Shown: positions 1-55,798 of the stretch, in pieces
Layout: the number at the start of each line of letters is the position of its first letter
Position numbering within the stretch: position 1 is the stretch's first letter
From: Methanosphaera stadtmanae
GTDB taxonomy: Archaea > Methanobacteriota > Methanobacteria > Methanobacteriales > Methanobacteriaceae
Reading direction: 5' to 3'
Assembly (NCBI GenBank): GCA_015062805.1
Contig: SUTQ01000016.1
Span: 1-55,798, forward strand
Length of the DNA: 55,798 bases
Notes under the pieces: generated by a model
What the model saw: the letters and a program-made list of their open reading frames with translations, nothing else
Databases searched by the model: none
What the model was told of the DNA's origin: nothing
Made by a program: the position numbers and the translations under genes

Positions 1-53
1 ATAATCCACTCAATATTTTCACTTCCACATTGTGGACAAACTTTAAATTTCAT
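1..53 (-). CDS. Zinc-ribbon protein, N-terminal fragment cut by window edge
   Basis: Reading leftward from an ATG at 53-51 gives 17 codons, beginning MKFKVCPQCGSENIEW, before the window ends. The CPxCGSxNI knuckle is the first half of a zinc ribbon, as in many small archaeal nucleic-acid-binding or regulatory proteins. The second cysteine pair would lie outside the window, so the specific family cannot be assigned. The divergent gene on the plus strand starts at 206, so the space between holds two back-to-back promoters. Confidence 0.6.
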   Translation of the reverse strand, partial: MKFKVCPQCGSENIEWI

Positions 54-205
54 ATATAATCTTATATAGTTAAAGATTATAAAACTTTCTAAAAAATATT
101 CACTAAATAAACAAATAACGCAACAATTGCAAATAAAACAAATAAATAAAAAAAAGTTTGTACATAACTATAATTAACTAAAAATAATCAAGGAGTAAAA
201 AAATA

Positions 206-781
206 ATGGATTTCTTAAATGCTTTATTTTATAAAAGAGATAACGAGACTGGACAACTCAGATTATCTAAAACAAAGGTAATTACATCTTTAGTTTTTAT
301 AATATTTTTCCTGTTTGCAGTAAATTTGTATTTTAATAGTCCCGAATTTGTTAACGAGGATAAAATGTCATTATTTGTTGCATCTATTATATTTGGATTA
401 TTTTTTGCAGTTCCTGCCTATATAATAGGATGGCTAATTAGTAAATTTTTATCTGGAAAGCAAACTACTACAACCATTGTTTCTAATAATGATTTTGTAA
501 ATCTGAAATCACATTGTCCTCATGATTATGCAATTAGATTTAAAGAGGCTATCGAAGCAAACGATAGTGATTTAGCTGAAGAATTGCTTTATAGTTGGGA
601 TGTTAATGATGCTAATTATAAATATGCATCAATAATATTTGAAGGTATGCCACCCACAGAACTTAGCTTAGTTGACTTGAATGAACGCTTTAAAGTTGCA
701 GAAACCATGAAATCATGTGATGAATCACTTAGATTATGGTATCAAACTACTGCAATTCAGGTAATTAACTTAAACAAGTAG
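206..781 (+). CDS. Membrane protein of unknown function, 191 aa
   Basis: I do not recognise the family. Two hydrophobic segments (about residues 26-46 and 55-80) follow a short charged N-terminus. The remaining 110 residues are soluble, acidic and cysteine-poor, with the look of a small cytoplasmic helical domain. The start is supported by an AGGAG ribosome-binding site about 10 bases upstream. It is divergent from the zinc-ribbon fragment at the left edge and convergent with the zinc-ribbon protein at 813-1289. A membrane-anchored regulatory or scaffolding protein is possible but would be a guess. Confidence 0.6.
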   Translation: MDFLNALFYKRDNETGQLRLSKTKVITSLVFIIFFLFAVNLYFNSPEFVNEDKMSLFVASIIFGLFFAVPAYIIGWLISKFLSGKQTTTTIVSNNDFVNLKSHCPHDYAIRFKEAIEANDSDLAEELLYSWDVNDANYKYASIIFEGMPPTELSLVDLNERFKVAETMKSCDESLRLWYQTTAIQVINLNK

Positions 782-812
782 TTAAACATTTATAATAAAA
801 TAAACTATTTTT

Positions 813-1289
813 TTAATATTTTTTTTGATTTAAAATACTGAAGTTCTTTTTTGTCTTACTTTTTTTGACTGAAACTTTTTGGGAATTTGGTCTAACTAAG
901 TTAAAATTATTATTGTCATCATTTTGAGCTTTTTTTTCATTTAATAATACTTCTTTTGTTTTGTTATAATCATTGACAGTTATATCATCAGTATCTGGTC
1001 TAATTACTTCAAAATCGTCTTGAATTTCTTCATGAACAGTTGCTTCATTATATTGTTCAATATAATCAGATGAAATTTCATTAGCGTTAGGATTATTTTC
1101 CAGTTCTTGATTAATTGAACTATCTACTAATTCCTTAGATTTTTCATTAGAATTCTCCAAATAATCATGTTTTGTTAGTATTTCTTCCAATATTTTTAGT
1201 TCATAACCGCATTTCATACAAAAATTCGCATTGGCAATTTTTTTAGAACCACAATTTGGACAATAGTTTATAGATTTTATTGATGGCAT
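813..1289 (-). CDS. Zinc-ribbon protein with long acidic tail, 158 aa
   Basis: The N-terminus carries a complete zinc ribbon (CPNCGSKK then CMKCGYEL, residues 10-30) of the zinc_ribbon_2 type. About 120 residues of low-complexity sequence rich in Asp, Glu and Asn follow, with a basic end (KKSKTKKN). The start fits a GTGAT ribosome-binding site just upstream. The tail repeats a theme (VRPDTDDITV and VRPNSQKVSV), suggesting an internal duplication. No membrane segment is seen, unlike the zinc-ribbon membrane protein at 18690-19220. Function unknown; zinc ribbons of this kind usually mediate protein or nucleic-acid contacts. Confidence 0.7.
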   Translation of the reverse strand: MPSIKSINYCPNCGSKKIANANFCMKCGYELKILEEILTKHDYLENSNEKSKELVDSSINQELENNPNANEISSDYIEQYNEATVHEEIQDDFEVIRPDTDDITVNDYNKTKEVLLNEKKAQNDDNNNFNLVRPNSQKVSVKKSKTKKNFSILNQKKY

Positions 1290-1426
1290 ATCTTATCACT
1301 TATTTATTTATATTTCTATTTATATAAGACAATTAAATTAAATCTTTTTAATAATTATTCTTTATATTTCTCTTATTTAGTAATACTTTAATAAACTTAA
1401 TATCTTTTAAGAAGTATATTATACAT

Positions 1427-2122
1427 ATGGATTTATCAACTGAATTAAGAAAATATCTCTTAGATAATGGTGCTACAGAAGTAGGATTTGCTGATATGAG
1501 TGAGGTCACCATTTTAAAAGGTTTAAATACTGGAGTAGTCTTTTATATTGCTTATCCTAAAGACATTTTAAAGAGAATGGATGATGCTCCTACTATGGAA
1601 TATGTTTTAAAATTGGTTGAAATGAATAAAGAATTAGACAAGTTGGGAATGTTGTCAGAAGAATATTTAAAAAATAAGGGATTTGATGCTTATGCACAAA
1701 CAAAAATAAGATTAGGAACAGATTTTGGTGATGATAATTCATTTGAATTACCTCATAAAACATTTGCTACAAAGGCGGGATTAGGATGGATAGGCAAATC
1801 CGCATTACTTATTACAGAAAAATATGGATCAGCAATAAGATTATCTTCTGTTTTGACAAATGCCCCATTAGAAACTGCTACACCTATAACAGAATCAAAA
1901 TGTGGAGAATGTAATTTATGTCAAAGAGCATGTAAAGCAGGGGCAATTAGTGGAAAAAACTGGAATTATCTATCAAAAAGAAATGATTTCTATGATGATA
2001 AAAAATGTGAAAAATACATGCTCAAAATAACAGAAAAAAAGCTTGGTAAACCGGATACAGTTTGTGGTAAATGTATTCATGCTTGTATTTATACTAAAAG
2101 ATATTATCAATCAAAAAATTAA
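1427..2122 (+). CDS. Epoxyqueuosine reductase-like iron-sulfur protein, 231 aa
   Basis: The protein resembles the QueG/COG1600 group: an N-terminal domain, a central KAGLGWIGKSALL motif that is a hallmark of the family, and a C-terminal double [4Fe-4S] ferredoxin region with CGECNLCQRAC and CGKCIHAC. It lacks the HEAT-repeat tail of bacterial QueG and is shorter, like the archaeal relatives annotated only as 4Fe-4S double-cluster proteins. A reductase role is plausible, but the substrate is unknown and epoxyqueuosine should not be assumed in an archaeon. The start is the first ATG of the frame. Intergenic DNA lies on both sides, so it is probably transcribed alone. Confidence 0.75.
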   Translation: MDLSTELRKYLLDNGATEVGFADMSEVTILKGLNTGVVFYIAYPKDILKRMDDAPTMEYVLKLVEMNKELDKLGMLSEEYLKNKGFDAYAQTKIRLGTDFGDDNSFELPHKTFATKAGLGWIGKSALLITEKYGSAIRLSSVLTNAPLETATPITESKCGECNLCQRACKAGAISGKNWNYLSKRNDFYDDKKCEKYMLKITEKKLGKPDTVCGKCIHACIYTKRYYQSKN

Positions 2123-2566
2123 AAATATATAATGATTAGAATTGAGAAGAAGTATTCTTCCCAATATCCACTATGTGTATCATTCTTAAGCAACTGATGT
2201 TTATTTTTTTCCATATCTACTATTTTAAATTTCATTATCTTTTTATTTTTTGACAATAATAATCATTTTTACTTCTAAAATAACTGATTTGATCATTAGA
2301 TTAGATGAAGCTTATAAATTTAATTATTATTTTGCATAATGAAATATTGTATAATAAATGAATGAAATATTAACTTAAACATTCACAGATAATAAGAATC
2401 AGTATTACTTTCTATTTAATTCTTATTAATATTATTTTGTTCAAAGTAATATATAAGTTTATCAAAAGTATTACAAGTTATAATAAAATATTGTTTAAGT
2501 TAATAAAAAAATATATTATACAATCAAATAATATAAAATTAGGAAACAATAAGGAAATGATAATAT
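2123..2566. other. Intergenic, 444 bp; imperfect hairpin and a doubtful 38-codon ORF
   Basis: Just after the iron-sulfur gene is a near-palindrome (2141-2151 with 2155-2165, 10 of 11 positions paired, 3-nt loop) that could end its transcript. The same bases encode part of a possible minus-strand ORF of 38 codons (2235 to 2119) containing HSGYWEEYF. It has no convincing ribosome-binding site. The remainder is AT-rich promoter DNA for the DUF998 gene; nothing else is seen. Confidence 0.35.
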
Positions 2567-3154
2567 ATGAAATCTAGAGTAGTGGGCATAGTTTTTACAT
2601 TTGGCATTTTATATTATCTTATAGCAGAATTATTATGTGCTATAAGTTTTAATGACACATTATATAATACGTATATATTTCACACTATATCCGAACTAGG
2701 AATTCCAAATTTTAATTCGCCACTGTTTTTTTTGATGAATTCTGCTTTTATATTAATAGGTATTCTACTTATGATAGGTAATTATTCAGAGTTTAAAAAT
2801 TACATAATCAAAAACAATCTTTTGTTCTATATATTTACATTAATTACTGCGTTAGGTGTAATTATTGTAGGTTTAATTCATGCAGGCAATCCATTGACTT
2901 CAGGTTATCATACATTAGGTGCTATAATGGCAATAATTGGAGGCAATATATTGCTTATAATTATATCTAAATCTATGGAGAGATTCGAAAACTATCAGAA
3001 ATTCACATTGGTTTTGGGAATCATTGGATTATTATCATTTGTGATAATGTTTTTTAACATGAGAAGTATTTACATGCCAGTTTTTGAAAGATGTTCCGTT
3101 TATACTTTAATATTATGGAATCTTGTCACGGGATTAAATATGTTAAAATATTAA
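2567..3154 (+). CDS. DUF998 family membrane protein, 195 aa
   Basis: Six hydrophobic segments span nearly the whole length. The family signature is visible: a polar loop with SELG between helices 1 and 2, and IHAGNP...YHTLGAIMAIIGGN in the middle, where conserved His and Gly residues face the membrane centre. DUF998 proteins are integral membrane proteins of unknown biochemical function found in archaea and bacteria. The start has AAGGAAATGAT as a modest ribosome-binding site. The gene faces the flavodoxin-like gene at 3422 tail to tail, with hairpin-forming DNA between them. Confidence 0.75.
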   Translation: MKSRVVGIVFTFGILYYLIAELLCAISFNDTLYNTYIFHTISELGIPNFNSPLFFLMNSAFILIGILLMIGNYSEFKNYIIKNNLLFYIFTLITALGVIIVGLIHAGNPLTSGYHTLGAIMAIIGGNILLIIISKSMERFENYQKFTLVLGIIGLLSFVIMFFNMRSIYMPVFERCSVYTLILWNLVTGLNMLKY

Positions 3155-3188
3155 TTGAAAAGTTAATTATCAAAAAAAGTGTATGTTT

Positions 3189-3216
3189 TCAACCATTAAA
3201 TATGAATAATGGTTGA
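3189..3216. terminator. Hairpin-forming inverted repeat between convergent genes
   Basis: TCAACCATTA pairs perfectly with TAATGGTTGA around an 8-nt loop (10 bp). It lies 35 bp after the DUF998 stop codon, in the space shared with the convergent reductase gene. No long T-run follows, so it may be an RNA processing or 3'-end structure rather than a classic terminator. Confidence 0.4.
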
Positions 3217-3284
3217 TATAGTATTAAAACTATGTTAAACATTTCCCGTTTTATAAAATATGTGATTAAAAATGATTTGAGTAA

Positions 3285-3301
3285 TATACCTTTAAGGTAT
3301 A
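3285..3301. repeat. Short palindrome TATACCTT-T-AAGGTATA
   Basis: Eight-base arms around a single T form a near-perfect palindrome in the convergent intergenic space, about 120 bp beyond the reductase stop. It could be a protein-binding site or a second 3'-end hairpin. No gene start is nearby on either strand, which argues against an operator. Confidence 0.35.
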
Positions 3302-3421
3302 CTATAAAATATGTATTAAATACATATAAAGATTAAGTCATAATTACTCAATTTTACTTAATTTTATATTAAAATTTGCTTAATATTCACTTTTTATAAA
3401 AAAATAATGTTTCAAACTTTA

Positions 3422-4060
3422 TTATTTTTCAGAGCTTAAAATAGCACCAAGTTTATATGCTTCATCTAAATCTTTAGGGAATTGATTTTCGTTACTTTTT
3501 TTCTTATCTTCCTCTCTAAACATTCCCATATTATATTTACTATAATCAAGAACTTGTAATGTATTACATACAGGATATACTTTAACATCACCATTTAACA
3601 ATCTAAATGAGGATTCAGAAACAGACAAATACTCTTTCATATTACTTTCATAATATTCTTTAGGTGCATTCATAGTATAGAATATACCCACATTAATTTT
3701 ACCTTCAAAATAATTCATATTACCATCATAAGATAATACTGAAAATATTAATCTTTCAAGTAAGGCTCTGTATTGGCTTGTAGGTTCACTTAGATATATT
3801 GGAGAACCGATTAATAAAGTATCAGCACTTAATATCTTATCTATCAATGGTGAAAGATCATCTTTCCAGTAACATTTACAACGTTGTTTATCTTTCATTT
3901 TACAAATTAAACAACTTCGACATCCAGTAAATGTCAAATCATATAAATCAATATATTCTGTTTCTGCACCAACAGATTCTGCTCCTTTTTGTGCAGATTT
4001 CATTATTTTAGATGTGTTCCAATTGTTACGTGGACTGGCATTTATAACTATCGTCTTCAT
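3422..4060 (-). CDS. Flavodoxin-fold NAD(P)H-dependent FMN reductase with CxxC motif, 212 aa
   Basis: The N-terminus MKTIVINASPRNNWNTSKIM is the FMN-phosphate-binding start of the NADPH-dependent FMN reductase/iron-sulfur flavoprotein group. GCRSCLICK (about residues 46-54) follows, with further cysteines at CKCYW, a cysteine-cluster insertion as in iron-sulfur flavoproteins. SPIYLSEPTSQYRALLERL is the usual FMN-side helix. The frame is open to a TTG at 4072, but the paralogue at 9109-9780 aligns from MKFYLVNSSPR, so I place the start at the ATG at 4060. Probably a cytoplasmic redox enzyme. Unlike the paralogue it has no GTTAGT operator upstream. Confidence 0.8.
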   Translation of the reverse strand: MKTIVINASPRNNWNTSKIMKSAQKGAESVGAETEYIDLYDLTFTGCRSCLICKMKDKQRCKCYWKDDLSPLIDKILSADTLLIGSPIYLSEPTSQYRALLERLIFSVLSYDGNMNYFEGKINVGIFYTMNAPKEYYESNMKEYLSVSESSFRLLNGDVKVYPVCNTLQVLDYSKYNMGMFREEDKKKSNENQFPKDLDEAYKLGAILSSEK

Positions 4061-4247
4061 AATTATCATCAAATAAATTTTGTAAAAAAATATTATATAT
4101 ATTATATTTTTATAAAAATATTATTATATAAGTTACTAGGAATTGAAATAATTATTAACGATTTTAATTATGTTTATAATGTTTAATAAAAAAAAGTCTA
4201 AATATAAGAGGTATTCAATAAATTAAAAAAAATAAAAAAAATGGAAA

Positions 4248-4949
4248 TTAGTATCCATATGATTGAATCTTTCCCTTATCATCTACTATTCTAAAGTAAC
4301 CATCATCATAATGAACTTTTTCATATCCATCTTCCATACTTTCACGTGAAACTTCATGTTCTTTCGGATCCCATCCATCAATAACTTTTTCATCTTCCCT
4401 TAATTCTTCTTTATCATCATCTGATTTCGTATTTTTATTATTGTTGGCCTTTGTCACAGTTTGATTAGTTTCATTAGTAATGTTAAGGTTTATCTCATCA
4501 TTAACTTTAATAGTTTGAAGTGCATGAATCATATCTTCCTTATTGGCTGTAACTATAAATAAGTTCTTATGAGTATAGTTAGTTACGTAAGTATAAACTT
4601 TATTAGTATCTGAATAGTTGTAACTATAGCCTTCAGTGGTTTGTAATGTAGAGCCAACTTGGAACATATCTCTAACTGCTGCAAAAGTCATAGCTTCTGT
4701 AAGATCATTTAATCCGATATCAGTTGAGTCATACACTAATACGTCCACACTATGTTCAGTATCGTTATAAATACTGAATGCATTAGTTTGTTGTATAACA
4801 CTGACATTACTTTCGGGAACTTCTACAGTGATACCGTTCATCGTTATGTTTTTGTATTGTGATTGATTAAATAAAATGAAATATGTTCCACTTAGCATTC
4901 CAATTAATATCAATGCTGTAACTCCTATAATCAAATATTGTTTATTCAT
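4248..4949 (-). CDS. Membrane-anchored extracytoplasmic protein with acidic linker, 233 aa
   Basis: One N-terminal hydrophobic segment (about residues 5-26) acts as an uncleaved anchor or signal. A globular region of about 125 residues follows, then an Asn/Thr/Asp/Lys-rich linker and a small charged C-terminal module (GWDPKEHEVSRESMEDGY). AAGGTGAG sits 4 bases before the ATG at 4949, making that the likely start rather than the GTG three codons earlier. The anchor-domain-linker-acidic-tail layout resembles the shorter protein at 17168-17557. Family and function unknown; it faces outward. Confidence 0.65.
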   Translation of the reverse strand: MNKQYLIIGVTALILIGMLSGTYFILFNQSQYKNITMNGITVEVPESNVSVIQQTNAFSIYNDTEHSVDVLVYDSTDIGLNDLTEAMTFAAVRDMFQVGSTLQTTEGYSYNYSDTNKVYTYVTNYTHKNLFIVTANKEDMIHALQTIKVNDEINLNITNETNQTVTKANNNKNTKSDDDKEELREDEKVIDGWDPKEHEVSRESMEDGYEKVHYDDGYFRIVDDKGKIQSYGY

Positions 4950-5267
4950 TAATCTCACCTTTTATAAGATTTTCATCAAATAATGGAATATTATTTAAAA
5001 ATATTTATAATATTTTATGTCTATTAATTAACTATCAATTTTCATTTTATATTAAAATCTAATAGATTAATATAATTTTTTTTATTTTCTTTAATATATT
5101 TATTTTTAAATAATTCCAATAATTTATTTTTTATTATAAGATATATTTAAATACTTGGAATAATAATAATATAAAATAAAAATATAATAAATCCAAATTA
5201 TAAAGATTGTCTAAACAATTTTCTTGAAAGTAAAATAATAAAATCAGATATAAGTAGGAGTGAAAAT

Positions 5268-5729
5268 ATGTATAGCATAGAATTATCTGAAGATAATGTT
5301 ATTATAAAAGATCAATACAGATTAATTAGCAGTACAACAACTATAACTAATATAAATGGAGAAATAAAGAGATATACTAGTTATAATTGTAGTTTTCCTT
5401 ATCCCTTTTATGAAATGTTGAATTTTCCTAAGGAAATTTATTTTTATGAACGAATGAAGCGATTTTATATCACTGATGAAGAACCTACTATGAATTATAA
5501 TTGGAAAAAGGTTTCTCTTCAAACTAGAAAAAATAAAGGACAGAAATCTAGTAAAGAAAACGAAAATAAAAAATGGGCTAAGATGGTTGCAATTCCACGA
5601 AATGTTATGGGAAATATTGATAATTACAAAACTTTACATTACATCTTATATTGTAATAAACGGGATTATATGACTAAAAGGATAGGATTATTAGAAGTTT
5701 ATTTATCACAAAAAGATCTTGATGACTAG
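5268..5729 (+). CDS. Hypothetical protein, 153 aa
   Basis: I do not recognise this protein. It is soluble, rich in Tyr, Asn and Lys, with no signal peptide or membrane segment. The N-terminal half looks beta-rich, then a charged linker (about residues 85-105, rich in Lys, Asn and Glu) leads to a C-terminal part ending in YLSQKDLDD. TAGGAGTGA is placed about 8 bases before the ATG, which supports the start. It is isolated, with over 200 bp of AT-rich DNA on both sides, and appears to be a single-gene unit. Confidence 0.55.
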   Translation: MYSIELSEDNVIIKDQYRLISSTTTITNINGEIKRYTSYNCSFPYPFYEMLNFPKEIYFYERMKRFYITDEEPTMNYNWKKVSLQTRKNKGQKSSKENENKKWAKMVAIPRNVMGNIDNYKTLHYILYCNKRDYMTKRIGLLEVYLSQKDLDD

Positions 5730-5966
5730 TAAACAACATATTGAAAAAATATATCTTAGTTTTGAAAATAAAATTTATATTTTATTTCAATTATTATTCT
5801 TTCTTATTTTTATTAAAGTATAGTAAATATCAAATATAATTCTTAACTATACAATTTTAGAATTATGGCAATTATAAATAATATTATTCTTTTTAATACC
5901 TATCAAAAGAGCAATATTTAATCTATGAAAACCAAAGATTTTATTATATGATAATTGGTGATATAA

Positions 5967-6269
5967 TTGAATAAAAAAATAATCATTCTAATATTAATAA
6001 TATCAGTGATGGCAATAACTACATTTACATTCATTAACTTTCATAATAAATCCAATAATTGGAGTATTGATAAAAACGAATATCCTAAAGATGAATATAG
6101 AATAGATGAATTACCTGTTAGTCACAAGTCAGCCTATGAAGTAAGACAATTTTTTAAAGATTCAGATACAGATAATGATGGAATATTAAAGGATACTGAA
6201 ATTATAGATTTTGACTATAAAATTAAACATAGTCAATATACATTTAACGGTCCCTACGGTTATAATTAG
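5967..6269 (+). CDS. Small secreted or membrane-anchored EF-hand protein, 100 aa
   Basis: The start is a TTG with GGTGAT 4 bases upstream. A hydrophobic segment (about residues 4-25) is followed by an extracytoplasmic part containing a textbook EF-hand calcium loop, DTDNDGILKDTE (about residues 59-70), with acidic residues at loop positions 1, 3, 5 and 12 and Gly at 6. There is only one loop, so it could bind calcium by dimerising or act as a dockerin-like half-site. No cohesin-like partner is recognised nearby. A short tail ends in NGPYGYN. Confidence 0.65.
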   Translation: MNKKIIILILIISVMAITTFTFINFHNKSNNWSIDKNEYPKDEYRIDELPVSHKSAYEVRQFFKDSDTDNDGILKDTEIIDFDYKIKHSQYTFNGPYGYN

Positions 6270-6465
6270 AATAATCAATTCTATTTATAAAACTTTTTTT
6301 AAATTTTAAAATTTTCATTTTTATAAAAAAAAATAAAATAGATTATGTATTTAATATCATTTTAAGTATTATTTATATGTGAAAATATCAGATATAATAT
6401 AATAACTATTGAATGAAATGCAACAATATTTTCTAGAATGATTAATAATTTAATTAGGTGATTAT

Positions 6466-7875
6466 ATGTATAACTTATTTTTATCAAAATCAAGTTATTG
6501 TAAGTCTATTCAATGTCCAAAAATTATTTGGCTAAAAAAGTATAAGCCGGATGAAGCAGTCCAATTTGTAAATCCGAAAGTATTTGAAAATGGTAAAAAA
6601 GTAGGAATACTTGCTCAGGATCTATTTGGAAATAAACATGATGATATTAAGTATACTGGAAATTATAGAGGTATGATAGAAAAAACCAGAGAATTTCTAG
6701 AAAAAAAACCTAATATTATTACCGAAGCCTCATTTGACTACGATCACAATTTTTGTATGGTTGATATACTTAAAAATGATGAAGATGGAGTGGAAATTTA
6801 TGAAGTAAAAAGTTCCACAAAAATCAATGAAATATATTATGATGATGCTTCATTTCAATATTACATATTATCAAATCTTGGATTAAATGTCAAAAAAGTA
6901 TGTATTATATACATAAACAATCAATATGTAAGAGGTAAAGAATTAGAACTTGACAAATTATTCAACATTCAGGATATTACCAACATAGCAATCGCAAAAC
7001 AAGATGAAATAAGTAATAATATAATAAAAATCAACAATTTCATGGCTGAACACGACAAAAATAAAGAACCTAATATTGCTTTAGGAAAACATTGCTCAAA
7101 ACCATATAAATGTGATTTTTGTGAATACTGTAACAAAATAGTTGAAAAAAGGAATATTACTCCAGGACAACAGCAACTTGACATGTACATGACAGATAAT
7201 AAATTGATTATCAATAAAGAGGCAATTAAGGATTTACTTGATTCGTTAAAATATCCATTATATTTCATAGATTATGAAACATATAACACTCCCATTCCTG
7301 AAATAGAAGGAACCAAACCATATCAGCAGTTACCGTTTCAATATTCTTTACATATTCTTGAAAATGAAGATGCAGAACTGGAACATAAGCAATTTTTAGC
7401 TCAAATAGATGATGAAAATTTTATTAGACATTTTACTGAAAGTATGATAATTAACATTACTGAAAAGGGAAGTATAATTGTTTATAATAAGTCTTTTGAA
7501 AAAAATGTTGTTAATAATCAACTTATAAGAATGTATCCTGACTTAGAAGATAAAATTACTAGAATAAATGATAATATGATAGACTTCATGGAACCTTTTA
7601 GAAAAAAATATTATTATACTAAAGAAATGAATAATTCATACTCCATAAAATCAGTACTTCCGGCATTATATCCTGATGAACCTGAACTAGATTATAGTAA
7701 ACTGCCATATGTACATGAAGGAGAAGAAGCATCAGATGCATTTATCAGTCTGAAAGATAAATCACCAGAAGAACAAGTAGAAATCAGAGAAGGACTTTTA
7801 AAATACTGTCATTTAGATACTTATGCTATGGTAAAAATATATGAAAAATTCAAAGAAATAGTAAATGATTGTTAA
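6466..7875 (+). CDS. DUF2779 protein: Cas4/RecB-like nuclease fused to RNase H-fold domain, 469 aa
   Basis: The N-terminal half has the PD-(D/E)XK pattern of RecB/Cas4 nucleases: an Asp in MVDIL, EVKSS about residue 113, and a QYY motif in the next helix. A cysteine cluster (CSKPYKCDFCEYC, about residues 209-221) could hold an iron-sulfur cluster as in Cas4. The C-terminal DUF2779 domain looks like a DEDD/RNase H-type exonuclease: IDYET (about 268), MIDFME, and CHLDTYAM (about 448). AGGTGAT precedes the ATG. The family is scattered among prokaryotes, often beside mobile or defence genes; no cas gene is seen here, so its role is open. A short hairpin follows the gene. Confidence 0.8.
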   Translation: MYNLFLSKSSYCKSIQCPKIIWLKKYKPDEAVQFVNPKVFENGKKVGILAQDLFGNKHDDIKYTGNYRGMIEKTREFLEKKPNIITEASFDYDHNFCMVDILKNDEDGVEIYEVKSSTKINEIYYDDASFQYYILSNLGLNVKKVCIIYINNQYVRGKELELDKLFNIQDITNIAIAKQDEISNNIIKINNFMAEHDKNKEPNIALGKHCSKPYKCDFCEYCNKIVEKRNITPGQQQLDMYMTDNKLIINKEAIKDLLDSLKYPLYFIDYETYNTPIPEIEGTKPYQQLPFQYSLHILENEDAELEHKQFLAQIDDENFIRHFTESMIINITEKGSIIVYNKSFEKNVVNNQLIRMYPDLEDKITRINDNMIDFMEPFRKKYYYTKEMNNSYSIKSVLPALYPDEPELDYSKLPYVHEGEEASDAFISLKDKSPEEQVEIREGLLKYCHLDTYAMVKIYEKFKEIVNDC

Positions 7876-7913
7876 TATGAAATCTTAATTATTTAGAGGA
7901 TTAAATAAGGTGG

Positions 7914-7943
7914 TGTGTTAAATTATATTTAATAATTAGCACA
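7914..7943. terminator. Hairpin shared by two convergent genes
   Basis: TGTGTTAA pairs with TTAGCACA (one G-U) and continues through a one-base bulge into TTAT/ATAA around a 5-nt loop, 12 pairs in all. It sits between the DUF2779 stop and the stop of the small minus-strand gene at 7968, and may terminate transcription from both sides. Confidence 0.4.
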
Positions 7944-7967
7944 TCCCTATTATTATTAATTTATTAG

Positions 7968-8063
7968 TTAGATTTCTTCGTCTGTAATTAGTTTAACTAA
8001 TGCGGATATACCGGCTGTTAGTAAACCAAATGTTATAAACATACCTAAACTTTTTTTGTTCAT
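7968..8063 (-). CDS. Small membrane protein, 31 aa
   Basis: An ATG at 8063 opens a 31-codon frame starting MNKKSLGMFITF and ending ITDEEI, with GAGATGA 4-5 bases upstream as ribosome-binding site. It is a basic N-terminus, one 18-residue hydrophobic helix with small residues (GLLTAGISALV), and an acidic end. That is the typical make-up of a single-pass micro-protein with the N-terminus inside. Function unknown. The 230 bp upstream hold the divergent promoters of this gene and the AIM24-like gene. Confidence 0.55.
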   Translation of the reverse strand: MNKKSLGMFITFGLLTAGISALVKLITDEEI

Positions 8064-8296
8064 AGTTTCATCTCTATATATTATTATTAAATTTTTACTT
8101 TAATACAATAATTAATTAAATGTTTTAATTTATAAATCTTATTGAAATTTTTAAATAAAATAAATATTTAATTTTTTATTTTTTTTATTAATTTCAGGTT
8201 TTATAAGCACGTATTATTATTAATAATTTTAAAAAATTATTTAATGTTTCGAATAAAAATTGTATATTATCAAAAAAATAGGTGGATTGAAAAATT

Positions 8297-8980
8297 ATGG
8301 AATATGAAATAAAAGGTGGAGCATTTCCAATAGTAATATGCAAATTACAGAAAGGCGAAACTATGAAAGATGAAAGTGGTTCAATGGCTTTTATGACACC
8401 AGAAGTAAAAATGGAAACTAATACTGGCGGAGGACTTCTTAAAGGTCTTGGAAGAGCATTATCAGGTGATTCACTATTTTTAAATTTCTACACCGCAGAA
8501 AATGATAATCAGGAAATAGGATTTGCATCAAGTTTTCCTGGAAAAATAATTCCAATAGAACTAAATGGTTCTAATTCAATTATCGGTCAGCGAAGTTCTT
8601 TTTTAGCTTCAGAAAAGGATGTAAATATTGACATGTACTTTAAGAAAAATCTAGGAACAGGATTATTTGGTGGTGAAGGATTTATACTTCAAAAATTCAC
8701 AGGTAACGGGATGTTATTCCTTGAAATTGACGGAGAAGTTATTGAATATGATTTACAACCTGGCGAAAAAATGGTTTTAGATCAGGGGCATCTTGCAGCT
8801 ATGGAAGAAAGTGTAGAATTTGATATTCAAAGAGTTAAAGGTGTTAAAAACGTATTATTCGGTGGAGAAGGATTATTCTTATCAACATTAACAGGTCCTG
8901 GAAAAGTTTGGATACAAACCATGCCTATTTCACGTTTAGCAGGAGCTATTATTCCTTATATTCCTACTAGTGGAAATTAA
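8297..8980 (+). CDS. TIGR00266/AIM24 family protein, 227 aa
   Basis: The whole protein matches the AIM24-like (TIGR00266) pattern: a beta-rich single domain with MEYEIKGGAFP at the start, repeated GTGLFGGEGF and NVLFGGEGLFL glycine motifs, and a final LTGPGKVWIQTMP. Length is typical. Bacterial and archaeal members are cytoplasmic and have no established reaction; the yeast namesake is mitochondrial. AGGTGG lies upstream of the ATG. It stands alone, 128 bp before the reductase gene; that gene has its own operator in between, so the two are probably regulated separately. Confidence 0.85.
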   Translation: MEYEIKGGAFPIVICKLQKGETMKDESGSMAFMTPEVKMETNTGGGLLKGLGRALSGDSLFLNFYTAENDNQEIGFASSFPGKIIPIELNGSNSIIGQRSSFLASEKDVNIDMYFKKNLGTGLFGGEGFILQKFTGNGMLFLEIDGEVIEYDLQPGEKMVLDQGHLAAMEESVEFDIQRVKGVKNVLFGGEGLFLSTLTGPGKVWIQTMPISRLAGAIIPYIPTSGN

Positions 8981-9033
8981 TCCACAACTATTTTATTTTT
9001 TTTATTTGACTTTTTATATACTCAAACCATAAT

Positions 9034-9051
9034 AGTTAGTTCAGACTAACT
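9034..9051. promoter_or_regulatory. Operator palindrome upstream of flavodoxin-like reductase
   Basis: AGTTAGT-TCAG-ACTAACT is a perfect 7-bp inverted repeat 58 bp before the reductase ATG, just upstream of a TATA-like TTTAAATA. Read toward its gene, the core GTTAGTTCAGACTAAC differs by one base from the site in front of the HxlR regulator at 10192-10211, which reads GTTAGTTTAGACTAAC on that gene's strand. This strongly suggests one regulator controls both. Confidence 0.75.
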
Positions 9052-9108
9052 GCTCTTTTTAAATAAATACTTTAATAAAAATAATATTAACAATGTGGAG
9101 TAATTATT

Positions 9109-9780
9109 ATGAAATTCTATTTAGTTAACAGTAGTCCTAGAAAGAAATATAACACCAGTCAATTATTAGATAAAGTAGCTGAAGGTATTAAAGATACCCT
9201 AAAAGATAAAGTAGACGATGTTCAAATAGAAAAGATACATTTATATGATTTAAATTACACAGGTTGTAGATCCTGTTTTCTATGCAAACAAAAAGACGGA
9301 CCATTCTATGGTACCTGTCCTGTAAATGATGACATTAAAGGAATTTTGGCAGATATGCGTACTTGTGATGGTATTGTCCTTGGAGCACCAGTATACTTTG
9401 CAGACATAAATGGGATGCTAAGGTCATTTGTAGAAAGATTATGTTTTCCACAATTCCCATATGCAGAGTTAGATATTACAGAAAAACGTATGCCTATCGC
9501 TATAATCTATGATATGAACCTTCCTAAAGACAATCCAGCAATACCATTTTATACTACCGTATTTGATTTCTTAGAAGAAACATTCCTAGAAAGAGTATAT
9601 ACAAAACCATACTCACTTAAAGTTCATAACACATATCAATTTGATGATTATTCAAAATACGTTAACACATGGTTTGATGAAGAAGATAAAAGAAAACAAA
9701 GAGAAACACAATTCCCTAAAGACTTGGAAAAAGCATATAATATGGGAGTTAATATTGCAAAAGATTCATTGAAAAAATAA
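9109..9780 (+). CDS. Flavodoxin-fold NAD(P)H-dependent oxidoreductase, 223 aa
   Basis: This is a paralogue of the protein at 3422-4060. The FMN-phosphate loop is NSSPRKKYNTSQ, GCRSCFLCK (about residues 52-60) marks the cysteine insertion, and APVYFADINGMLRSFVERL is the FMN-side helix. The last 30 residues (FDEEDKRKQRETQFPKDLEKAY) are also shared with the paralogue, so both belong to one narrow subfamily. A cytoplasmic FMN-dependent redox role is likely; the electron acceptor is unknown. Its stop codon touches that of the convergent HxlR-type regulator gene, and both promoters carry the same palindrome, which suggests redox or quinone-type induction. Confidence 0.85.
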   Translation: MKFYLVNSSPRKKYNTSQLLDKVAEGIKDTLKDKVDDVQIEKIHLYDLNYTGCRSCFLCKQKDGPFYGTCPVNDDIKGILADMRTCDGIVLGAPVYFADINGMLRSFVERLCFPQFPYAELDITEKRMPIAIIYDMNLPKDNPAIPFYTTVFDFLEETFLERVYTKPYSLKVHNTYQFDDYSKYVNTWFDEEDKRKQRETQFPKDLEKAYNMGVNIAKDSLKK

Positions 9781-10155
9781 TTATATTTCGAATATTTCTC
9801 GGAAATATTCTTTTATTTCTTTACGACAGCATTCATAATCCTCTGATTGAATACCATAAACACCCAATTCGTACATTATTTTATTTAATGACTTTCCCTT
9901 TTCTGTTAAAACATATTTTGTATTGTATTCATCATTTATTTTACTAACTAATCCCTGGTTTATTAAAAATTTAAGAGTATCAGACAGTACATTACTACTT
10001 AAATCAGTATTGATTTGTCTAAATTCATTGAATCGTTCATATCCATTAAACATATCCCACAAGAGTATTACAGTCCATTTTCTATTAATAATTTCAACAG
10101 TATCCCTGATGGGACACCTATTATTTAAAATGTCTTTAACGTCCATCCACATCAC
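9781..10155 (-). CDS. HxlR family transcriptional regulator, about 121-124 aa
   Basis: It shows the HxlR winged helix: CPIRDTVEIINRKWTVILLWDMFNGYERFNEF is the diagnostic first half, followed by a recognition helix (TDLSSNVLSDTLKFLINQGLV) and a wing ending in YVLTEKGKSL. A cysteine before the domain (CPIRD) is the residue that senses quinones or aldehydes in studied relatives such as YodB; two more (ECCR) lie near the end. The frame opens at a GTG at 10155; ATGs at 10152 and 10146 are equally possible. Autoregulation is suggested by the operator about 40 bp upstream. Confidence 0.85.
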   Translation of the reverse strand: MMWMDVKDILNNRCPIRDTVEIINRKWTVILLWDMFNGYERFNEFRQINTDLSSNVLSDTLKFLINQGLVSKINDEYNTKYVLTEKGKSLNKIMYELGVYGIQSEDYECCRKEIKEYFREIFEI

Positions 10156-10191
10156 TAGTTAATTATTTGTTTTAATTAATATTTTAGAATC

Positions 10192-10211
10192 AGGTTAGTC
10201 TAAACTAACCT
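10192..10211. promoter_or_regulatory. Operator palindrome upstream of HxlR-type regulator
   Basis: AGGTTAGT-CTAA-ACTAACCT is an 8-bp inverted repeat 37-56 bp before the regulator's start. It matches the palindrome in front of the reductase gene (9034-9051) at 15 of 16 core positions in the gene-relative orientation. The regulator probably binds both sites. Confidence 0.75.
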
Positions 10212-10323
10212 TAAATGCTGAAATTTTATTATTAAACTTAGATTTAAATGAGTCTAATATTTCAGCCAAAAAACATTTCATAATATCAATTTCTTATATT
10301 TCATCAGGTTATATTAGTTATAC

Positions 10324-10896
10324 TTAAGACAATGCTATTAAATCATTTTTCTCATATTTATTATGTCCTTTTAGACTTTTTTTATATTTCCAGCATTTAA
10401 TAGCATCATCCAATGTTTTATCCTTATTATCATTGAAAAAATCTCTAATATAAGTATTGTATTCAAATTGTTTGCCAATCTTTGTTTTGTTCTTCTTTTT
10501 ATCATTTAAAATCTGATGATATGCATCAATGGATTCTCCATAAGTTTTTCCGGCATTGCTTTTTAGCCACTTTTGAAAAGGTACATTAAATGTAAATCTT
10601 TTACCTATCTTATCTTTAAAGAATTGTCTGTGTTTTTGTGTACATACAAAATTATCTTCAATAAACCTATCCAATGTAATTTCATCAATAATATAATTAT
10701 TTTTAGCTTTATGTTTATTGAGAGTTTTTTTACCAGTATCCAAATAGACAGCAATTCTTTCTGTTAACTCCTTTTTATTTCCCGTACTTTGTAAGTTGTT
10801 TTTTCTACAGAAATCAACAAGTTCTTCCTTCAAATAGTAATATTGCTTAAAAGTCTCACTATTTAGTGTCAAATTCAAATTAGGTCTATCTGTCAT
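10324..10896 (-). CDS. SAP-domain protein with DUF6434-like repeats, 190 aa
   Basis: Residues about 15-55 form a SAP-like DNA-binding motif (YYYLKEELVDFCRKN then STGNKKELTERIAVYL). The rest matches the DUF6434 type: IEDNF...RQFFKDKIGKRFTFNVPFQKWL, then a weaker second copy IGKQFEYNTYIRDFFNDN. Proteins of this layout occur widely in bacteria and archaea; the SAP domain suggests DNA or chromatin contact, the rest is uncharacterised. The gene ends 28 bp after the aldehyde dehydrogenase start on the same strand, so the two could share a transcript with the SAP gene first. Confidence 0.75.
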   Translation of the reverse strand: MTDRPNLNLTLNSETFKQYYYLKEELVDFCRKNNLQSTGNKKELTERIAVYLDTGKKTLNKHKAKNNYIIDEITLDRFIEDNFVCTQKHRQFFKDKIGKRFTFNVPFQKWLKSNAGKTYGESIDAYHQILNDKKKNKTKIGKQFEYNTYIRDFFNDNKDKTLDDAIKCWKYKKSLKGHNKYEKNDLIALS

Positions 10897-10924
10897 AATA
10901 TCATCTTATCCATTTGGTAAATAC

Positions 10925-12337
10925 TTAATTAAGATTAAATCCAATTAGTTTAGTCTTGCACATATCTTCTACGGCATATTTGATTCCTTCTTTGCCCATA
11001 CCACTATATTTAAATCCACCGAAAGGCATGTTATCAGTTCTAAAAGTGGAAGCTTTATTTACAAAAACACTTCCTGATTCTATGGAATTAACACATTTTA
11101 ATGCATCATGTATGTTTTCTGTGAATACTCCTGCATTTAATCCATATTGGCTATTGTTTGCTATTTTGATTGCTTCATCAATATCTTTTACCTCAATAAT
11201 AGGAGCAATAGGTCCGAATGTTTCATTGCAAACTATTTTCATATTATCTTTAACTCCACTCAATACAGTAGGCCAATAGAAATTATCCTTTACTTTAGCA
11301 CCAGTTTCAATATCTGCTCCCAATTGCACAGCATCCTGAACTACTTCATCAACATATTTAACAGCATTATTGTTTATCAATGGACCAATATCAGTATTTT
11401 TATCCATCGGATTTCCAACATTAAGCTTATTTGTCTGTTTAACAAGTTTATCAGTAAATTCATCAATTATCTTATTTTCTACAATGATTCTTTTTACGCC
11501 CATACATACTTGTCCAGAAAAAAGATAAGCTCCATTTATTATATCTGCTACTGCTTTATCAATATCGGCATCCTTAAGAATCAATGTTGGATCGTTTCCA
11601 CCCAGTTCAAGTGTCAGTTTTTTCATACCTGCATTGTTAGCTATATGTACTCCAGTAGGTACACTTCCGGTAAATGATATTTTATTTACATCATCATTCG
11701 CAAGTATTATGTCACCTATCTCTTTTCCAAAACCTGTTAATGTATTTACCACTCCATTTGGGAAGTGTTCAGCAAGTATTTCAGCAAGCATCAAACCAGA
11801 TAATGGTGCTTCCTTTGATGGTTTTAATATAACCGTATTGCGTGCAGCTAAGGCAGGAGCCATTTTGTGAATAGCAAGATTTACAGGATAATTAAATGGA
11901 GTTATTGCTGCTACAACGCCTAAAGGTATTTTTTTAGTAAATGCCATAACATTATTTCCACCAAGACCTGCATCTATTGGTACATTTTCACCATAGATTC
12001 TTTTGGATTCTTCTGCTGCAAACATTAATGTTTCAATAGATCTATCAAGTTCATATAGCGAACCATTTATAGGTTTTCCTGTTTCCTGTGTTATACTCTT
12101 AGCTATTTTTTCCTTTTGTTGTCTTAAGTCCTCACACGCATCGCTTAATCTGTAGTATATTTCTCTTGATGTTAGTTCATTAATTTTCTCTTCAGCATGT
12201 TTGGCAGATTGAATAGCTTCCAGAACTATTTTTTCATCTGCAACAGGAATTGTATCAACTACTGTGTTGTCATACGGATTTATAATATCAAGTCTTTTAT
12301 CAGTTGATATTTTTTCTGAATTAATTAACATATCCAT
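10925..12337 (-). CDS. NAD(P)-dependent aldehyde dehydrogenase, CofA (lactaldehyde dehydrogenase)-like, 470 aa
   Basis: A full-length aldehyde dehydrogenase. ITPFNYP (Asn149) forms the oxyanion hole, FTGSVPTG binds NAD(P), LELGGND (Glu244) is the general base and SGQVCMG (Cys278) the nucleophile; NETFGPIAP and MPFGGFKYSGMG follow as usual. Among methanogen enzymes it looks most like MJ1411 (CofA), which oxidises lactaldehyde to lactate for coenzyme F420 synthesis. That assignment rests on general similarity and could be wrong, since related semialdehyde dehydrogenases are close. GGGATAAC precedes the ATG. A downstream ATG two codons later is also possible. Confidence 0.8.
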   Translation of the reverse strand: MDMLINSEKISTDKRLDIINPYDNTVVDTIPVADEKIVLEAIQSAKHAEEKINELTSREIYYRLSDACEDLRQQKEKIAKSITQETGKPINGSLYELDRSIETLMFAAEESKRIYGENVPIDAGLGGNNVMAFTKKIPLGVVAAITPFNYPVNLAIHKMAPALAARNTVILKPSKEAPLSGLMLAEILAEHFPNGVVNTLTGFGKEIGDIILANDDVNKISFTGSVPTGVHIANNAGMKKLTLELGGNDPTLILKDADIDKAVADIINGAYLFSGQVCMGVKRIIVENKIIDEFTDKLVKQTNKLNVGNPMDKNTDIGPLINNNAVKYVDEVVQDAVQLGADIETGAKVKDNFYWPTVLSGVKDNMKIVCNETFGPIAPIIEVKDIDEAIKIANNSQYGLNAGVFTENIHDALKCVNSIESGSVFVNKASTFRTDNMPFGGFKYSGMGKEGIKYAVEDMCKTKLIGFNLN

Positions 12338-12746
12338 TGTTATCCCTTATCAAAATAGTTATTTGTTTTTAAAGAGTTATCATGTGTGTTTTTTTTTTCA
12401 TATATTCTTTGAACTTTAATGGAATTTGATTTTTTCTTTTGTTAGTCCATATAATTATTCGAAATTTAAATTCGCTTTATATTGCATATTTTAACTATAA
12501 TTAGTTAATGTTTAATTCTGAATATATATAAATAAGTGGTCTATATTATTCAATATTTCTCTTAATAGTTATTCATTGCTTCCACTAAACATCATAATAC
12601 CATAAATCTTTAAAAAAATCTCTATATTATAATTTTAGTAATTTTATAATTATATTTTTTTGATAAAAAAAAATTGTATAAATTTCAAAAGGTTTATATT
12701 TAATTATTAATAAAATAAGGTTAGATGAATATAAGGAGGAGATATT
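12338..12746. other. Intergenic, 409 bp, divergent promoter region
   Basis: AT-rich DNA between the divergent aldehyde dehydrogenase and small membrane protein genes. Long T-runs and scattered TATA-like boxes are present. I find no ORF above 25 codons with a ribosome-binding site, no RNA gene and no clear palindrome. Confidence 0.4.
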
Positions 12747-12965
12747 ATGAATGCAATTCTCGCTGCAGTATTATCCTTTATTATTCCGGGATTAGGTCAA
12801 GCTGTATCTGGTGAAGTAGAAAGGGGAATAGTTTTATTTGTACTTTTAATAATTATGGGTCTTTTCGCAGCTTTTATTTTCAGAAGTTGGGTTGTAACTT
12901 TAATCATTTTTGCAATCAGAGTATATGCTGCATATGATGCATATAAATTAAATGAATTTAATTAA
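12747..12965 (+). CDS. Small TM2-like membrane protein, 72 aa
   Basis: AAGGAGGAGA gives one of the strongest ribosome-binding sites in the window, so high expression is likely. Residues 5-17 (LAAVLSFIIPGLGQ) and VSGEVERGIVLF carry the P-G-L-G-Q...G...G motif seen in TM2 and related two-helix proteins. Two hydrophobic segments follow, then a VYAAYDAYKLNEF end. The same YDAYK ending appears in the zinc-ribbon membrane protein at 18690-19220, so the two share a membrane module. Cellular role unknown. Confidence 0.7.
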   Translation: MNAILAAVLSFIIPGLGQAVSGEVERGIVLFVLLIIMGLFAAFIFRSWVVTLIIFAIRVYAAYDAYKLNEFN

Positions 12966-13191
12966 TTAATTTTTTTTTAAATTATCTTTTTTAAATTTGA
13001 ATTTTCAAAATATTTTTTTAAATATAATTAATAATTATATTACTTATACAGTATTAAAAAAAATAAGATAATAAATATGAAGATTTAATCTTAATACATC
13101 TGATTTAAACATATGTATTGTTAATATATTATAACGATAATCCTTTTTATTAAATAAATAATTAATTAATATATCATGTATGCTTATTTAT

Positions 13192-13917
13192 CTATATTTC
13201 TAATTTTCTAAAATAAAGACATTCACTTTTTTTGCACTGATCATTTTGAGGGTAATATTTACAGACAATCTCTGTTTTTTCCAGGATTATATCCAAGTTC
13301 TCTTTTATGAATTCTATTGCTGTCTCAATAGATAAATAGGAATCTCTTTTGCAACATCGTGGACCACCATGTTTTGAAATATTGTTCAATGAAAGTGATG
13401 TCATTTTATTGGATAATTGAAATTCTTTAGTTGTCAAAGGAGTTGATTTAGTAATAATAGAAATTGCCATTCCAGAACTTATTGCTGCACCACATGCTCC
13501 CCAATAACCACAAGTTCCACCAGGTACTTGTTTAGCTCTATTTAGCAACTCAGATAATGATTCCTTAAGATTGATGTTTCCACCAGCATTTTTATACGCT
13601 GTTAATATGGATGAACCTACAATAATATGATGTTCTGGTCCGTGCATATGACAGAATGATTGAGACATTAGTGTGTCTAATATTTCAATAGGATTTTTAG
13701 AATTGCTTTCTAGGCATATTTTCATTATTTTATGAATTCCGTTCATATGACAATCATTACATATGTAATGTTTGTTTATACACCTTGTTTTAGACTTTTC
13801 TATTTTATGACATATTTCACAGGTCATTTCTTCATCTTTTTCTAAATATTCTAAATGTGCATTACAAATTAAACATTCATTAGTCATAGTATCATCTAAA
13901 TAAATATCTAGTAACAT
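13192..13917 (-). CDS. DUF5714 family cysteine-rich protein, 241 aa
   Basis: The N-terminus has two zinc-binding pairs (CLIC and CEIC) and CNDC, then the DUF5714 core: CHMHGPEHHIIVG, GTCGYWGACGAAISSG and GGPRCCKRDSYLSI. The many conserved Cys and His suggest a metal centre. The family is found in methanogens and anaerobic bacteria and is often next to methyltransferase or radical SAM genes; its reaction is unknown. ATGs at 13917 and 13887 are both possible starts; the second begins directly before the first zinc knuckle and has a GATGAT upstream. A tail with CKKSECLYF adds two more cysteines. Confidence 0.8.
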   Translation of the reverse strand: MLLDIYLDDTMTNECLICNAHLEYLEKDEEMTCEICHKIEKSKTRCINKHYICNDCHMNGIHKIMKICLESNSKNPIEILDTLMSQSFCHMHGPEHHIIVGSSILTAYKNAGGNINLKESLSELLNRAKQVPGGTCGYWGACGAAISSGMAISIITKSTPLTTKEFQLSNKMTSLSLNNISKHGGPRCCKRDSYLSIETAIEFIKENLDIILEKTEIVCKYYPQNDQCKKSECLYFRKLEI

Positions 13918-14283
13918 TTTATATTTACATTCATATATTCTTTTTGAAATAAACTTTGATTAAATATTATTAATTTTTGATATGAAAAAACATTTACATT
14001 AGTTAATCTAATGACATTTTCTATTTACAGTAAATATCATTACCATTATAAACTAGTTGGAATTTTTAATATAAAAGATAGGTTATATTAATTAAATCTA
14101 ATTTCATTGAATAAGATTAAATATATTTTATTTACTGATAACTAGTCTTTTTGATAACCGAAAATAAAAAATAAGTAGAATTTAATGATTTAAACATAAT
14201 TTTTGGAAATTATCCCATAAAAAAATTGAAATTATTAAATTTAAAAAAAAGATATAAATAATTTTATTATAAATTATTTATTC
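13918..14283. other. Intergenic, 366 bp
   Basis: Very AT-rich spacer between DUF5714 and the end of the frameshifted adhesin. I see no ORF, RNA or strong palindrome; the part next to 13917 must contain the DUF5714 promoter. Confidence 0.35.
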
Positions 14284-16219
14284 TTATTGAGTTACTTTAA
14301 AAGATCTATTAGTCGTTGCACCTATAAATCTAGAATTACCAAGATATGAAACTGTGATATTGTTAGTTCCTAAAGTAGTAACTTTAAATGTATATGCATA
14401 TTCACCATTTGAGTTTGTACTGTTTGTATATTTTATTCCATTGATTGTAATTGTTATAGGAGTGTATCTTAGATTATTACCATTATTGTCTGTGTATTTT
14501 CCATTTATTGTAACATAAGTGTTAACTTTTTTATCAGCTATTGGGTTCAAGGTTATTTTTGTAGATTTTTTATTTACTACGTTGAATGTGTTAGTGGCTG
14601 TTGCTCCTATAAATCTTGAATTTCCTGGATATGAAGTTGTTATGTTGTTTACTCCAACATTTGTTGCTTTATAATTATATGTGTAGATTCCGTTTGCATC
14701 GGTGTTGTTTGTATATGTAACGCCGTTGATTTTTATGGTTATTGGTGTGTATCTTAGTATATTTCCGTCGATATCAGTGTATTTTCCAGTTATTGTGACT
14801 ATTGAGTTTAAACTTACTGTGTTTGGATTGTTTAATGTTATTTTTGTAGATTTTTTATTTACTGAAACAGTTGTTTCTTCAGAAACTCCTAAATTATAAA
14901 TCTTATCATTATTAATTTTTCCAGTATTTGTTAAGTTAAATATGTTGTCACCGTAATATAATTTACTACTTACGTTGTCTACTTTATCGTTGTATATTGC
15001 TCCTCCTCTGATTTCGTTGGTTGCAATATTTTTAGTGTTAAATGTGTTAGAATAAACCTTTAATGTACCAATATTGTTGTATAAACTACCACCATGAACT
15101 TTATAACCATTATTGTTGTTGGTAATCTTATTATTTCTTACTGTTAAGGTTAGTTTCTGTTGAATATGATTCCACCATTTAAAGAATCAATATTACCAGT
15201 AGTTTTGACATTTAAATTGTTTATTGTATTCTTTTCAAATGATGAAGTACCTACCTCGTTGTATAATATTCCTCCTCTTACATTTAAGGCAGTAATATTA
15301 ATATTTGAAAAAATGTTATTGTTAATTACGGCATTCTGTTCATAATTGTCCAGTACTCCACTCTAATGGTATCGGAAGAAGCATTTAAGACTATATTTTT
15401 GAATGTGTTTCCAGTTACATACAAAGTAGTTAAATAGTTATGTATTGCTTTTCCATTATTATTATCAAATGTACAAGATGTTATATTTACTTTTCCTCCA
15501 GATACTAGATAAATTACACCGGTTCTATCATGATTATTTTGGTAATTTGCTTTATTGTTTGTGAAATTACAGTTTTTTACTAGTAATGATCCACCGTATT
15601 CTCCAGTACTCCAAATTGCTCCACCCTGTCCGGCAGTATTGGATGAGAATACACAATTATATAATTCTGTTACTCCTCTATTAGCTAATGCTCCACCTTT
15701 TCCTGTAGAAACACAATTGATAAAAGTACAGTTATTCAATTTTAGATGTACATTATTGGATGTATTTATTCCACTAGCTTGACTATCGCTTTTTGTATTT
15801 CTAATTATCAAGTTATTTATTGTAACATTATTGTTTGTAGATATACTTAAAAAATATTTTGAATTGTTTCCATCTATTATAGCACCATTACCATTAATAA
15901 CTAAATTTTTTGTATAAGAACAAATTTTTAAAGGTATAGGTTCATTAACAATATACGTTCCCTTTTTTATGTTGACAATTTTATTCTCATCATTAGTTCT
16001 TAATTCAGAAAATAACATGTCATAACTAGTTACTTCACTTCCTTCTTCTTTACTATCCCTGTTTATTTCATTTTTTTGAACTTTGTTAATAGTTTCAACT
16101 TCGTTTAGTGATGTTGAATCACTACACTCATCATTCGTTTCATTTGAAGCATGTGAACAGGATAAAGTAAAGAGTAATAAGAAAATGAATAATATAAACA
16201 TTTTCATCTTTCTATTCAT
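14284..16219 (-). pseudogene. Adhesin-like protein (beta-helix plus two Ig-like repeats) with two single-base frameshifts
   Basis: Three frames carry one protein of about 645 residues. A signal peptide (FILFIFLLLFTLSCSHAS) leads into a right-handed beta-helix with repeated NN(V/L)TINN and GGA(I/L)(Y/W)N turns, then two Ig-like repeats (LRYTPITI...SYPGNSRF) of the kind seen at 46669-49836. The frame changes near 15360, where AGAGTGGAG would read RGGVLDN if it were AGAGGTGGAG. It changes again near 15155, where CAGAAACTAACC would stay open with one more A. Both are single-base losses. The start is the ATG at 16219, with GTGAT just upstream. A surface adhesin by family; whether the breaks are real is unresolved. 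Confidence 0.75.
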
Positions 16220-16228
16220 CTTAATCAC

Positions 16229-16699
16229 AGTTTCAAGTATTTAAAGTTAAGTATTCCTAAATATTATTAATAAACTTAACTGAGTAGTCATAATCTACTA
16301 CTTAAATATTAATTGTGTTAATAATTGCTTATAAATATAATTATTTATGTAATAATAAGAGGTTATTAAATTAAAAAATAATAAAAAATAAGAATATTAA
16401 TTAAAAATAGTTCTTATTAATTTTTTTCTATAAATTAACAAATAAATTAGGTTCTCAAAATAAAATAATAAAAATTAAAAATTAAAAAATATAAAATAAC
16501 TATAACAATTAAACCAAATGTTTAAAGGATTAAATTCTCAAAAAAAGTTATATTATGATTTTGTTGTATATATTTTTATTATTAATAATTATTATTTAAA
16601 AAAGGATTAAAAAGATAATATATAATATATTGACAAAAATTTCTATGTTTTTAATTTATAAAAATATTTTTTTAAAAAAAAAGTAGGAATGAAAGTAAA
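16229..16699. other. Intergenic, about 470 bp
   Basis: Extremely AT-rich spacer upstream of the frameshifted adhesin and downstream of the cyclophilin-like gene. It has long A and T runs and no convincing ORF or RNA. A TATA-type promoter for the adhesin is expected near its left edge, but I cannot single one out. Confidence 0.3.
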
Positions 16700-17131
16700 T
16701 TATTCCATAACATCAATTTTCACTTTGATATTGTCCTTCTTGAATATGTTTGTATTGTTATCTATTATTGCTATTGGAATTATTCCTTCCCTTATTTCTT
16801 CATTATCATTATCATAGTATATTGCTATAGAGTTAGTTGGCTGGTAGTATGCTATATATCCTATTTCGTAAGTGTTCACTTTATCCGTTTCATCTGTTAT
16901 TGTCTGAGGAAGTTCTGCATATTTTTCTCTGTTGAATAGATCATTAAGTTTCAGTTCCAAGGGTAATAACTGTAGAAATTCATCGGAAGTAGGATTTTTT
17001 ATCATATGTGCTGTCGTTTCTTGGTTATTAACAGTTAATTTAATTGTGGTATTGTTTGTTTCGATATTTGCAGAAGTTACCGTTGACAATGTTACTAACA
17101 TCAAAAGCAATATTAAGAATTTATTATTCAT
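16700..17131 (-). CDS. Secreted cyclophilin-like fold protein, 143 aa
   Basis: After a signal peptide (KFLILLLMLVTLSTVTSA) the mature part begins IKLTVNNQETTA and runs through FLQLLPLELKLND, YEIGYIAYY and SIAIYYD, the order of strands in the cyclophilin-like family represented by TM1367 (Cyclophil_like2). Such proteins have the cyclophilin barrel without proline-isomerase residues; their ligand is unknown. The start is set at 17131, where GGGG lies 6-9 bases upstream; a TTG seven codons earlier is less likely. It follows the anchored protein at 17168-17557 by 36 bp on the same strand and is probably co-transcribed. Confidence 0.7.
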   Translation of the reverse strand: MNNKFLILLLMLVTLSTVTSANIETNNTTIKLTVNNQETTAHMIKNPTSDEFLQLLPLELKLNDLFNREKYAELPQTITDETDKVNTYEIGYIAYYQPTNSIAIYYDNDNEEIREGIIPIAIIDNNTNIFKKDNIKVKIDVME

Positions 17132-17167
17132 ATTATACCCCTTTTTATTCAATATTTAACTGTTTTT

Positions 17168-17557
17168 TTAAATTCTTCTATTTTCCCTGTCGATTTCATA
17201 AAATTCTGGATGATATTTATCATATTTTCCTTCCCGTAATGATTCTTCATGGTATAAAGCCGGATATCTTTCTGCATATTCTTCTTCGGACATACTTACC
17301 CATTCATCATCTATATAATCTCCATATTCTTTATCTGATGAAGATTTTTTTTCATTATTATTAGATGATTTAGTTGATGTTAAAGTATCCGTTGTTTTGT
17401 TTGTTAGGTTTTCACTCTCATTTAATGTAATGTTAATTGTATTGTTTTCAGAAGTATTTATCTTATTATCTTGATTCATAAAAATTATTGCTGCAGTAAT
17501 TATACTTATACATACTATTACAGATATACATATTATTACTAAATTTTTATCTTTCAT
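17168..17557 (-). CDS. Membrane-anchored protein with acidic tail, 129 aa
   Basis: A single N-terminal membrane segment (about residues 6-27) is followed by a Thr/Asn/Ser/Lys linker of about 45 residues and a charged C-terminal module (DDEWVSMSEEEYAERYPALYHEES) rich in Glu and Tyr. The layout echoes the C-terminus of the protein at 4248-4949. It is predicted to face outside. GGGAAAATAAAGA precedes the ATG. First gene of a likely two-gene unit with the secreted cyclophilin-like protein. Function unknown. Confidence 0.6.
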   Translation of the reverse strand: MKDKNLVIICISVIVCISIITAAIIFMNQDNKINTSENNTINITLNESENLTNKTTDTLTSTKSSNNNEKKSSSDKEYGDYIDDEWVSMSEEEYAERYPALYHEESLREGKYDKYHPEFYEIDRENRRI

Positions 17558-17866
17558 TCTTTATTTTCCCATCCTAATCATGATATTTTTTTGAGGATAA
17601 GTTCTACTATATGTTTCTAATACTTTAATTGTCTATAGATTTTTGATTTCTAGGACAATTAAAAAATTTGATTGATTATCTAGTAATTGATGAGTGTAAA
17701 ATAATCTTTTTGAATAATTTCAACACAAATTCTAAAAAAATAGATACAACTAAATTAAAAATATATCTAGTATTAAATAAGCTTTAACAATATACAATAT
17801 TTTTATTTAAAGAAAGGTATATTTATAATGTGATTTTAAAAAGTAAAAAAGAAATAGAAATTATGA
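17558..17866. other. Intergenic, 309 bp
   Basis: AT-rich spacer holding the promoter of the 17557 gene and the 3' end of the mntP transcript. No ORF, RNA gene or clear palindrome seen. Confidence 0.3.
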
Positions 17867-18415
17867 TTATAAACCTAATAAAATCTTTATACCAATTAGG
17901 ATTAATATAACTCCACCAAGTATAAGGAATTTGTCACCAAAATAGTCACCTAACTTACGTCCTAAAAGAATTCCTACAATGCTAAACATAGCTACAATGA
18001 TACCAGTTATAATAGCAGGCAAGATAATACTTGTATCCAATAATGCGAAAGTAATTCCTATAGCAAAGGCATCTATACTTGTAGCAATGGCTAAAAGTAA
18101 GAGCTCTTTAAATGAAAATTTGTCACTGACTTCTTCTTCATCGTTTTCTAAGCTTTCTTTAATCATATTGGATCCTATGACAGCCAATAAAATGAAAGCT
18201 ATCCATGGAGCTACAGAAACTACAAATTCAGTTATTACCTCTCCAGCAAAGTAACCAATTATGGGTAAAATAATATGGAATAAACCAAATACTAATCCAT
18301 AATATAATATTTGATTACTTTTAATATTCTTTTGTGTAAAACCCTTGGTTAAACATACACTAAAGGAGTCCATGGATAATGCTACTGCTATTAAAATAAT
18401 TGAAATGAAATCCAC
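17867..18415 (-). CDS. mntP: Manganese efflux pump MntP, 182 aa
   Basis: Length, six membrane segments and the two diagnostic half-repeat motifs, ALSMDSFSVCL (Asp16) and ATSIDAFAIGI (Asp about 117), identify MntP (DUF204), which exports Mn(II). A cytoplasmic acidic loop (SLENDEEEVSDKF) joins the two three-helix halves. The start is a GTG at 18415 with AGGAGTG about 8 bases upstream. No manganese riboswitch is recognisable in front. Single-helix-bundle relatives may lie close by at 19481-20053. Confidence 0.9.
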   Translation of the reverse strand: MDFISIILIAVALSMDSFSVCLTKGFTQKNIKSNQILYYGLVFGLFHIILPIIGYFAGEVITEFVVSVAPWIAFILLAVIGSNMIKESLENDEEEVSDKFSFKELLLLAIATSIDAFAIGITFALLDTSIILPAIITGIIVAMFSIVGILLGRKLGDYFGDKFLILGGVILILIGIKILLGL

Positions 18416-18689
18416 CTATAATCACTCCTATTACTTTTATATTTTAAAGTCATATCTAATATAAATTACTCAATAGATTTTTAAGAATACCTAAATTTTT
18501 ATTTAAAGTTAAAATATTATTTATTTATATAAATCGTTTCAAAATATCATGAAATAATCGGAATAACTGTTATAAACATTTCTAAAGATTATTATATAAT
18601 TAAATCATTTAATCTAAAGTATTTATTATAAAAGAAAATATACTAAAAAAAAATCATAGTTAAAATATAAAAAGAGAAAAAAAAGGAGA

Positions 18690-19220
18690 TTATTCTATAT
18701 CCATTGCACCAAATAATAATGGTACTGGTTGACCAGCATTAATTGCATTAGTACATTTATAAGCATCGTATGCACTGTAAACAACCAAGGCTATTCCTAA
18801 TATTAAGGTAATTAAATATCCGCCTATATCATCAAAATTTGAAATAATAATTACATTTATAATAGTAACAATTACCCCCATTACACATAAAACTATTCCT
18901 CTTTTATATAATCCCAAGTATAATTGTCCAATTCCTGATAGGAAATAGAAAATTAAACCACCTATAATATCCAATATTACTGCTATAGTTGCATTTTTTT
19001 GAGGTTGAACTTGATAGTTTTGTCCTTGATAAGTATTTGGTTGATTGTTAAAAGTTTGTTGCTCATTTTGGTAATCAATAGATTGTTGTGGTGTTGATTC
19101 GTTATTTGGATTGAAATCTAATGATTCATTCGAAAGTAGATTTTCTAATTTAGTTCCACAAGATAAACAAAAATTTGCTTTATCATCATTGTCACATCCA
19201 CAATTTAGACACTTTTTCAT
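18690..19220 (-). CDS. Zinc-ribbon membrane protein with TM2-like module, 176 aa
   Basis: MKKCLNCGCDNDDKANFCLSCGTKL is a full zinc ribbon, followed by a Gln/Asn-rich linker (about residues 35-80) and three to four hydrophobic segments with LSGIGQLYLGLYKRGIVL, the G-x-G-Q-x-Y-x-G motif of TM2-type proteins. The end YDAYKCTNAINAGQPVP resembles the small protein at 12747. GAGAGGTG upstream sets the start at 19220 rather than 19238. Such zinc-ribbon/TM2 fusions are common in gut methanogens but uncharacterised. Confidence 0.75.
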   Translation of the reverse strand: MKKCLNCGCDNDDKANFCLSCGTKLENLLSNESLDFNPNNESTPQQSIDYQNEQQTFNNQPNTYQGQNYQVQPQKNATIAVILDIIGGLIFYFLSGIGQLYLGLYKRGIVLCVMGVIVTIINVIIISNFDDIGGYLITLILGIALVVYSAYDAYKCTNAINAGQPVPLLFGAMDIE

Positions 19221-19480
19221 TATTTTTACACCTCTCAATAGAGTACTTATTAAAATTATTATATATTTTATATGTATTATACTTTATTTAAAAATAAATA
19301 ATATGATATAAAATATGTTTATTATAATCAAAGTATCATTAAAAATTTTAAAAAAATAGAAGATAATAATTTTAACATTTTAAGATTAAAATAGTTATAA
19401 ATAAAGGATATTACTTAAAATCTTAAATTATTAAAAATAATAAAGTTATTTGTTATAAAAAAAGTTAAAAAGTAAAAATG

Positions 19481-19753
19481 CTATATTATTCCCATTGCTT
19501 CCAACATTGATTGAAGACCTAATATTATAATAGCTAATCCACCAATAATTTCTATTTCATCAGCATATTTAATAGCAACTTTTGTAGCATATTTACCAGT
19601 CAATAACCATATTATTACACATATTAAACTCAAAACCAATAATATCACTGGATTAACATAACTTGTTGCACCTTGGGATGCCAAGATTAGGTTTTCTATG
19701 TTACCAAAGATTAATAATCCCCAGAAACCTTTACAATCATTAATTATATTCAT
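19481..19753 (-). CDS. Three-helix membrane protein, tandem paralogue B, 90 aa
   Basis: Three hydrophobic segments, with GLLIFGNIENLILASQG in the first and IIGGLAIIILGLQSMLEA in the last. Both motifs are shared with the upstream neighbour at 19763-20053, so the two arose by tandem duplication. An acidic residue within helix 1 (NIENL) and a GG-x-x-I-x-x-L-G helix 3 recall one half of MntP/LysE-superfamily exporters, which are built from two such halves. A heterodimeric half-transporter is therefore possible, by inference only. AGGTTGAT precedes the ATG; the gap to the upstream gene is 9 bp. Confidence 0.65.
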   Translation of the reverse strand: MNIINDCKGFWGLLIFGNIENLILASQGATSYVNPVILLVLSLICVIIWLLTGKYATKVAIKYADEIEIIGGLAIIILGLQSMLEAMGII

Positions 19754-19762
19754 ATTATCAAC

Positions 19763-20053
19763 CTAATTATTTATTGCTTTTTTAGCTTTTTTTGACTTGT
19801 ATGCTTCATAAACTGCTTGAATACCTAATATGAATATAGCTAGTCCACCAATAAAGTCAATGATATTAGAATATTTCATAGCTTCATCAGTCAAAATAGT
19901 TCCAATTATGAACCATGCAATAACTATAATTATGCTCATTATGCTCAACGACAATATATTGGCCTTTTTTACTTCTCCCTGTGATGCCAGAATAAGGTTT
20001 TCTATATTACCAAATATTAATAATCCAATAAATGGCAAATATTCTTCTAACAA
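19763..20053 (-). CDS. Three-helix membrane protein, tandem paralogue A, 96 aa
   Basis: It has the same three-helix plan as the protein at 19481-19753: LPFIGLLIFGNIENLILASQG, a middle helix, and FIGGLAIFILGIQAVYEA, plus a basic tail (KSKKAKKAINN) absent from its partner. AGGAGTG lies 6 bases before a TTG at 20053, which I take as the start; a GTG three codons earlier overlaps the ribosome-binding site. Two adjacent non-identical copies are what a heteromeric transporter of the LysE/MntP type would look like. Substrate unknown. Confidence 0.65.
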   Translation of the reverse strand: MLEEYLPFIGLLIFGNIENLILASQGEVKKANILSLSIMSIIIVIAWFIIGTILTDEAMKYSNIIDFIGGLAIFILGIQAVYEAYKSKKAKKAINN

Positions 20054-20174
20054 TAATAACACTCCTATAATAAATTGATATTATTAATGATATTATAGTT
20101 TAAAAGTATTATAATTTATTATAATTAAATATAGAATTTTTATTATTTAAAAGAGTAGAAAATGTGATTAAAAC

Positions 20175-21599
20175 TTAATTTGTATTATTCTGAATCCATT
20201 CTCCATGTCCTGGACAAAGCAAATAGTTCTTACATCTGTTTAATATAATATTTCTACATTGTGAAGCTTTATTTGAATCCGTATTTACAGAACCCATTAA
20301 ATAAGGAGCCAATAAATTAAAATCGTATTGTTCTGGAGTAAATCCTTTTACATTGACAAATATGTCTCCAGTGAATATTAGTTTATGGTCTTGTTCAACT
20401 AATATTATCTCTCCTTTAAGATGTCCTCCATTTGATTCATATATATCAAAGAACAAATCCTGGAAAAAGAATTCACCTATTTTGTCAAATTCATCATCAT
20501 TTGATTTGCTACCTATTATCCTTAGCTTGTTTAATTCAGGAGGTACATATTTGGAAATAATTCTATCCAATTTAATGTAAGGTTCATGCAAATATTTTTC
20601 TTCTCTGAAATTCTTTTTACCTTCATGTTCCCTTTTGAAGTTTATGAAAGTATTTTCACTTACATAGATATTATTGAAAATATCGGATATACCAGCATGA
20701 TCCATATCCGCATGTGTTAATATCAATTGTTTTTCCATGTCATCAAAATTTGGGAAGAGTTCTTGGAATATTCTTTTCATTTCATCCATATAACATGCAA
20801 ATCCTGAATCGATAAAGAGCAATTTATTATCCGATTCTAGTATGTATGTATTTCCACCACATGGTGGTTCAATCAGATATAATGTAGTGTTTTTTGTGAT
20901 GCTCTTATGACTTATTCGGGGATTAAAATTCTCATTCTTATAGTCTACCGTGTAACTGGCAAATTTTCTTATATAATTGAATGTTTTGAAGTAGTTTTCG
21001 TTTTTATCTTCAAGTATCTGTAGAATTTTATTGGAGTTATTAAGAAAAATGTTAGTTTCTTTTTGAGTTAATGATAGTTTTTTCTTCATTTCCTGTGCAA
21101 AGTTATGGTAGAAAACAGTGTTATCTATGATTTTGTCTTGAGTATCATAGTTTATTGCAGTTATTTCACAGAATGTACTTATCTCATCAAGTACTTTTTG
21201 AATCAGTTCAGAATTGGCAGCATACAATCCAATTTTACAGTACTGGTAAGAAGTATTATTCTCCTGCGTATTTACATAGGATATATTAACATCATATTTC
21301 TCGAATACTTGGAGAATATTTGTAACTGTTCCAGGAATATCTATTATTTGTAAAGTCATCAAAACATCAACTTCTTCACTACTATCCTTTAAAAGATAGT
21401 TTCTATCCTCCAGTTCCATTGACAAATCTACAATATCGTTCTCATCTGCATATACTTCAATAAATACTGTATGCTGATCAACTACCTTATTGTAACTTAA
21501 ACGTGTAATGTTTGCATTATGTGAAGATATTATTTTTGATACTTCCAATAAGTGACCTGAACGATCTTCTAATCTTAGGATAAATGTTTTATATTTCAT
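20175..21599 (-). CDS. Two ACT domains fused to metallo-beta-lactamase fold domain, 474 aa
   Basis: Residues about 1-75 and 76-150 are ACT ligand-binding domains (LRLEDRSGHLLEVSKII and LQIIDIPGTVTNILQVF). After a helical linker, residues about 245-470 form a metallo-beta-lactamase fold: LTHADMDHAG (296-303), GGHLKGE, FTGDIFVN and CPGHGEW. The first metal motif is HxDxDH, with Asp298 where most members have His, so the metal site may differ. ACT domains usually sense amino acids, suggesting a ligand-controlled hydrolase or redox enzyme. It starts 14 bp after the MtaA-family gene and is most likely in its operon. Confidence 0.75.
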   Translation of the reverse strand: MKYKTFILRLEDRSGHLLEVSKIISSHNANITRLSYNKVVDQHTVFIEVYADENDIVDLSMELEDRNYLLKDSSEEVDVLMTLQIIDIPGTVTNILQVFEKYDVNISYVNTQENNTSYQYCKIGLYAANSELIQKVLDEISTFCEITAINYDTQDKIIDNTVFYHNFAQEMKKKLSLTQKETNIFLNNSNKILQILEDKNENYFKTFNYIRKFASYTVDYKNENFNPRISHKSITKNTTLYLIEPPCGGNTYILESDNKLLFIDSGFACYMDEMKRIFQELFPNFDDMEKQLILTHADMDHAGISDIFNNIYVSENTFINFKREHEGKKNFREEKYLHEPYIKLDRIISKYVPPELNKLRIIGSKSNDDEFDKIGEFFFQDLFFDIYESNGGHLKGEIILVEQDHKLIFTGDIFVNVKGFTPEQYDFNLLAPYLMGSVNTDSNKASQCRNIILNRCKNYLLCPGHGEWIQNNTN

Positions 21600-21613
21600 T
21601 GATATCCATCCTT

Positions 21614-22636
21614 TTAATATTTTTCATAATATTCATTTCTAGCATCTACCATAGCTCTAATATTGTTTAAAGGAGTTTCATATGCAATATTACAACTAGG
21701 TCCCAGTATGTCTACTTTCTTATCCAAACATTCTTTTGTTTCTTTCTTAATTTTATCCACACCACCCATTAGTAATGTTTCACCAATAGCAATGTTTCCG
21801 CAAATAACGCTGTTGCTTCCAATGTTTTCCTTGATTTGTTTAGCATAGCTAATGTCTACCTCCTGGGATATGCTTAGTCCTTCATATCCGCATGATAACA
21901 TGTTTTCAAGGTTGGAATTTGTATCACCACAGATATGCAATACTCCAGGAACATCCATAGTATCTTTCAGTTCAATAAGGTATGGTTGTATTAAATCTGC
22001 AAAAAGGTTAGGTTTTACTATTCCTGATGTTGAACTTGGATCATTAACCACAATACAGTCTACACCTATGTCATGATAAAATTTTACTTCTTCTACTAAT
22101 AACTTGTTAATATCTTCTAATGCATCATCAATTTCAATATAATCTGAATTGAGCATCTTAATAACTTTACCCAGGTCTACTAAATCAGTTAATATTGTAA
22201 AAGCACCAGTAATCTCTCCAATAATTGGAACGTTTTTATCGTCATATCGTTCATGTAATATTTTTGCAGCTTTTTCAATATGGGGAAACTGTCCTGTATT
22301 AAGAAAATCAGAAGGAATATCAATATCTTCCGGTGAATCAAAAGGTGCTTCAGTTACTATTGGCATAAGAGTTCCTTCTTGTCTTTCAACAATATATCCA
22401 AATGATTCCGATTCAAACCATAAATCCAGGGGGATGGTTATTCCTTCTAGTCCTGTATAATCATGCAATAAACCCGCTATTTCAGCTATTTTTTCAGCAT
22501 TATGATTGGCATCATCAAATGTAGTTCTTGCCATAGACAGTAATTCAGTTGTCAATACGGAAGGAAAAGCTGTTACAGGAGTTCTTTCATATTCTTTTCC
22601 TTTCAAAACATTAATAAGATTTTCTTTTATATCCAT
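21614..22636 (-). CDS. MtaA/MtbA-family methylcobamide:coenzyme M methyltransferase, 340 aa
   Basis: A uroporphyrinogen decarboxylase-fold protein with the zinc motif of methylcobamide:CoM methyltransferases: LHICGDTN (His234, Cys236) and GPSCNIAYETP (Cys315). MtaA and its relatives move a methyl group from a corrinoid protein to coenzyme M, the key step in growth on methanol or methylamines. Length is typical. AGGTG 6 bases before the ATG at 22636 sets the start. No corrinoid protein or MtaB is nearby, so the methyl donor is unknown. It is divergent from a TetR gene, with a palindrome between them, and is followed by the ACT/beta-lactamase gene. Confidence 0.8.
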   Translation of the reverse strand: MDIKENLINVLKGKEYERTPVTAFPSVLTTELLSMARTTFDDANHNAEKIAEIAGLLHDYTGLEGITIPLDLWFESESFGYIVERQEGTLMPIVTEAPFDSPEDIDIPSDFLNTGQFPHIEKAAKILHERYDDKNVPIIGEITGAFTILTDLVDLGKVIKMLNSDYIEIDDALEDINKLLVEEVKFYHDIGVDCIVVNDPSSTSGIVKPNLFADLIQPYLIELKDTMDVPGVLHICGDTNSNLENMLSCGYEGLSISQEVDISYAKQIKENIGSNSVICGNIAIGETLLMGGVDKIKKETKECLDKKVDILGPSCNIAYETPLNNIRAMVDARNEYYEKY

Positions 22637-22730
22637 ATGAAACACCTAACTATATGTTAATGTCTTTTTTTTATTAATTAATCTTTTTTATAATTAATTA
22701 ATTTTATATATTGTTAAAGATATAATATAA

Positions 22731-22744
22731 CTAACGAACGATAG
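22731..22744. promoter_or_regulatory. Imperfect palindrome between divergent mtaA-like and tetR genes
   Basis: CTAACGAACGATAG has arms CTAnCG/CGnTAG and is flanked by AACTA and TAGTT in inverted order. It lies 11 bp before the tetR ATG and about 95 bp before the mtaA-like start. TetR proteins usually bind such sites in their own promoters. This is a candidate only. Confidence 0.4.
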
Positions 22745-22754
22745 GTAGTTTAAA

Positions 22755-23381
22755 ATGAAAACTAAAGAAAAAATATTCGATGTATCATTGGATTTATTCT
22801 CAAAAAGAGGTTATGATTCAGTTTCCCTCAGAGAAATAGCCGAAGAGGTGGGAATTAAAAAAAGTTCCATATATAGTCATTATCATTCTAAAGAGGCAAT
22901 ATTGATGGAAATATTTGAATATTTTACAGATCAATTTGAACAGGATAACTTACCAACAAATGAGGATATTTTTTTATCATCAGAAAATAAAAATTTAGTG
23001 GAAAATCCGGAATTATTTTATCATCAAAGTTCTGAAGCATTTAAAAAAATGCTATCACAAGAAAGAAACGTTAAAATATTTAAATTAATATTTATTCAAA
23101 TGCACTACAATGAAACTATCAGATTATTTTTCCAGAATGAGATATTGTTGAAACCATTAATATTTTGGAATGATTTTTTCATTATATTAAAAGAAGAAGG
23201 AATCATCCATGAAAAATCAAATCCAAGATTTTTAGCTAAAGAATATTATAGTTTCCCAATTTATTTACTCTTGGAAATCTTTGCAAAATATGATGATATT
23301 CCACAAAGTTCTATAGAACAATTTTTTAAAGAAACGGAAGATCATGCAAAATTCATATTAGATTCAGTGAAGGTGAAATAA
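22755..23381 (+). CDS. TetR/AcrR family transcriptional regulator, 208 aa
   Basis: The first 50 residues are a typical TetR helix-turn-helix: KEKIFDVSLDLFSKRGYDSVSLREIAEEVGIKKSSIYSHYHSKEAIL. The remaining 150 residues are the helical ligand-binding part, specific to each regulator. AGGTAG precedes the ATG within a very short leader. The last codons overlap the start of the radical SAM gene (TAATG), so both are translated together and the regulator probably controls that gene, perhaps also the divergent mtaA-like operon. Confidence 0.85.
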   Translation: MKTKEKIFDVSLDLFSKRGYDSVSLREIAEEVGIKKSSIYSHYHSKEAILMEIFEYFTDQFEQDNLPTNEDIFLSSENKNLVENPELFYHQSSEAFKKMLSQERNVKIFKLIFIQMHYNETIRLFFQNEILLKPLIFWNDFFIILKEEGIIHEKSNPRFLAKEYYSFPIYLLLEIFAKYDDIPQSSIEQFFKETEDHAKFILDSVKVK

Positions 23382-24481
23382 TGGAAGAAAATTTCAATAT
23401 ACAGGAATACCTTGCAAATGGAGTTGAAAATATACTTAAAGATGCTATTAAAACTTCATTAAAATGTCCTAAAGAAAGTTTATTTATGTTAAAATTTTCT
23501 AAACATGCAAAAAAGGCTACTAAAATAAGACAACAATATACTAAAAACGGTAAAAATATTCCAGTTTTTATAATAGCAAGCATTACAAGTAGTTGTAACT
23601 TACATTGTACAGGATGTTATTCAAGAGCAAATAATTCATGCAACGATGATATTCCTTCAAATCAACTAACTGAAGAGGAATGGGAAGATATATTCAGACA
23701 GGCAAGAGATATTGGGGTAAGTTTTATCGTACTTGCAGGTGGAGAACCTTTAATTAGAAAAGAGGTAATCAGTAAAGCCACATACTTTCCGGAGATATTG
23801 TTTCCTGTTTTCACAAATGGAACTATGTTAAATGAGGAATATTTTAAATTATTTGATAATAACAGAAATCTGGTTCCGATTATATCTCTAGAGGGTGATG
23901 AAGAAATCACGGACAATAGAAGGGGTAACGGAGTTTATTCAAAATTAATCAAATCTATGGAGTTAATGAGAAAAAAAAATATATTTTTTGGTATTTCAAT
24001 TACTTTTACTAAAAGAAATTTACATTCATTGCTATCCAGTGAATTCATAGAAAAATTACATGATTACGGATGTAAAGTGTTATTTTTCATTGAATATGTT
24101 CCATTAAGTATAGAAACTACTGATATTGCACCAGATGATGATGAAAGAGAGTTATTATCTAATGAAATTAATCATTTACGTCAAAAATATTCAGACATGT
24201 TGTTCATGTCATTTCCAGGTGATGAAAAAACTAGTGGTGGATGTTTAGCTGCAGGTAGAGGATTTTTCCATATTAATTCTCATGGTGATGCTGAAGCCTG
24301 TCCAGCTTCTCCTTATTCTGATATGAATGTAAAAGAAACATCTATACTTGAAGTTTTAGATTCAAAACTATTCAGATCACTTCAAGATGAGGGTATTCTG
24401 ATTGATAAACATAAAGGTGGATGTGTATTATTTGAACATAAAGATGAAGTTGAAAAGATATTGGAAAAAAATATCAAATAA
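23381..24481 (+). CDS. Radical SAM protein with SPASM-like C-terminus, 366 aa
   Basis: SITSSCNLHCTGCYS (Cys72, Cys76, Cys79) is the CxxxCxxC site of the SAM-binding [4Fe-4S] cluster, followed by LAGGEPLIR and a TIM-barrel core. The C-terminus has GGCLAAGRGFFHINSHGDAEACPASPY and a final GGCVLF, resembling the SPASM-type auxiliary-cluster region of peptide-modifying and heme-pathway enzymes. No precursor peptide gene is seen beside it, and the substrate is unknown. The GGTGA ribosome-binding site lies inside the end of the tetR gene, which it overlaps by one base; the two form an operon. Confidence 0.85.
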   Translation: MEENFNIQEYLANGVENILKDAIKTSLKCPKESLFMLKFSKHAKKATKIRQQYTKNGKNIPVFIIASITSSCNLHCTGCYSRANNSCNDDIPSNQLTEEEWEDIFRQARDIGVSFIVLAGGEPLIRKEVISKATYFPEILFPVFTNGTMLNEEYFKLFDNNRNLVPIISLEGDEEITDNRRGNGVYSKLIKSMELMRKKNIFFGISITFTKRNLHSLLSSEFIEKLHDYGCKVLFFIEYVPLSIETTDIAPDDDERELLSNEINHLRQKYSDMLFMSFPGDEKTSGGCLAAGRGFFHINSHGDAEACPASPYSDMNVKETSILEVLDSKLFRSLQDEGILIDKHKGGCVLFEHKDEVEKILEKNIK

Positions 24482-24495
24482 ATGAAAAAAGATTA

Positions 24496-25119
24496 TTATA
24501 AATCTAAGATTTCTTTTGGATTATCAATAAGTTTTAACGGATAAGAATCAGAATATGCTTCATCATTACCTTGCCCATAAGTAACAAGAACCATATCAAT
24601 GCATGCAGCTTTGGCAGCTTCTATATCTGCTACTTTATCTCCGAAATATAAAATCTTATCTTTTTCAATATTCTCTTTTCTTATTATCTCATTAATTCTA
24701 TAGGGATCCGGTTTGCAATGCTCTTCATTAACTGTTCCTGATATATATTTGAAGTCTATTCCATCAAGAAAATCGTTCACTAGTTCTTCTAGATTATTTT
24801 GTTCCCTGTTGGAGCATATTGCAAGGGTAATTTTTCTATTTTGTAGTTCTTGAAGAACATCAATTATACCATCATATAAATATGTATTAACTTGAGGACT
24901 ATCTTTATAGTTTAGCGTAAACTTCTTCATGAATTCTTCTTCTATTCCAATTATCTGTTCATGAATGAATTCTCTAAATATCTGATAATCCAAACCTTCA
25001 ACATCCAAATCAAAAGTTGGAAGATTGAATTGTTCTAGAGTTATATTAAAGTATTTAATTGAATCACGATAACTGTCAACCAGTGTTCCATCAAAATCAA
25101 ATATGTATAATTCCTTCAT
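24496..25119 (-). CDS. HAD family phosphatase, 207 aa (tandem copy 2)
   Basis: FDFDGTLVDS (residues 8-16) carries the nucleophile and acid Asp pair of the haloacid dehalogenase superfamily; CSNREQNN, the KPDPYRI lysine and YFGDKVADIEAA supply motifs II-IV. Size and cap match phosphoglycolate phosphatase-like members (subfamily IA). It overlaps its upstream paralogue by 23 bp in another frame and shares most motifs with it, so they arose by tandem duplication. Substrate not predictable; small phosphate esters are likely. Confidence 0.8.
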   Translation of the reverse strand: MKELYIFDFDGTLVDSYRDSIKYFNITLEQFNLPTFDLDVEGLDYQIFREFIHEQIIGIEEEFMKKFTLNYKDSPQVNTYLYDGIIDVLQELQNRKITLAICSNREQNNLEELVNDFLDGIDFKYISGTVNEEHCKPDPYRINEIIRKENIEKDKILYFGDKVADIEAAKAACIDMVLVTYGQGNDEAYSDSYPLKLIDNPKEILDL

Positions 25120-25744
25120 CTATTATCTCCAATATTTCTTCTGTTTTATCTATTACTTTTAATGGATATGGATTATCATAGTCTTCCTGACTACCTTGAC
25201 CGTAAGTAACCAATATCAAATCCAGTCCTGCATTTTGTGCTACTTTAACATCGGCATCTTTATCTCCAAAATAAACCACTTCATCTAAAGAAATATTTTC
25301 CGCATTGATAATCTCATTTATCCTATATGGATCTGGTTTATCAGGTACTCCTTTTCTATAGCCGGAGATATATTTAAAATTGATTCCTTCAAAGAATCGT
25401 TTAGCCAAAATCTTAACAACTTTTTCATCACGATTGGAACATATGGCAAGAGTTACATCTTTTTCCTGAAGTTCTTTCAATACTTCTGTTATTCCATCAA
25501 AGGGTTTTGTATTCTTTAATGGATCTTTAGCATAAACTTCTATATATCTGGGGTATACTGGAGTATCCTTACCAGCATTATTTTCGTTCAAGTATTTTCT
25601 AAAGGTAGGATAATGTAATGTCTTAAAATCCTCGTTGTATGTTTCTATTCCGAATTCTTCCAGCACCTGATTTACACAATTAAAAGAATCCTCAAATGTG
25701 TCAAGTATCATACCATCCAAATCAAATATAAATAATCTTTTCAT
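25097..25744 (-). CDS. HAD family phosphatase, 215 aa (tandem copy 1)
   Basis: Same family as the protein at 24496-25119: FDLDGMILDT (motif I, with Met where Thr is usual), CSNRDEKV (motif II), KPDPYRI (motif III lysine) and YFGDKDADVKVAQ (motif IV). The Met after DxDG is a mild deviation that need not abolish activity. No clear ribosome-binding site is seen before the ATG, so this copy may be on a leaderless transcript, with the second copy translated by coupling through the overlap. Confidence 0.8.
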   Translation of the reverse strand: MKRLFIFDLDGMILDTFEDSFNCVNQVLEEFGIETYNEDFKTLHYPTFRKYLNENNAGKDTPVYPRYIEVYAKDPLKNTKPFDGITEVLKELQEKDVTLAICSNRDEKVVKILAKRFFEGINFKYISGYRKGVPDKPDPYRINEIINAENISLDEVVYFGDKDADVKVAQNAGLDLILVTYGQGSQEDYDNPYPLKVIDKTEEILEIIDEGIIHI

Positions 25745-26003
25745 AAGTAATATTTTGTATTTAATTTGTATAAAACATTACTTTAAGAGATTTGACTAAG
25801 AATAAGATATTTTTGAATTTATCAATCCATTCAATAAAAATATTGTTTTCATCTGCAAAGGGTTTCGCTTCAATTCACATTGTTTTCTAAACTATCTCAA
25901 ATATCTTTGCTAAAGTCGCATAAATATGATTATTGGATAAATATTATAATTAAATTTTATAATCCTTAAAAAGTAATGTAAAATATAAAAAAATAGTAAT
26001 CGG

Positions 26004-26756
26004 TTAGGGGTTACACATTTTACAACCCATATAACCTTCATTAATAGCTTCTTGTCTTGTCTTAAAGTAAACCTTGTTTTTCTCACTCATCTTCTTAACG
26101 CCTTCACAGTCAACAACATGAAACTTGTGGGAATTAAGATTACCAATGTATCCTCCTGATGAAGTGGTTGATACAACTTTTTCCTGTTGATTTGACTGCA
26201 CATTGGTGGCTGATGTTGTAGTATGAGTATTTACATCGGCTAACTGACTAGTTCCTGCCCATTTATATGGTGAAAATTCACTTGGTGGAATGTACATTAC
26301 TTCTGCAAGATGTTCTTTTAGCAACATTTCATTCACGTTTTTACCATCAACAATAACTACTGCTAATGTTCTACCATACTTATCGCGATATTTTCTGTCA
26401 TCAACGTTAATCCCAACTTCCTTGTTCAAGCACATTTTTTCGAGAAAACGTTTGGAAGCCAAATAACCAGTAACTCCCTTTTCAGGAGTATTAACTCCAA
26501 CCAATCGAACTTTCTTTCCATTGCTCAAGTATATTGTATCTCCATCAACAACCTTTGTACATACACTTTTTTCTTCACTGATATAGAAAGTATTATTGTA
26601 TTTACTCAAGATATCCTGTGTGGAAAAAGAATCATAATAATTATCCGGAACATTATGGGTAAAACCGGTACCCTTGTAATTTGCCGATGAAAGTGATAAA
26701 GATATTAAACAAATTAAAATTAATAAAAAACATAGAATTTTTTTATTTAAAATCAT
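26004..26756 (-). CDS. Secreted thermonuclease-like protein with C-terminal Cys/His domain, 250 aa
   Basis: A signal peptide (ILCFLLILICLISLSLSSA) is followed at about residues 65-165 by a staphylococcal nuclease fold: VVDGDTIYL, VRLVGVNTPEKG and KYGRTLAVVIVDGKNVNEMLL, including the catalytic Asp, Arg and Glu positions. A Thr/Ser/Gln linker leads to a C-terminal domain (YIGNLNSHKFHVVDCEGV...GYMGCKMCNP), a metal-binding motif often attached to such nucleases. AGGGGGT precedes the ATG at 26756. Probably an extracellular calcium-dependent nuclease that degrades nucleic acid in the gut or at the cell surface. Confidence 0.85.
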   Translation of the reverse strand: MILNKKILCFLLILICLISLSLSSANYKGTGFTHNVPDNYYDSFSTQDILSKYNNTFYISEEKSVCTKVVDGDTIYLSNGKKVRLVGVNTPEKGVTGYLASKRFLEKMCLNKEVGINVDDRKYRDKYGRTLAVVIVDGKNVNEMLLKEHLAEVMYIPPSEFSPYKWAGTSQLADVNTHTTTSATNVQSNQQEKVVSTTSSGGYIGNLNSHKFHVVDCEGVKKMSEKNKVYFKTRQEAINEGYMGCKMCNP

Positions 26757-26929
26757 CAAGCTAACCCCCTAAATATTATATAATCAATTATTATACCTTT
26801 ATTATGTTTAAAGTATTTATAGGTTAACCTTTTTAAAAAAAAGAGAATAAAGGATAGTTTTAAATATTAAAAATTATTGATGCAAAGAAATGGTTAATTA
26901 AACCTCAATTTTTATAATATCAGTTAAAT

Positions 26930-27291
26930 TTACTTAAAAATAAACTTTTTTAAAAAGCTTGTAAGCTCATTATAGAATTTTTCTTTTTTAGGATTTCCAA
27001 TTTTTTTGTATTTACACCATGATTCTTTGCTTATTAATATATCTTCAATATCTTCTTTATTTTTACCATTAGGTAGTATATATTCGTTTGTGAGTTCGAA
27101 TTTTTTTTTTCATCTTCAATAACTCTTTTAATAAAATGACTTTTTTTATCATCATTTTTGATTTTTGTATTGCTCTTTCACGAACATCCAAATATTTAGC
27201 ATTCATTGCTATATCAAGAACTAATTCATCATCATATATATCAAGACATTTTTTGTGTATTATCACTTAATTTTTTAAGGTCTTCAGCCAT
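26930..27291 (-). pseudogene. Decayed gene, about 120 codons, three frameshifts
   Basis: Joining frames gives a continuous charged protein: MAEDLKKLSDNTQK, then CLDIYDDELVLDIAMNAKY, IKNDDKKSHFIKRVIEDEKK and FELTNEYILPNGKNKEDIED, ending in LKKFIFK. Shifts fall at A-runs near 27250, 27160 and 27110; the last is a run of ten A. I do not recognise the family; a small cytoplasmic helical protein is suggested. It is the first of several broken genes up to 29046. Confidence 0.55.
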
Positions 27292-27345
27292 TTAAATACC
27301 AATTAAATCGGGACGTGTACATAATATCTGATCTAATTAAACTAT

Positions 27346-27534
27346 TCAGGATCTAATTCTCCATTTTTATCTTAAACTGGAAGAATATATATCTTCTTAG
27401 TATGTTCCATCGTTTTTATGCTTAGATGCTTTTAATAGTTTTCCTAAATAGTATTTTTTTGCAACACTAAAAATTTCTTAAATTCTTTCTTTAGTATTGA
27501 TTTCAGTTTCGTTATTTAATGTCACAATATACAC
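27346..27534 (-). pseudogene. Gene remnant with three internal stop codons
   Basis: One frame reads VYIVTLNNETEINTKERI-stop-EIFSVAKKYYLGKLLK, then ASKHKNDGTY-stop-EDIYSSSLR-stop-KW. The residue pattern looks protein-like despite three ochre codons, as expected for an old pseudogene. Family unknown. Confidence 0.4.
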
Positions 27535-27870
27535 ATTTAGTCAGTTATTGTTTTTTAACAGATAAAATTATATTTTTTATAAGATAAGTGCTGTACTCAA
27601 TTTATCTACTTAATTTTAAACATAATTTTTACTATATTCATTGTTTTTCATTTCTATCCTATAAAAATTTCTCCATTTTAATATTAGCTATGCCAATGAA
27701 TCTGAAACATAAAATCCAATTATTAATAATAAAGGATATGTTATAACTAGTTAAATATGTATAGATAAACAAATCATGTACATATCTTAATACTTCATGA
27801 TTAAAAAAATAGCTATTTGATAATTTAATTAGAATCAAAAAAAAATTGAAAAAAGGAAGTAGATTTATAT

Positions 27871-28044
27871 TTAATAATCTTCTTTTAAATGAATTGTATT
27901 GTTATTATTATCTGTAAATACTATTATTAAATGTATTTACCAATGAATTTTTTCTATAATTTCAAATATTATAGATGATAAGTCATCATTTAGAGTATCA
28001 TAAATAATACTTTCTCGATATATAAACAGGTAATCTCCATTATA
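27871..28044 (-). pseudogene. Gene remnant with one internal stop codon
   Basis: A single frame reads NGDYLFIYRESIIYDTLNDD and LSSIIFEIIEKIHW, then an ochre codon, then IHLIIVFTDNNNNTIHLKEDY to a final stop. No start codon with a ribosome-binding site remains. It resembles the C-terminal end of a small acidic protein; family unknown. Confidence 0.4.
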
Positions 28045-28060
28045 TTAATAATATAATAAA

Positions 28061-28396
28061 TTATTGATTTAGTTTTTCTTTAATTTCTTCTTTTCTACAT
28101 TCAATTTTTTTGTTTAATGTCACATTTTCCTTCTTTGATTTTATCTTTAATCTCAGAAGTGTCAGATTCTATATTTGCAAGATGTTCTAATTTTTCTACA
28201 TCTTTCTCAAGTGATTTAATTAATTCAACCTTTGCTTTTTGCATTTTTAATTCTGTTTCTAATCGAATTTCTTCGAATTGACTGCTTGCTTTGAACAAAA
28301 TTAAATCTACAGGACTGTCTCCTTTTTCAATGAGTTTAGAGGAAACCTTGCTCAACTGATACTGATATTACTATCCGGTAATTCCAAAAAACTCAT
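28061..28396 (-). pseudogene. Coiled-coil protein, frameshifted, about 110 codons
   Basis: MSFLELPDSNISIS is followed in another frame by SKVSSKLIEKGDSPVDLILF and a long heptad-patterned helix (KAKVELIKSLEKDVEKLEHL), then in a third frame by IECRKEEIKEKLNQ. Breaks are near 28350 and at an A7 run near 28090. It lies head to head, 16 bp apart, with the ubiB fragment. A coiled-coil protein of unknown family, now broken. Confidence 0.5.
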
Positions 28397-28412
28397 TAAT
28401 CAATTAATATAC

Positions 28413-29046
28413 ATGAAACTCATCACTCCTGAACAAAACACCGAAGAATTCCAGGAAGATGTTGAAGACTTGTTAAACAAATACCTTGGCGTAGATTTAG
28501 ACCAAATGGATGGAATATTTGAAAGTTTAATGAATGTAATGATTAAACATAACATAATCCTACCAAGGGAGTTCGTAATGATTGGAAGAGGTTTCATACT
28601 CTTAGAAGATACTGGTAGCAGATTAGACCCATATTTTAACCTAACAACAGAACTTGAAAAATTCGCTAAAAAGATGATAAGTCAAAAATTCAGTGCAGGC
28701 AATATTGCATCTGTTGGATTAAATTATATCGTTGAAATCGAACACTTATTAAAAGATTTACCTGATAAATTAAATTCCACACTTAACAAACTTGATGCAG
28801 AGAATTGGAAGTAAACTTAAAACATAGCGGATTAGATGATCTTAAAAATATGATATCCTTATCATTAATACTTGCTGCATTAATAGTTGGTACTGCATTG
28901 GTATTAGCAGCTACAATTGTGCTTCCTCACTCTTTATAACATCAACTGGTCTTCCAATAGGATATGTTTACATTGTTTCATTGATAGGGTTCGTAATAAG
29001 CATCATTCTTGGTATTTATATAGTATTTAAATACTTACGTAACTAA
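28413..29046 (+). pseudogene. C-terminal fragment of UbiB/AarF (ABC1) kinase-like protein, with frameshifts
   Basis: The sequence starts ITPEQNTEEFQEDVEDLL and contains IILPREFVMIGRGFILLEDT and RLDPYFNLTTEL, the C-terminal region of UbiB/AarF proteins. Those are normally over 500 residues with an N-terminal atypical kinase domain, which is missing. After codon 133 the reading continues in another frame (VNLKHSGLDDLKNMI, a membrane helix) and, past a break near 28930, in a third (FITSTGLPIGYVYIV...YLRN), giving the two C-terminal membrane helices of UbiB. It is thus a 5'-deleted, frameshifted remnant. An intact copy would be expected elsewhere in the genome. Confidence 0.7.
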
Positions 29047-29054
29047 TTATAATT

Positions 29055-29098
29055 GTTCTAATATTTTTCTTTATTAGAACCCTTTTTCTTTTTTTTTG
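29055..29098 (+). terminator. Hairpin followed by T-rich tract after ubiB fragment
   Basis: GTTCTAATA pairs perfectly with TATTAGAAC around an 8-nt loop, directly followed by CCCTTTTTC and a run of nine T. It lies 8 bp after the last ubiB stop codon. This is the best intrinsic-terminator-like structure outside the 38.3 kb leader, and its survival supports a once active ubiB gene. Confidence 0.65.
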
Positions 29099-29233
29099 CT
29101 AAGACAACATATTAATTTGCTAAGGTTCAGCAAACAAGTCATACATCTTTTTTTTAATGTTTATTTTTAAAAATAGTTAAATCATAATATTAAATTTTTC
29201 TAAAAAAGATAAATTGAAGAAAAGAATTTTATT

Positions 29234-30196
29234 TTAATCTTCTATGGCAAATAGTATGTCCCTAATAGTTGAAATTATAGGAACTAACAGGAATAGATAA
29301 ATGAAATTATGATTTACATTGAAGTCAAGTAAATTCACGATAATAGTAACTCCCATAATTATATAAAGCGTATGGTTAACATATGATTTTTCATCTTCTG
29401 ATACAACTCTTTCTAAAAATCCATGATTATTAGCATAATGATACATTAATAAAAAGAACAATATTGTCAATAATATATTGATTCCGAAGATAACATTTGC
29501 CAAGAAAAACTGTGAATAATTTCCTACCAGATATGTTCCATATGGAATAAATGATACTGACGCCAAAAATAGGATATTTAACCACAAGTAAGGCATGTTC
29601 AATTTTTTGATTTTTAAAAACTGATGATGGTATACCCAAAATGAAGCAAGCAAAATGAAACTTACCAGTGTGATACCAATATTTGGAATCATAGCATATA
29701 CCGAAGTTATAAATTGGCTATTGGATGTGCTATCCAAAACTGGTGATGAAATACCAAATATCAAAAGGGTCATAACTATTCCAAAGATTCCATCTGTTAA
29801 GGCCAACAATCTACTAGGATCAATATCAATCTGTTCCTTTAAAGAGTGTAAAACTTTCTGATATAATGATAAATTATTATTCTTTATAGTTAACTTTTTA
29901 ATATGATCATCTATGACTTTTTCTGATGCCCTATTTGCAGTTTTTTCACTGATTTTTTCTTTTTCAGAAAGCTGTTTTATTTTATTAAGTCTCTTGGCGG
30001 TCTTTGTATCTGTTTCCTCAATATATTCCTTTGTATCCTTAATTTTTTTTAAAGTTTTTTCATCACAATTATCTTCAATATTCTTTAGTTGATTATCTAT
30101 TACCTGCTTTAAATTTTCCAATTCTTCATATTTAGCAAATAAGATATCATTTGATTCATCGCATACTTTATTCATTTTATCTTCAATAAAAATCAC
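29234..30196 (-). CDS. TMEM175 (DUF1211) family channel-like protein with N-terminal coiled coil, about 313-320 aa
   Basis: Residues about 125-310 are the six-helix TMEM175 unit: RLLALTDGIFGIVMTLL (family signature RxxAxTDG at helix 1), ASFWVYHHQFL in helix 3, and FLASVSFIPY in helix 4. TMEM175 proteins are potassium-selective channels; prokaryotic ones work as tetramers. The first 120 residues are a long charged coiled coil (repeated Lys/Glu heptads), unusual for the family and suited to assembly or sensing inside the cell. The start is uncertain: GTG at 30196, or ATG at 30175 giving 313 residues. The ribosome-binding GGGTGAT is not well spaced for either. Confidence 0.8.
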   Translation of the reverse strand: MIFIEDKMNKVCDESNDILFAKYEELENLKQVIDNQLKNIEDNCDEKTLKKIKDTKEYIEETDTKTAKRLNKIKQLSEKEKISEKTANRASEKVIDDHIKKLTIKNNNLSLYQKVLHSLKEQIDIDPSRLLALTDGIFGIVMTLLIFGISSPVLDSTSNSQFITSVYAMIPNIGITLVSFILLASFWVYHHQFLKIKKLNMPYLWLNILFLASVSFIPYGTYLVGNYSQFFLANVIFGINILLTILFFLLMYHYANNHGFLERVVSEDEKSYVNHTLYIIMGVTIIVNLLDFNVNHNFIYLFLLVPIISTIRDILFAIED

Positions 30197-30458
30197 CCTT
30201 AAAATTGATTTGATAATTAATCAACGAATTTTCTTGAAATGCATTTAATATAAACTTATTATAAAAACACATTTACTTAGTATAATAAATTAAAATGGAT
30301 TTAAGCTAATTAAACTCTAATAATACTATGTTTTAAAGATATTTAATTTTATCTTTTATAAAAAAAATTTCATTCAAGCTACATTATTAATACATTGATA
30401 GAGATGTAAATAATATAGACTAAATAATTAATTTAAAAAATAAAAAAAATGGAGATTA

Positions 30459-30638
30459 TTATTCTGCTAAAGTCCAATAGCATCTTTTAGGTGAAACAAT
30501 TGTTTCATCTTTTTTAAGTTCTTTCATAATTTTATCTACTTCTTTTTTTTCAACACCAGAGATTTCACTTACCTTTGTAGCGTTTAAAGGTTCTTCTGAA
30601 TTTTTAAATGCTTCTATAACTTTATCTTTATTATCCAT
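30459..30638 (-). CDS. Small winged-helix DNA-binding protein, 59 aa
   Basis: The whole protein is one winged helix: KDKVIEAFKNSEEPLNATKV, then SEISGVEKKEVDKIMKELKKD as the helix-turn-helix, and a short wing ending in CYWTLAE. AGGTGATG supports the start at 30638 rather than the TTG three codons earlier. Such stand-alone domains in archaea are thought to be transcription regulators. It is the last gene of a same-strand run MarR, ferritin-like, lactonase-fold, wHTH; the gap to the previous gene is 46 bp. Confidence 0.75.
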   Translation of the reverse strand: MDNKDKVIEAFKNSEEPLNATKVSEISGVEKKEVDKIMKELKKDETIVSPKRCYWTLAE

Positions 30639-30684
30639 AATCATCACCTAATTAAATATTACATTTATTGAATAATAATTGTTT

Positions 30685-31464
30685 TTATATGGGTTTAATA
30701 GTTTCAGGAGGATTTTTCAAATCTACAATGGATTGATTTTCAAGATTTTCATATCCTAATGGTGTGTGTGTAGAAAGATATACTGTAGGATTTTTAGATA
30801 TGAATTCACGAATATTATTCAAAGTTTCTCGTGCTAATTCCATATCCTCAAATATTACTGATAACTTATTTTCATACAATGCTTCATCAGTATACGTAAC
30901 GTCACCATGAATCATATAATATATATTATTATTTTCTACAATCACTATGCTGTTTCCTGTAGTATGACCTTTTGCTTCAATATAATATATATTATCTGTA
31001 ATTTTTTCGGATTTTTTGAAGTTGTGGTAAGAACCATCATTGAATTCAACAGGTATGATAATATTTCCTGTTAATTTCATTTCTTCAGCTTCTGTTTTAG
31101 ATATATATACCTTGGCATTTGGAAAACTTCTGATTTCTCCAGTATGATCGTCATGTTTATGTGTGATTAGGATTTTTGTAACATCATTGGTTTTATATCC
31201 TAATTTTTCAAATGCACTTACATAGTCAGTAATCTTTTCTCCCATATACAATGGAGCATCATCATTTTTAGGTATTTCTGGTGCTTCTATAGGTAGTCCA
31301 GTATCTACCAATATAACTTCTTCACCAGTATCTATAAGATAATTTTGTAAACTTGATCTGTATTTGATTTGTGAATCAAATTTATCTGCACCCTCTTCTC
31401 CACCAAATGCAAATGATTGGGTCATGAATCCATTATCATACAATTTCACAGCTTTAATATCCAT
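30685..31464 (-). CDS. Metallo-beta-lactamase fold hydrolase, lactonase-like, 259 aa
   Basis: ITHKHDDHTG supplies the HxHxDH metal motif; GHTTGNS, HGDVTYTD and STHTPLG give the remaining metal ligands. Length and the absence of extra domains match the N-acyl-homoserine lactonase/AhlS-like group, which hydrolyses lactones or related esters; the true substrate is not predictable. It starts 18 bp after the ferritin-like gene on the same strand, so both probably answer to the palindrome and MarR gene upstream. Confidence 0.8.
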   Translation of the reverse strand: MDIKAVKLYDNGFMTQSFAFGGEEGADKFDSQIKYRSSLQNYLIDTGEEVILVDTGLPIEAPEIPKNDDAPLYMGEKITDYVSAFEKLGYKTNDVTKILITHKHDDHTGEIRSFPNAKVYISKTEAEEMKLTGNIIIPVEFNDGSYHNFKKSEKITDNIYYIEAKGHTTGNSIVIVENNNIYYMIHGDVTYTDEALYENKLSVIFEDMELARETLNNIREFISKNPTVYLSTHTPLGYENLENQSIVDLKNPPETIKPI

Positions 31465-31482
31465 AAATATATTCTCCAGATA

Positions 31483-31940
31483 CTATAAGAACTTGAATAT
31501 GAAGTATTCTTTTCCTATTTTTTCTACAAGTTCTATTTGTCCTTCACTCCAGTACATATCTTCTTCTTCATCCTTGAGATATTCTTTCATTAAATCATAT
31601 GTGGTTATGTCAAATATGTCTGATTCCATTAAATCTGTAATGGTTTTTATTCCATCAATTGATACTTGATAGTCTGCTTTAATGAATTCTAAAACATCAT
31701 CATATATTGGTTTTGATGGTTGCTCTTCCTGTATTATAGTACCACCTAAATCAAGTATTCTGTCCATGAATTGTTCTAAAAGTCCAGTTCTTCTGTTGCA
31801 TGTTCAGCATATTTCTCTTGAAGTTTACTGAAACCTTGTGCTCCGAATATTTTTGATTGAATTCTGTGTTGGAATGAATTTGCTGATAATTCAGTTACTA
31901 TCATTTGTAATACTTTTATAGTTTCTTCTTTATTTGCCAT
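31483..31940 (-). pseudogene. Ferritin-like protein, one single-base frameshift, about 152 codons
   Basis: The ATG at 31940 opens MANKEETIKVLQMIVTELSA up to KYAEHATEE, where the frame hits a stop. One extra A at GAAGAACTGG (near 31790) would join it to TGLLEQFMDRILDLGG and the rest, ending in GQIELVEKIGKEYF. The joined sequence has the four-helix ferritin/bacterioferritin look, with EHAxEE...DRILxLGG and a closing E...IG...Y helix, at normal family length. Such proteins store iron and remove it as a source of oxygen radicals. A perfect palindrome lies 20-43 bp upstream. The break may be a sequencing artefact. Confidence 0.65.
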
Positions 31941-31959
31941 AATAAAACCTCATAAAGTT

Positions 31960-31983
31960 AAGACTTAACATAAGTTAAGTCTT
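31960..31983. promoter_or_regulatory. Perfect 10-bp inverted repeat upstream of ferritin-like gene
   Basis: AAGACTTAAC-ATAA-GTTAAGTCTT is a perfect 24-bp palindrome located 20 bp before the ferritin-like ATG, between it and the end of the marR gene. Size and symmetry suit a MarR dimer. Its position close to the expected transcription start suggests repression. Confidence 0.7.
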
Positions 31984-32023
31984 TATTTAATATATTTTTT
32001 TTTTTTACTTATAAAAAATGTTT

Positions 32024-32473
32024 TTAAATTTCATGAGTATTATATGCAAACTCATATAATAACTTAGTGAATTTCTTGTCTTCAATACCATCAATATTTT
32101 TAAGCACATTTTGCTCCCAGAGCTGTGTTATTTTAAGCACTTCCTTTGTCAGTAATAGCCCTTCTGGTGTTAAGGATACAAGTCTTCTACTTTTATTATT
32201 TTCATCTACCTTTTTATCAATATATCCTCTGTTTTCAAGTTTTTTTAGCATTTTAGTAACATATGCTTCAGAAACACATAGTAAATCCGCCAATTCACGT
32301 TGAGATATTAATTCATGATAAAAAATGTTGTATAAAAAAGTCAATTCACCTTGTGAAATATTTTTATCTTTTAGTTGATTTTTTAAGAACTTATTATATC
32401 TTATCAGAATATATTCCATATACAATATATTGGGCGTAAAATATATTTTTTCTTCCAAATCAAAACTTTTCAT
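32024..32473 (-). CDS. MarR family transcriptional regulator, 149 aa
   Basis: The central winged helix is clear: ISQGELTFLYNIFYHELISQ, then RELADLLCVSEAYVTKMLKKL as recognition helices, then the wing RGYIDKKVDENNKSRRLVSLTPEGLLL. Dimerisation helices flank it. MarR proteins respond to oxidants or small ligands and usually control neighbours. Immediately downstream is a palindrome in front of ferritin-like and lactonase-fold genes, the probable targets. Its own promoter has no copy of that palindrome that I can see. Confidence 0.85.
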   Translation of the reverse strand: MKSFDLEEKIYFTPNILYMEYILIRYNKFLKNQLKDKNISQGELTFLYNIFYHELISQRELADLLCVSEAYVTKMLKKLENRGYIDKKVDENNKSRRLVSLTPEGLLLTKEVLKITQLWEQNVLKNIDGIEDKKFTKLLYEFAYNTHEI

Positions 32474-32669
32474 ATAATCTCACCACTAAATTATCTCAAT
32501 CAAATTTTTTCACTTATTCTCTACTTTTAGATTAGTAAAAACTATTATTTAATTTAATTAGAAAGAATATAAAAATAAAAAAATATTTTCAATAAAGATG
32601 AAATTATAGAAGATTTAAAAATAGTTATCATTAATAAAAGAAAAAAAGAGTATTTATTAAGTTAGTTTT

Positions 32670-32891
32670 TTAGAAGAAACTACTGAATAATAATGTACCA
32701 TAATGTGCAAACAGTCTAAGTATTATGATAATTATAGCGACTGCCATAATATTTCTGGAATGTTCATAAAAGATTTCATTATCTTTTTTCAATATGAATA
32801 ATATTGCTCCATAGATTAATCCTAATCCACTAAAGAAAATTGCTAAAAAATAACCTAATAAACATACTGCTAAATCACCATTAAATTCCAT
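32670..32891 (-). CDS. Small membrane protein, 73 aa
   Basis: Starting at the ATG at 32891 (GGTGT six bases upstream), two hydrophobic segments are seen: LAVCLLGYFLAIFFSGLGLIYG and a second around IMAVAIIIIILRLFAHYG, joined by a charged loop (KKDNEIFYEHSRN). The pattern recalls DUF4870/TM2-like two-helix proteins, but I cannot assign a family. A frame extending ten codons further upstream lacks a ribosome-binding site. Confidence 0.55.
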   Translation of the reverse strand: MEFNGDLAVCLLGYFLAIFFSGLGLIYGAILFILKKDNEIFYEHSRNIMAVAIIIIILRLFAHYGTLLFSSFF

Positions 32892-33082
32892 TTTTTTACA
32901 CCATCTTATTATTTTTAACAATTATCATTTCGATATTTGATAACTAATATAACTCTATCTAATTATTCATTTAAATAATTATTGAAGTTTTATAAAAATT
33001 AATTTATTAATCTACTATTTTCTTATCATTTTACAACAATAATTGGTGGATAATATATAAAATTTTTACAATTCTTTGATAG

Positions 33083-33109
33083 TGATTTTTCAATATATTG
33101 AGAAAATCA
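33083..33109. terminator. Hairpin downstream of the hsd-like operon
   Basis: TGATTTT-t-CAATA pairs with TATTG-ag-AAAATCA, enclosing the palindrome CAATATATTG. It lies about 130 bp beyond the last gene of the four-gene operon, within a 351-bp gene-free stretch (32892-33242) in which I see no ORF or other structure. A possible 3'-end structure. Confidence 0.4.
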
Positions 33110-33242
33110 TTGACCCAGTTATTAAAATTTAAATAAATCTTAGTTTTTGTTAGAAGTGCTATAAATAAATTGTGAAGGATATTATTTATACTCATTATAT
33201 ATGAAATATATGTTTTAAATAAAAAAATAGATAAGAGTATTA

Positions 33243-34037
33243 TTAGTCAGATACTAATACATAATACTCGTTTTGAGAGTCATTCAATAATTTTAACGTT
33301 ACTTCACTTACGTTTGCATAATAGTCCTTCATAGCCGCATCTATCAATTGCTCTATGCTGTGTTGTGTGGTATTTTTGATGTTTTGTTCCTTAAGGTATC
33401 TGCTGAAGTTGTCTATTATATTTTTCTTGTTTACCACATTAGCCTTAAGTAACTCTTCAAGATTACTGTTGATCCATTCCCTTAAATCTTCTTCAGTCAG
33501 TGCTTTGTACTTCATGATTTGAATTTGTTCAACGTAACTTCCATCAGGATTATTAAAGATTCTGTCAGAACCTACTTTTTCAATTAATGCCTTTTGAATA
33601 TGCTCATGAAATTCAGATTCGATGATGAAGTTACTTTTGAGTTCGTCAGGCAGTTGTATAAAAACATCATTATTTACCATACTTATACCTTCATGATATA
33701 GAGCAGACAATACTTTTTCTTTTATATCATCCATCAGTGTCTTTTCATTATAATTATCTACTATTATTATATGGTTGTTAATCCAATTATCAACAATATT
33801 TGATGCTCTATTATCATATTCATTGAGCAATTTAAAACCAACTATTTCAGATGAATCAGATAAATCAACATGATTATCATTTAGGAATACTCCTAGTATA
33901 TTATTGAAAAATGTAAGAAGTGCTTTTTCTGAAATATTCACTTCATGAAGCTGTAAATACTTGATAAGATTTTCCAGCAATAGAGATGTTTCAATTCTAT
34001 CATCATCCCGTGATGTATAAATCAGATTATTTTTCAA
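33243..34037 (-). CDS. Hypothetical protein of hsd-like operon (gene 4), 264 aa
   Basis: I recognise no family. The protein is soluble, acidic and mostly helical. Two segments (IVDNWINNHIIIVDN...SALYHEG and LREWINSNLEELLKAN...AAMKDYYANV) share a W-I-N-x-(H/N)...pattern that also occurs in the preceding protein (VYNWFNHNL, VEWLNENT), suggesting the two proteins contain related repeated helical or winged-helix modules. The start is a TTG immediately after the upstream TGA, with GTGAT overlapping the junction, so translation is coupled. It is always the last gene of the unit here; its role is tied to the HsdS/HsdM-like pair. Confidence 0.65.
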   Translation of the reverse strand: MKNNLIYTSRDDDRIETSLLLENLIKYLQLHEVNISEKALLTFFNNILGVFLNDNHVDLSDSSEIVGFKLLNEYDNRASNIVDNWINNHIIIVDNYNEKTLMDDIKEKVLSALYHEGISMVNNDVFIQLPDELKSNFIIESEFHEHIQKALIEKVGSDRIFNNPDGSYVEQIQIMKYKALTEEDLREWINSNLEELLKANVVNKKNIIDNFSRYLKEQNIKNTTQHSIEQLIDAAMKDYYANVSEVTLKLLNDSQNEYYVLVSD

Positions 34038-35726
34038 TCACGTATAGATAATATTGTCAGAATCAAAGATATCATTAGATAGTTCATCTTTTATGGAAGA
34101 TTGCAGGTTATCAGATACCTGTTTATCCAATATTTCTATATTGGGATACCACGTTACATTACCAGTACTGCTGGATGTATCCCTTTGTATAGTATCCTTG
34201 GATATTGACTGATATACCTCCTGAACTGCCTTGCCGATTATCTGGGAAAATGTTCTTGCAGGTACTGCCTTTGAGAATCCTGCATTATGCAATTCCTTCC
34301 ATTCATCAGGAGTGGTGATTAACCAACCATTTTGTGCAAATAATGGTTCTATTTTATCGAATATTTGACGTGTATATGTTTTTGAACCTTCCACTTCACA
34401 GGTGTTTTCATTTAACCATTCCACGATAATATTTTTGATTCTGTTTTCGCGTTCTTCATTTATATTGATAAATTTTAGTTTAGAATAGAATTCGTTACCC
34501 TTAATGCTGGTGTTTTTAATATCCTTGAAACTTAGTGTAGGATTATGTTTGTTATACCAACTGTACAAATAACTTTCCATACGATTAGATAATAATTTCA
34601 TGTCAATATCAATATCCTGACTATCAATGTCCTTATTAATTTTTGCAGTAATTTCTTCAATAGTAACAGTATCATGAATATTTCTGGAGATTTTAAGATT
34701 ATGATTGAACCAATTATACACAAATTCCTTAATATCCCTGTAATTTACTTCATCAATTACAACTTGCATTTTATTACTTCCCCTATTGTCACTCATAATA
34801 TTTTCATCTTTATCCTTACACACGTTTGAAATAGATTTGCAGTTTTCGGCATTTTCATCCAGTTTTTCCATTATTTCATCAAATTTATCCTCTATTGCAA
34901 CTAGTTTTTCATCCTGTTTAGCCAAATTTGTATTGAGTGAGTCCTTAATTAACGCAATTTCATTGAAATATGTGTTAAATTCCTGATATTTCCTGTTTGA
35001 TGCTTTGATTTTTTGATGAATCTTAGCCATTTTATTAGATAACTGATTATGCTTATTGGATAGACTATCCTCAAGGATGTCCTGTTTTTCATTGATTTCT
35101 TTAATTTCCCTTGAATAAGCATCATTTGGAATTCTTTCATCAAGATGTTCAATCAGTCTAACTGCTATTTCATCAATTATCCTATCAGTAAATTTAAAAT
35201 CTTCATCTTTTACCATTTGAATCTCCTTAATATCCTCATTTAATTCAATACTACTAGACCTTTTCTGTATGTACTGTCTAATCTTTCTTTTGTCAAATTT
35301 CTTTTTTCCATAGTCATTAAGCATAGAATTTGTGATACAAAGACTTTCAACAGATAATTCCTTCTTAACATCACCCATATCAATATCTAAAAGTATATTT
35401 TCTATATCTTCTACCGTCAATTCTTGGTTATGATTATTTGTCAAGAGTAATCCATCGATTTTACAGTAGTTGTTCAATGAATGCTCCAACAAATGATTGT
35501 AAAGCAATGAATTTTGTGGTTCTACTCTAAAGAAATCATAACCTACCTTTACCAAGTCCTGTACTGGAAATCTTCTGCATAGTAGTATCAGTATGAGAAT
35601 CTGCTGATTTAGATTCTTTTTAGTGTTGAAGTCCCTTGTACGTTCATACTTTTTGCAGAGATTGTTGTATATTTCTTTTAAATCCTTATCATTCAATTTA
35701 TTTACATGTTTGAGGGGATTTACCAT
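34038..35726 (-). CDS. Hypothetical coiled-coil protein of hsd-like operon (gene 3), 562 aa
   Basis: GGAGGTAAC 3 bases before the ATG at 35726 sets the start. The N-terminal 180 residues are helical, residues about 210-310 form a long coiled coil (NEKQDILEDSLSNKHNQLSN and later heptads), and the C-terminal half contains repeated modules starting IKEFVYNWFNHNL and IKNIIVEWLNENT, each followed by polar helices. No ATPase, nuclease or helicase motif is visible, so it does not replace HsdR. A structural or DNA-bridging subunit is possible. The gap to the HsdM-like gene is 20 bp. Confidence 0.65.
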   Translation of the reverse strand: MVNPLKHVNKLNDKDLKEIYNNLCKKYERTRDFNTKKNLNQQILILILLCRRFPVQDLVKVGYDFFRVEPQNSLLYNHLLEHSLNNYCKIDGLLLTNNHNQELTVEDIENILLDIDMGDVKKELSVESLCITNSMLNDYGKKKFDKRKIRQYIQKRSSSIELNEDIKEIQMVKDEDFKFTDRIIDEIAVRLIEHLDERIPNDAYSREIKEINEKQDILEDSLSNKHNQLSNKMAKIHQKIKASNRKYQEFNTYFNEIALIKDSLNTNLAKQDEKLVAIEDKFDEIMEKLDENAENCKSISNVCKDKDENIMSDNRGSNKMQVVIDEVNYRDIKEFVYNWFNHNLKISRNIHDTVTIEEITAKINKDIDSQDIDIDMKLLSNRMESYLYSWYNKHNPTLSFKDIKNTSIKGNEFYSKLKFININEERENRIKNIIVEWLNENTCEVEGSKTYTRQIFDKIEPLFAQNGWLITTPDEWKELHNAGFSKAVPARTFSQIIGKAVQEVYQSISKDTIQRDTSSSTGNVTWYPNIEILDKQVSDNLQSSIKDELSNDIFDSDNIIYT

Positions 35727-35746
35727 TGTTACCTCCATAATTAATG

Positions 35747-37042
35747 TTACCTTTTTTGCAACATAGCTTCTATTTCTTGATCCAATTCTTTTATCCTATC
35801 AGAACATTTTTTCTGTTTGTTCAGTATATCCTCAATGGATTGTTTCTCATAATCCAATGTGTAAACATAACGTTTTGGATTGAGATTATAATCATTTTTG
35901 ATAATTTCATCCTTATCTATTATATTACTGAATTTTGGGATTATTTCCCTATTTTCATAGCTTTTGAAAATACTCTGTTCTTCAGATGGCAATAATAGTC
36001 CCGGTAATAAATGTTTAGGCTTAATAAAGAGGAAATCTTCGCTTTCCTTATTCTTATTTAGAATTAGAATAATTATATCACGACTTCTGAAACCTGAATC
36101 ATAATCTATTACCACATCCAGGAGATTATTTTCAATTAAGCATTGTCTTAATTGTTGTGCATCACTTTTTACCAGTAAATCCTGCGTAGTTGTTGTTACA
36201 ATTATACCATTGTCATCCATATGTTCTATTAGGTTAAGCAGATGAATTGAATTTGAACTTTTGGTTATGTATTTGTCGTATTTTTTGATTTTAGTCTTAT
36301 CATTTCTTTTCAATCGTTTTTCAAATGGTACTGAGACGATTGTATCGTATTTTTTACTATCCTCATCTATGAGAATTTCCTTCTTATATAGTGAAACTTT
36401 ATCCGATGATATTCCATTGATTAAAAGATTCTGCTTTGCATGTATATAATCGGCATCATTTTTCAAATACAATGTAGCATGATCAAAATGTTCCAGAGCC
36501 GTGACAGTTTGTGCATCCATAGATGAAGGATCATAAAATTCTTTGACTTCATGATTGATAGTGGCTAGTTTGGACAACAAATCAATGGTGGGTGGAATAA
36601 TCCTATCTACAGCATTATCATATGTTTCTTGATTATAATTTACTAACTTGAATAACTCAGTTAAATTATCATCATATTCTATGATATCCATAATGTCATT
36701 CAAATTATTCTTAGTAATCTTTTCATCATCTACTCTGGAAAATATTTCCTTAATGTCCTGATTTTTACTGTTTTTTAGAACATTCAAAGCACTTTTAACA
36801 TCAGATAAACAGGAATCCTCATTCTTATCGTATTTTTTAATGATATTGGTTAAGAGTTCATAGTCACGGAAAGTAAATCCATACTCCTTCTGAAATTCAT
36901 CCAAATTATCATTGAGTTCTTCCTGTTTTTGTGCCAAGAATTTCATTGTTAAAAAAGGAATTACATCTACCTCTGAACCTATTCTGCTGAAATTTCTACG
37001 AAGATCTTTTCTTCTACTTCTATGACGAATGTTAATTTTCAT
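35747..37042 (-). CDS. HsdM-like protein lacking methyltransferase catalytic motifs, 431 aa
   Basis: Order and spacing of segments follow the type I modification subunit HsdM, but the SAM-binding motif, normally DPxCGSGG, reads DPSSMDAQ (residues 171-178), and the catalytic NPPF reads SVPF (237-240). The later parts are retained: GIIVTTTTQDLL for the usual VVLP segment, CLIENNLLDVVIDY, FRSRDIIILILNKNK and a coiled C-terminus. It is therefore probably an inactive structural homologue. GGTGAT 4 bases before the ATG at 37042 sets the start, giving an 11-bp overlap with the hsdS-like gene. Assignment rests on motif order, not on a profile search. Confidence 0.7.
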   Translation of the reverse strand: MKINIRHRSRRKDLRRNFSRIGSEVDVIPFLTMKFLAQKQEELNDNLDEFQKEYGFTFRDYELLTNIIKKYDKNEDSCLSDVKSALNVLKNSKNQDIKEIFSRVDDEKITKNNLNDIMDIIEYDDNLTELFKLVNYNQETYDNAVDRIIPPTIDLLSKLATINHEVKEFYDPSSMDAQTVTALEHFDHATLYLKNDADYIHAKQNLLINGISSDKVSLYKKEILIDEDSKKYDTIVSVPFEKRLKRNDKTKIKKYDKYITKSSNSIHLLNLIEHMDDNGIIVTTTTQDLLVKSDAQQLRQCLIENNLLDVVIDYDSGFRSRDIIILILNKNKESEDFLFIKPKHLLPGLLLPSEEQSIFKSYENREIIPKFSNIIDKDEIIKNDYNLNPKRYVYTLDYEKQSIEDILNKQKKCSDRIKELDQEIEAMLQKR

Positions 37043-37622
37043 ATGTATCACCAATAATATCATCATACAATGAATTGATGAGTTTTTCATCACATTCAAT
37101 TGATTTGTTCTTAAGTTCAATCCTTTCATTTACTTTTTTAATTATTGTCGCTTGTTTATCCTGTTCTTCCTTTTCAGGCAATAATATTTTTAAGTCTTTA
37201 AGTATTCTTGTACTTACCTTCATAATCCTTGTTGAATCTATGGTTCTTTGAATTTCATAATCTACTCTAGGATCATTGAGATAATAAGTTAAGAAAGTTG
37301 AATTGACTATTGAACTATCTACCCGTATAATATTATAATTGTTTGAAATGATTGCTCCCTTTTCTGTAGTAATCTCCTTTGCGAAACTTGGTTGCTGAAC
37401 CTTATATAATATATCATGTTCCTGTGAATAAAATCGTTCCTTGATATCTTCAGATATTTCCTCTTCTTCAGTTTCAAACTTTTTTCCGATCATAAAGAAG
37501 GGCATAGTTTTAATAACCTTCTGTTTGATGGAATCTTCCTTGTTGACATATCTCTGTAAAGGTAAACCTGTTATTACAGTTGCTATATCTTCCAATTTAT
37601 ATTCTTTAGTTTTCAAATACAT
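37032..37622 (-). CDS. Type I restriction specificity (HsdS)-like subunit, half size, 196 aa
   Basis: EYKLEDIATVITGLPL is the usual beginning of an HsdS target-recognition domain, and ISTRILKDLKILLPEKEEQDKQATIIKKVNERI is the conserved helical spacer that follows it. Only one recognition domain is present (full HsdS has two, about 400 residues), so it would have to dimerise to bind a bipartite site. GGAGGT lies 4 bases before the ATG. First gene of a four-gene operon with an inactive-looking HsdM and no HsdR. It may act as a sequence-specific DNA-binding module rather than in restriction. Confidence 0.8.
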   Translation of the reverse strand: MYLKTKEYKLEDIATVITGLPLQRYVNKEDSIKQKVIKTMPFFMIGKKFETEEEEISEDIKERFYSQEHDILYKVQQPSFAKEITTEKGAIISNNYNIIRVDSSIVNSTFLTYYLNDPRVDYEIQRTIDSTRIMKVSTRILKDLKILLPEKEEQDKQATIIKKVNERIELKNKSIECDEKLINSLYDDIIGDTYEN

Positions 37623-37668
37623 ACCTCCACAATAAGTTAACGTTACTTACATATAATTATTATTTTCT

Positions 37669-37682
37669 TAGTATATAAATGT
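37669..37682 (-). promoter_or_regulatory. Core promoter (TATA) of hsd-like operon
   Basis: On the minus strand this reads ACATTTATATACTA, identical over 14 bases to the divergent promoter at 37873-37886 and nearly the same as the nifS promoter near 41300. The predicted transcription start is near 37645-37650, beside the palindrome TAACGTTA (37637-37644), leaving a leader of about 25 nt. Confidence 0.6.
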
Positions 37683-37872
37683 ATGTTTTATGTAACTGTT
37701 ATTTTTTTATAATTAATTGAAGTTATATGATAATTACTTTATAATATCATAAATTTTAATTTTTAATAAAATACCTTTATTTTAATAAATCTAACATTAT
37801 ATAGATTTATATTATATAATTAGATCATAATTTTTTAAAATAATTATTTTGTAAATATTTGATACTTACAAA

Positions 37873-37886
37873 ACATTTATATACTA
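37873..37886 (+). promoter_or_regulatory. Core promoter (TATA) of the leader/DUF1874 unit
   Basis: ACATTTATATACTA includes the archaeal TATA box TTTATATA at 37876-37883. Transcription should begin about 25 bases downstream, near 37905, exactly where the first hairpin begins. It faces away from the hsd-like operon promoter, with about 190 bp between the two boxes. Confidence 0.6.
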
Positions 37887-38028
37887 CTTTGTCTAAAGTG
37901 TATATTACACGACGAAAATGTATGTAACATTTACATACATAAATCGTGTTGGTATGATAGAAAACAACTATCACATCATCAGTATAATGATTACCTATAA
38001 AGAATATATAAGCACTGGGGGTGTTAGA

Positions 38029-38198
38029 ATGTAATAAATAAATGAATTATTATATATCATTTTTTTTATTACCTTTTTAATTTGAGTGTAGTTTTACTAG
38101 GGACATATTTATCCAGGCCGTAAATCCAGGGCAAATGAAGGTTGAATATGAAATATATTTTTTTTATAATACTGGATAAAAAAATAGGAGGAATCAAA
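38029..38198 (+). repeat. Leader unit 1 (170 nt)
   Basis: ATG-TAA at 38029, a U8 run at 38060-38067, ACCTTTT at 38071, a hairpin CATATTTATCC/GGTTGAATATG (38104-38114 with 38140-38150, 10 of 11 paired including one G-U), U8 at 38158-38165 and AGGAGG at 38186. All elements except the first U8 recur in the same order and at similar distances in unit 2. Confidence 0.5.
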
Positions 38199-38366
38199 AT
38201 GTAAAAAAAATAAATAACTAGAAATATCTATAATTATGGAACACCTTTTGTTTTTTTTTAAGTGGGTCTTACTGACATTAAGGGAACACGACATTCTAAT
38301 CAAACATCAAGATTGGAGTGTTGTGTATAATTTTTTTTAATCACCAATTATAATGGAGGCAAAATA
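38199..38366 (+). repeat. Leader unit 2 (168 nt)
   Basis: ATG-TAA at 38199, ACCTTTT at 38243 followed by a U9 run, the 16-bp hairpin at 38286-38326, U8 at 38331-38338 and GGAGG at 38355-38359, which serves the first DUF1874 gene. Base identity to unit 1 is limited (for example ACCTTTT...GTG...TTACT...GGGA-CA), so the duplication, if real, is old. Confidence 0.5.
38286..38338 (+). terminator. 16-bp RNA hairpin with U8, just before DUF1874 gene 1
   Basis: ACACGACATTCTAATC pairs over all 16 positions with GATTGGAGTGTTGTGT around a 9-nt loop, using three G-U pairs that form only in plus-strand RNA; ATAA and eight U follow. The G-U pairs point to selection on the RNA rather than on DNA symmetry. 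It ends 28 bp before the first DUF1874 ATG and should limit read-through into it. Confidence 0.7.
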
Positions 38367-38642
38367 ATGAAATATATATCAAATGCATTTAGTCCGAAAA
38401 TGTTAAATCCATATACAAATCCAACATTTACAATTGGACCAACAACATTTGAGGAAATACAAAGTGTAAAAAACGAACTTATTAGTTCAATTGGTCATCA
38501 AAATACTGCTGATCATGTGAACATGGAGAAAAATAGAATGAACATTCAACTTGAAATAAATGATATATTATATCTAGTCATTTCTCAAAAAAATGAATGT
38601 AACGAAATTGAATACAACTATAAAAAAATTATTATGAAATAG
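38367..38642 (+). CDS. DUF1874 protein, AcrIII-1/Crn2-type ring nuclease homologue, 91 aa
   Basis: Matches the STIV B116/DUF1874 fold by motif: SNAFSPKML at the start, ISSIGHQNTADHV (His44) in the middle and KNRMNIQLEINDILYLVISQ at the end. In the studied members (SIRV1 gp29, AcrIII-1) the histidine of this IGH motif drives cleavage of cyclic tetra-adenylate, which switches off type III CRISPR effectors; related Crn2 proteins are encoded in CRISPR loci. GGAGG lies 7 bases before the ATG. It stands behind the structured leader and forms an operon with the paralogue 12 bp downstream. No CRISPR gene is in the window, so a viral or mobile origin is plausible. Confidence 0.75.
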   Translation: MKYISNAFSPKMLNPYTNPTFTIGPTTFEEIQSVKNELISSIGHQNTADHVNMEKNRMNIQLEINDILYLVISQKNECNEIEYNYKKIIMK

Positions 38643-38654
38643 GAGGAGAATAAT

Positions 38655-38942
38655 ATGATATACGTAACTGATAATTTTTCAGCACAAATGTTTCCAAATG
38701 AAGAATTAATAGTAAATACCAGAACAATAAAAAAAAGTAAATTCCTAAAAAATACAAAGGATGCTGTAAGTTCAATAAGTTCCAGAAGAATAGCTAAACT
38801 ATTACATAAACCCGTCAAAAAAGAAGAATTTCAACTTACACATGGGGATATAATCTATGTAGTAACCAGCAAGTTCGGAAGAAATAAATCCGATTATAAA
38901 AAAGAAAATAAATTCAGATTCGAAGAATTTATAGTATCATAA
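38655..38942 (+). CDS. Divergent DUF1874-like paralogue lacking catalytic His, 95 aa
   Basis: The start (MIYVTDNFSAQMFPNEE) and the late strand (LTHGDIIYVVTSK) align with the preceding protein, but where that has SSIGHQNT this one has SSISSRRI, so the catalytic Gly-His pair is Ser-Ser. It may bind but not cut cyclic oligoadenylate, form a heterodimer with its neighbour, or have another role. It is strongly basic (many Lys and Arg). AGGAGGAG lies 7 bases before the ATG, and the 12-bp gap shows co-transcription. Confidence 0.6.
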   Translation: MIYVTDNFSAQMFPNEELIVNTRTIKKSKFLKNTKDAVSSISSRRIAKLLHKPVKKEEFQLTHGDIIYVVTSKFGRNKSDYKKENKFRFEEFIVS

Positions 38943-39076
38943 TTATCTGACCCCCATACAAATACTTCTTTAAAAAAACTATTTATACATAATGAATTAT
39001 TCAACTTATTAATTATTAAAACATTCTGTAAAAAAAAAAGAATTAAAGGATGTGAATTTTAATTAATTATGGCACA

Positions 39077-39484
39077 TTATTTTTCTCTTAATATTACATC
39101 CTTATATTGAGGGAATTCTTCAATAAAATCATATATCTCTTTATCGAGAAATTCAGTATATTTTTCTTTAGAATCCGATTCTACATTTGTATATTTATTA
39201 ATCAATTGATTTCTTTTGGCATAAGATTTTACAAGCCTTTCCTTAACTTTTGGATCGAAATTATTTAATTTTGTTGGTCTATTGTGTTCATTTCCCCTAT
39301 ATGCCAATCCAAGTGGATTGAATCTATATGGCATTATAGTCCCTGCATTTAACGCTACCTCATACATTTCAAAGTATTTTTCTGTGATGAATCTGTAGTT
39401 TAATATTATTGATGATTCCGTTTTACTATCAATTTCCTTCATATTTTCAATGTATTTTTGATCCCAATCATCTTCATAAGACAT
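39077..39484 (-). CDS. Hypothetical protein of nifSU operon, 135 aa
   Basis: I do not recognise the family. The protein is soluble, helical and highly charged (KYFEMYEVALNAGTI, then FDPKVKERLVKSYAKRNQLI). It follows the nifU-like gene by 26 bp on the same strand and is likely part of the same transcript. That suggests a link to iron-sulfur cluster assembly or cysteine metabolism, but there is no cysteine cluster or enzyme motif to support a specific role. Confidence 0.6.
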   Translation of the reverse strand: MSYEDDWDQKYIENMKEIDSKTESSIILNYRFITEKYFEMYEVALNAGTIMPYRFNPLGLAYRGNEHNRPTKLNNFDPKVKERLVKSYAKRNQLINKYTNVESDSKEKYTEFLDKEIYDFIEEFPQYKDVILREK

Positions 39485-39510
39485 ATTATGCCTCCATAAT
39501 GGATGAAAGA

Positions 39511-39897
39511 TTATAACTCTCCATCCTTTTTAGCACGATAGTTATCTATGGCTGCTTGTAGTGCATCTGCTGCCAAATTTGAGCAATGCAATTTGATTGG
39601 TGGTAGTCCATCAAGTTCTTCAGCCACATCATTTCTTGTAATCTGATATGCTTCATCAACAGTCATGCCTACTGCCATTTCAGTAATCATACTGCTTGTT
39701 GCTATTGCTGCACCGCAACCGAATGTGCTGAACTTTACGTCAGTCAATACATCATTTTCATCAACATTAATATATATTGTCATTATATCCCCACAAACCG
39801 GATTTCCCACGGTTCCTTCACCACTTGGATTTTCTATTACTCCTGTGTTCCGAGGATGCATGTAATGATCTTTTACCTTATCACTGTATTCTTCCAT
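39511..39897 (-). CDS. nifU: NifU/IscU-like iron-sulfur cluster scaffold, 128 aa
   Basis: It has the three cluster-binding cysteines of IscU-type scaffolds: NPVCGD (Cys35, Asp37), STFGCGAAIA (Cys61) and KLHCSNLA (Cys105). Length corresponds to the scaffold domain alone (no ferredoxin or C-terminal Nfu domain). It receives sulfur from the cysteine desulfurase encoded 17 bp upstream in the same operon and builds [2Fe-2S] or [4Fe-4S] clusters in the cytoplasm. AGGAGGA lies upstream of the ATG. Confidence 0.92.
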   Translation of the reverse strand: MEEYSDKVKDHYMHPRNTGVIENPSGEGTVGNPVCGDIMTIYINVDENDVLTDVKFSTFGCGAAIATSSMITEMAVGMTVDEAYQITRNDVAEELDGLPPIKLHCSNLAADALQAAIDNYRAKKDGEL

Positions 39898-39914
39898 ATT
39901 TATTCCTCCTTTAA

Positions 39915-41165
39915 TTAGTATCTGTCCAAGTCTTCTTCATCTACTTCCTTTTCAAACATGTCACCTATATATGTATCAGTCTTATTGTCCCATAGTGGTG
40001 ATATATTTCTTAAATAGCTTACAACTTCACTTATTGATTCCACAATATAATCTACGTCTTCAATATTGTTTTCAGGTCCTATGGATAGTCTAAGTGAACC
40101 ATGTGATAATGCTGGTTTAATTCCTATTGCTGCCAATACGTGGGAACCCTTTAAGTCATGAGTTGAACATGCTGAACCTGTTGCTCCATTGATTCCTTTT
40201 TTATCCAGTCTCAGAATCAATGATTCACCTTCAATACCTGAAAATCTGAAGTGTACATTGTTTGGTAATCTATTTTCAAGGCTACCGTTTACATAGGAAT
40301 CTTTGATGGTGCTGGTGACCTTTTCTATCAGTTCGTCCCTTATTTGCCGGTTATGTTCCATGTTTTCTTTAAGATTGTTCTTTGCTATTTCTGCAGCTTT
40401 CCCCAATCCGACTATGCCCGGTACATTTTCTGTTCCTGAACGTAATCCTTTTTCCTGTCCTCCTCCATGGATTAGTACTTCCAAGTAAACTCCCTTTTTA
40501 ATGTATACTGCTCCTACACCTTTAGGACCATTGATTTTATGTGCTGAAATGGAAAGTAAATCAATGTTTTGGTCTTTTACATCCACAGGTATTTTTCCTG
40601 CACTTTGTACCGCATCTGAATGGAATAACACATCGTGTTTATGTGCAATTTCTCCAATTTCTTTTGTTGGTTGAATGGAACCTATTTCATTGTTTGAATG
40701 CATTATTGAAATCAGTATTGTACTGTCCTTTATTGCATTTTCCAAATCTTCCAGGTCAATTATTCCACTTTCACCTACCGGTAAGTATGTTACTTCATAA
40801 CCGAATTTTTCAAGGAATTTACACGTTTCCAGTACTGCAGGATGTTCAATTGTTGAAGTGATAATATGGTTTCTTGGGTTTTCTTCTGTTGCTTTCTGTT
40901 TTTCTTTTAGTGCTACTCCCTTAATAATCATATTATCTGATTCAGAACCACCACTAGTGAATGTGATTTCATCGACTTCTGCATTAATTAATTCCGCTAC
41001 CTGTTGTCTTGCTTTGTCTACTGCTTTTTTTGCTTCAACTCCCAAAGTGTATAGTGTTGATGCGTTACCATATTCTTCATTGAAATATGGGAGCATTGCT
41101 TCCAATACTTCTGGGTTTACAGGTGATGTTGCTGAATTATCCATATAGATTAACTTTTCTGGCAT
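39915..41165 (-). CDS. nifS: Cysteine desulfurase NifS/IscS, 416 aa
   Basis: A pyridoxal-phosphate enzyme that takes sulfur from cysteine. IYMDNSATSPV is the usual start; SGGSESDNMII and HSDAVQSAGK contact the cofactor, SISAHKINGPKG holds the Schiff-base lysine (Lys210), and GATGSACSTHD carries the persulfide cysteine (Cys333). It is slightly longer than IscS because of a C-terminal extension rich in Asp and Glu. AAGGAG precedes the ATG. First gene of the nifS-nifU-orf operon; two repeated palindrome-like sites lie in its promoter. Confidence 0.93.
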   Translation of the reverse strand: MPEKLIYMDNSATSPVNPEVLEAMLPYFNEEYGNASTLYTLGVEAKKAVDKARQQVAELINAEVDEITFTSGGSESDNMIIKGVALKEKQKATEENPRNHIITSTIEHPAVLETCKFLEKFGYEVTYLPVGESGIIDLEDLENAIKDSTILISIMHSNNEIGSIQPTKEIGEIAHKHDVLFHSDAVQSAGKIPVDVKDQNIDLLSISAHKINGPKGVGAVYIKKGVYLEVLIHGGGQEKGLRSGTENVPGIVGLGKAAEIAKNNLKENMEHNRQIRDELIEKVTSTIKDSYVNGSLENRLPNNVHFRFSGIEGESLILRLDKKGINGATGSACSTHDLKGSHVLAAIGIKPALSHGSLRLSIGPENNIEDVDYIVESISEVVSYLRNISPLWDNKTDTYIGDMFEKEVDEEDLDRY

Positions 41166-41192
41166 TTTTTATAACTCCTTATATAATTTATT

Positions 41193-41279
41193 ATTAACAT
41201 TGTTATATTCATTAATGTTGTTTTTTTTCCTTAATTGATTAATATTTTAAAAATTAACATTGTTATATTTCACAATGTT
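41193..41279. promoter_or_regulatory. Repeated operator in the nifS promoter
   Basis: The 17-base sequence ATTAACATTGTTATATT occurs twice, exactly 60 bp apart (41193-41209 and 41253-41269). The second copy is completed to a perfect 8-bp inverted repeat, AACATTGT with ACAATGTT (41256-41279). That palindrome covers the predicted transcription start (about 41273), which fits repression, perhaps by an iron- or sulfur-sensing regulator. Confidence 0.65.
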
Positions 41280-41296
41280 ATATTTATTAAAGGTAG

Positions 41297-41304
41297 TATA
41301 TAAA
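41297..41304 (-). promoter_or_regulatory. TATA box of nifS operon
   Basis: On the minus strand AACATTTATATACTACC repeats the core found at the two divergent promoters near 37.7-37.9 kb. The start would fall near 41273, giving a leader of about 108 nt that contains both operator copies. Confidence 0.6.
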
Positions 41305-41397
41305 TGTTTAAAAGAGAAATATTTTGAAAAATATTTTTACCATAAAAAAATAAAAAAAATGAATATAATAAAAGTTAATTAAAATCTTATTTTAACC

Positions 41398-42636
41398 TTA
41401 ATTTAACTCTTTTACACTTGTTCCTTTAGTTTCAGGGAATAGCCAGATCCAAATACCACAAAGTAAGGCAAATATTGCTGCTATGGCTATACCATAACTT
41501 AAGTCGAAGTACGTTGCAATAAATGTTATGATTACTGGAGTGATAAACTGTATTCCACGTGCAAGATTGAATACCGTTCCGACACCCGTATTTCTGATTT
41601 TTGTAGGGAAGAGTTCTGAGAACAAAGCACCGAAACCTCCGAAAAATCCAGTTCCAAATCCGGTTAGGAACATGAACACGAATATCAAATCTGGAACCGC
41701 ATCTATCTGATTCCAACATAGCGTAATCATTGATATGCTTATAGCCATGATGAAACTGTAGATTGTAAATGCTGGCCGTCTTCCCAGTTTTTCAGCAACG
41801 AACCCGAAACTTGTATAACCAGTAAAGTCACCGCACTGGATAATAATGATTCCGATTGTAGAACCTATTAATGCCAGACCTCTTTCTTTTGCCAGATAAG
41901 TCGGCAGCCATGAATACGTAAACCAGTATGCGGACATACCAAATATACATAATACCAATGACAAAAGGAATATTTTCCTATACTCTTTTGAGATTAACTG
42001 CTTGAATTCCTCAAATATGTTCTTGTTAACATACTGATCCTTATTGTTAAGCCATACCTCTGATTCGTTAAGATATTTTCGTATGTATACAACCATCATT
42101 GCAGGAATGATTGATAGTAAAAATGTCATTCTCCAACCGATTATCGGACTTATTACACCACCTACTATTGAAGCTAATATCACTCCAACCGGTGCACCAG
42201 ATTGCATGAAAGCTCCAAACTTGGCTCTTAAATTGTCCGGGAAGGTTTCATTAATATAAATTTGACCGGTAGCCCATTCTCCTCCAACACCGAAGCCCGT
42301 GATGAATCTAAAAAGTACCAGTGAATAGAAATCCCATGACATTGCACTCAACAATGTACCTACGGAATATACAATAATTGTCCATTGCAATACGTTTTTA
42401 CGACCATATTTATCTCCCAATGCTCCAAAGATTATTCCACCAAAACCTGTGGCAAACAATGATATTCCAAGGCATAGGGATAACATATCTGCAGAAAAAT
42501 TTAAACTGGCCTGAAGTTCCGATACAAGAAAAGTAAACAAAACCAAATCATAGAAATCAAAAACCCATCCGGCCCAGCTTAAACCAAATACCCTATAATG
42601 ATACTTGTTTAATTTAGTTTCTTCATTAGCTAACAT
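41398..42636 (-). CDS. MFS transporter, metabolite:H+ symporter type, 412 aa
   Basis: Twelve hydrophobic segments. The sequence has GWVFDFYDLVLF in helix 1, GALGDKYGRKN between helices 2 and 3 (MFS signature), RFITGFGVGGEWATGQIYINE in helix 4-5 and FPETKG near the end, as in the aromatic acid/sialate/shikimate symporter families (COG0477 group). These usually import organic acids with protons; the substrate here is unknown. GGTTGATGATT places the start at 42636. It lies upstream of nifS on the same strand but is 230 bp away, with its own spacing, so separate expression is likely. Confidence 0.85.
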   Translation of the reverse strand: MLANEETKLNKYHYRVFGLSWAGWVFDFYDLVLFTFLVSELQASLNFSADMLSLCLGISLFATGFGGIIFGALGDKYGRKNVLQWTIIVYSVGTLLSAMSWDFYSLVLFRFITGFGVGGEWATGQIYINETFPDNLRAKFGAFMQSGAPVGVILASIVGGVISPIIGWRMTFLLSIIPAMMVVYIRKYLNESEVWLNNKDQYVNKNIFEEFKQLISKEYRKIFLLSLVLCIFGMSAYWFTYSWLPTYLAKERGLALIGSTIGIIIIQCGDFTGYTSFGFVAEKLGRRPAFTIYSFIMAISISMITLCWNQIDAVPDLIFVFMFLTGFGTGFFGGFGALFSELFPTKIRNTGVGTVFNLARGIQFITPVIITFIATYFDLSYGIAIAAIFALLCGIWIWLFPETKGTSVKELN

Positions 42637-42838
42637 AATCATCAACCTATATATTAGTATTAGTATTCTAAAATATTAATATTTAACTTAATCTTCGTAA
42701 AAAGTTTACATTATTTAGCTATAACTATTTAATTGATTAAAAATAATAAATTTTGATGATAAAGAATAAACAAAAGAATGGCGAATAATAAGAAAAAAGA
42801 TTATTAAAAAAATAAAATTAGTTGTGTTATATCGATTT

Positions 42839-44309
42839 TTATTTCTTATAATTATAAATTGCAATTGGAATAAAACATAACAATACCAGTACCAATGGAA
42901 TTACGTTTGAATTGTTTTCAGTCAAATCACTTGCATTATTATTTGATGCAGTTTCATTATATTGATTACTATAGGAATCATTGTCAACGGGTAAAATTAC
43001 ATCATCCATTATGATTTCAATATTATCTGGAAGAATGTAAATATCATCATCCCATGTAACTCTTACATCACTTACAATAATTTTCTTATCCTCATTACTC
43101 TCGTTAATATCATTTATGATTGACTGGGAGTTATTGTAAATGTTCTTGTTTTTAATTAGATACAATATTCCCTCCTCAAGTTGACTTTTACAGAAATGCA
43201 AAGTTCTAGCTTGGAAATGATTTGATATTTGTTTTGTAATAACTATTCCTGGTAACAAAGTGTTAATTCTACTGGCAGATACGTTGGATATAATATTATA
43301 TGTTTCTGTAGTGTTTTGTAAGAGTCTGTTCAACAATGAATCCAGTTTTGATGTTGAAATGACATAAGTATCATTATTGATTTCACCTAAATATATCAAA
43401 ACCTGTTTAATTGTATAAATTGTTCCACCATTTCCGTACAAGTCGTATATTGGCTCCGAATTAGTTATATTAAGTTTGTTTAATTCAAATTCCACTCTAT
43501 TTCGAATGTCCTCAATTTCATTCTCATTGGGAAACGTAGAATTCACATATTCCGTATAACATGATAATGATCCAATAGGAATACTTTTCATGGATACGGA
43601 GTTTTATTCACAAACGGAATAACTTCACAGCTTCCACCACCAAGATCTATAAGTAAGCCGTTATCATCAGTTAAGTCAGTGAATTTGACGGCATCAAATC
43701 CAACCTTTGCCTCCTCTTCACCAGTTAATACATGAAGGTCAATGCCCGATTGATTTTTTACACTTGTAATGACTTCATCAGTATTATCAATCTTTCTTAA
43801 ACTGGCAGTTGCAAAAAAATATTTTTGATCAACATTATATGAATTCAGTATTCCATCAAAATCTTTTAGAATAGTTATTAATTGGTTGATTCCCTCTTGA
43901 CTTAATTCATTATCCTCTTTATACTCTGCGGTAACGGATGTTTTATCTTCGGTTAATGCAATACTAATCTCATTATTTTCTTCTTCATAAATCTTTAATG
44001 ATAGCACATTAGATCCTAAATCCACAATCCCATAATACTTTTTAGTAGAGTCCATATCTGATGTTGATGTATTTGACTTATATGGATTATCGTTTTTATT
44101 CAAATATGTACTGCTATCCTAGGATAACTTAATGATTCAGTATCCTGAACGTTTAAACCATTTAAATAATTATTGTCCATGGCAATTACATCATTATAAT
44201 TAGTGTTATCTACCGAATATGTTTCGTTATTATCAACTGCTGCGACAGTTGATATTGTACAGGAAATTATAAAAATGATTATTAAAGCCTGAATTAATTT
44301 AGAAGTCAT
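42839..44309 (-). pseudogene. Secreted, membrane-anchored Ppx/GppA-like phosphatase with two single-base frameshifts
   Basis: Three overlapping frames make one protein of about 490 residues. A signal peptide (LIQALIIIFIISCTISTVAA) and a short Asn/Asp linker lead to a Ppx/GppA domain: YGIVDLGSNVLSLKIYE, FFATASLRKI, LTGEEEAKVGF, LLIDLGGGSCEVI, then SIPIGSLS, YGNGGTIYT, RINTLLPGIVI, and a C-terminal membrane helix (VIPLVLVLLCFIPIAIY). Breaks are near 44102 (one T lost from CATATTTTGAAT) and near 43592 (one C lost from ACTCCCGTATCC). Cytoplasmic Ppx/GppA enzymes act on polyphosphate or pppGpp; an exported version is unusual. If active it would act on external polyphosphate or similar anhydrides. 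Confidence 0.65.
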
Positions 44310-44592
44310 TTTCTACAGCCCTATATTATTTAATGAATATTTGAATCATTAAATACTTCTAAATAAAGATAATATTTTAGCAAAAGCATTTTTTATTTTA
44401 TTTAATAAAATATTTAATGATATTCATTGATATTAGTTCTTATATGATGTATATACTCCATTATTTATAAGTTTTTAGAGAAATATTAAAATAAAATATA
44501 TCAAAAACAGGAATAATTAAGGAAATCTAATTATTATACTAGAAATAAAATACTACATATAAAAGAATTATCGTATTAAGGAGATATATGAT

Positions 44593-45591
44593 ATGTGTAC
44601 ATCAATCAGTCTTTTAGCAGAAGACCATTATTTTGGAAGAAACTTGGATTTGGAATATTCATACAATGAAAGCGTAGTCATAACACCACAGGATTACTCC
44701 TTTAAATTCAGGGAAGTAGATGATATCGATTCACACTATGCAATAATTGGAATGGCCTTTGTGGTCGACAACTACCCACTCTACTATGAGGCATGCAACG
44801 AAAAAGGATTAGGCATGGCAGGACTAAACTATCCCAAAGCAGTATACAAAGAATATGATGAAAACAAGGACAACATCACGCCATTCGAATTTATACCATG
44901 GATACTTAGTCAATGTGAAAGTGTTGCCCAGGCAATGGAACTGATAGAAAACATAAATCTTGTTAACATCAACTTCAGTGATGAACTACCGTTGTCACCA
45001 TTACATTGGATGATATCTGATAAGAACGAGTCAATAGTAGTGGAATGTGAAAAAAAGGGATTGAAAGTCTATAAAAACAAGGCCAACGTATTAACCAATG
45101 CCCCATCCTTTGACAAACAACTGTTTAACCTAAACAACTACAGGCACCTATCCAGCAAAACACCAGAAAACACTTTCAGTGAAAGCCTTGAACTGGACAC
45201 ATACTCCAGAGGAATGGGTGCTATGGGATTACCTGGAGACCTTTCATCCAGCTCAAGATTTGTGAGAGCCACTTTCACCCTACACAATTTGATTATCGGA
45301 GACAGCGAAGAGGAAAACGTCAACCAATTCTTCCACACACTGGAGAGTGTATCGCAAACAAGGGGATGCTGTGAAGTGGAACCCGGCAAATATGAATACA
45401 CCATCTACTCATCATGCATTAACACCGACAAGGGAATCTACTACTACAAAACATACTACAACAGCCAAATAAATGCGGTAAACATGTATAACTATGACTT
45501 GACAAGTGACGAGTTAGCAATATATCCACTAAACGAATATCCTGAAATCAATTATCAAAACAGTAAAAAGGAAGAGTATATGTTTAATTAG
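44593..45591 (+). CDS. bsh: Bile salt hydrolase / choloylglycine hydrolase, 332 aa
   Basis: An Ntn hydrolase of the choloylglycine/penicillin V acylase family. After Met removal Cys2 is the nucleophile; Arg16 and Asp19 (GRNLDLE), the Asn of MAGLNYP, the Asn of LTNAPSF and the Arg in SSSSRFVRA complete the active site. Length matches gut bile salt hydrolases, which split glycine or taurine from bile acids in the cytoplasm. AAGGAGA lies upstream. Codons end in C far more often than in neighbours (AAC, TAC, ATC, ACC), suggesting acquisition from, or adaptation toward, another genome. A penicillin acylase specificity cannot be excluded. Confidence 0.9.
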   Translation: MCTSISLLAEDHYFGRNLDLEYSYNESVVITPQDYSFKFREVDDIDSHYAIIGMAFVVDNYPLYYEACNEKGLGMAGLNYPKAVYKEYDENKDNITPFEFIPWILSQCESVAQAMELIENINLVNINFSDELPLSPLHWMISDKNESIVVECEKKGLKVYKNKANVLTNAPSFDKQLFNLNNYRHLSSKTPENTFSESLELDTYSRGMGAMGLPGDLSSSSRFVRATFTLHNLIIGDSEEENVNQFFHTLESVSQTRGCCEVEPGKYEYTIYSSCINTDKGIYYYKTYYNSQINAVNMYNYDLTSDELAIYPLNEYPEINYQNSKKEEYMFN

Positions 45592-45787
45592 ATGAACATA
45601 TAACCTCCACCAATTTTTTTTGGATACGTTTTTATTTTCCTTTTCTTTTTAAGACATGTTTTAAGAGAAACTTTACAAGCAAGTAGACTGTCACATCCTT
45701 AAAACTCATTTTCAAAATAATTAATATAAAAAATACTTTTTAATATAATTATCAATAAAAAAAAATAGTAACGTGAGAAAAAGCATG

Positions 45788-46578
45788 TTACTTTGACTCT
45801 TTTTCTTCTTTTAATTCCTCAATCATTTCTTTCAATTCATCAAATTTCTTGTTATAATATCTGGTAATCAATGCAAGCGTAAGTGTGGCTGTACCTACTC
45901 CCGAAAGTACATAACCCGCCCATACAAGGAATAAACCATTAATTTTTCCGGCAATTGTAGTTCCAAGTATAGCGTAACCATTACTTGTAAAGGCATTAGA
46001 AACCATTATAAGAGAATCCAGCAAACTCACTTCCTCAACAAAAGCTGTCCAGATGAAACTGAAAAAGATTATACCAAATAACATGAGAATGGAATAACTT
46101 AAACCATTAGATTTAGTGTATCTTTTAAAACGCCGATAAAAATATAATACCATATACACCAAAGCTATGAAATGAATAATCAACAATATCCACAAGAACA
46201 ACTCAGATGAATCCAAGACCAGATAGTCAAAGCTTATAAAAGGCATTAATGCAAATGCCAATATCGCCGATTTGATATTCTCATATTTAATTAAGCATAT
46301 GGCAAATAAAGATATTATAATATCAAATACTGCAAAAAATATCAAATCGTTAGTCTGAAAAGTTAACTGGTAGAAAATATCAATCACAAACAATGTCATC
46401 ATAATCAGATACGAAACTTGCTTTAATGTTTGTATTTCTTCTACTGGAAATATTCCTCCATGTTTAGAATTCTAATATGGGAATTATTCTTTAAATACTT
46501 ATAAACTAATTTAAATAATGAAATGATTATTAAAAAAAGTATCAAAGAAAAGATAAAAAATTCTATTGCAATATCCAT
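45788..46578 (-). pseudogene. Potassium-channel-like membrane protein with one single-base frameshift
   Basis: An ATG at 46578 (GGAGA upstream) opens 45 codons with one membrane helix, ending at a stop at 46441. Adding one T in TATTTCCAG would join it, through PVEEIQTLKQVSYLI, to a 204-residue part with four more helices and a pore-like loop (SNAFTSNGYAILGTTIAG), then a final helix and a coiled coil (KKFDELKEMIEELKEEK). The loop sits where ion channels have TVGYG, but the filter is TSNGYA, so selectivity is uncertain. Total about 263 residues. If the break is real, translation could restart at the ATG at 46402. Confidence 0.55.
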
Positions 46579-46668
46579 GTTATATTCTCCTATATTATAT
46601 TATCTTATAGATAATTATTAAATAATTTGCAATGAATGAAAAAAAATAAAGAAAAAAGGTAACTAATG

Positions 46669-49600
46669 TTATATGGATATTTTAGTTGTTGTTGCAGCGT
46701 ATCGTGCATTTCCAGCGTATGATGAAGTTATATTATTTGTAATGTTTGGATTGATGGTTGCTGTGAATTTAAAGTTACCATATCCATCTGTTGTTACTTT
46801 ACTTTCTTGATTGTTAATTTTGATTGTTAATGGAGTGTACCTTAAATTGTTTCCATCACAATCAGTGAATTTACCTGTAATAGTTTTTAATTTAGTGTCT
46901 GTTGTATCCGTTTTTGCTAAGCTTATTTTTGTTGTTTTAGGTACTATACTAAGTGTAATTGTTGTTGTTGCTGCGGCATATCTAGCATTACCGTTGTATG
47001 ATGCTGTGATTGTATTGGTTCCTACTTTAGTAGCTTTGATAGTATAGTTATAATTTCCATATGCATCCGTTGTAACTGTTGTTTCCTGACCGTTAATCGT
47101 TAATTTGATAGGAGTGTATCTAAGGTTGTTTCCAGCAGCATCAGTGAATTTTCCTATGATGACAATGTTATCTGTGTATTCTACCGTCTTTGTAGTTTGT
47201 ACTGTGAGTTTTGTTGCCTTGCCCACATAGAAGTTTAGTATTTGTGATGTTGCTGCATATCTTGCATTTCCATTATATGAACCAGTTACATTGTTTAATC
47301 CTGATTTGGTTACTTTGACAGTGTATGTGAATACTCCCTGTCCATCCGTTTTAACTGTCACCTTATCATTGTTGATTTTCAAAATTACTGGCGTGTATCT
47401 TAAGCTGTTTCCATCATTATCCGTGAATTTACCTGAAATTTTAACATTTGTATTGATAGCCTGAGTTAGTATTTTATCAAATGTAATCTTTGTATTCTTC
47501 TTGGTAACTGTAAATTGCACACTTTGTTTTGAAGCCGTATATCTTGCATTACCTGCATAGGATACTGTCACATTATTCTTACCTATGACAGATGCTTTAG
47601 TTGTAAAGTTATAATATCCGTTTGCATCTGTTGTTACACGATTTGCATTGCCATTAAGGACAAGATTCAATGGAGTGTAACGTAATGAATTACCGGCATC
47701 ATCGGTGAATCTACCAGAGATAATCACTTGATCAGAATATTGTTTATTTCCAATAGGATTGATTTTTATTACACTGACTATCTTAGAACCTACATTGAAT
47801 GTTGTTTTTGTGGTTGTGGCAGCATATCTTGCATTACCCTGATATGATGCAGTTATATTATTTGTTCCCTCTTTAGTAGCTTTGAATGTTATATTAAATA
47901 TTCCATTAGCATCCGTTGTCGCTGTGGTATCTTGATTGTTGATCTTTAGTTTTACAGGAGTGTATCTTAGAGGATTGTTTTTAATGTCTGTGAATTTACC
48001 TGTTACATTAACATTATTATTTACTTTAACTCCAGTAATGGGATTCAATACAATTTTTGTAGCTTTTTTTGAAACATTGAATGTTACAATGCTAGTAATA
48101 TTTGATGTCCAGGTAGTCCATTCATCTGTTTCATTTGCTTCATAACGAATTGATACTATATTTGCTCCAATTAAATCAGCTTTAGCGTTCAAATTGAAAA
48201 AACCTTTAGCATCTGTTTTAACATCATACATTTTTCCATTTAGATTTACTTTTAAAGGAATATTGTTAGTATGATTGTTTATACATTCATTTAATTGTCC
48301 TGAAATATTAAATTCATCCATATATTGTTTAGGACTAATTTTATTAATAGTTATCATATTAAAATATATATTATCTCCCCTAGATGCATGGTTTTCAGAT
48401 ATTGTAGAATCTATTAGTTTCAATTCTCCAGAGTTATATATCGCACCACCTTGACCTTGATCAATTAATGTTTCTCCTGAGTTATCTAGCCATCTGACAA
48501 TATTTCGTGCAGTATTATTCATAAGTATAGAATTGTTCAATGTAAGATTAGCCTTATTAAGAATGGCCCCACCAGTTTTTGCACTATTATTAAAGAATTT
48601 TGAATTGTATATATTCATATTAGCACGATTATCAATAGCACTTACAAGACTATTATTAAAGAAAGTAGAATTATATATAGTAGTAGTTGCACTATTGATT
48701 ATTACAGAATTATAACCGTATTCATCCTTATTATTGTTAAATTTACAGTTATTTATTTTGAGATTACCTATATTAGCTATTGTACAATAGCTATGATTAG
48801 ATAGTTTTGTATCAATTAAGGTTAAATTACCTTCATTTGATATAGCAAAATTATTATTATCAAATAAACAGGATACAATTTCATATTTCATTTTACCGGA
48901 AATGGCAATACAAGGATAATCTCTAATTCCATTATTAAAGAATTTTGAATTTTGAATTACTACTTTTCCATTATCCATAACCGAATAAAATACATCAGCA
49001 TGGTTATAAATACCATCATTGTAGTTATTGATAAATGAGGTATTATTTATAATAAACGTCTGATTGTTCCATGAATCCATCATTATTACTCCAGCATATG
49101 TATAATTAGAAGTTACCTTATTATTGATAAATGATGAATTATTAATGCTAAACTTTCCATTAAAATTGTTTATTGTCATTCCTGTAGAATTAACGAATGA
49201 TGAGTCTCTAATGCTAAGGTTACCCATGTTATATATCAAGTAATCATCATTGATATTTATAAACTTTGAATTATGTAATTTCAGTCTACAATTTTCAAAT
49301 ATATACAACATAGATGAAGATGAAGTTTTATAATTTTTTATAGTAATGTCATTCAATTCAAGAGTATCTCCCTCTAATACACCTATAAATAACTCTAATT
49401 GTTTTCCATTCAAAGTAATGTTATTTCCGTTAATTATCACTTTATGTGAATTTGCCATAGTATTAACAGATATATCACATGTTGCATTATAATTTCCCGG
49501 TCTTAAATTTATAGTAAAATCTTTATCTTTACTTTGCTGCATAAGATTCATCTGTTTTGCAAACTCATCATAATTGTTTACATAAACGTTATTGTTAGCT

Positions 49601-49836
49601 TCTTTAATGGATTTATTATAATTTTTAGTTATTTGATTATCCGCCGTTTGAACAGAAGATTTTGTATTTTCATTCCCATTAACCACACTATTATCCAAAT
49701 CTGTTGAATCACCAACTTCATCCAATACTTTTTCACAGTTAGTGTAAGAATCATCAGATACTTCACTTGCACTTACTACTCCAATCAAAAGTATAAGCAG
49801 TGTGGTTAATAAGAATAATTTTTTCATATTATTCAT
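46669..49836 (-). CDS. Adhesin-like protein: beta-helix plus Ig-like repeats, 1055 aa
   Basis: A signal peptide (KKLFLLTTLLILLIGVVSA) is followed by about 450 residues of right-handed beta-helix with NNS(I/T)FxNN turns and GGAI(L/Y)N motifs. Six Ig-like repeats of about 95 residues come next: one divergent (about 505-595), then five close copies, each with ITGKFTD...LRYTP, TTDxxGxF and ITxSYxGNARYAAT. No C-terminal anchor or sorting signal is seen; the protein ends inside the last repeat. GGAGGAG precedes the ATG. Methanogen adhesin-like proteins of this type are thought to mediate contact with gut bacteria or host surfaces. Confidence 0.88.
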   Translation of the reverse strand: MNNMKKLFLLTTLLILLIGVVSASEVSDDSYTNCEKVLDEVGDSTDLDNSVVNGNENTKSSVQTADNQITKNYNKSIKEANNNVYVNNYDEFAKQMNLMQQSKDKDFTINLRPGNYNATCDISVNTMANSHKVIINGNNITLNGKQLELFIGVLEGDTLELNDITIKNYKTSSSSMLYIFENCRLKLHNSKFININDDYLIYNMGNLSIRDSSFVNSTGMTINNFNGKFSINNSSFINNKVTSNYTYAGVIMMDSWNNQTFIINNTSFINNYNDGIYNHADVFYSVMDNGKVVIQNSKFFNNGIRDYPCIAISGKMKYEIVSCLFDNNNFAISNEGNLTLIDTKLSNHSYCTIANIGNLKINNCKFNNNKDEYGYNSVIINSATTTIYNSTFFNNSLVSAIDNRANMNIYNSKFFNNSAKTGGAILNKANLTLNNSILMNNTARNIVRWLDNSGETLIDQGQGGAIYNSGELKLIDSTISENHASRGDNIYFNMITINKISPKQYMDEFNISGQLNECINNHTNNIPLKVNLNGKMYDVKTDAKGFFNLNAKADLIGANIVSIRYEANETDEWTTWTSNITSIVTFNVSKKATKIVLNPITGVKVNNNVNVTGKFTDIKNNPLRYTPVKLKINNQDTTATTDANGIFNITFKATKEGTNNITASYQGNARYAATTTKTTFNVGSKIVSVIKINPIGNKQYSDQVIISGRFTDDAGNSLRYTPLNLVLNGNANRVTTDANGYYNFTTKASVIGKNNVTVSYAGNARYTASKQSVQFTVTKKNTKITFDKILTQAINTNVKISGKFTDNDGNSLRYTPVILKINNDKVTVKTDGQGVFTYTVKVTKSGLNNVTGSYNGNARYAATSQILNFYVGKATKLTVQTTKTVEYTDNIVIIGKFTDAAGNNLRYTPIKLTINGQETTVTTDAYGNYNYTIKATKVGTNTITASYNGNARYAAATTTITLSIVPKTTKISLAKTDTTDTKLKTITGKFTDCDGNNLRYTPLTIKINNQESKVTTDGYGNFKFTATINPNITNNITSSYAGNARYAATTTKISI

Positions 49837-50195
49837 ATTTCTCCTCCATATCTCCTATTTACATTTATAATTTGAAGATTAATATTATATCATTTAATGA
49901 TATATATATATATAAAAATATATCATTACAGTTTAATATAATTATGTTAGCTAATTTAAGTCATTGCTTATTTTTTAGATTAATCTTATAAAATTAGAAT
50001 AGAATATTGTTCTGTTAAGATTTTAATTTAGAAATATCAGATTATTCTAGAAATTAATCTATTAATTTTAGTTAAATTATTTATATTATATTAGTTAATA
50101 GATTTAATTAAAGTTTTAAAGCATAAGATAAGTATTATCTTTAAATAATAGATAAATGTGTGAAAAAACTAGGGATAAGTGGAGATGATTGTGTT
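49837..50195. other. Intergenic, 359 bp, divergent promoter region
   Basis: AT-rich DNA with alternating TATATATATA around 49900-49920 that may serve as promoter for the adhesin. A frame open from a GTG at 50160 leads into the secreted protein gene, but its ribosome-binding site favours the ATG at 50196. Nothing else is seen. Confidence 0.35.
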
Positions 50196-50647
50196 ATGAA
50201 ATATAAATCACTTTTCGTTATGGGATTGATTCTTATATCTCTTTGTAGTATCTCAGCAATTTATGCTGACACATATGTGGTTGGAAATTCATCCTTTCAT
50301 TGCCTGATGGATATGGTCTGCAAGAACAGGGAAACCAGGCCATACTCTATAATGATGAATATGTAATGACTATGTATGAAGGTCCAGTAATCGATAACGA
50401 AGAAGCTATGCAAAAACGTATTGAAAAGGGTTATGCCTTTATCGGAGAACGGGATTATGAGTTTGATGGTGCTCAGATTAATCAACAGAACTACTATAAG
50501 GATGGCGTGAACTCCTGCGTTTATACCTTTGAAAAGAACGGGCAAACATACATTATAACATTGAACTTATATGAAGATCAGGAAATACCTGAATATGATG
50601 ACAATCCGGTTACTCAAATAATTGATACACTGGAACGTGTTAATTAA
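50196..50647 (+). pseudogene. Small secreted protein with one single-base frameshift, about 150 codons
   Basis: The ATG at 50196 gives a signal peptide (YKSLFVMGLILISLCSISAIYA) and TYVVGNSSF. At TCCTTTCATTGCC (near 50300) one missing T throws the frame; restoring it continues SLPDGYGLQEQGNQAILYND and on to DNPVTQIIDTLERVN. The mature part has alternating strands and ends in IIDTLE, as in small secreted proteins of unknown function from methanogens; the protein at 4248-4949 has a comparable size of globular region. Function unknown. Confidence 0.6.
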
Positions 50648-51721
50648 AAATATTAAACTATAAATAAACGGATGATATGAATTAGTAATTGATGTATCAT
50701 CCGATTTCTTCTACTTTTAATCAACTTATTATAAAAGCTTATTTGTAATTTATATTTTAGAATTAATGGAAAATAAGTATACAGGATAAAAGTATTTTAA
50801 AGATAATCATAGTCATTGGAGTAATAAATCATATAATTAACCTTTAAAACACCATAACATTATCCTTAAGTAAAAGGAGGTTTTAAAACCAATACACCAT
50901 GACAAATTATTTTATTAATGTAAGTATTATATAAACTTATATCTTTTCATTAATTTTCAATATGGAAAAGATTAGATTGAAAGTGATTTTTATGGAGTAT
51001 ACACCTCAGGAATATAGTCCAAAGGAAAGCAATCCTCCAACATTAATAGATCGATGTCAAACAATTCCTTTAAATCTTCTCAAAAATCAAAGTAAGTATC
51101 CGGATTACCGTTGGATAGTCCTATACGATATTTGCATCATTGGTAAAATGGACTGATTTCTATTTTTACAATATCACTGTTGTTTATCCTCGTTTTTACA
51201 GCTAATTTAAATTTTATATTTAGTATTATTTTTATATATTTTTTTCTATTAAATATTCCAGATAATCTGGCTTATTTAAATATAAATAATTGTCAGGTTA
51301 TAATTCAATCAATATAATATACATACTTATATATAAATGGAATATTAAATTACAATATATGAATTATTATATTCCACATATAGTAATATAAAATTATTCT
51401 TTAAATGGAATAATTTCCCCAAATAATGTTTACAGAATATTATTATTTAAAAATAAGAAAGAAACTAAGATATAATTAATAAAAAATTGTTTAGAATAAT
51501 TATAAGATAAAAAAAATTAATTTCAAAAGAATTGTTTGAAAATATTTTTATTCTACAGTTTTTCATTAAAGAAAATCACATTGAAAATATATTATTCAAA
51601 ACATAAAAGAATATCTTTTATATTTAAACAGTTTTTTATTTTAGAATTTACTATATCCTGTAAATAATAATTCAGAATAAATTATGATTTATTATAAAAA
51701 CAACAAAGGAATGATTAATAT
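50648..51721. other. Gene-poor stretch of about 1.07 kb with several inverted repeats
   Basis: The only ORF of note is the doubtful one at 50992-51156. The rest is AT-rich with CCAGATAATCTGG (51258-51270) and TGGAATAT...ATATTCCA (about 51339-51377). The last 60 bp (TTCAGAATAAA...ribosome-binding site) resemble the DNA before the paralogous adhesin at 54669, so the upstream region was duplicated with the gene. Confidence 0.4.
50992..51156 (+). CDS. Doubtful small ORF, 54 aa
   Basis: GTGAT lies 4 bases before an ATG at 50992, opening MEYTPQEYSPKESNPPTLID and ending CIIGKMD. Pro-, Tyr- and Asp-rich with no hydrophobic segment and no family I recognise. Base composition is a little less AT-rich than the surrounding DNA, which mildly favours coding. 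It could be a remnant of a longer gene. Confidence 0.3.
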   Translation: MEYTPQEYSPKESNPPTLIDRCQTIPLNLLKNQSKYPDYRWIVLYDICIIGKMD

Positions 51722-54370
51722 ATGGTAAATAAGAACATTAAAAAATTGTTATTATTTATTACATTATGCATTCTATAAATAGGAATTGTAAGTGCAAGAG
51801 ATGTTGAATCAAATGATACAACGGATGTTACACCCACAATTTCAGAAAAAACAACGGATACTGTGGATACAATATCTGAAGTTAAGGAAAATGTGATAAA
51901 TGATAATAATAAAGAAGAAATCAAAAAAGACACCAAAACAGAACCTGTTAAAGCTGCCAGTCAAAAACAAACTAAAAATTCTATAGATTACGTTCCAGAC
52001 ATATCTGTAGATGAAAGTGTTTTTGTTATGGGAACATTTACCGATGCCAACAATAATCCATTAAGATACACTCATCTAAAATTAGATGTTAATGGAGATT
52101 CTTATTACACTGAAACAGATGATTATGGTGACTACTTTGGAGAATACTTTGCAACTACCCCTGGTACAAAAACCATTACAGTATCCTGGGCTGGAAATAC
52201 CAATTATGCTGCATCAAGTGCAAAAAGAACATTTTATGTAGAAGGACAATATCCAACAAAAATAGTTTTAAACAGCATTAAAGATGTTAATCTTGGTGAT
52301 ACTGTAACAATAAGCGGATATTATTACTATGATCAAAATAAACCTCTAAAACAAACAACAATGACACTAAACATAAACGGAGCAAAATACTACGCAAAAA
52401 CAGACAACAACGGATACTTCACATACAACTACAAAACAACAAAAACAGGAACAAACACAATAACAGCATTCTATGCAGGAAATACACGATTCAAAGAAGC
52501 AACCAGTTCAAAAACATTCAACGTCAAAAGTGTAGGACCACAATACACATACATCACACTAAACAACATAAAAGAAGTTAAATTAGGTGAATACACCACA
52601 ATAAGTGGATACTACTACTACGACCAAGCAAAACCACTAAGACAAACAACAATGACACTAAACATAAACGGAGCAAAATACTACGCAAAAACAAACAGCA
52701 ACGGATACTTCACATACAACTACAAAACAACAAAAACAGGAACAAACACGCTGACAGTATCATACCCCGGAAACACAAACTTCAAAGCTGCCACTACAAC
52801 AAAAACATTCAACGTCAAAAATATAGGACCAGAATACACGTACATAACATTAAACAGCATCAAAAATGTTAAAGTTGGAGAAACCACTACAATAAGTGGA
52901 TACTACTACTACGACCAAGCAAAACCACTAAGACAAACAACAATGACACTAAACATAAACGGAGCAAAATACTACGCAAAAACAAACAGCAACGGATACT
53001 TCACATACAACTACAAAACAATTAAAGCAGGAACAAACAATGTCACGGTTTCCTATCCTGGAAACACAAACTTCAAAGCAGCCAGCACTACAAAAACATT
53101 CAATGTTGCTATAGTAAACACTTCAACTTATTTATATGGAATATCCTCAAAAGAATATGGAGATACAGTATACCTTGAAGGATATTTGAAAGATGCGAAT
53201 TATAATGCTTTAAAAGGCACAGGCGTATTCCTTAACATCAATGGAAAAAATTATGTTGCAAGAACCGATAGCTATGGATACTTCTATTATAATTATAAAG
53301 TAAATACTGTAGGATATAATACCGTGACTGCCACATTCAACGGAACAAAGAATTATGCAAAATCTTCCGATTTTAGTAGTTTCTATGTATCTCCTAAAGA
53401 AACTTACCTATATGTTAACAATATTTCATCCGCAACTATTGGCGAAAGTGTATCCATATCCGGAAGATATACTGATAACGATTACAATCCTCTAAAAGCT
53501 ACCACAATAACCATTAACATTAATGGAAATAAGTATTATGCTAAAACAGATAACTACGGATACTATTCACTAAATTATAACCCACAAAAAGGAGGAACCA
53601 ATAATGTTACAGTATCATATCCTGGAAATGAAAGATATTCTGGAGCAAGTGATAACACAACATTCTATGTATACAAAATTTCTACAATATTATCATTAAA
53701 TTCAATATCAAATATAATCATTGGCGACATTGCACAGATAAGTGGAAGATATACAGATGAAAACTACAACCCACTAAAATCAACAGCAATAACAATTAAC
53801 ATTAACGGAAACACATATTATGCAAGAACTGATAACTATGGATACTATTCCTATAACTATAAAACAAATACTTTAGGAACAAACTATGTAGAAGTATCCT
53901 ATCCAGGAAATGATAAATATTATGGAGATTCAGATAGTACTTCATTTACTGTGACTAAAGAAACATACACAGTAGAATTATATACTTATCCACTACTCAA
54001 TGGTTTTGCTCAAACCCAAGTACAAGTAGGAAAAGATAGATTCGATACATGGTATCAAACATATGAGGGTCAATATGATAAAGGAGTACATGTAGAAGTA
54101 ATAGGATATGATGAAAATACGGATACTTACAGTGCACCTCACGTATTCATTATGGATGCAACATTCTATTTCAAAGATAGTAATGGATATATTTATAGTG
54201 ATGGATATTCAATTGATTATGGTTATCAAGAGTATTTAGGTCATAAATTAGTATCTGGATATACACCATATATAGTATTGGTAACTTATCGTAAAATCAC
54301 GTCACATGAACAATATTTATTAGATAATGGATACCATTATGATAGAAATACAGACACTGTTGTATATTAA
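51722..54370 (+). pseudogene. Ig-repeat adhesin with in-frame stop codon in its signal peptide, 882 codons
   Basis: The ATG at 51722 (AAAGGAATGA upstream) begins NKNIKKLLLFITLCIL, then TAA at 51776-51778, then IGIVSARDVESND without loss of frame. The paralogue at 54669 has TTA at this position. Downstream, 830 residues are intact: seven Ig-like repeats of 80-100 residues (GYYYYDQ...NGYFTYNYK...SYPGNTNF) and a C-terminal domain of about 135 residues (FDTWYQTYEGQYDKGVHVEV) I do not recognise. Without the signal peptide the protein would not be exported. A restart at the GTG at 51863 would give a cytoplasmic product. A single T-to-A change explains the stop. Confidence 0.8.
52598..53021 (+). repeat. 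Near-identical tandem repeats within the adhesin gene (291-bp period)
   Basis: By eye, 133 bp at 52598-52730 are identical to 52889-53021, and much of this also matches 52351 onward; the period is 291 bp (97 codons). In these blocks nearly all Asn and Tyr codons end in C, whereas the rest of the gene prefers T. Similar blocks occur in the next gene (about 55280-55720). Confidence 0.8.
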
Positions 54371-54668
54371 TTATCATAAAATAACTTTTTTCTTTTTTTT
54401 AATTTATTTATTTGTATTAAAAAGTTTATTTTTTATAAAACTAAATATTCCAATTAGTTTGATTTATTAATATATAAATGATAATTTTTATATTTTTTAA
54501 TAAATTTCGAGATATTTATATATTAATGGAATATATATTATTTATTATCTGAATTAAATAATCCATGGATGAAATTATTCTTAATCTAATTATTCTTAAG
54601 TTTATAGACCTCTATTATATTAATTCAGAATAAATATTATTTATTCAAATAATAAGGAAGGATAATCT
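54371..54668. other. Intergenic, 298 bp, between tandem adhesin genes
   Basis: A T-rich stretch (TTTTTTCTTTTTTTTTAATT) directly after the first adhesin is a likely archaeal terminator. The remainder resembles the promoter region before 51722, including TTCAGAATAAA about 45 bp before the start. Confidence 0.45.
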
Positions 54669-55798
54669 ATGATAAATAAAAACATTAAAATATTGTTATT
54701 ATTTATTACATTATGCATTTTATTAATCGGAATCGTAAGTGCAACGGATGTGGAATCTAACACTACAGAACAAACACATACAATATCCGAAAAAATAACT
54801 AAAACTACAGATACAGTATCTGAAGTTAAAGAAAATGTAATAAATGATAATAAGGAATACATTAAAAAAGATTATTACAATGAAGATGTAAAAACAAGTA
54901 GTCCTACAGCAACTAAGATATCTATTGATCCTGTTCCTAATGTATCAGTAGACGATAGTGTATTAATTAGTGGTACTTTTACCGATGTCAATAATAATCC
55001 ATTAAGATATACACACTTAAAAGTTGATGTAAATGGTGAAGCATATTATAGTCAAACAGATAACTATGGGGATTACTTCGGAGAATATTTGGCAAAAACA
55101 CCAGGTTCAAAAACAATCACGGTTTCATGGGCTGGAAATACTAGATATGCAGCAACAAATGCAAAAAGAACTTTTAATGTGGATGGACAATATCCAACAC
55201 GAATTGTTTTAAACAATATTAAAGAAGTTAATAAAGGAGAAACTGTAACGATTAGTGGAAATTACTACTACGATCAGTCAAAACCACTAAGATTAACTAC
55301 AATGACAATTAACATCAATGGAGCAAAATACTACGCTAAAACCAATGACAATGGTTATTTCAGTTATAGTTACAAAACAAACAAAGCAGGAACCAACACA
55401 GTAACAGTATCATACCCAGGAAACACCAGATTCAAAGGGGCAACTTCTACAAAAACATTCAACGTAAAAAGTACAGGACCACAATATACATACATAACAC
55501 TAAACAACTTAAAAGAAGTTAATATGAATGAAATAACAACTATTAGTGGATACTATTATTATGATCAATCAAAACCACTAAGACAAACACCAATGACAAT
55601 AAACATAAACGGAAACAAATATTACTCAAGAACCAATGACAACGGATACTTCAGTTTTAACTACAAAACAAACAAAGCAGGAACCAACACAGTAACAGTA
55701 TCATACCCAGGAAACACCAGATTCAAAGGGGCAACTATTACAAAAACATTCAACGTAAAAAGCACAGGACCACAATACACATACATAAACCTAAACAA
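54669..55798 (+). CDS. Ig-repeat adhesin, paralogue of 51722-54370, cut by window edge
   Basis: AAGGAAGGAT precedes the ATG. A signal peptide (NKNIKILLLFITLCILLIGIVSA), intact here, is followed by a Thr/Lys/Asp-rich linker, a first module (VLISGTFTDVNNNPLRYTHL...SWAGNTRYAATNAKRTF) and at least two GYYYYDQ-type Ig-like repeats before the sequence ends at codon 376. It aligns from the first residue with the upstream gene. Its repeats again use C-ending Asn and Tyr codons. A secreted surface adhesin by family. Confidence 0.8.
   Translation, partial: MINKNIKILLLFITLCILLIGIVSATDVESNTTEQTHTISEKITKTTDTVSEVKENVINDNKEYIKKDYYNEDVKTSSPTATKISIDPVPNVSVDDSVLISGTFTDVNNNPLRYTHLKVDVNGEAYYSQTDNYGDYFGEYLAKTPGSKTITVSWAGNTRYAATNAKRTFNVDGQYPTRIVLNNIKEVNKGETVTISGNYYYDQSKPLRLTTMTININGAKYYAKTNDNGYFSYSYKTNKAGTNTVTVSYPGNTRFKGATSTKTFNVKSTGPQYTYITLNNLKEVNMNEITTISGYYYYDQSKPLRQTPMTININGNKYYSRTNDNGYFSFNYKTNKAGTNTVTVSYPGNTRFKGATITKTFNVKSTGPQYTYINLN

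What the first reader, a model, noticed from the sequence alone, without database searches (positions are those of the whole stretch)
33243..37622. Four-gene HsdS/pseudo-HsdM operon without HsdR: possible new defence or regulatory system
Seen: half-size HsdS, an HsdM-like protein with DPSSMDAQ for the SAM motif and SVPF for NPPF, a 562-residue coiled-coil protein and a 264-residue protein sharing W-(I/L/F)-N-x-N modules with it. All are tightly spaced and overlapping, with intact frames. Inference: the set recognises DNA through HsdS but neither methylates nor cuts by known domains. Intact reading frames beside decayed regions argue that it is under selection.
Basis: partly seen in the sequence, partly recalled or inferred. 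Interest (0 to 1): 0.85.

Follow-up and report, generated by a model that had tools for sequence, protein, structure and literature searches.

The report
Dead type I methylase as regulator
A gut methanogen (Methanosphaera) and eight relatives keep a DNA-methylating complex that can no longer methylate or cut, but whose DNA-recognition part is frozen and whose own promoter carries palindromic sites of the matching shape, so it most likely works as a gene switch made from a defence enzyme.

Summary
A half-size HsdS (196 aa) and an HsdM-like protein (431 aa, start 37042 rather than 37129) lack the SAM motif, the catalytic NPPF and any HsdR. The 562- and 264-residue 'genes' are one 831-codon gene, split by TGA where all homologues have a conserved Trp; its W-x-N modules look like winged helices, and it is optional (4 of 9 loci). 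The HsdS/dead-HsdM pair occurs in 9 of 20 Methanosphaera genomes, is under purifying selection and never has HsdR. HsdS is more conserved than HsdM, the reverse of live type I systems. The divergent promoter carries three ~21-bp dyads (TGTAWGTAAC...TACA, core GTAA-N7-TTAC) flanking both TATA boxes, about 200-fold over background. A second, independent dead family (SHPPF) has its own dyad (TCAT-N8-ATGA). N7 and N8 are the spacings known for half-HsdS homodimers. Best reading: a methylation-dead M2S2 complex acting as a sequence-specific autoregulator of its operon and the B116-like pair. Binder identity and sign of regulation are inferred, not shown.

The parts
37032..37622 (-). half-size HsdS (one target-recognition domain plus one helix), 196 aa
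   Evidence: PF01420 E=2.4e-7, PADLOC Specificity_I 3.6e-16; PDB 1yf2 HsdS E=3.4e-8; 59-72% identity in 8 other genomes
35747..37042 (-). psi-HsdM, catalytically dead N6-MTase-like subunit, 431 aa
   Evidence: N6_Mtase 5.8e-16 over profile positions 90-309; PDB 3lkd E=1.5e-24; motif I DPSSMDAQ, motif IV SVPF; 9/9 homologues dead
34038..35738 (-). N-terminal 566 codons of an optional 831-codon coiled-coil / winged-helix protein
   Evidence: homologues in 3 other genomes; residues 330-420 winged helix, Foldseek best match RFX DBD prob 0.91, E=0.23 (weak)
34038..34040 (-). in-frame TGA in place of an invariant Trp codon
   Evidence: W567 is invariant in the three fused homologues
33243..34037 (-). 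C-terminal 264 codons of the same gene, downstream of the TGA (TTG is the next codon, no Shine-Dalgarno seen)
   Evidence: continuous with P566 in L106, L107 and L047; C-terminal 85 residues winged helix
37631..37651 (-). dyad 3 TGTAAGTAACGTTAACTTATT at the predicted transcription start of hsdS
   Evidence: column identity 0.86 against 0.68 in the spacer
37671..37686 (-). TATA box of the hsdS operon (ATTTATATAC)
   Evidence: conserved in 9 loci; column identity 0.87
37850..37870 (-). dyad 2 TGTAAGTATCAAATATTTACA immediately upstream of the B1 TATA box
   Evidence: column identity 0.89
37875..37888 (+). TATA box of the B1-B2 promoter
   Evidence: column identity 0.88
37919..37939 (+). dyad 1 TGTATGTAACATTTACATACA, near the B1 transcription start; the only match to the full dyad in the genome with up to 3 mismatches
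38367..38642 (+). B1, STIV_B116-like (DUF1874/AcrIII-1 fold), catalytic-type His kept, 91 aa
   Evidence: PF08960 E=8.5e-6; PDB 2x4i E=8.5e-10; His44 invariant in 13/13
38655..38942 (+). B2, paralogue of B1 without the His, 95 aa
   Evidence: profile match to 6scf E=5.7e-5
37910..38366 (+). about 450-nt leader of B1 with two Shine-Dalgarno + start-stop elements (38017-38034 GGGGGTGTTAGAATGTAA, 38187-38204 GGAGGAATCAAAATGTAA) and hairpin/U-tract structures
   Evidence: one or both start-stop elements found in all 9 loci

Best explanation
psi-HsdM and the half-size HsdS form a type I MTase-like complex (two half-HsdS paired through their helices, two psi-HsdM) that can no longer bind SAM or methylate but still clamps a bipartite palindrome, core GTAA-N7-TTAC. 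The sites lie at the shared divergent promoter region: over the predicted start of its own operon, just upstream of the B1 TATA box, and near the B1 start. The complex would thus autoregulate itself and control the B116-like pair B1/B2 (and, where present, the winged-helix protein downstream), most simply by repression, as the sites overlap TATA/transcription-start regions. Shown: loss of both catalytic motifs in all members, purifying selection, frozen recognition domain, conserved dyads at fixed places, absence of HsdR. Inferred: M2S2 assembly, that this complex (not B1/B2 or a host factor) binds the dyads, that binding represses, and what relieves it.
For: (1) 9/9 psi-HsdM have no SAM motif and S(V/I/L)P(F/Y) for NPPF, one clade with 100/100 support, dN/dS 0.09 for psi-M and for S: kept as a pseudoenzyme. 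(2) HsdS is at least as conserved as HsdM in all 21 psi pairs (nearly always more) and all 10 SHPPF pairs, recognition half included; in all 10 live pairs HsdS is less conserved: a fixed DNA target, unlike restriction. (3) TGTAWGTAAC: 17 sites in 7.8 kb of psi promoter regions against 4 in 416 kb of other loci; blind scan of inverted 4-mers puts GTAA-N7-TTAC on top, 7/9 loci, 9 sites against 0.25 expected, null maximum 4 loci; dyads more conserved than the spacer. (4) A second, independently dead family (SHPPF) without B1/B2 has a different dyad at its own promoter, TCAT-N8-ATGA, 5/6 loci, null maximum 2. (5) N7 and N8 equal the spacers of half-HsdS homodimers EcoR124I-delta50 GAA-N7-TTC and EcoDXXI-deltaC TCA-N8-TGA; neither S nor M binds DNA alone, which explains why a dead M is kept (PMC3874165). 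(6) L045 has lost B1/B2 but keeps the dyads; across the other B1/B2 loci each has its own repeated dyad even where B1/B2 are 58-71% identical (L094, L095, L098), so the site follows the locus's DNA-recognition protein. (7) One match to the full dyad in the whole genome: local control.
Against: No binding, expression or methylation data. L097 shares the psi promoter and TGTATGT core although its half-HsdS is only about 30% identical to psi HsdS, so site and recognition domain do not track perfectly. The full dyad is about 21 bp with repeated GTA elements, longer than a usual type I target. L045 also keeps the B1-side promoter and leader, so its B1/B2 loss may be recent. Genome-wide TGTAWGTAAC alone is not enriched (23 against 23 control). 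In the repeated-dyad test one control promoter reached p=0.015 and the two single SHPPF loci tested were not significant on their own. The related sequences in the blind scans share ancestry, so the null is lenient.
Confidence: 0.6

Rival explanations
1. The B116-like proteins B1/B2, or a separate host transcription factor, bind the dyads; psi-HsdM/HsdS does something else, for example pairing with or competing against active type I complexes.
For: B116-fold proteins have been reported to bind DNA (own knowledge); B1/B2 are the most constant neighbours; dyads of L097, L096, L094 and psi all begin TGTA.
Against: L045 keeps the dyads without B1/B2; SHPPF loci have dyads without B1/B2; L094, L095 and L098 B1/B2 are 58-71% identical yet have unrelated dyads.
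Confidence: 0.17
2. A stand-alone anti-phage system: the dead HsdMS complex recognises invading DNA and the winged-helix protein or B1/B2 is the effector.
For: Sister B1/B2 modules sit inside or beside type I R-M loci (L094, L098) and, in L095, beside a TIR-domain gene and an R-M system; patchy presence in 9/20 genomes and different genomic surroundings.
Against: Recognition domain frozen rather than diversifying; no nuclease or other effector domain found; large protein absent from 5/9 loci and interrupted in the window; without methylation self and foreign sites would look alike.
Confidence: 0.11
3. A decayed R-M relic without function.
For: HsdR and catalysis are lost; one gene carries an in-frame stop.
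Against: Intact hsdS and psi-hsdM in 9 genomes down to 40% identity, dN/dS 0.09, uniform motif substitutions, conserved promoter sites.
Confidence: 0.03
4. A still active MTase with unusual motifs.
For: The MTase fold is retained by profile.
Against: Both the SAM-binding motif and the catalytic Asn are gone in all members, and the equivalent region lacks any G-x-G.
Confidence: 0.04

Closest known systems
Type I M2S methyltransferases with half-HsdS homodimers (EcoR124I-delta50, EcoDXXI-deltaC, NgoAV; PMC3874165)
   Same: half-size HsdS, HsdM partner, interrupted palindrome with N7/N8 spacing
   Different: those methylate; here SAM and catalytic motifs are lost, HsdR is absent, and the sites are at the locus's own promoters
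Repressors/controllers of R-M loci (C proteins of type II; RptR, PMC12255303)
   Same: small DNA-binding autoregulator with palindromic repeats over its own promoter
   Different: those are helical or HTH proteins; here the proposed regulator is itself the MTase core, a pseudoenzyme
DUF1874/STIV_B116 family: AcrIII-1 and Crn2 ring nucleases
   Same: B1 fold match and conserved active-type His
   Different: no Cas10 palm domain found in any of 20 genomes of the genus, so no type III CRISPR signal to degrade; here they come as a divergent pair with a His-less paralogue
D5-type/RFX-type winged-helix domains (for the optional third gene)
   Same: local fold of the W-x-N modules
   Different: no sequence family match; low-confidence models; no helicase/primase part

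Membership tests
Type I restriction-modification system | HsdR translocase/nuclease in the locus | tested here: not met
   no HsdR homologue in 9/9 psi loci within 9-19 kb
Type I restriction-modification system | HsdM with SAM motif and (N/D)PP(F/Y) | tested here: not met
   0/9; HsdMs in HsdR-containing operons of the genus keep NPP(F/Y)
Type I restriction-modification system | HsdS specificity subunit with diversifying recognition domain | tested here: not met
   HsdS present but half-size and more conserved than HsdM
Half-HsdS homodimer type I MTase | interrupted palindromic target with N7-N8 spacer | tested here: inconclusive
   dyads of that geometry at the promoter; binding not tested
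Half-HsdS homodimer type I MTase | methylation of the target | not testable with these tools
   needs native-DNA methylome; sequence predicts none
Autoregulatory transcription repressor | conserved operators overlapping own promoter | tested here: met
   three dyads at TATA/start regions in the psi loci
Autoregulatory transcription repressor | protein binds operator and lowers transcription | not testable with these tools
   inferred only
AcrIII-1/Crn2 ring nuclease (B1) | DUF1874 fold with active-site His | tested here: met
AcrIII-1/Crn2 ring nuclease (B1) | type III CRISPR (Cas10) context producing cA4 | tested here: not met
   0/20 genomes with the Cas10 palm domain; controls ring

The most novel reading that the evidence does not exclude
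A whole class of transcription regulators has evolved repeatedly from type I MTase cores: dead HsdM plus half-HsdS with a frozen target. Here it may serve as a decoy sensor: phage anti-restriction DNA mimics (Ocr/ArdA type), which bind M2S cores, would strip it from its operators and switch on B1/B2.
Probability: 0.12. Interest if true: 0.9.

Novelty: new variant of a known kind. Interest (0 to 1): 0.68.

Why it matters
I found no description of a type I HsdM/HsdS complex turned into a methylation-free transcription factor in the library searched. It would give a concrete case of a defence enzyme core becoming a gene regulator, would explain why HsdR-less half-HsdS/HsdM pairs with broken catalytic motifs are kept in genomes (they are usually annotated as orphan methylases), and gives exact DNA sites and a short list of proteins to test. 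It also ties the viral anti-CRISPR fold (DUF1874) to R-M loci in an archaeal genus where no type III CRISPR Cas10 was found.

Tried and rejected
Defence-family scan of the four proteins: only HsdM/HsdS hits plus coiled-coil noise. Rfam: nothing above threshold in the promoter region. psi-HsdM in IMG/VR viral contigs: none; HsdS in phage records: none; B1 in phages: only Sulfolobus viruses, one IMG/VR locus (not followed). psi-HsdM outside Methanosphaera: only distant ordinary HsdM relatives. Genome-wide regulon from TGTAWGTAAC: no enrichment over the reversed control; full dyad only here. Structures: AlphaFold2 with 3-sequence alignments gave mean pLDDT 48 and 50, so only local winged helices are used and Foldseek E-values are weak. 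Ring nuclease for type III CRISPR as the role of B1: considered and lowered because no Cas10 was found. The operator test on live half-HsdS promoters L158/L162 was not significant by the same statistic, though GTC-N12-GAC repeats are visible by eye.

Full report
Setting. The window is contig 43 of a 2.1-Mb genome; its close relatives in public genomes are named Methanosphaera. The operon runs on the minus strand.

Observation. All reported ORFs are there. HsdS is half-size (196 aa; Pfam and PADLOC specificity subunit; PDB 1yf2). The HsdM-like protein starts at ATG 37042, overlapping hsdS by 11 nt; the 37129 start is mechanical, since homologues align from 37042. It matches N6_Mtase only over profile positions 90-309 and PDB HsdM 3lkd at 1.5e-24.

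Correction. The 566- and 264-residue ORFs are one frame, divided by a TGA at codon 567. Three homologues read straight through with Trp at that place (840 aa in L107/L048, 600 aa in L106/L046 and L047), so the window carries an interrupted copy of a single gene. Its W-x-N modules are predicted winged helices (confident only at residues 330-420 of the first part and the last 85 of the second); best structural neighbours are RFX and asfivirus PrimPol winged helices and PadR-like regulators, all with weak E-values. The gene is optional: P566 homologues occur in 4 of 9 psi genomes.

Distribution. psi-HsdM with half-HsdS occurs in 9 of 20 genomes of the genus. In 8 of the 9, two small genes lie divergently across about 750-960 nt: B1, STIV_B116-like with the active-type His, and its paralogue B2 without it. 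No HsdR was found at any psi locus. No psi-HsdM was found in viral contigs or outside the genus.

Dead and conserved. All nine have DP(S/T)(S/C) followed by no glycine motif, or NPSS in L044, and S(V/I/L)P(F/Y); they form one clade with full support. dN/dS is 0.09 for psi-HsdM, HsdS, B1 and B2 in the L042/L043 pair, though dS there is high and the estimate rough; the closer L046/L047 pair gives 0.46 for psi-HsdM and 0.20 for HsdS on few changes.

Catalytic loss is repeated in the genus. Half-HsdS-linked HsdMs with a lost catalytic Asn also occur as an SHPPF family (six loci, one in this genome at C32) and singly beside B1/B2 in L094 (DLPL), L096 (QPPF) and L098 (CPPF); the tree needs separate changes for these. 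HsdMs in HsdR-containing operons all keep NPP(F/Y). In L098 and L094 the half-HsdS/dead-HsdM/B1/B2 set sits in one locus with a full type I system. Exceptions: L097 beside B1/B2 and some half-HsdS loci without B1/B2 have live motifs.

Frozen specificity. HsdS identity is equal to or above HsdM identity in all 21 psi pairs and all 10 SHPPF pairs, including the recognition half; in the 10 live pairs it is lower in every one. Restriction systems change their targets; a regulator must keep its own.

Sites. Alignment of the divergent regions shows three conserved places with TGTAWGTAAC, each part of a ~21-bp dyad: near the B1 start, just upstream of the B1 TATA box, and over the predicted start of hsdS. 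The word occurs 17 times in 7.8 kb here and 4 times in 416 kb of other loci, and not in the non-psi B1/B2 loci. In a blind scan of all inverted 4-mers the top pair is GTAA-N7-TTAC (tied in locus count with TGTA-N9-TACA), present in 7/9 loci, with a shuffled maximum of 4. The full dyad has one place in the genome at up to 3 mismatches. The SHPPF family has TTTCATA-N6-TATGAAA at its promoter (TCAT-N8-ATGA, 5/6 loci, shuffled maximum 2). N7 and N8 are the published spacers of half-HsdS homodimers, and neither S nor M binds DNA alone (PMC3874165), which gives a reason to keep a dead HsdM.

Who binds. Three facts favour HsdS/psi-HsdM over B1/B2: L045 lacks B1/B2 but keeps the sites; the SHPPF loci have no B1/B2 yet have sites; and L094, L095 and L098 have B1/B2 58-71% alike but unrelated repeated dyads. 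In L095 the HsdS/HsdM slot is taken by an unassigned 371-aa protein. Against: L097 shares the psi core although its HsdS is only about 30% identical. No experiment bears on this.

Mechanism, with status. Shown by sequence: dead enzyme, frozen recognition domain, dyads at both promoters, no HsdR. Inferred: M2S2 assembly on the dyads, autoregulation (most simply repression) of the operon and of B1/B2. Unknown: the inducing cue and what B1/B2 do; a ring-nuclease role in type III CRISPR is unlikely because no Cas10 palm domain was found in 20 genomes.

Known or new. Regulators of R-M loci are known (RptR, PMC12255303; C proteins), and half-HsdS MTases are known, but searches found no type I MTase core acting as a methylation-free regulator (the library is open-access only). 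I call it a new variant of a known kind.

Noticed in passing
window 37910-38366 (+), and the same place in L041-L048: B1 has a long leader with two strong Shine-Dalgarno sites each followed by a start-stop or few-codon ORF (GGGGGTGTTAGAATGTAA, GGAGGAATCAAAATGTAA) and hairpins next to U-tracts; conserved even in L045, which lacks B1/B2. Looks like an attenuator; z-score -4 for the last hairpin in the window, other hairpins not significant.
   Followed up: partly
L100, L174 (this genome, C32), L175, L176, L177, L178: Second family of half-HsdS plus dead HsdM (SHPPF, DATCGSCS) with its own dyad TTTCATA-N6-TATGAAA; in several loci a small Cys/His-rich gene lies divergently beside it.
   Followed up: partly
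L098 3931-12505; L094 475-9594: Half-HsdS, HsdM with lost catalytic Asn, B1 and B2 inside a locus with complete HsdR/HsdM/HsdS; in L098 the dead HsdM is closest to the live HsdM clade of the same operon.
   Followed up: partly
L095 1756-4666: B1/B2 preceded by an unassigned 371-aa protein with repeated dyad AATCTTTTGAAAAAGATT flanking its TATA box, and followed by a TIR-domain gene next to a type I R-M system.
   Followed up: partly
L045 and L048, start of the B1-side leader: Possible related ~40-aa ORFs ending in QFM(Q/R)NT in the leader (MQKQEQMIRIF..., MMKHKIQF...); seen by eye, not tested.
   Followed up: no
L097 2158-5703: Inverted HsdS pieces around a recombinase gene beside a live HsdM: looks like a phase-variable type I system.
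   Followed up: no
L185 4876-6982: Very diverged half-HsdS-like (267 aa) and HsdM-like (446 aa, NIPE for NPPF) pair; position in tree unsure (long branch).
   Followed up: no
window 29234-30196 (-): TMEM175-like potassium channel domain with an N-terminal coiled coil.
   Followed up: no

Follow-up and report, generated by a model that had tools for sequence, protein, structure and literature searches.

The locus studied here raises the question of why a gut methanogen should carry, side by side, two genes of a ring nuclease family when the product of the second lacks the catalytic histidine. DUF1874 proteins are known so far as homodimers that cleave cA4, either in the service of type III CRISPR or to counter it. 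We analyzed a 55,798-nucleotide stretch of DNA from Methanosphaera stadtmanae (contig SUTQ01000016.1; "the window") and compared the locus across 20 genomes of the genus. The two genes, here called A and B, belong to a known fold family and possibly have a new role.

Two paralogues with divided active-site residues

Gene A (positions 38367 to 38642, forward strand) encodes 91 amino acids, with an IGH motif (H44) and an NR motif (R57) and without the GR(LxxE) loop. Gene B (38655 to 38942, forward strand) encodes 95 amino acids, with Ser43 at the histidine position and no equivalent of R57. The genes are in the same frame, and the 12 nt between them contain an SD-like GGAGGAG. An earlier note, made from the letters of the window, had quoted SSIGHQNT from A and SSISSRRI, NFSAQMF, and GDIIYVVTS from B, and all of these motifs are present as given. 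At the sequence level the two proteins are paralogues (BLASTP, 26% identity over 76 amino acids, E = 4e-6). A matches Pfam family PF08960 weakly but above threshold (26.3 bits; cut-off, 26) and phrog_5063 at 1.5e-8; its best PDB matches are the AcrIII-1 structures 2x4i and 6scf, and it is closest to the SIRV1 and STIV proteins. A Pfam search of B returned no match, and B is not a PF08960 member by sequence alone; its sole profile match is to phrog_5063 (E = 0.026).

The pair was modeled with AlphaFold as one chain by stop-codon read-through (TAG read as Q for the window, TAA as Q for G111). In the window model (mean pLDDT, 88.3), the A part matches 2j6b with a Z score of 11.4, and the B part matches the solved AcrIII-1 structure 6scf_A with a Z score of 12.9 over 90 residues and 2x4i_D with a Z score of 12.8. 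Both proteins are predicted to adopt the DUF1874 fold, and the possibility raised in the earlier note that the second protein might bear no resemblance to this fold is not borne out by the model. AcrIII-1 (SIRV1 gp29, 2x4i/6scf), AFV3-109, and STIV B116 share the fold of A and B (Z scores of 11 to 13), and the viral DUF1874 ring nucleases also have the NAFS, IGH, and NR motifs in common with A and fall in the same size class.

In the crystal structure of AFV3-109, the contacts of His45 are with Arg64 in the same chain and with Glu86 in the partner chain, and Arg83 makes a contact across the dimer, so that the pocket is built across two chains (PMC1796864). The equivalents in SIRV1 gp29 are H47, R66, R85, and E88, a numbering taken from alignment that agrees with the H47A mutant (PMC7213978). 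Within this arrangement, A retains Gly-His at all 13 loci and Asn-Arg at 12 of 13 (G107 has T for R57), and the GR(LxxE) loop, with the Arg and Glu that would reach the opposite chain, is missing from all 13 copies. In B, the loss of the catalytic histidine that the earlier note had reported is universal (Ser in 13 of 13 proteins), and the equivalent of R57 (R64 in AFV3-109, R66 in SIRV1 gp29) is gone as well. B has just two histidines, H51 and H63, and neither is conserved across the B proteins, which argues against another histidine having taken over the active site, as that note had allowed. The catalytic histidine of AcrIII-1 and Crn2 is thus present in every A and in no B, and we do not file B as a ring nuclease because it lacks this general acid.

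What B keeps is a strictly conserved C-terminal loop, (F)GRxxSxYxxxNxxR, in which G75, R76, Y81, and R88 are invariant in all 12 intact copies. It retains the lid arginine (R76), and the glutamate of the viral loop is replaced by Ser or Thr; of the equivalents of AFV3-109 R83 and E86, A has neither and B only the arginine. Whether the B GR falls on R85 of SIRV1 gp29 varies with the alignment (a one-residue shift is involved, and another alignment places it differently); the same GR lines up with the GGR in provirus-like copies.

The two proteins seem to complement each other and do not look like one active and one dead copy; the plain reading of their sequences is a duplication followed by complementary loss. 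Because each pocket draws on both chains, an A:B dimer would keep one nearly complete pocket, whereas A2 and B2 would each miss half, and in view of the complementary losses, A and B most likely exist as an obligate heterodimer. Viral DUF1874 proteins, in contrast, are homodimers with all pocket residues on each chain, whereas here the residues are divided between paralogues, in hosts without detectable Cas10. Since the viral Glu is Ser or Thr in B, the composite pocket would not fully reproduce the viral pocket, and its chemistry or ligand may differ. The earlier note had read the genes as an active/inactive pair, suggesting a heterodimer, a cA4 sponge, or a paralogue with a new ligand. The pairing is indeed fixed and B indeed lacks the histidine, but A is not simply active, as its opposite-chain Arg/Glu loop is gone. 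The heterodimer and the new ligand were sensible suggestions, and the heterodimer is now the best supported, for a reason absent from that note, namely, that A is incomplete too. Two fused A-B models predicted the domains well and gave no confident interface (pTM, 0.55 and 0.48), a weak test given a linker of only 5 to 9 residues and only 4 paired rows.

Conservation and genomic neighborhood

Looking for the same gene pair elsewhere, as the earlier note had advised, we found the tandem at 13 loci in 11 of the 20 genus genomes; as a pair it is absent from the IMG/VR and INPHARED records searched, and no relatives of B were found in the IMG/VR or phage records searched. An Omnitrophica match (L003) was rejected as a homologue, being a chance match opposite a 782-aa ORF. 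B is frameshifted in one genome, G121 (L058, G121:C55, 7148 to 7440), a MAG in which this could be true decay or an assembly error. Order, strand, and short spacing are kept across loci except in G107, the most diverged pair, in which the genes lie 205 nt apart with an AbrB/SpoVT-like ORF of 61 aa between them (L065, G107:C18, 12206 to 12412).

In the tree, the A proteins form one clade (support, 98/94) and the B proteins another (98/95), with matching shapes, which points to a single duplication before their spread; distances within A and within B are correlated (Mantel r = 0.77, p = 2e-4). Pairwise dN/dS is well below 1 in both, with constraint on B no weaker, and both genes are under purifying selection. 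Recurrence at 13 loci together with low dN/dS indicates that the loss of the histidine in B is due neither to chance nor to decay, and A-B is being maintained as a pair and is not an active gene beside a dying copy. Undivided relatives exist. A protein on a viral contig (L075) has GH, NR, and GR in a single chain and is the sister of A (support, 89/81), and provirus-like proteins in G041 and G047 have GH, NR, and GGRLPE in a single chain.

Divergently from A, the window encodes HsdS', a single-TRD type I specificity subunit of 196 aa (37032 to 37622, reverse strand; PF01420, 31.6 bits; PADLOC Specificity_I, 3.6e-16), and HsdM', a type I methyltransferase-like protein (35747 to 37051, reverse strand; PF02384, 59 bits; PADLOC MTase_I match). 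Behind HsdM' lies a gene for a 566-aa protein with no Pfam family over the cut-off (34038 to 35738, reverse strand), and long ORFs resembling it occupy the equivalent position in G117, G116a, and G121. Although HsdS' and HsdM' match the Specificity_I and MTase_I profiles of type I restriction-modification with single-TRD HsdS, the unit differs from such systems in having no linked HsdR and in that HsdM' lacks NPPF and motif I, in the window and in eight relatives. In the window copy, SVPF replaces NPPF and motif I is not recognizable in the motif alignment, and this HsdM' is probably unable to methylate.

The association of A-B with HsdM/HsdS genes is real. The closest HsdM' profile matches (E < 1e-150) come only from eight pair-bearing genomes and G113, so that the window-type HsdM'/HsdS' unit occurs in nine genus genomes, eight of them with A-B. 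More broadly, 12 of the 13 loci have a single-TRD HsdS and an HsdM-like gene adjacent to A-B or nearby, and complete type I genes also follow at G116b, G125a, and G109. The one exception, G125b, has a TIR-domain gene (TIR_2) adjoining A-B, and its type I genes are a few kilobases off. The TIR-domain protein there (L062, G125:C61, 3716 to 4666; PF13676, 5e-22; best PADLOC match, bSEFIR) is encoded directly downstream of A-B, and an unrecognized 371-aa protein directly upstream. Single-TRD HsdS/HsdM units are, in general, common in the genus, which calls for caution in reading the association.

The linked HsdM lack a canonical NPPF in all but G109; their motif IV reads SVP[FY] or similar in the window-type clade, CPPF in G116b, and QPPF in G107, with none in G125a. 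Two simple generalizations had to be rejected. The pair-linked HsdM do not form one lineage, as outside the window-type clade they scatter among other HsdM; being of several lineages, they suggest that A-B came beside such units more than once. Nor is the loss of NPPF confined to pair-linked HsdM, as an SHPPF family without neighboring A-B is common in the genus (L121, 8373 to 9842; L140, L141, L142, L144, and L145), mostly beside single-TRD HsdS.

Candidate ligands

Searches for the Cas10 palm (PF22335) and Cmr2 found neither in any of the 20 genus genomes, with positive controls in known type III genomes; Csx1 likewise had no match in the 20, and Csm1 had two weak partial matches, in ORFs of ~300 aa and far below the cut-off. 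With no Cas10 detected in 20 genomes, A-B is unlikely to bind cA4 made by type III CRISPR in its own host, which weakens the earlier note's choice of cA4. A type III system too divergent for the models, or one on an uncaptured plasmid, could still be a source. Crn2, including the Csx1-Crn2 of Marinitoga (8y7f/8y7g), matches in fold and is likewise a cellular DUF1874 protein encoded beside defense genes; however, Crn2 is encoded in type III CRISPR loci, whereas the neighbors of A-B are type I restriction-modification-like genes. A CBASS-type cyclase was also considered and rejected: weak SMODS matches in 18 genomes are ORFs of ~460 aa, one per genome, which would fit archaeal CCA-adding enzymes, and the window genome has no SMODS match.

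Candidate functions

We propose that A and B could both descend, by one old duplication, from a virus-type DUF1874 ring nuclease and have split one two-chain active site between them. They would form an obligate heterodimer with a single working pocket, to which A would give the general-acid H44 and the neighboring R57 and B the arginine-bearing lid loop (R76...Y81...R88) reaching across the dimer interface; the mirror pocket, with the Ser of B opposite the shortened A loop, would be inactive. The heterodimer may serve as an accessory of the neighboring type I restriction-modification-like HsdM/HsdS units, binding a nucleotide other than resident type III cA4 and either cleaving it slowly or doing no more than sensing it. 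We favor this explanation tentatively; the chance that it is right in all its parts falls somewhat short of even. The basic charge of B beside a nearly neutral A also counts in its favor. What we infer is that A and B heterodimerize, that they bind a ligand, that they are linked to the methyltransferase unit, and that they affect the cell; the analysis itself shows paralogy, fold, conservation across the genus, complementary residue losses, co-inheritance, the neighborhood, and the lack of detectable Cas10. That A-B acts as a unit on a signal other than that of type III CRISPR is probable. A conserved, coevolving split-pocket pair in hosts without detectable Cas10 would mean that the fold has another ligand or job, which this small two-gene system would allow to be tested directly, and it would clearly exemplify the apparent change of a homodimeric enzyme into an obligate heteromer.

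A different role is suggested by the sequence between HsdS' and A, in which two successive leader elements are found at eight loci with a window-type pair and in G113 (nine loci). In the window, copy 1 (38013 to 38182, forward strand) contains the box GGGGGTGTTANNATSTAA, a hairpin, a T-run, and a pairing between loop and tail (ATCCAG, 38124 to 38129, with CTGGAT, 38172 to 38177); copy 2 (38183 to 38366, forward strand) contains an SD and ATGTAA followed by a long hairpin with a T-run, and ends directly before the start of A. At most of the nine loci, copy 1 opens with a GGGGGTGTTANNATSTAA-like box and copy 2 with an SD and then ATG-TAA, and each copy has a hairpin and a T-run. The hairpin loop of copy 1 pairs with a stretch beyond the T-run, and the sequences differ among species yet stay complementary (TGCTTCTAGT/ACTAGAAGCA, GCTTCCGG/TCGGAAGC, and ATCCAG/CTGGAT). 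This complementarity is significant over eight loci (Fisher p = 3e-9), a value that is optimistic because the arms were hand-picked from folds and the loci are related; the pairing in copy 2, also with arms hand-picked from folds, is weaker (Fisher p = 0.0017). The opening box, a pattern drawn from these same loci, occurs in 7 of the 20 genomes, once per genome and only at the A-B/leader locus. An Rfam search of the leader returned nothing credible. Genome G113 (L117, G113:C139, 7046 to 10000) has the window-type HsdM'/HsdS' and the leader and no DUF1874 pair. ORFs of ~40 to 55 aa precede the leader in L055, L056, L054, L058, and L117, some of them ending inside the GGGGGTG box.

The leader may control translation of A and B. 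With this locus-specific, duplicated, structured element directly upstream of A at eight pair loci, B, alone or together with A, could regulate by binding nucleic acids, with its own leader (RNA or DNA) as one possible target, or else as a partner of HsdM'/HsdS'. The charge of B would suit such a role (mean net charge, +10, compared with −1.8 for A, which is about neutral), as 11 B proteins of 12 carry a strong positive charge, and AFV3-109 is reported to bind dsDNA and to resemble viral DNA-binding modules (PMC1796864). However, the B of G109 is acidic (net charge, −7), strict conservation in B is concentrated on the ligand-lid loop, and no leader is present, judging from gene spacing, at the operon-internal loci G116b and G125a. 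We consider such a regulator unlikely. A wider synthesis would have the split-pocket pair and the leader belong to one genus-wide, Cas10-independent module. In it, two complementary, half-degenerate ring nucleases would together act as an asymmetric sensor or phosphodiesterase for nucleotides and be coupled to a non-methylating, DNA-recognizing HsdM'/HsdS', and the duplicated leader, as a pseudoknot RNA, would set its synthesis. Such a module, which we regard as speculative and rather improbable, would amount to a branch of second-messenger signaling joined to genes of the type I restriction-modification kind.

Homologues that lack the histidine bear on the sponge of the earlier note. DUF1874 homologues without GH and with the GGR/GGK/GGH lid kept occur in other Methanobacteriaceae (L069, L070, L067, L072, and L120), where L067/L070 and L069/L072/L120 form separate clades; L070 adjoins a Sak4-like phage gene. 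If B alone were a ligand-binding homodimer, a sponge or sensor that holds the same or a related nucleotide and does not cut it, with A as the enzyme, then the strong purifying selection on B would be accounted for, and several provirus-like copies from Methanobrevibacter, also without the histidine and with the lid kept, would be parallels. Binding need not depend on the histidine, since AcrIII-1 made catalytically inactive by H47A retains its affinity for cA4 (KD, ~25 nM; PMC7213978). The phage sponges Tad1, Tad2, and Acb2 can be set beside B by concept, as the only idea in common is a cyclic nucleotide bound uncut, and B has the predicted DUF1874 fold. A sponge or sensor leaves unexplained why A has lost exactly what B keeps; moreover, the R64/R66 equivalent is gone from B too, and no source of cA4 was found in the genus genomes. 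We think this explanation quite unlikely.

It is more doubtful still that A-B is an ordinary mobile anti-CRISPR, with A an active AcrIII-1 homodimer directed against type III CRISPR and B an accessory. The best matches of A to SIRV1 and STIV proteins, its catalytic histidine at 13 of 13 loci, and the mostly viral distribution of AcrIII-1 (PMC12409355) all speak for it. The target, however, is missing from view, as neither Cas10 nor Csx1 was detected in the 20 genus genomes, A lacks the opposite-chain Arg and Glu, and A-B lies on chromosomal contigs beside restriction-modification-type genes and, as a pair, was not found in IMG/VR or INPHARED records. Finally, a functionless leftover of a viral gene, for which one could cite the frameshifted B of G121 and the persistence of HsdM'/HsdS' and the leader without A-B in G113, is scarcely credible, being largely refuted by 12 intact pairs, low dN/dS, matching trees, and strict conservation of residues.
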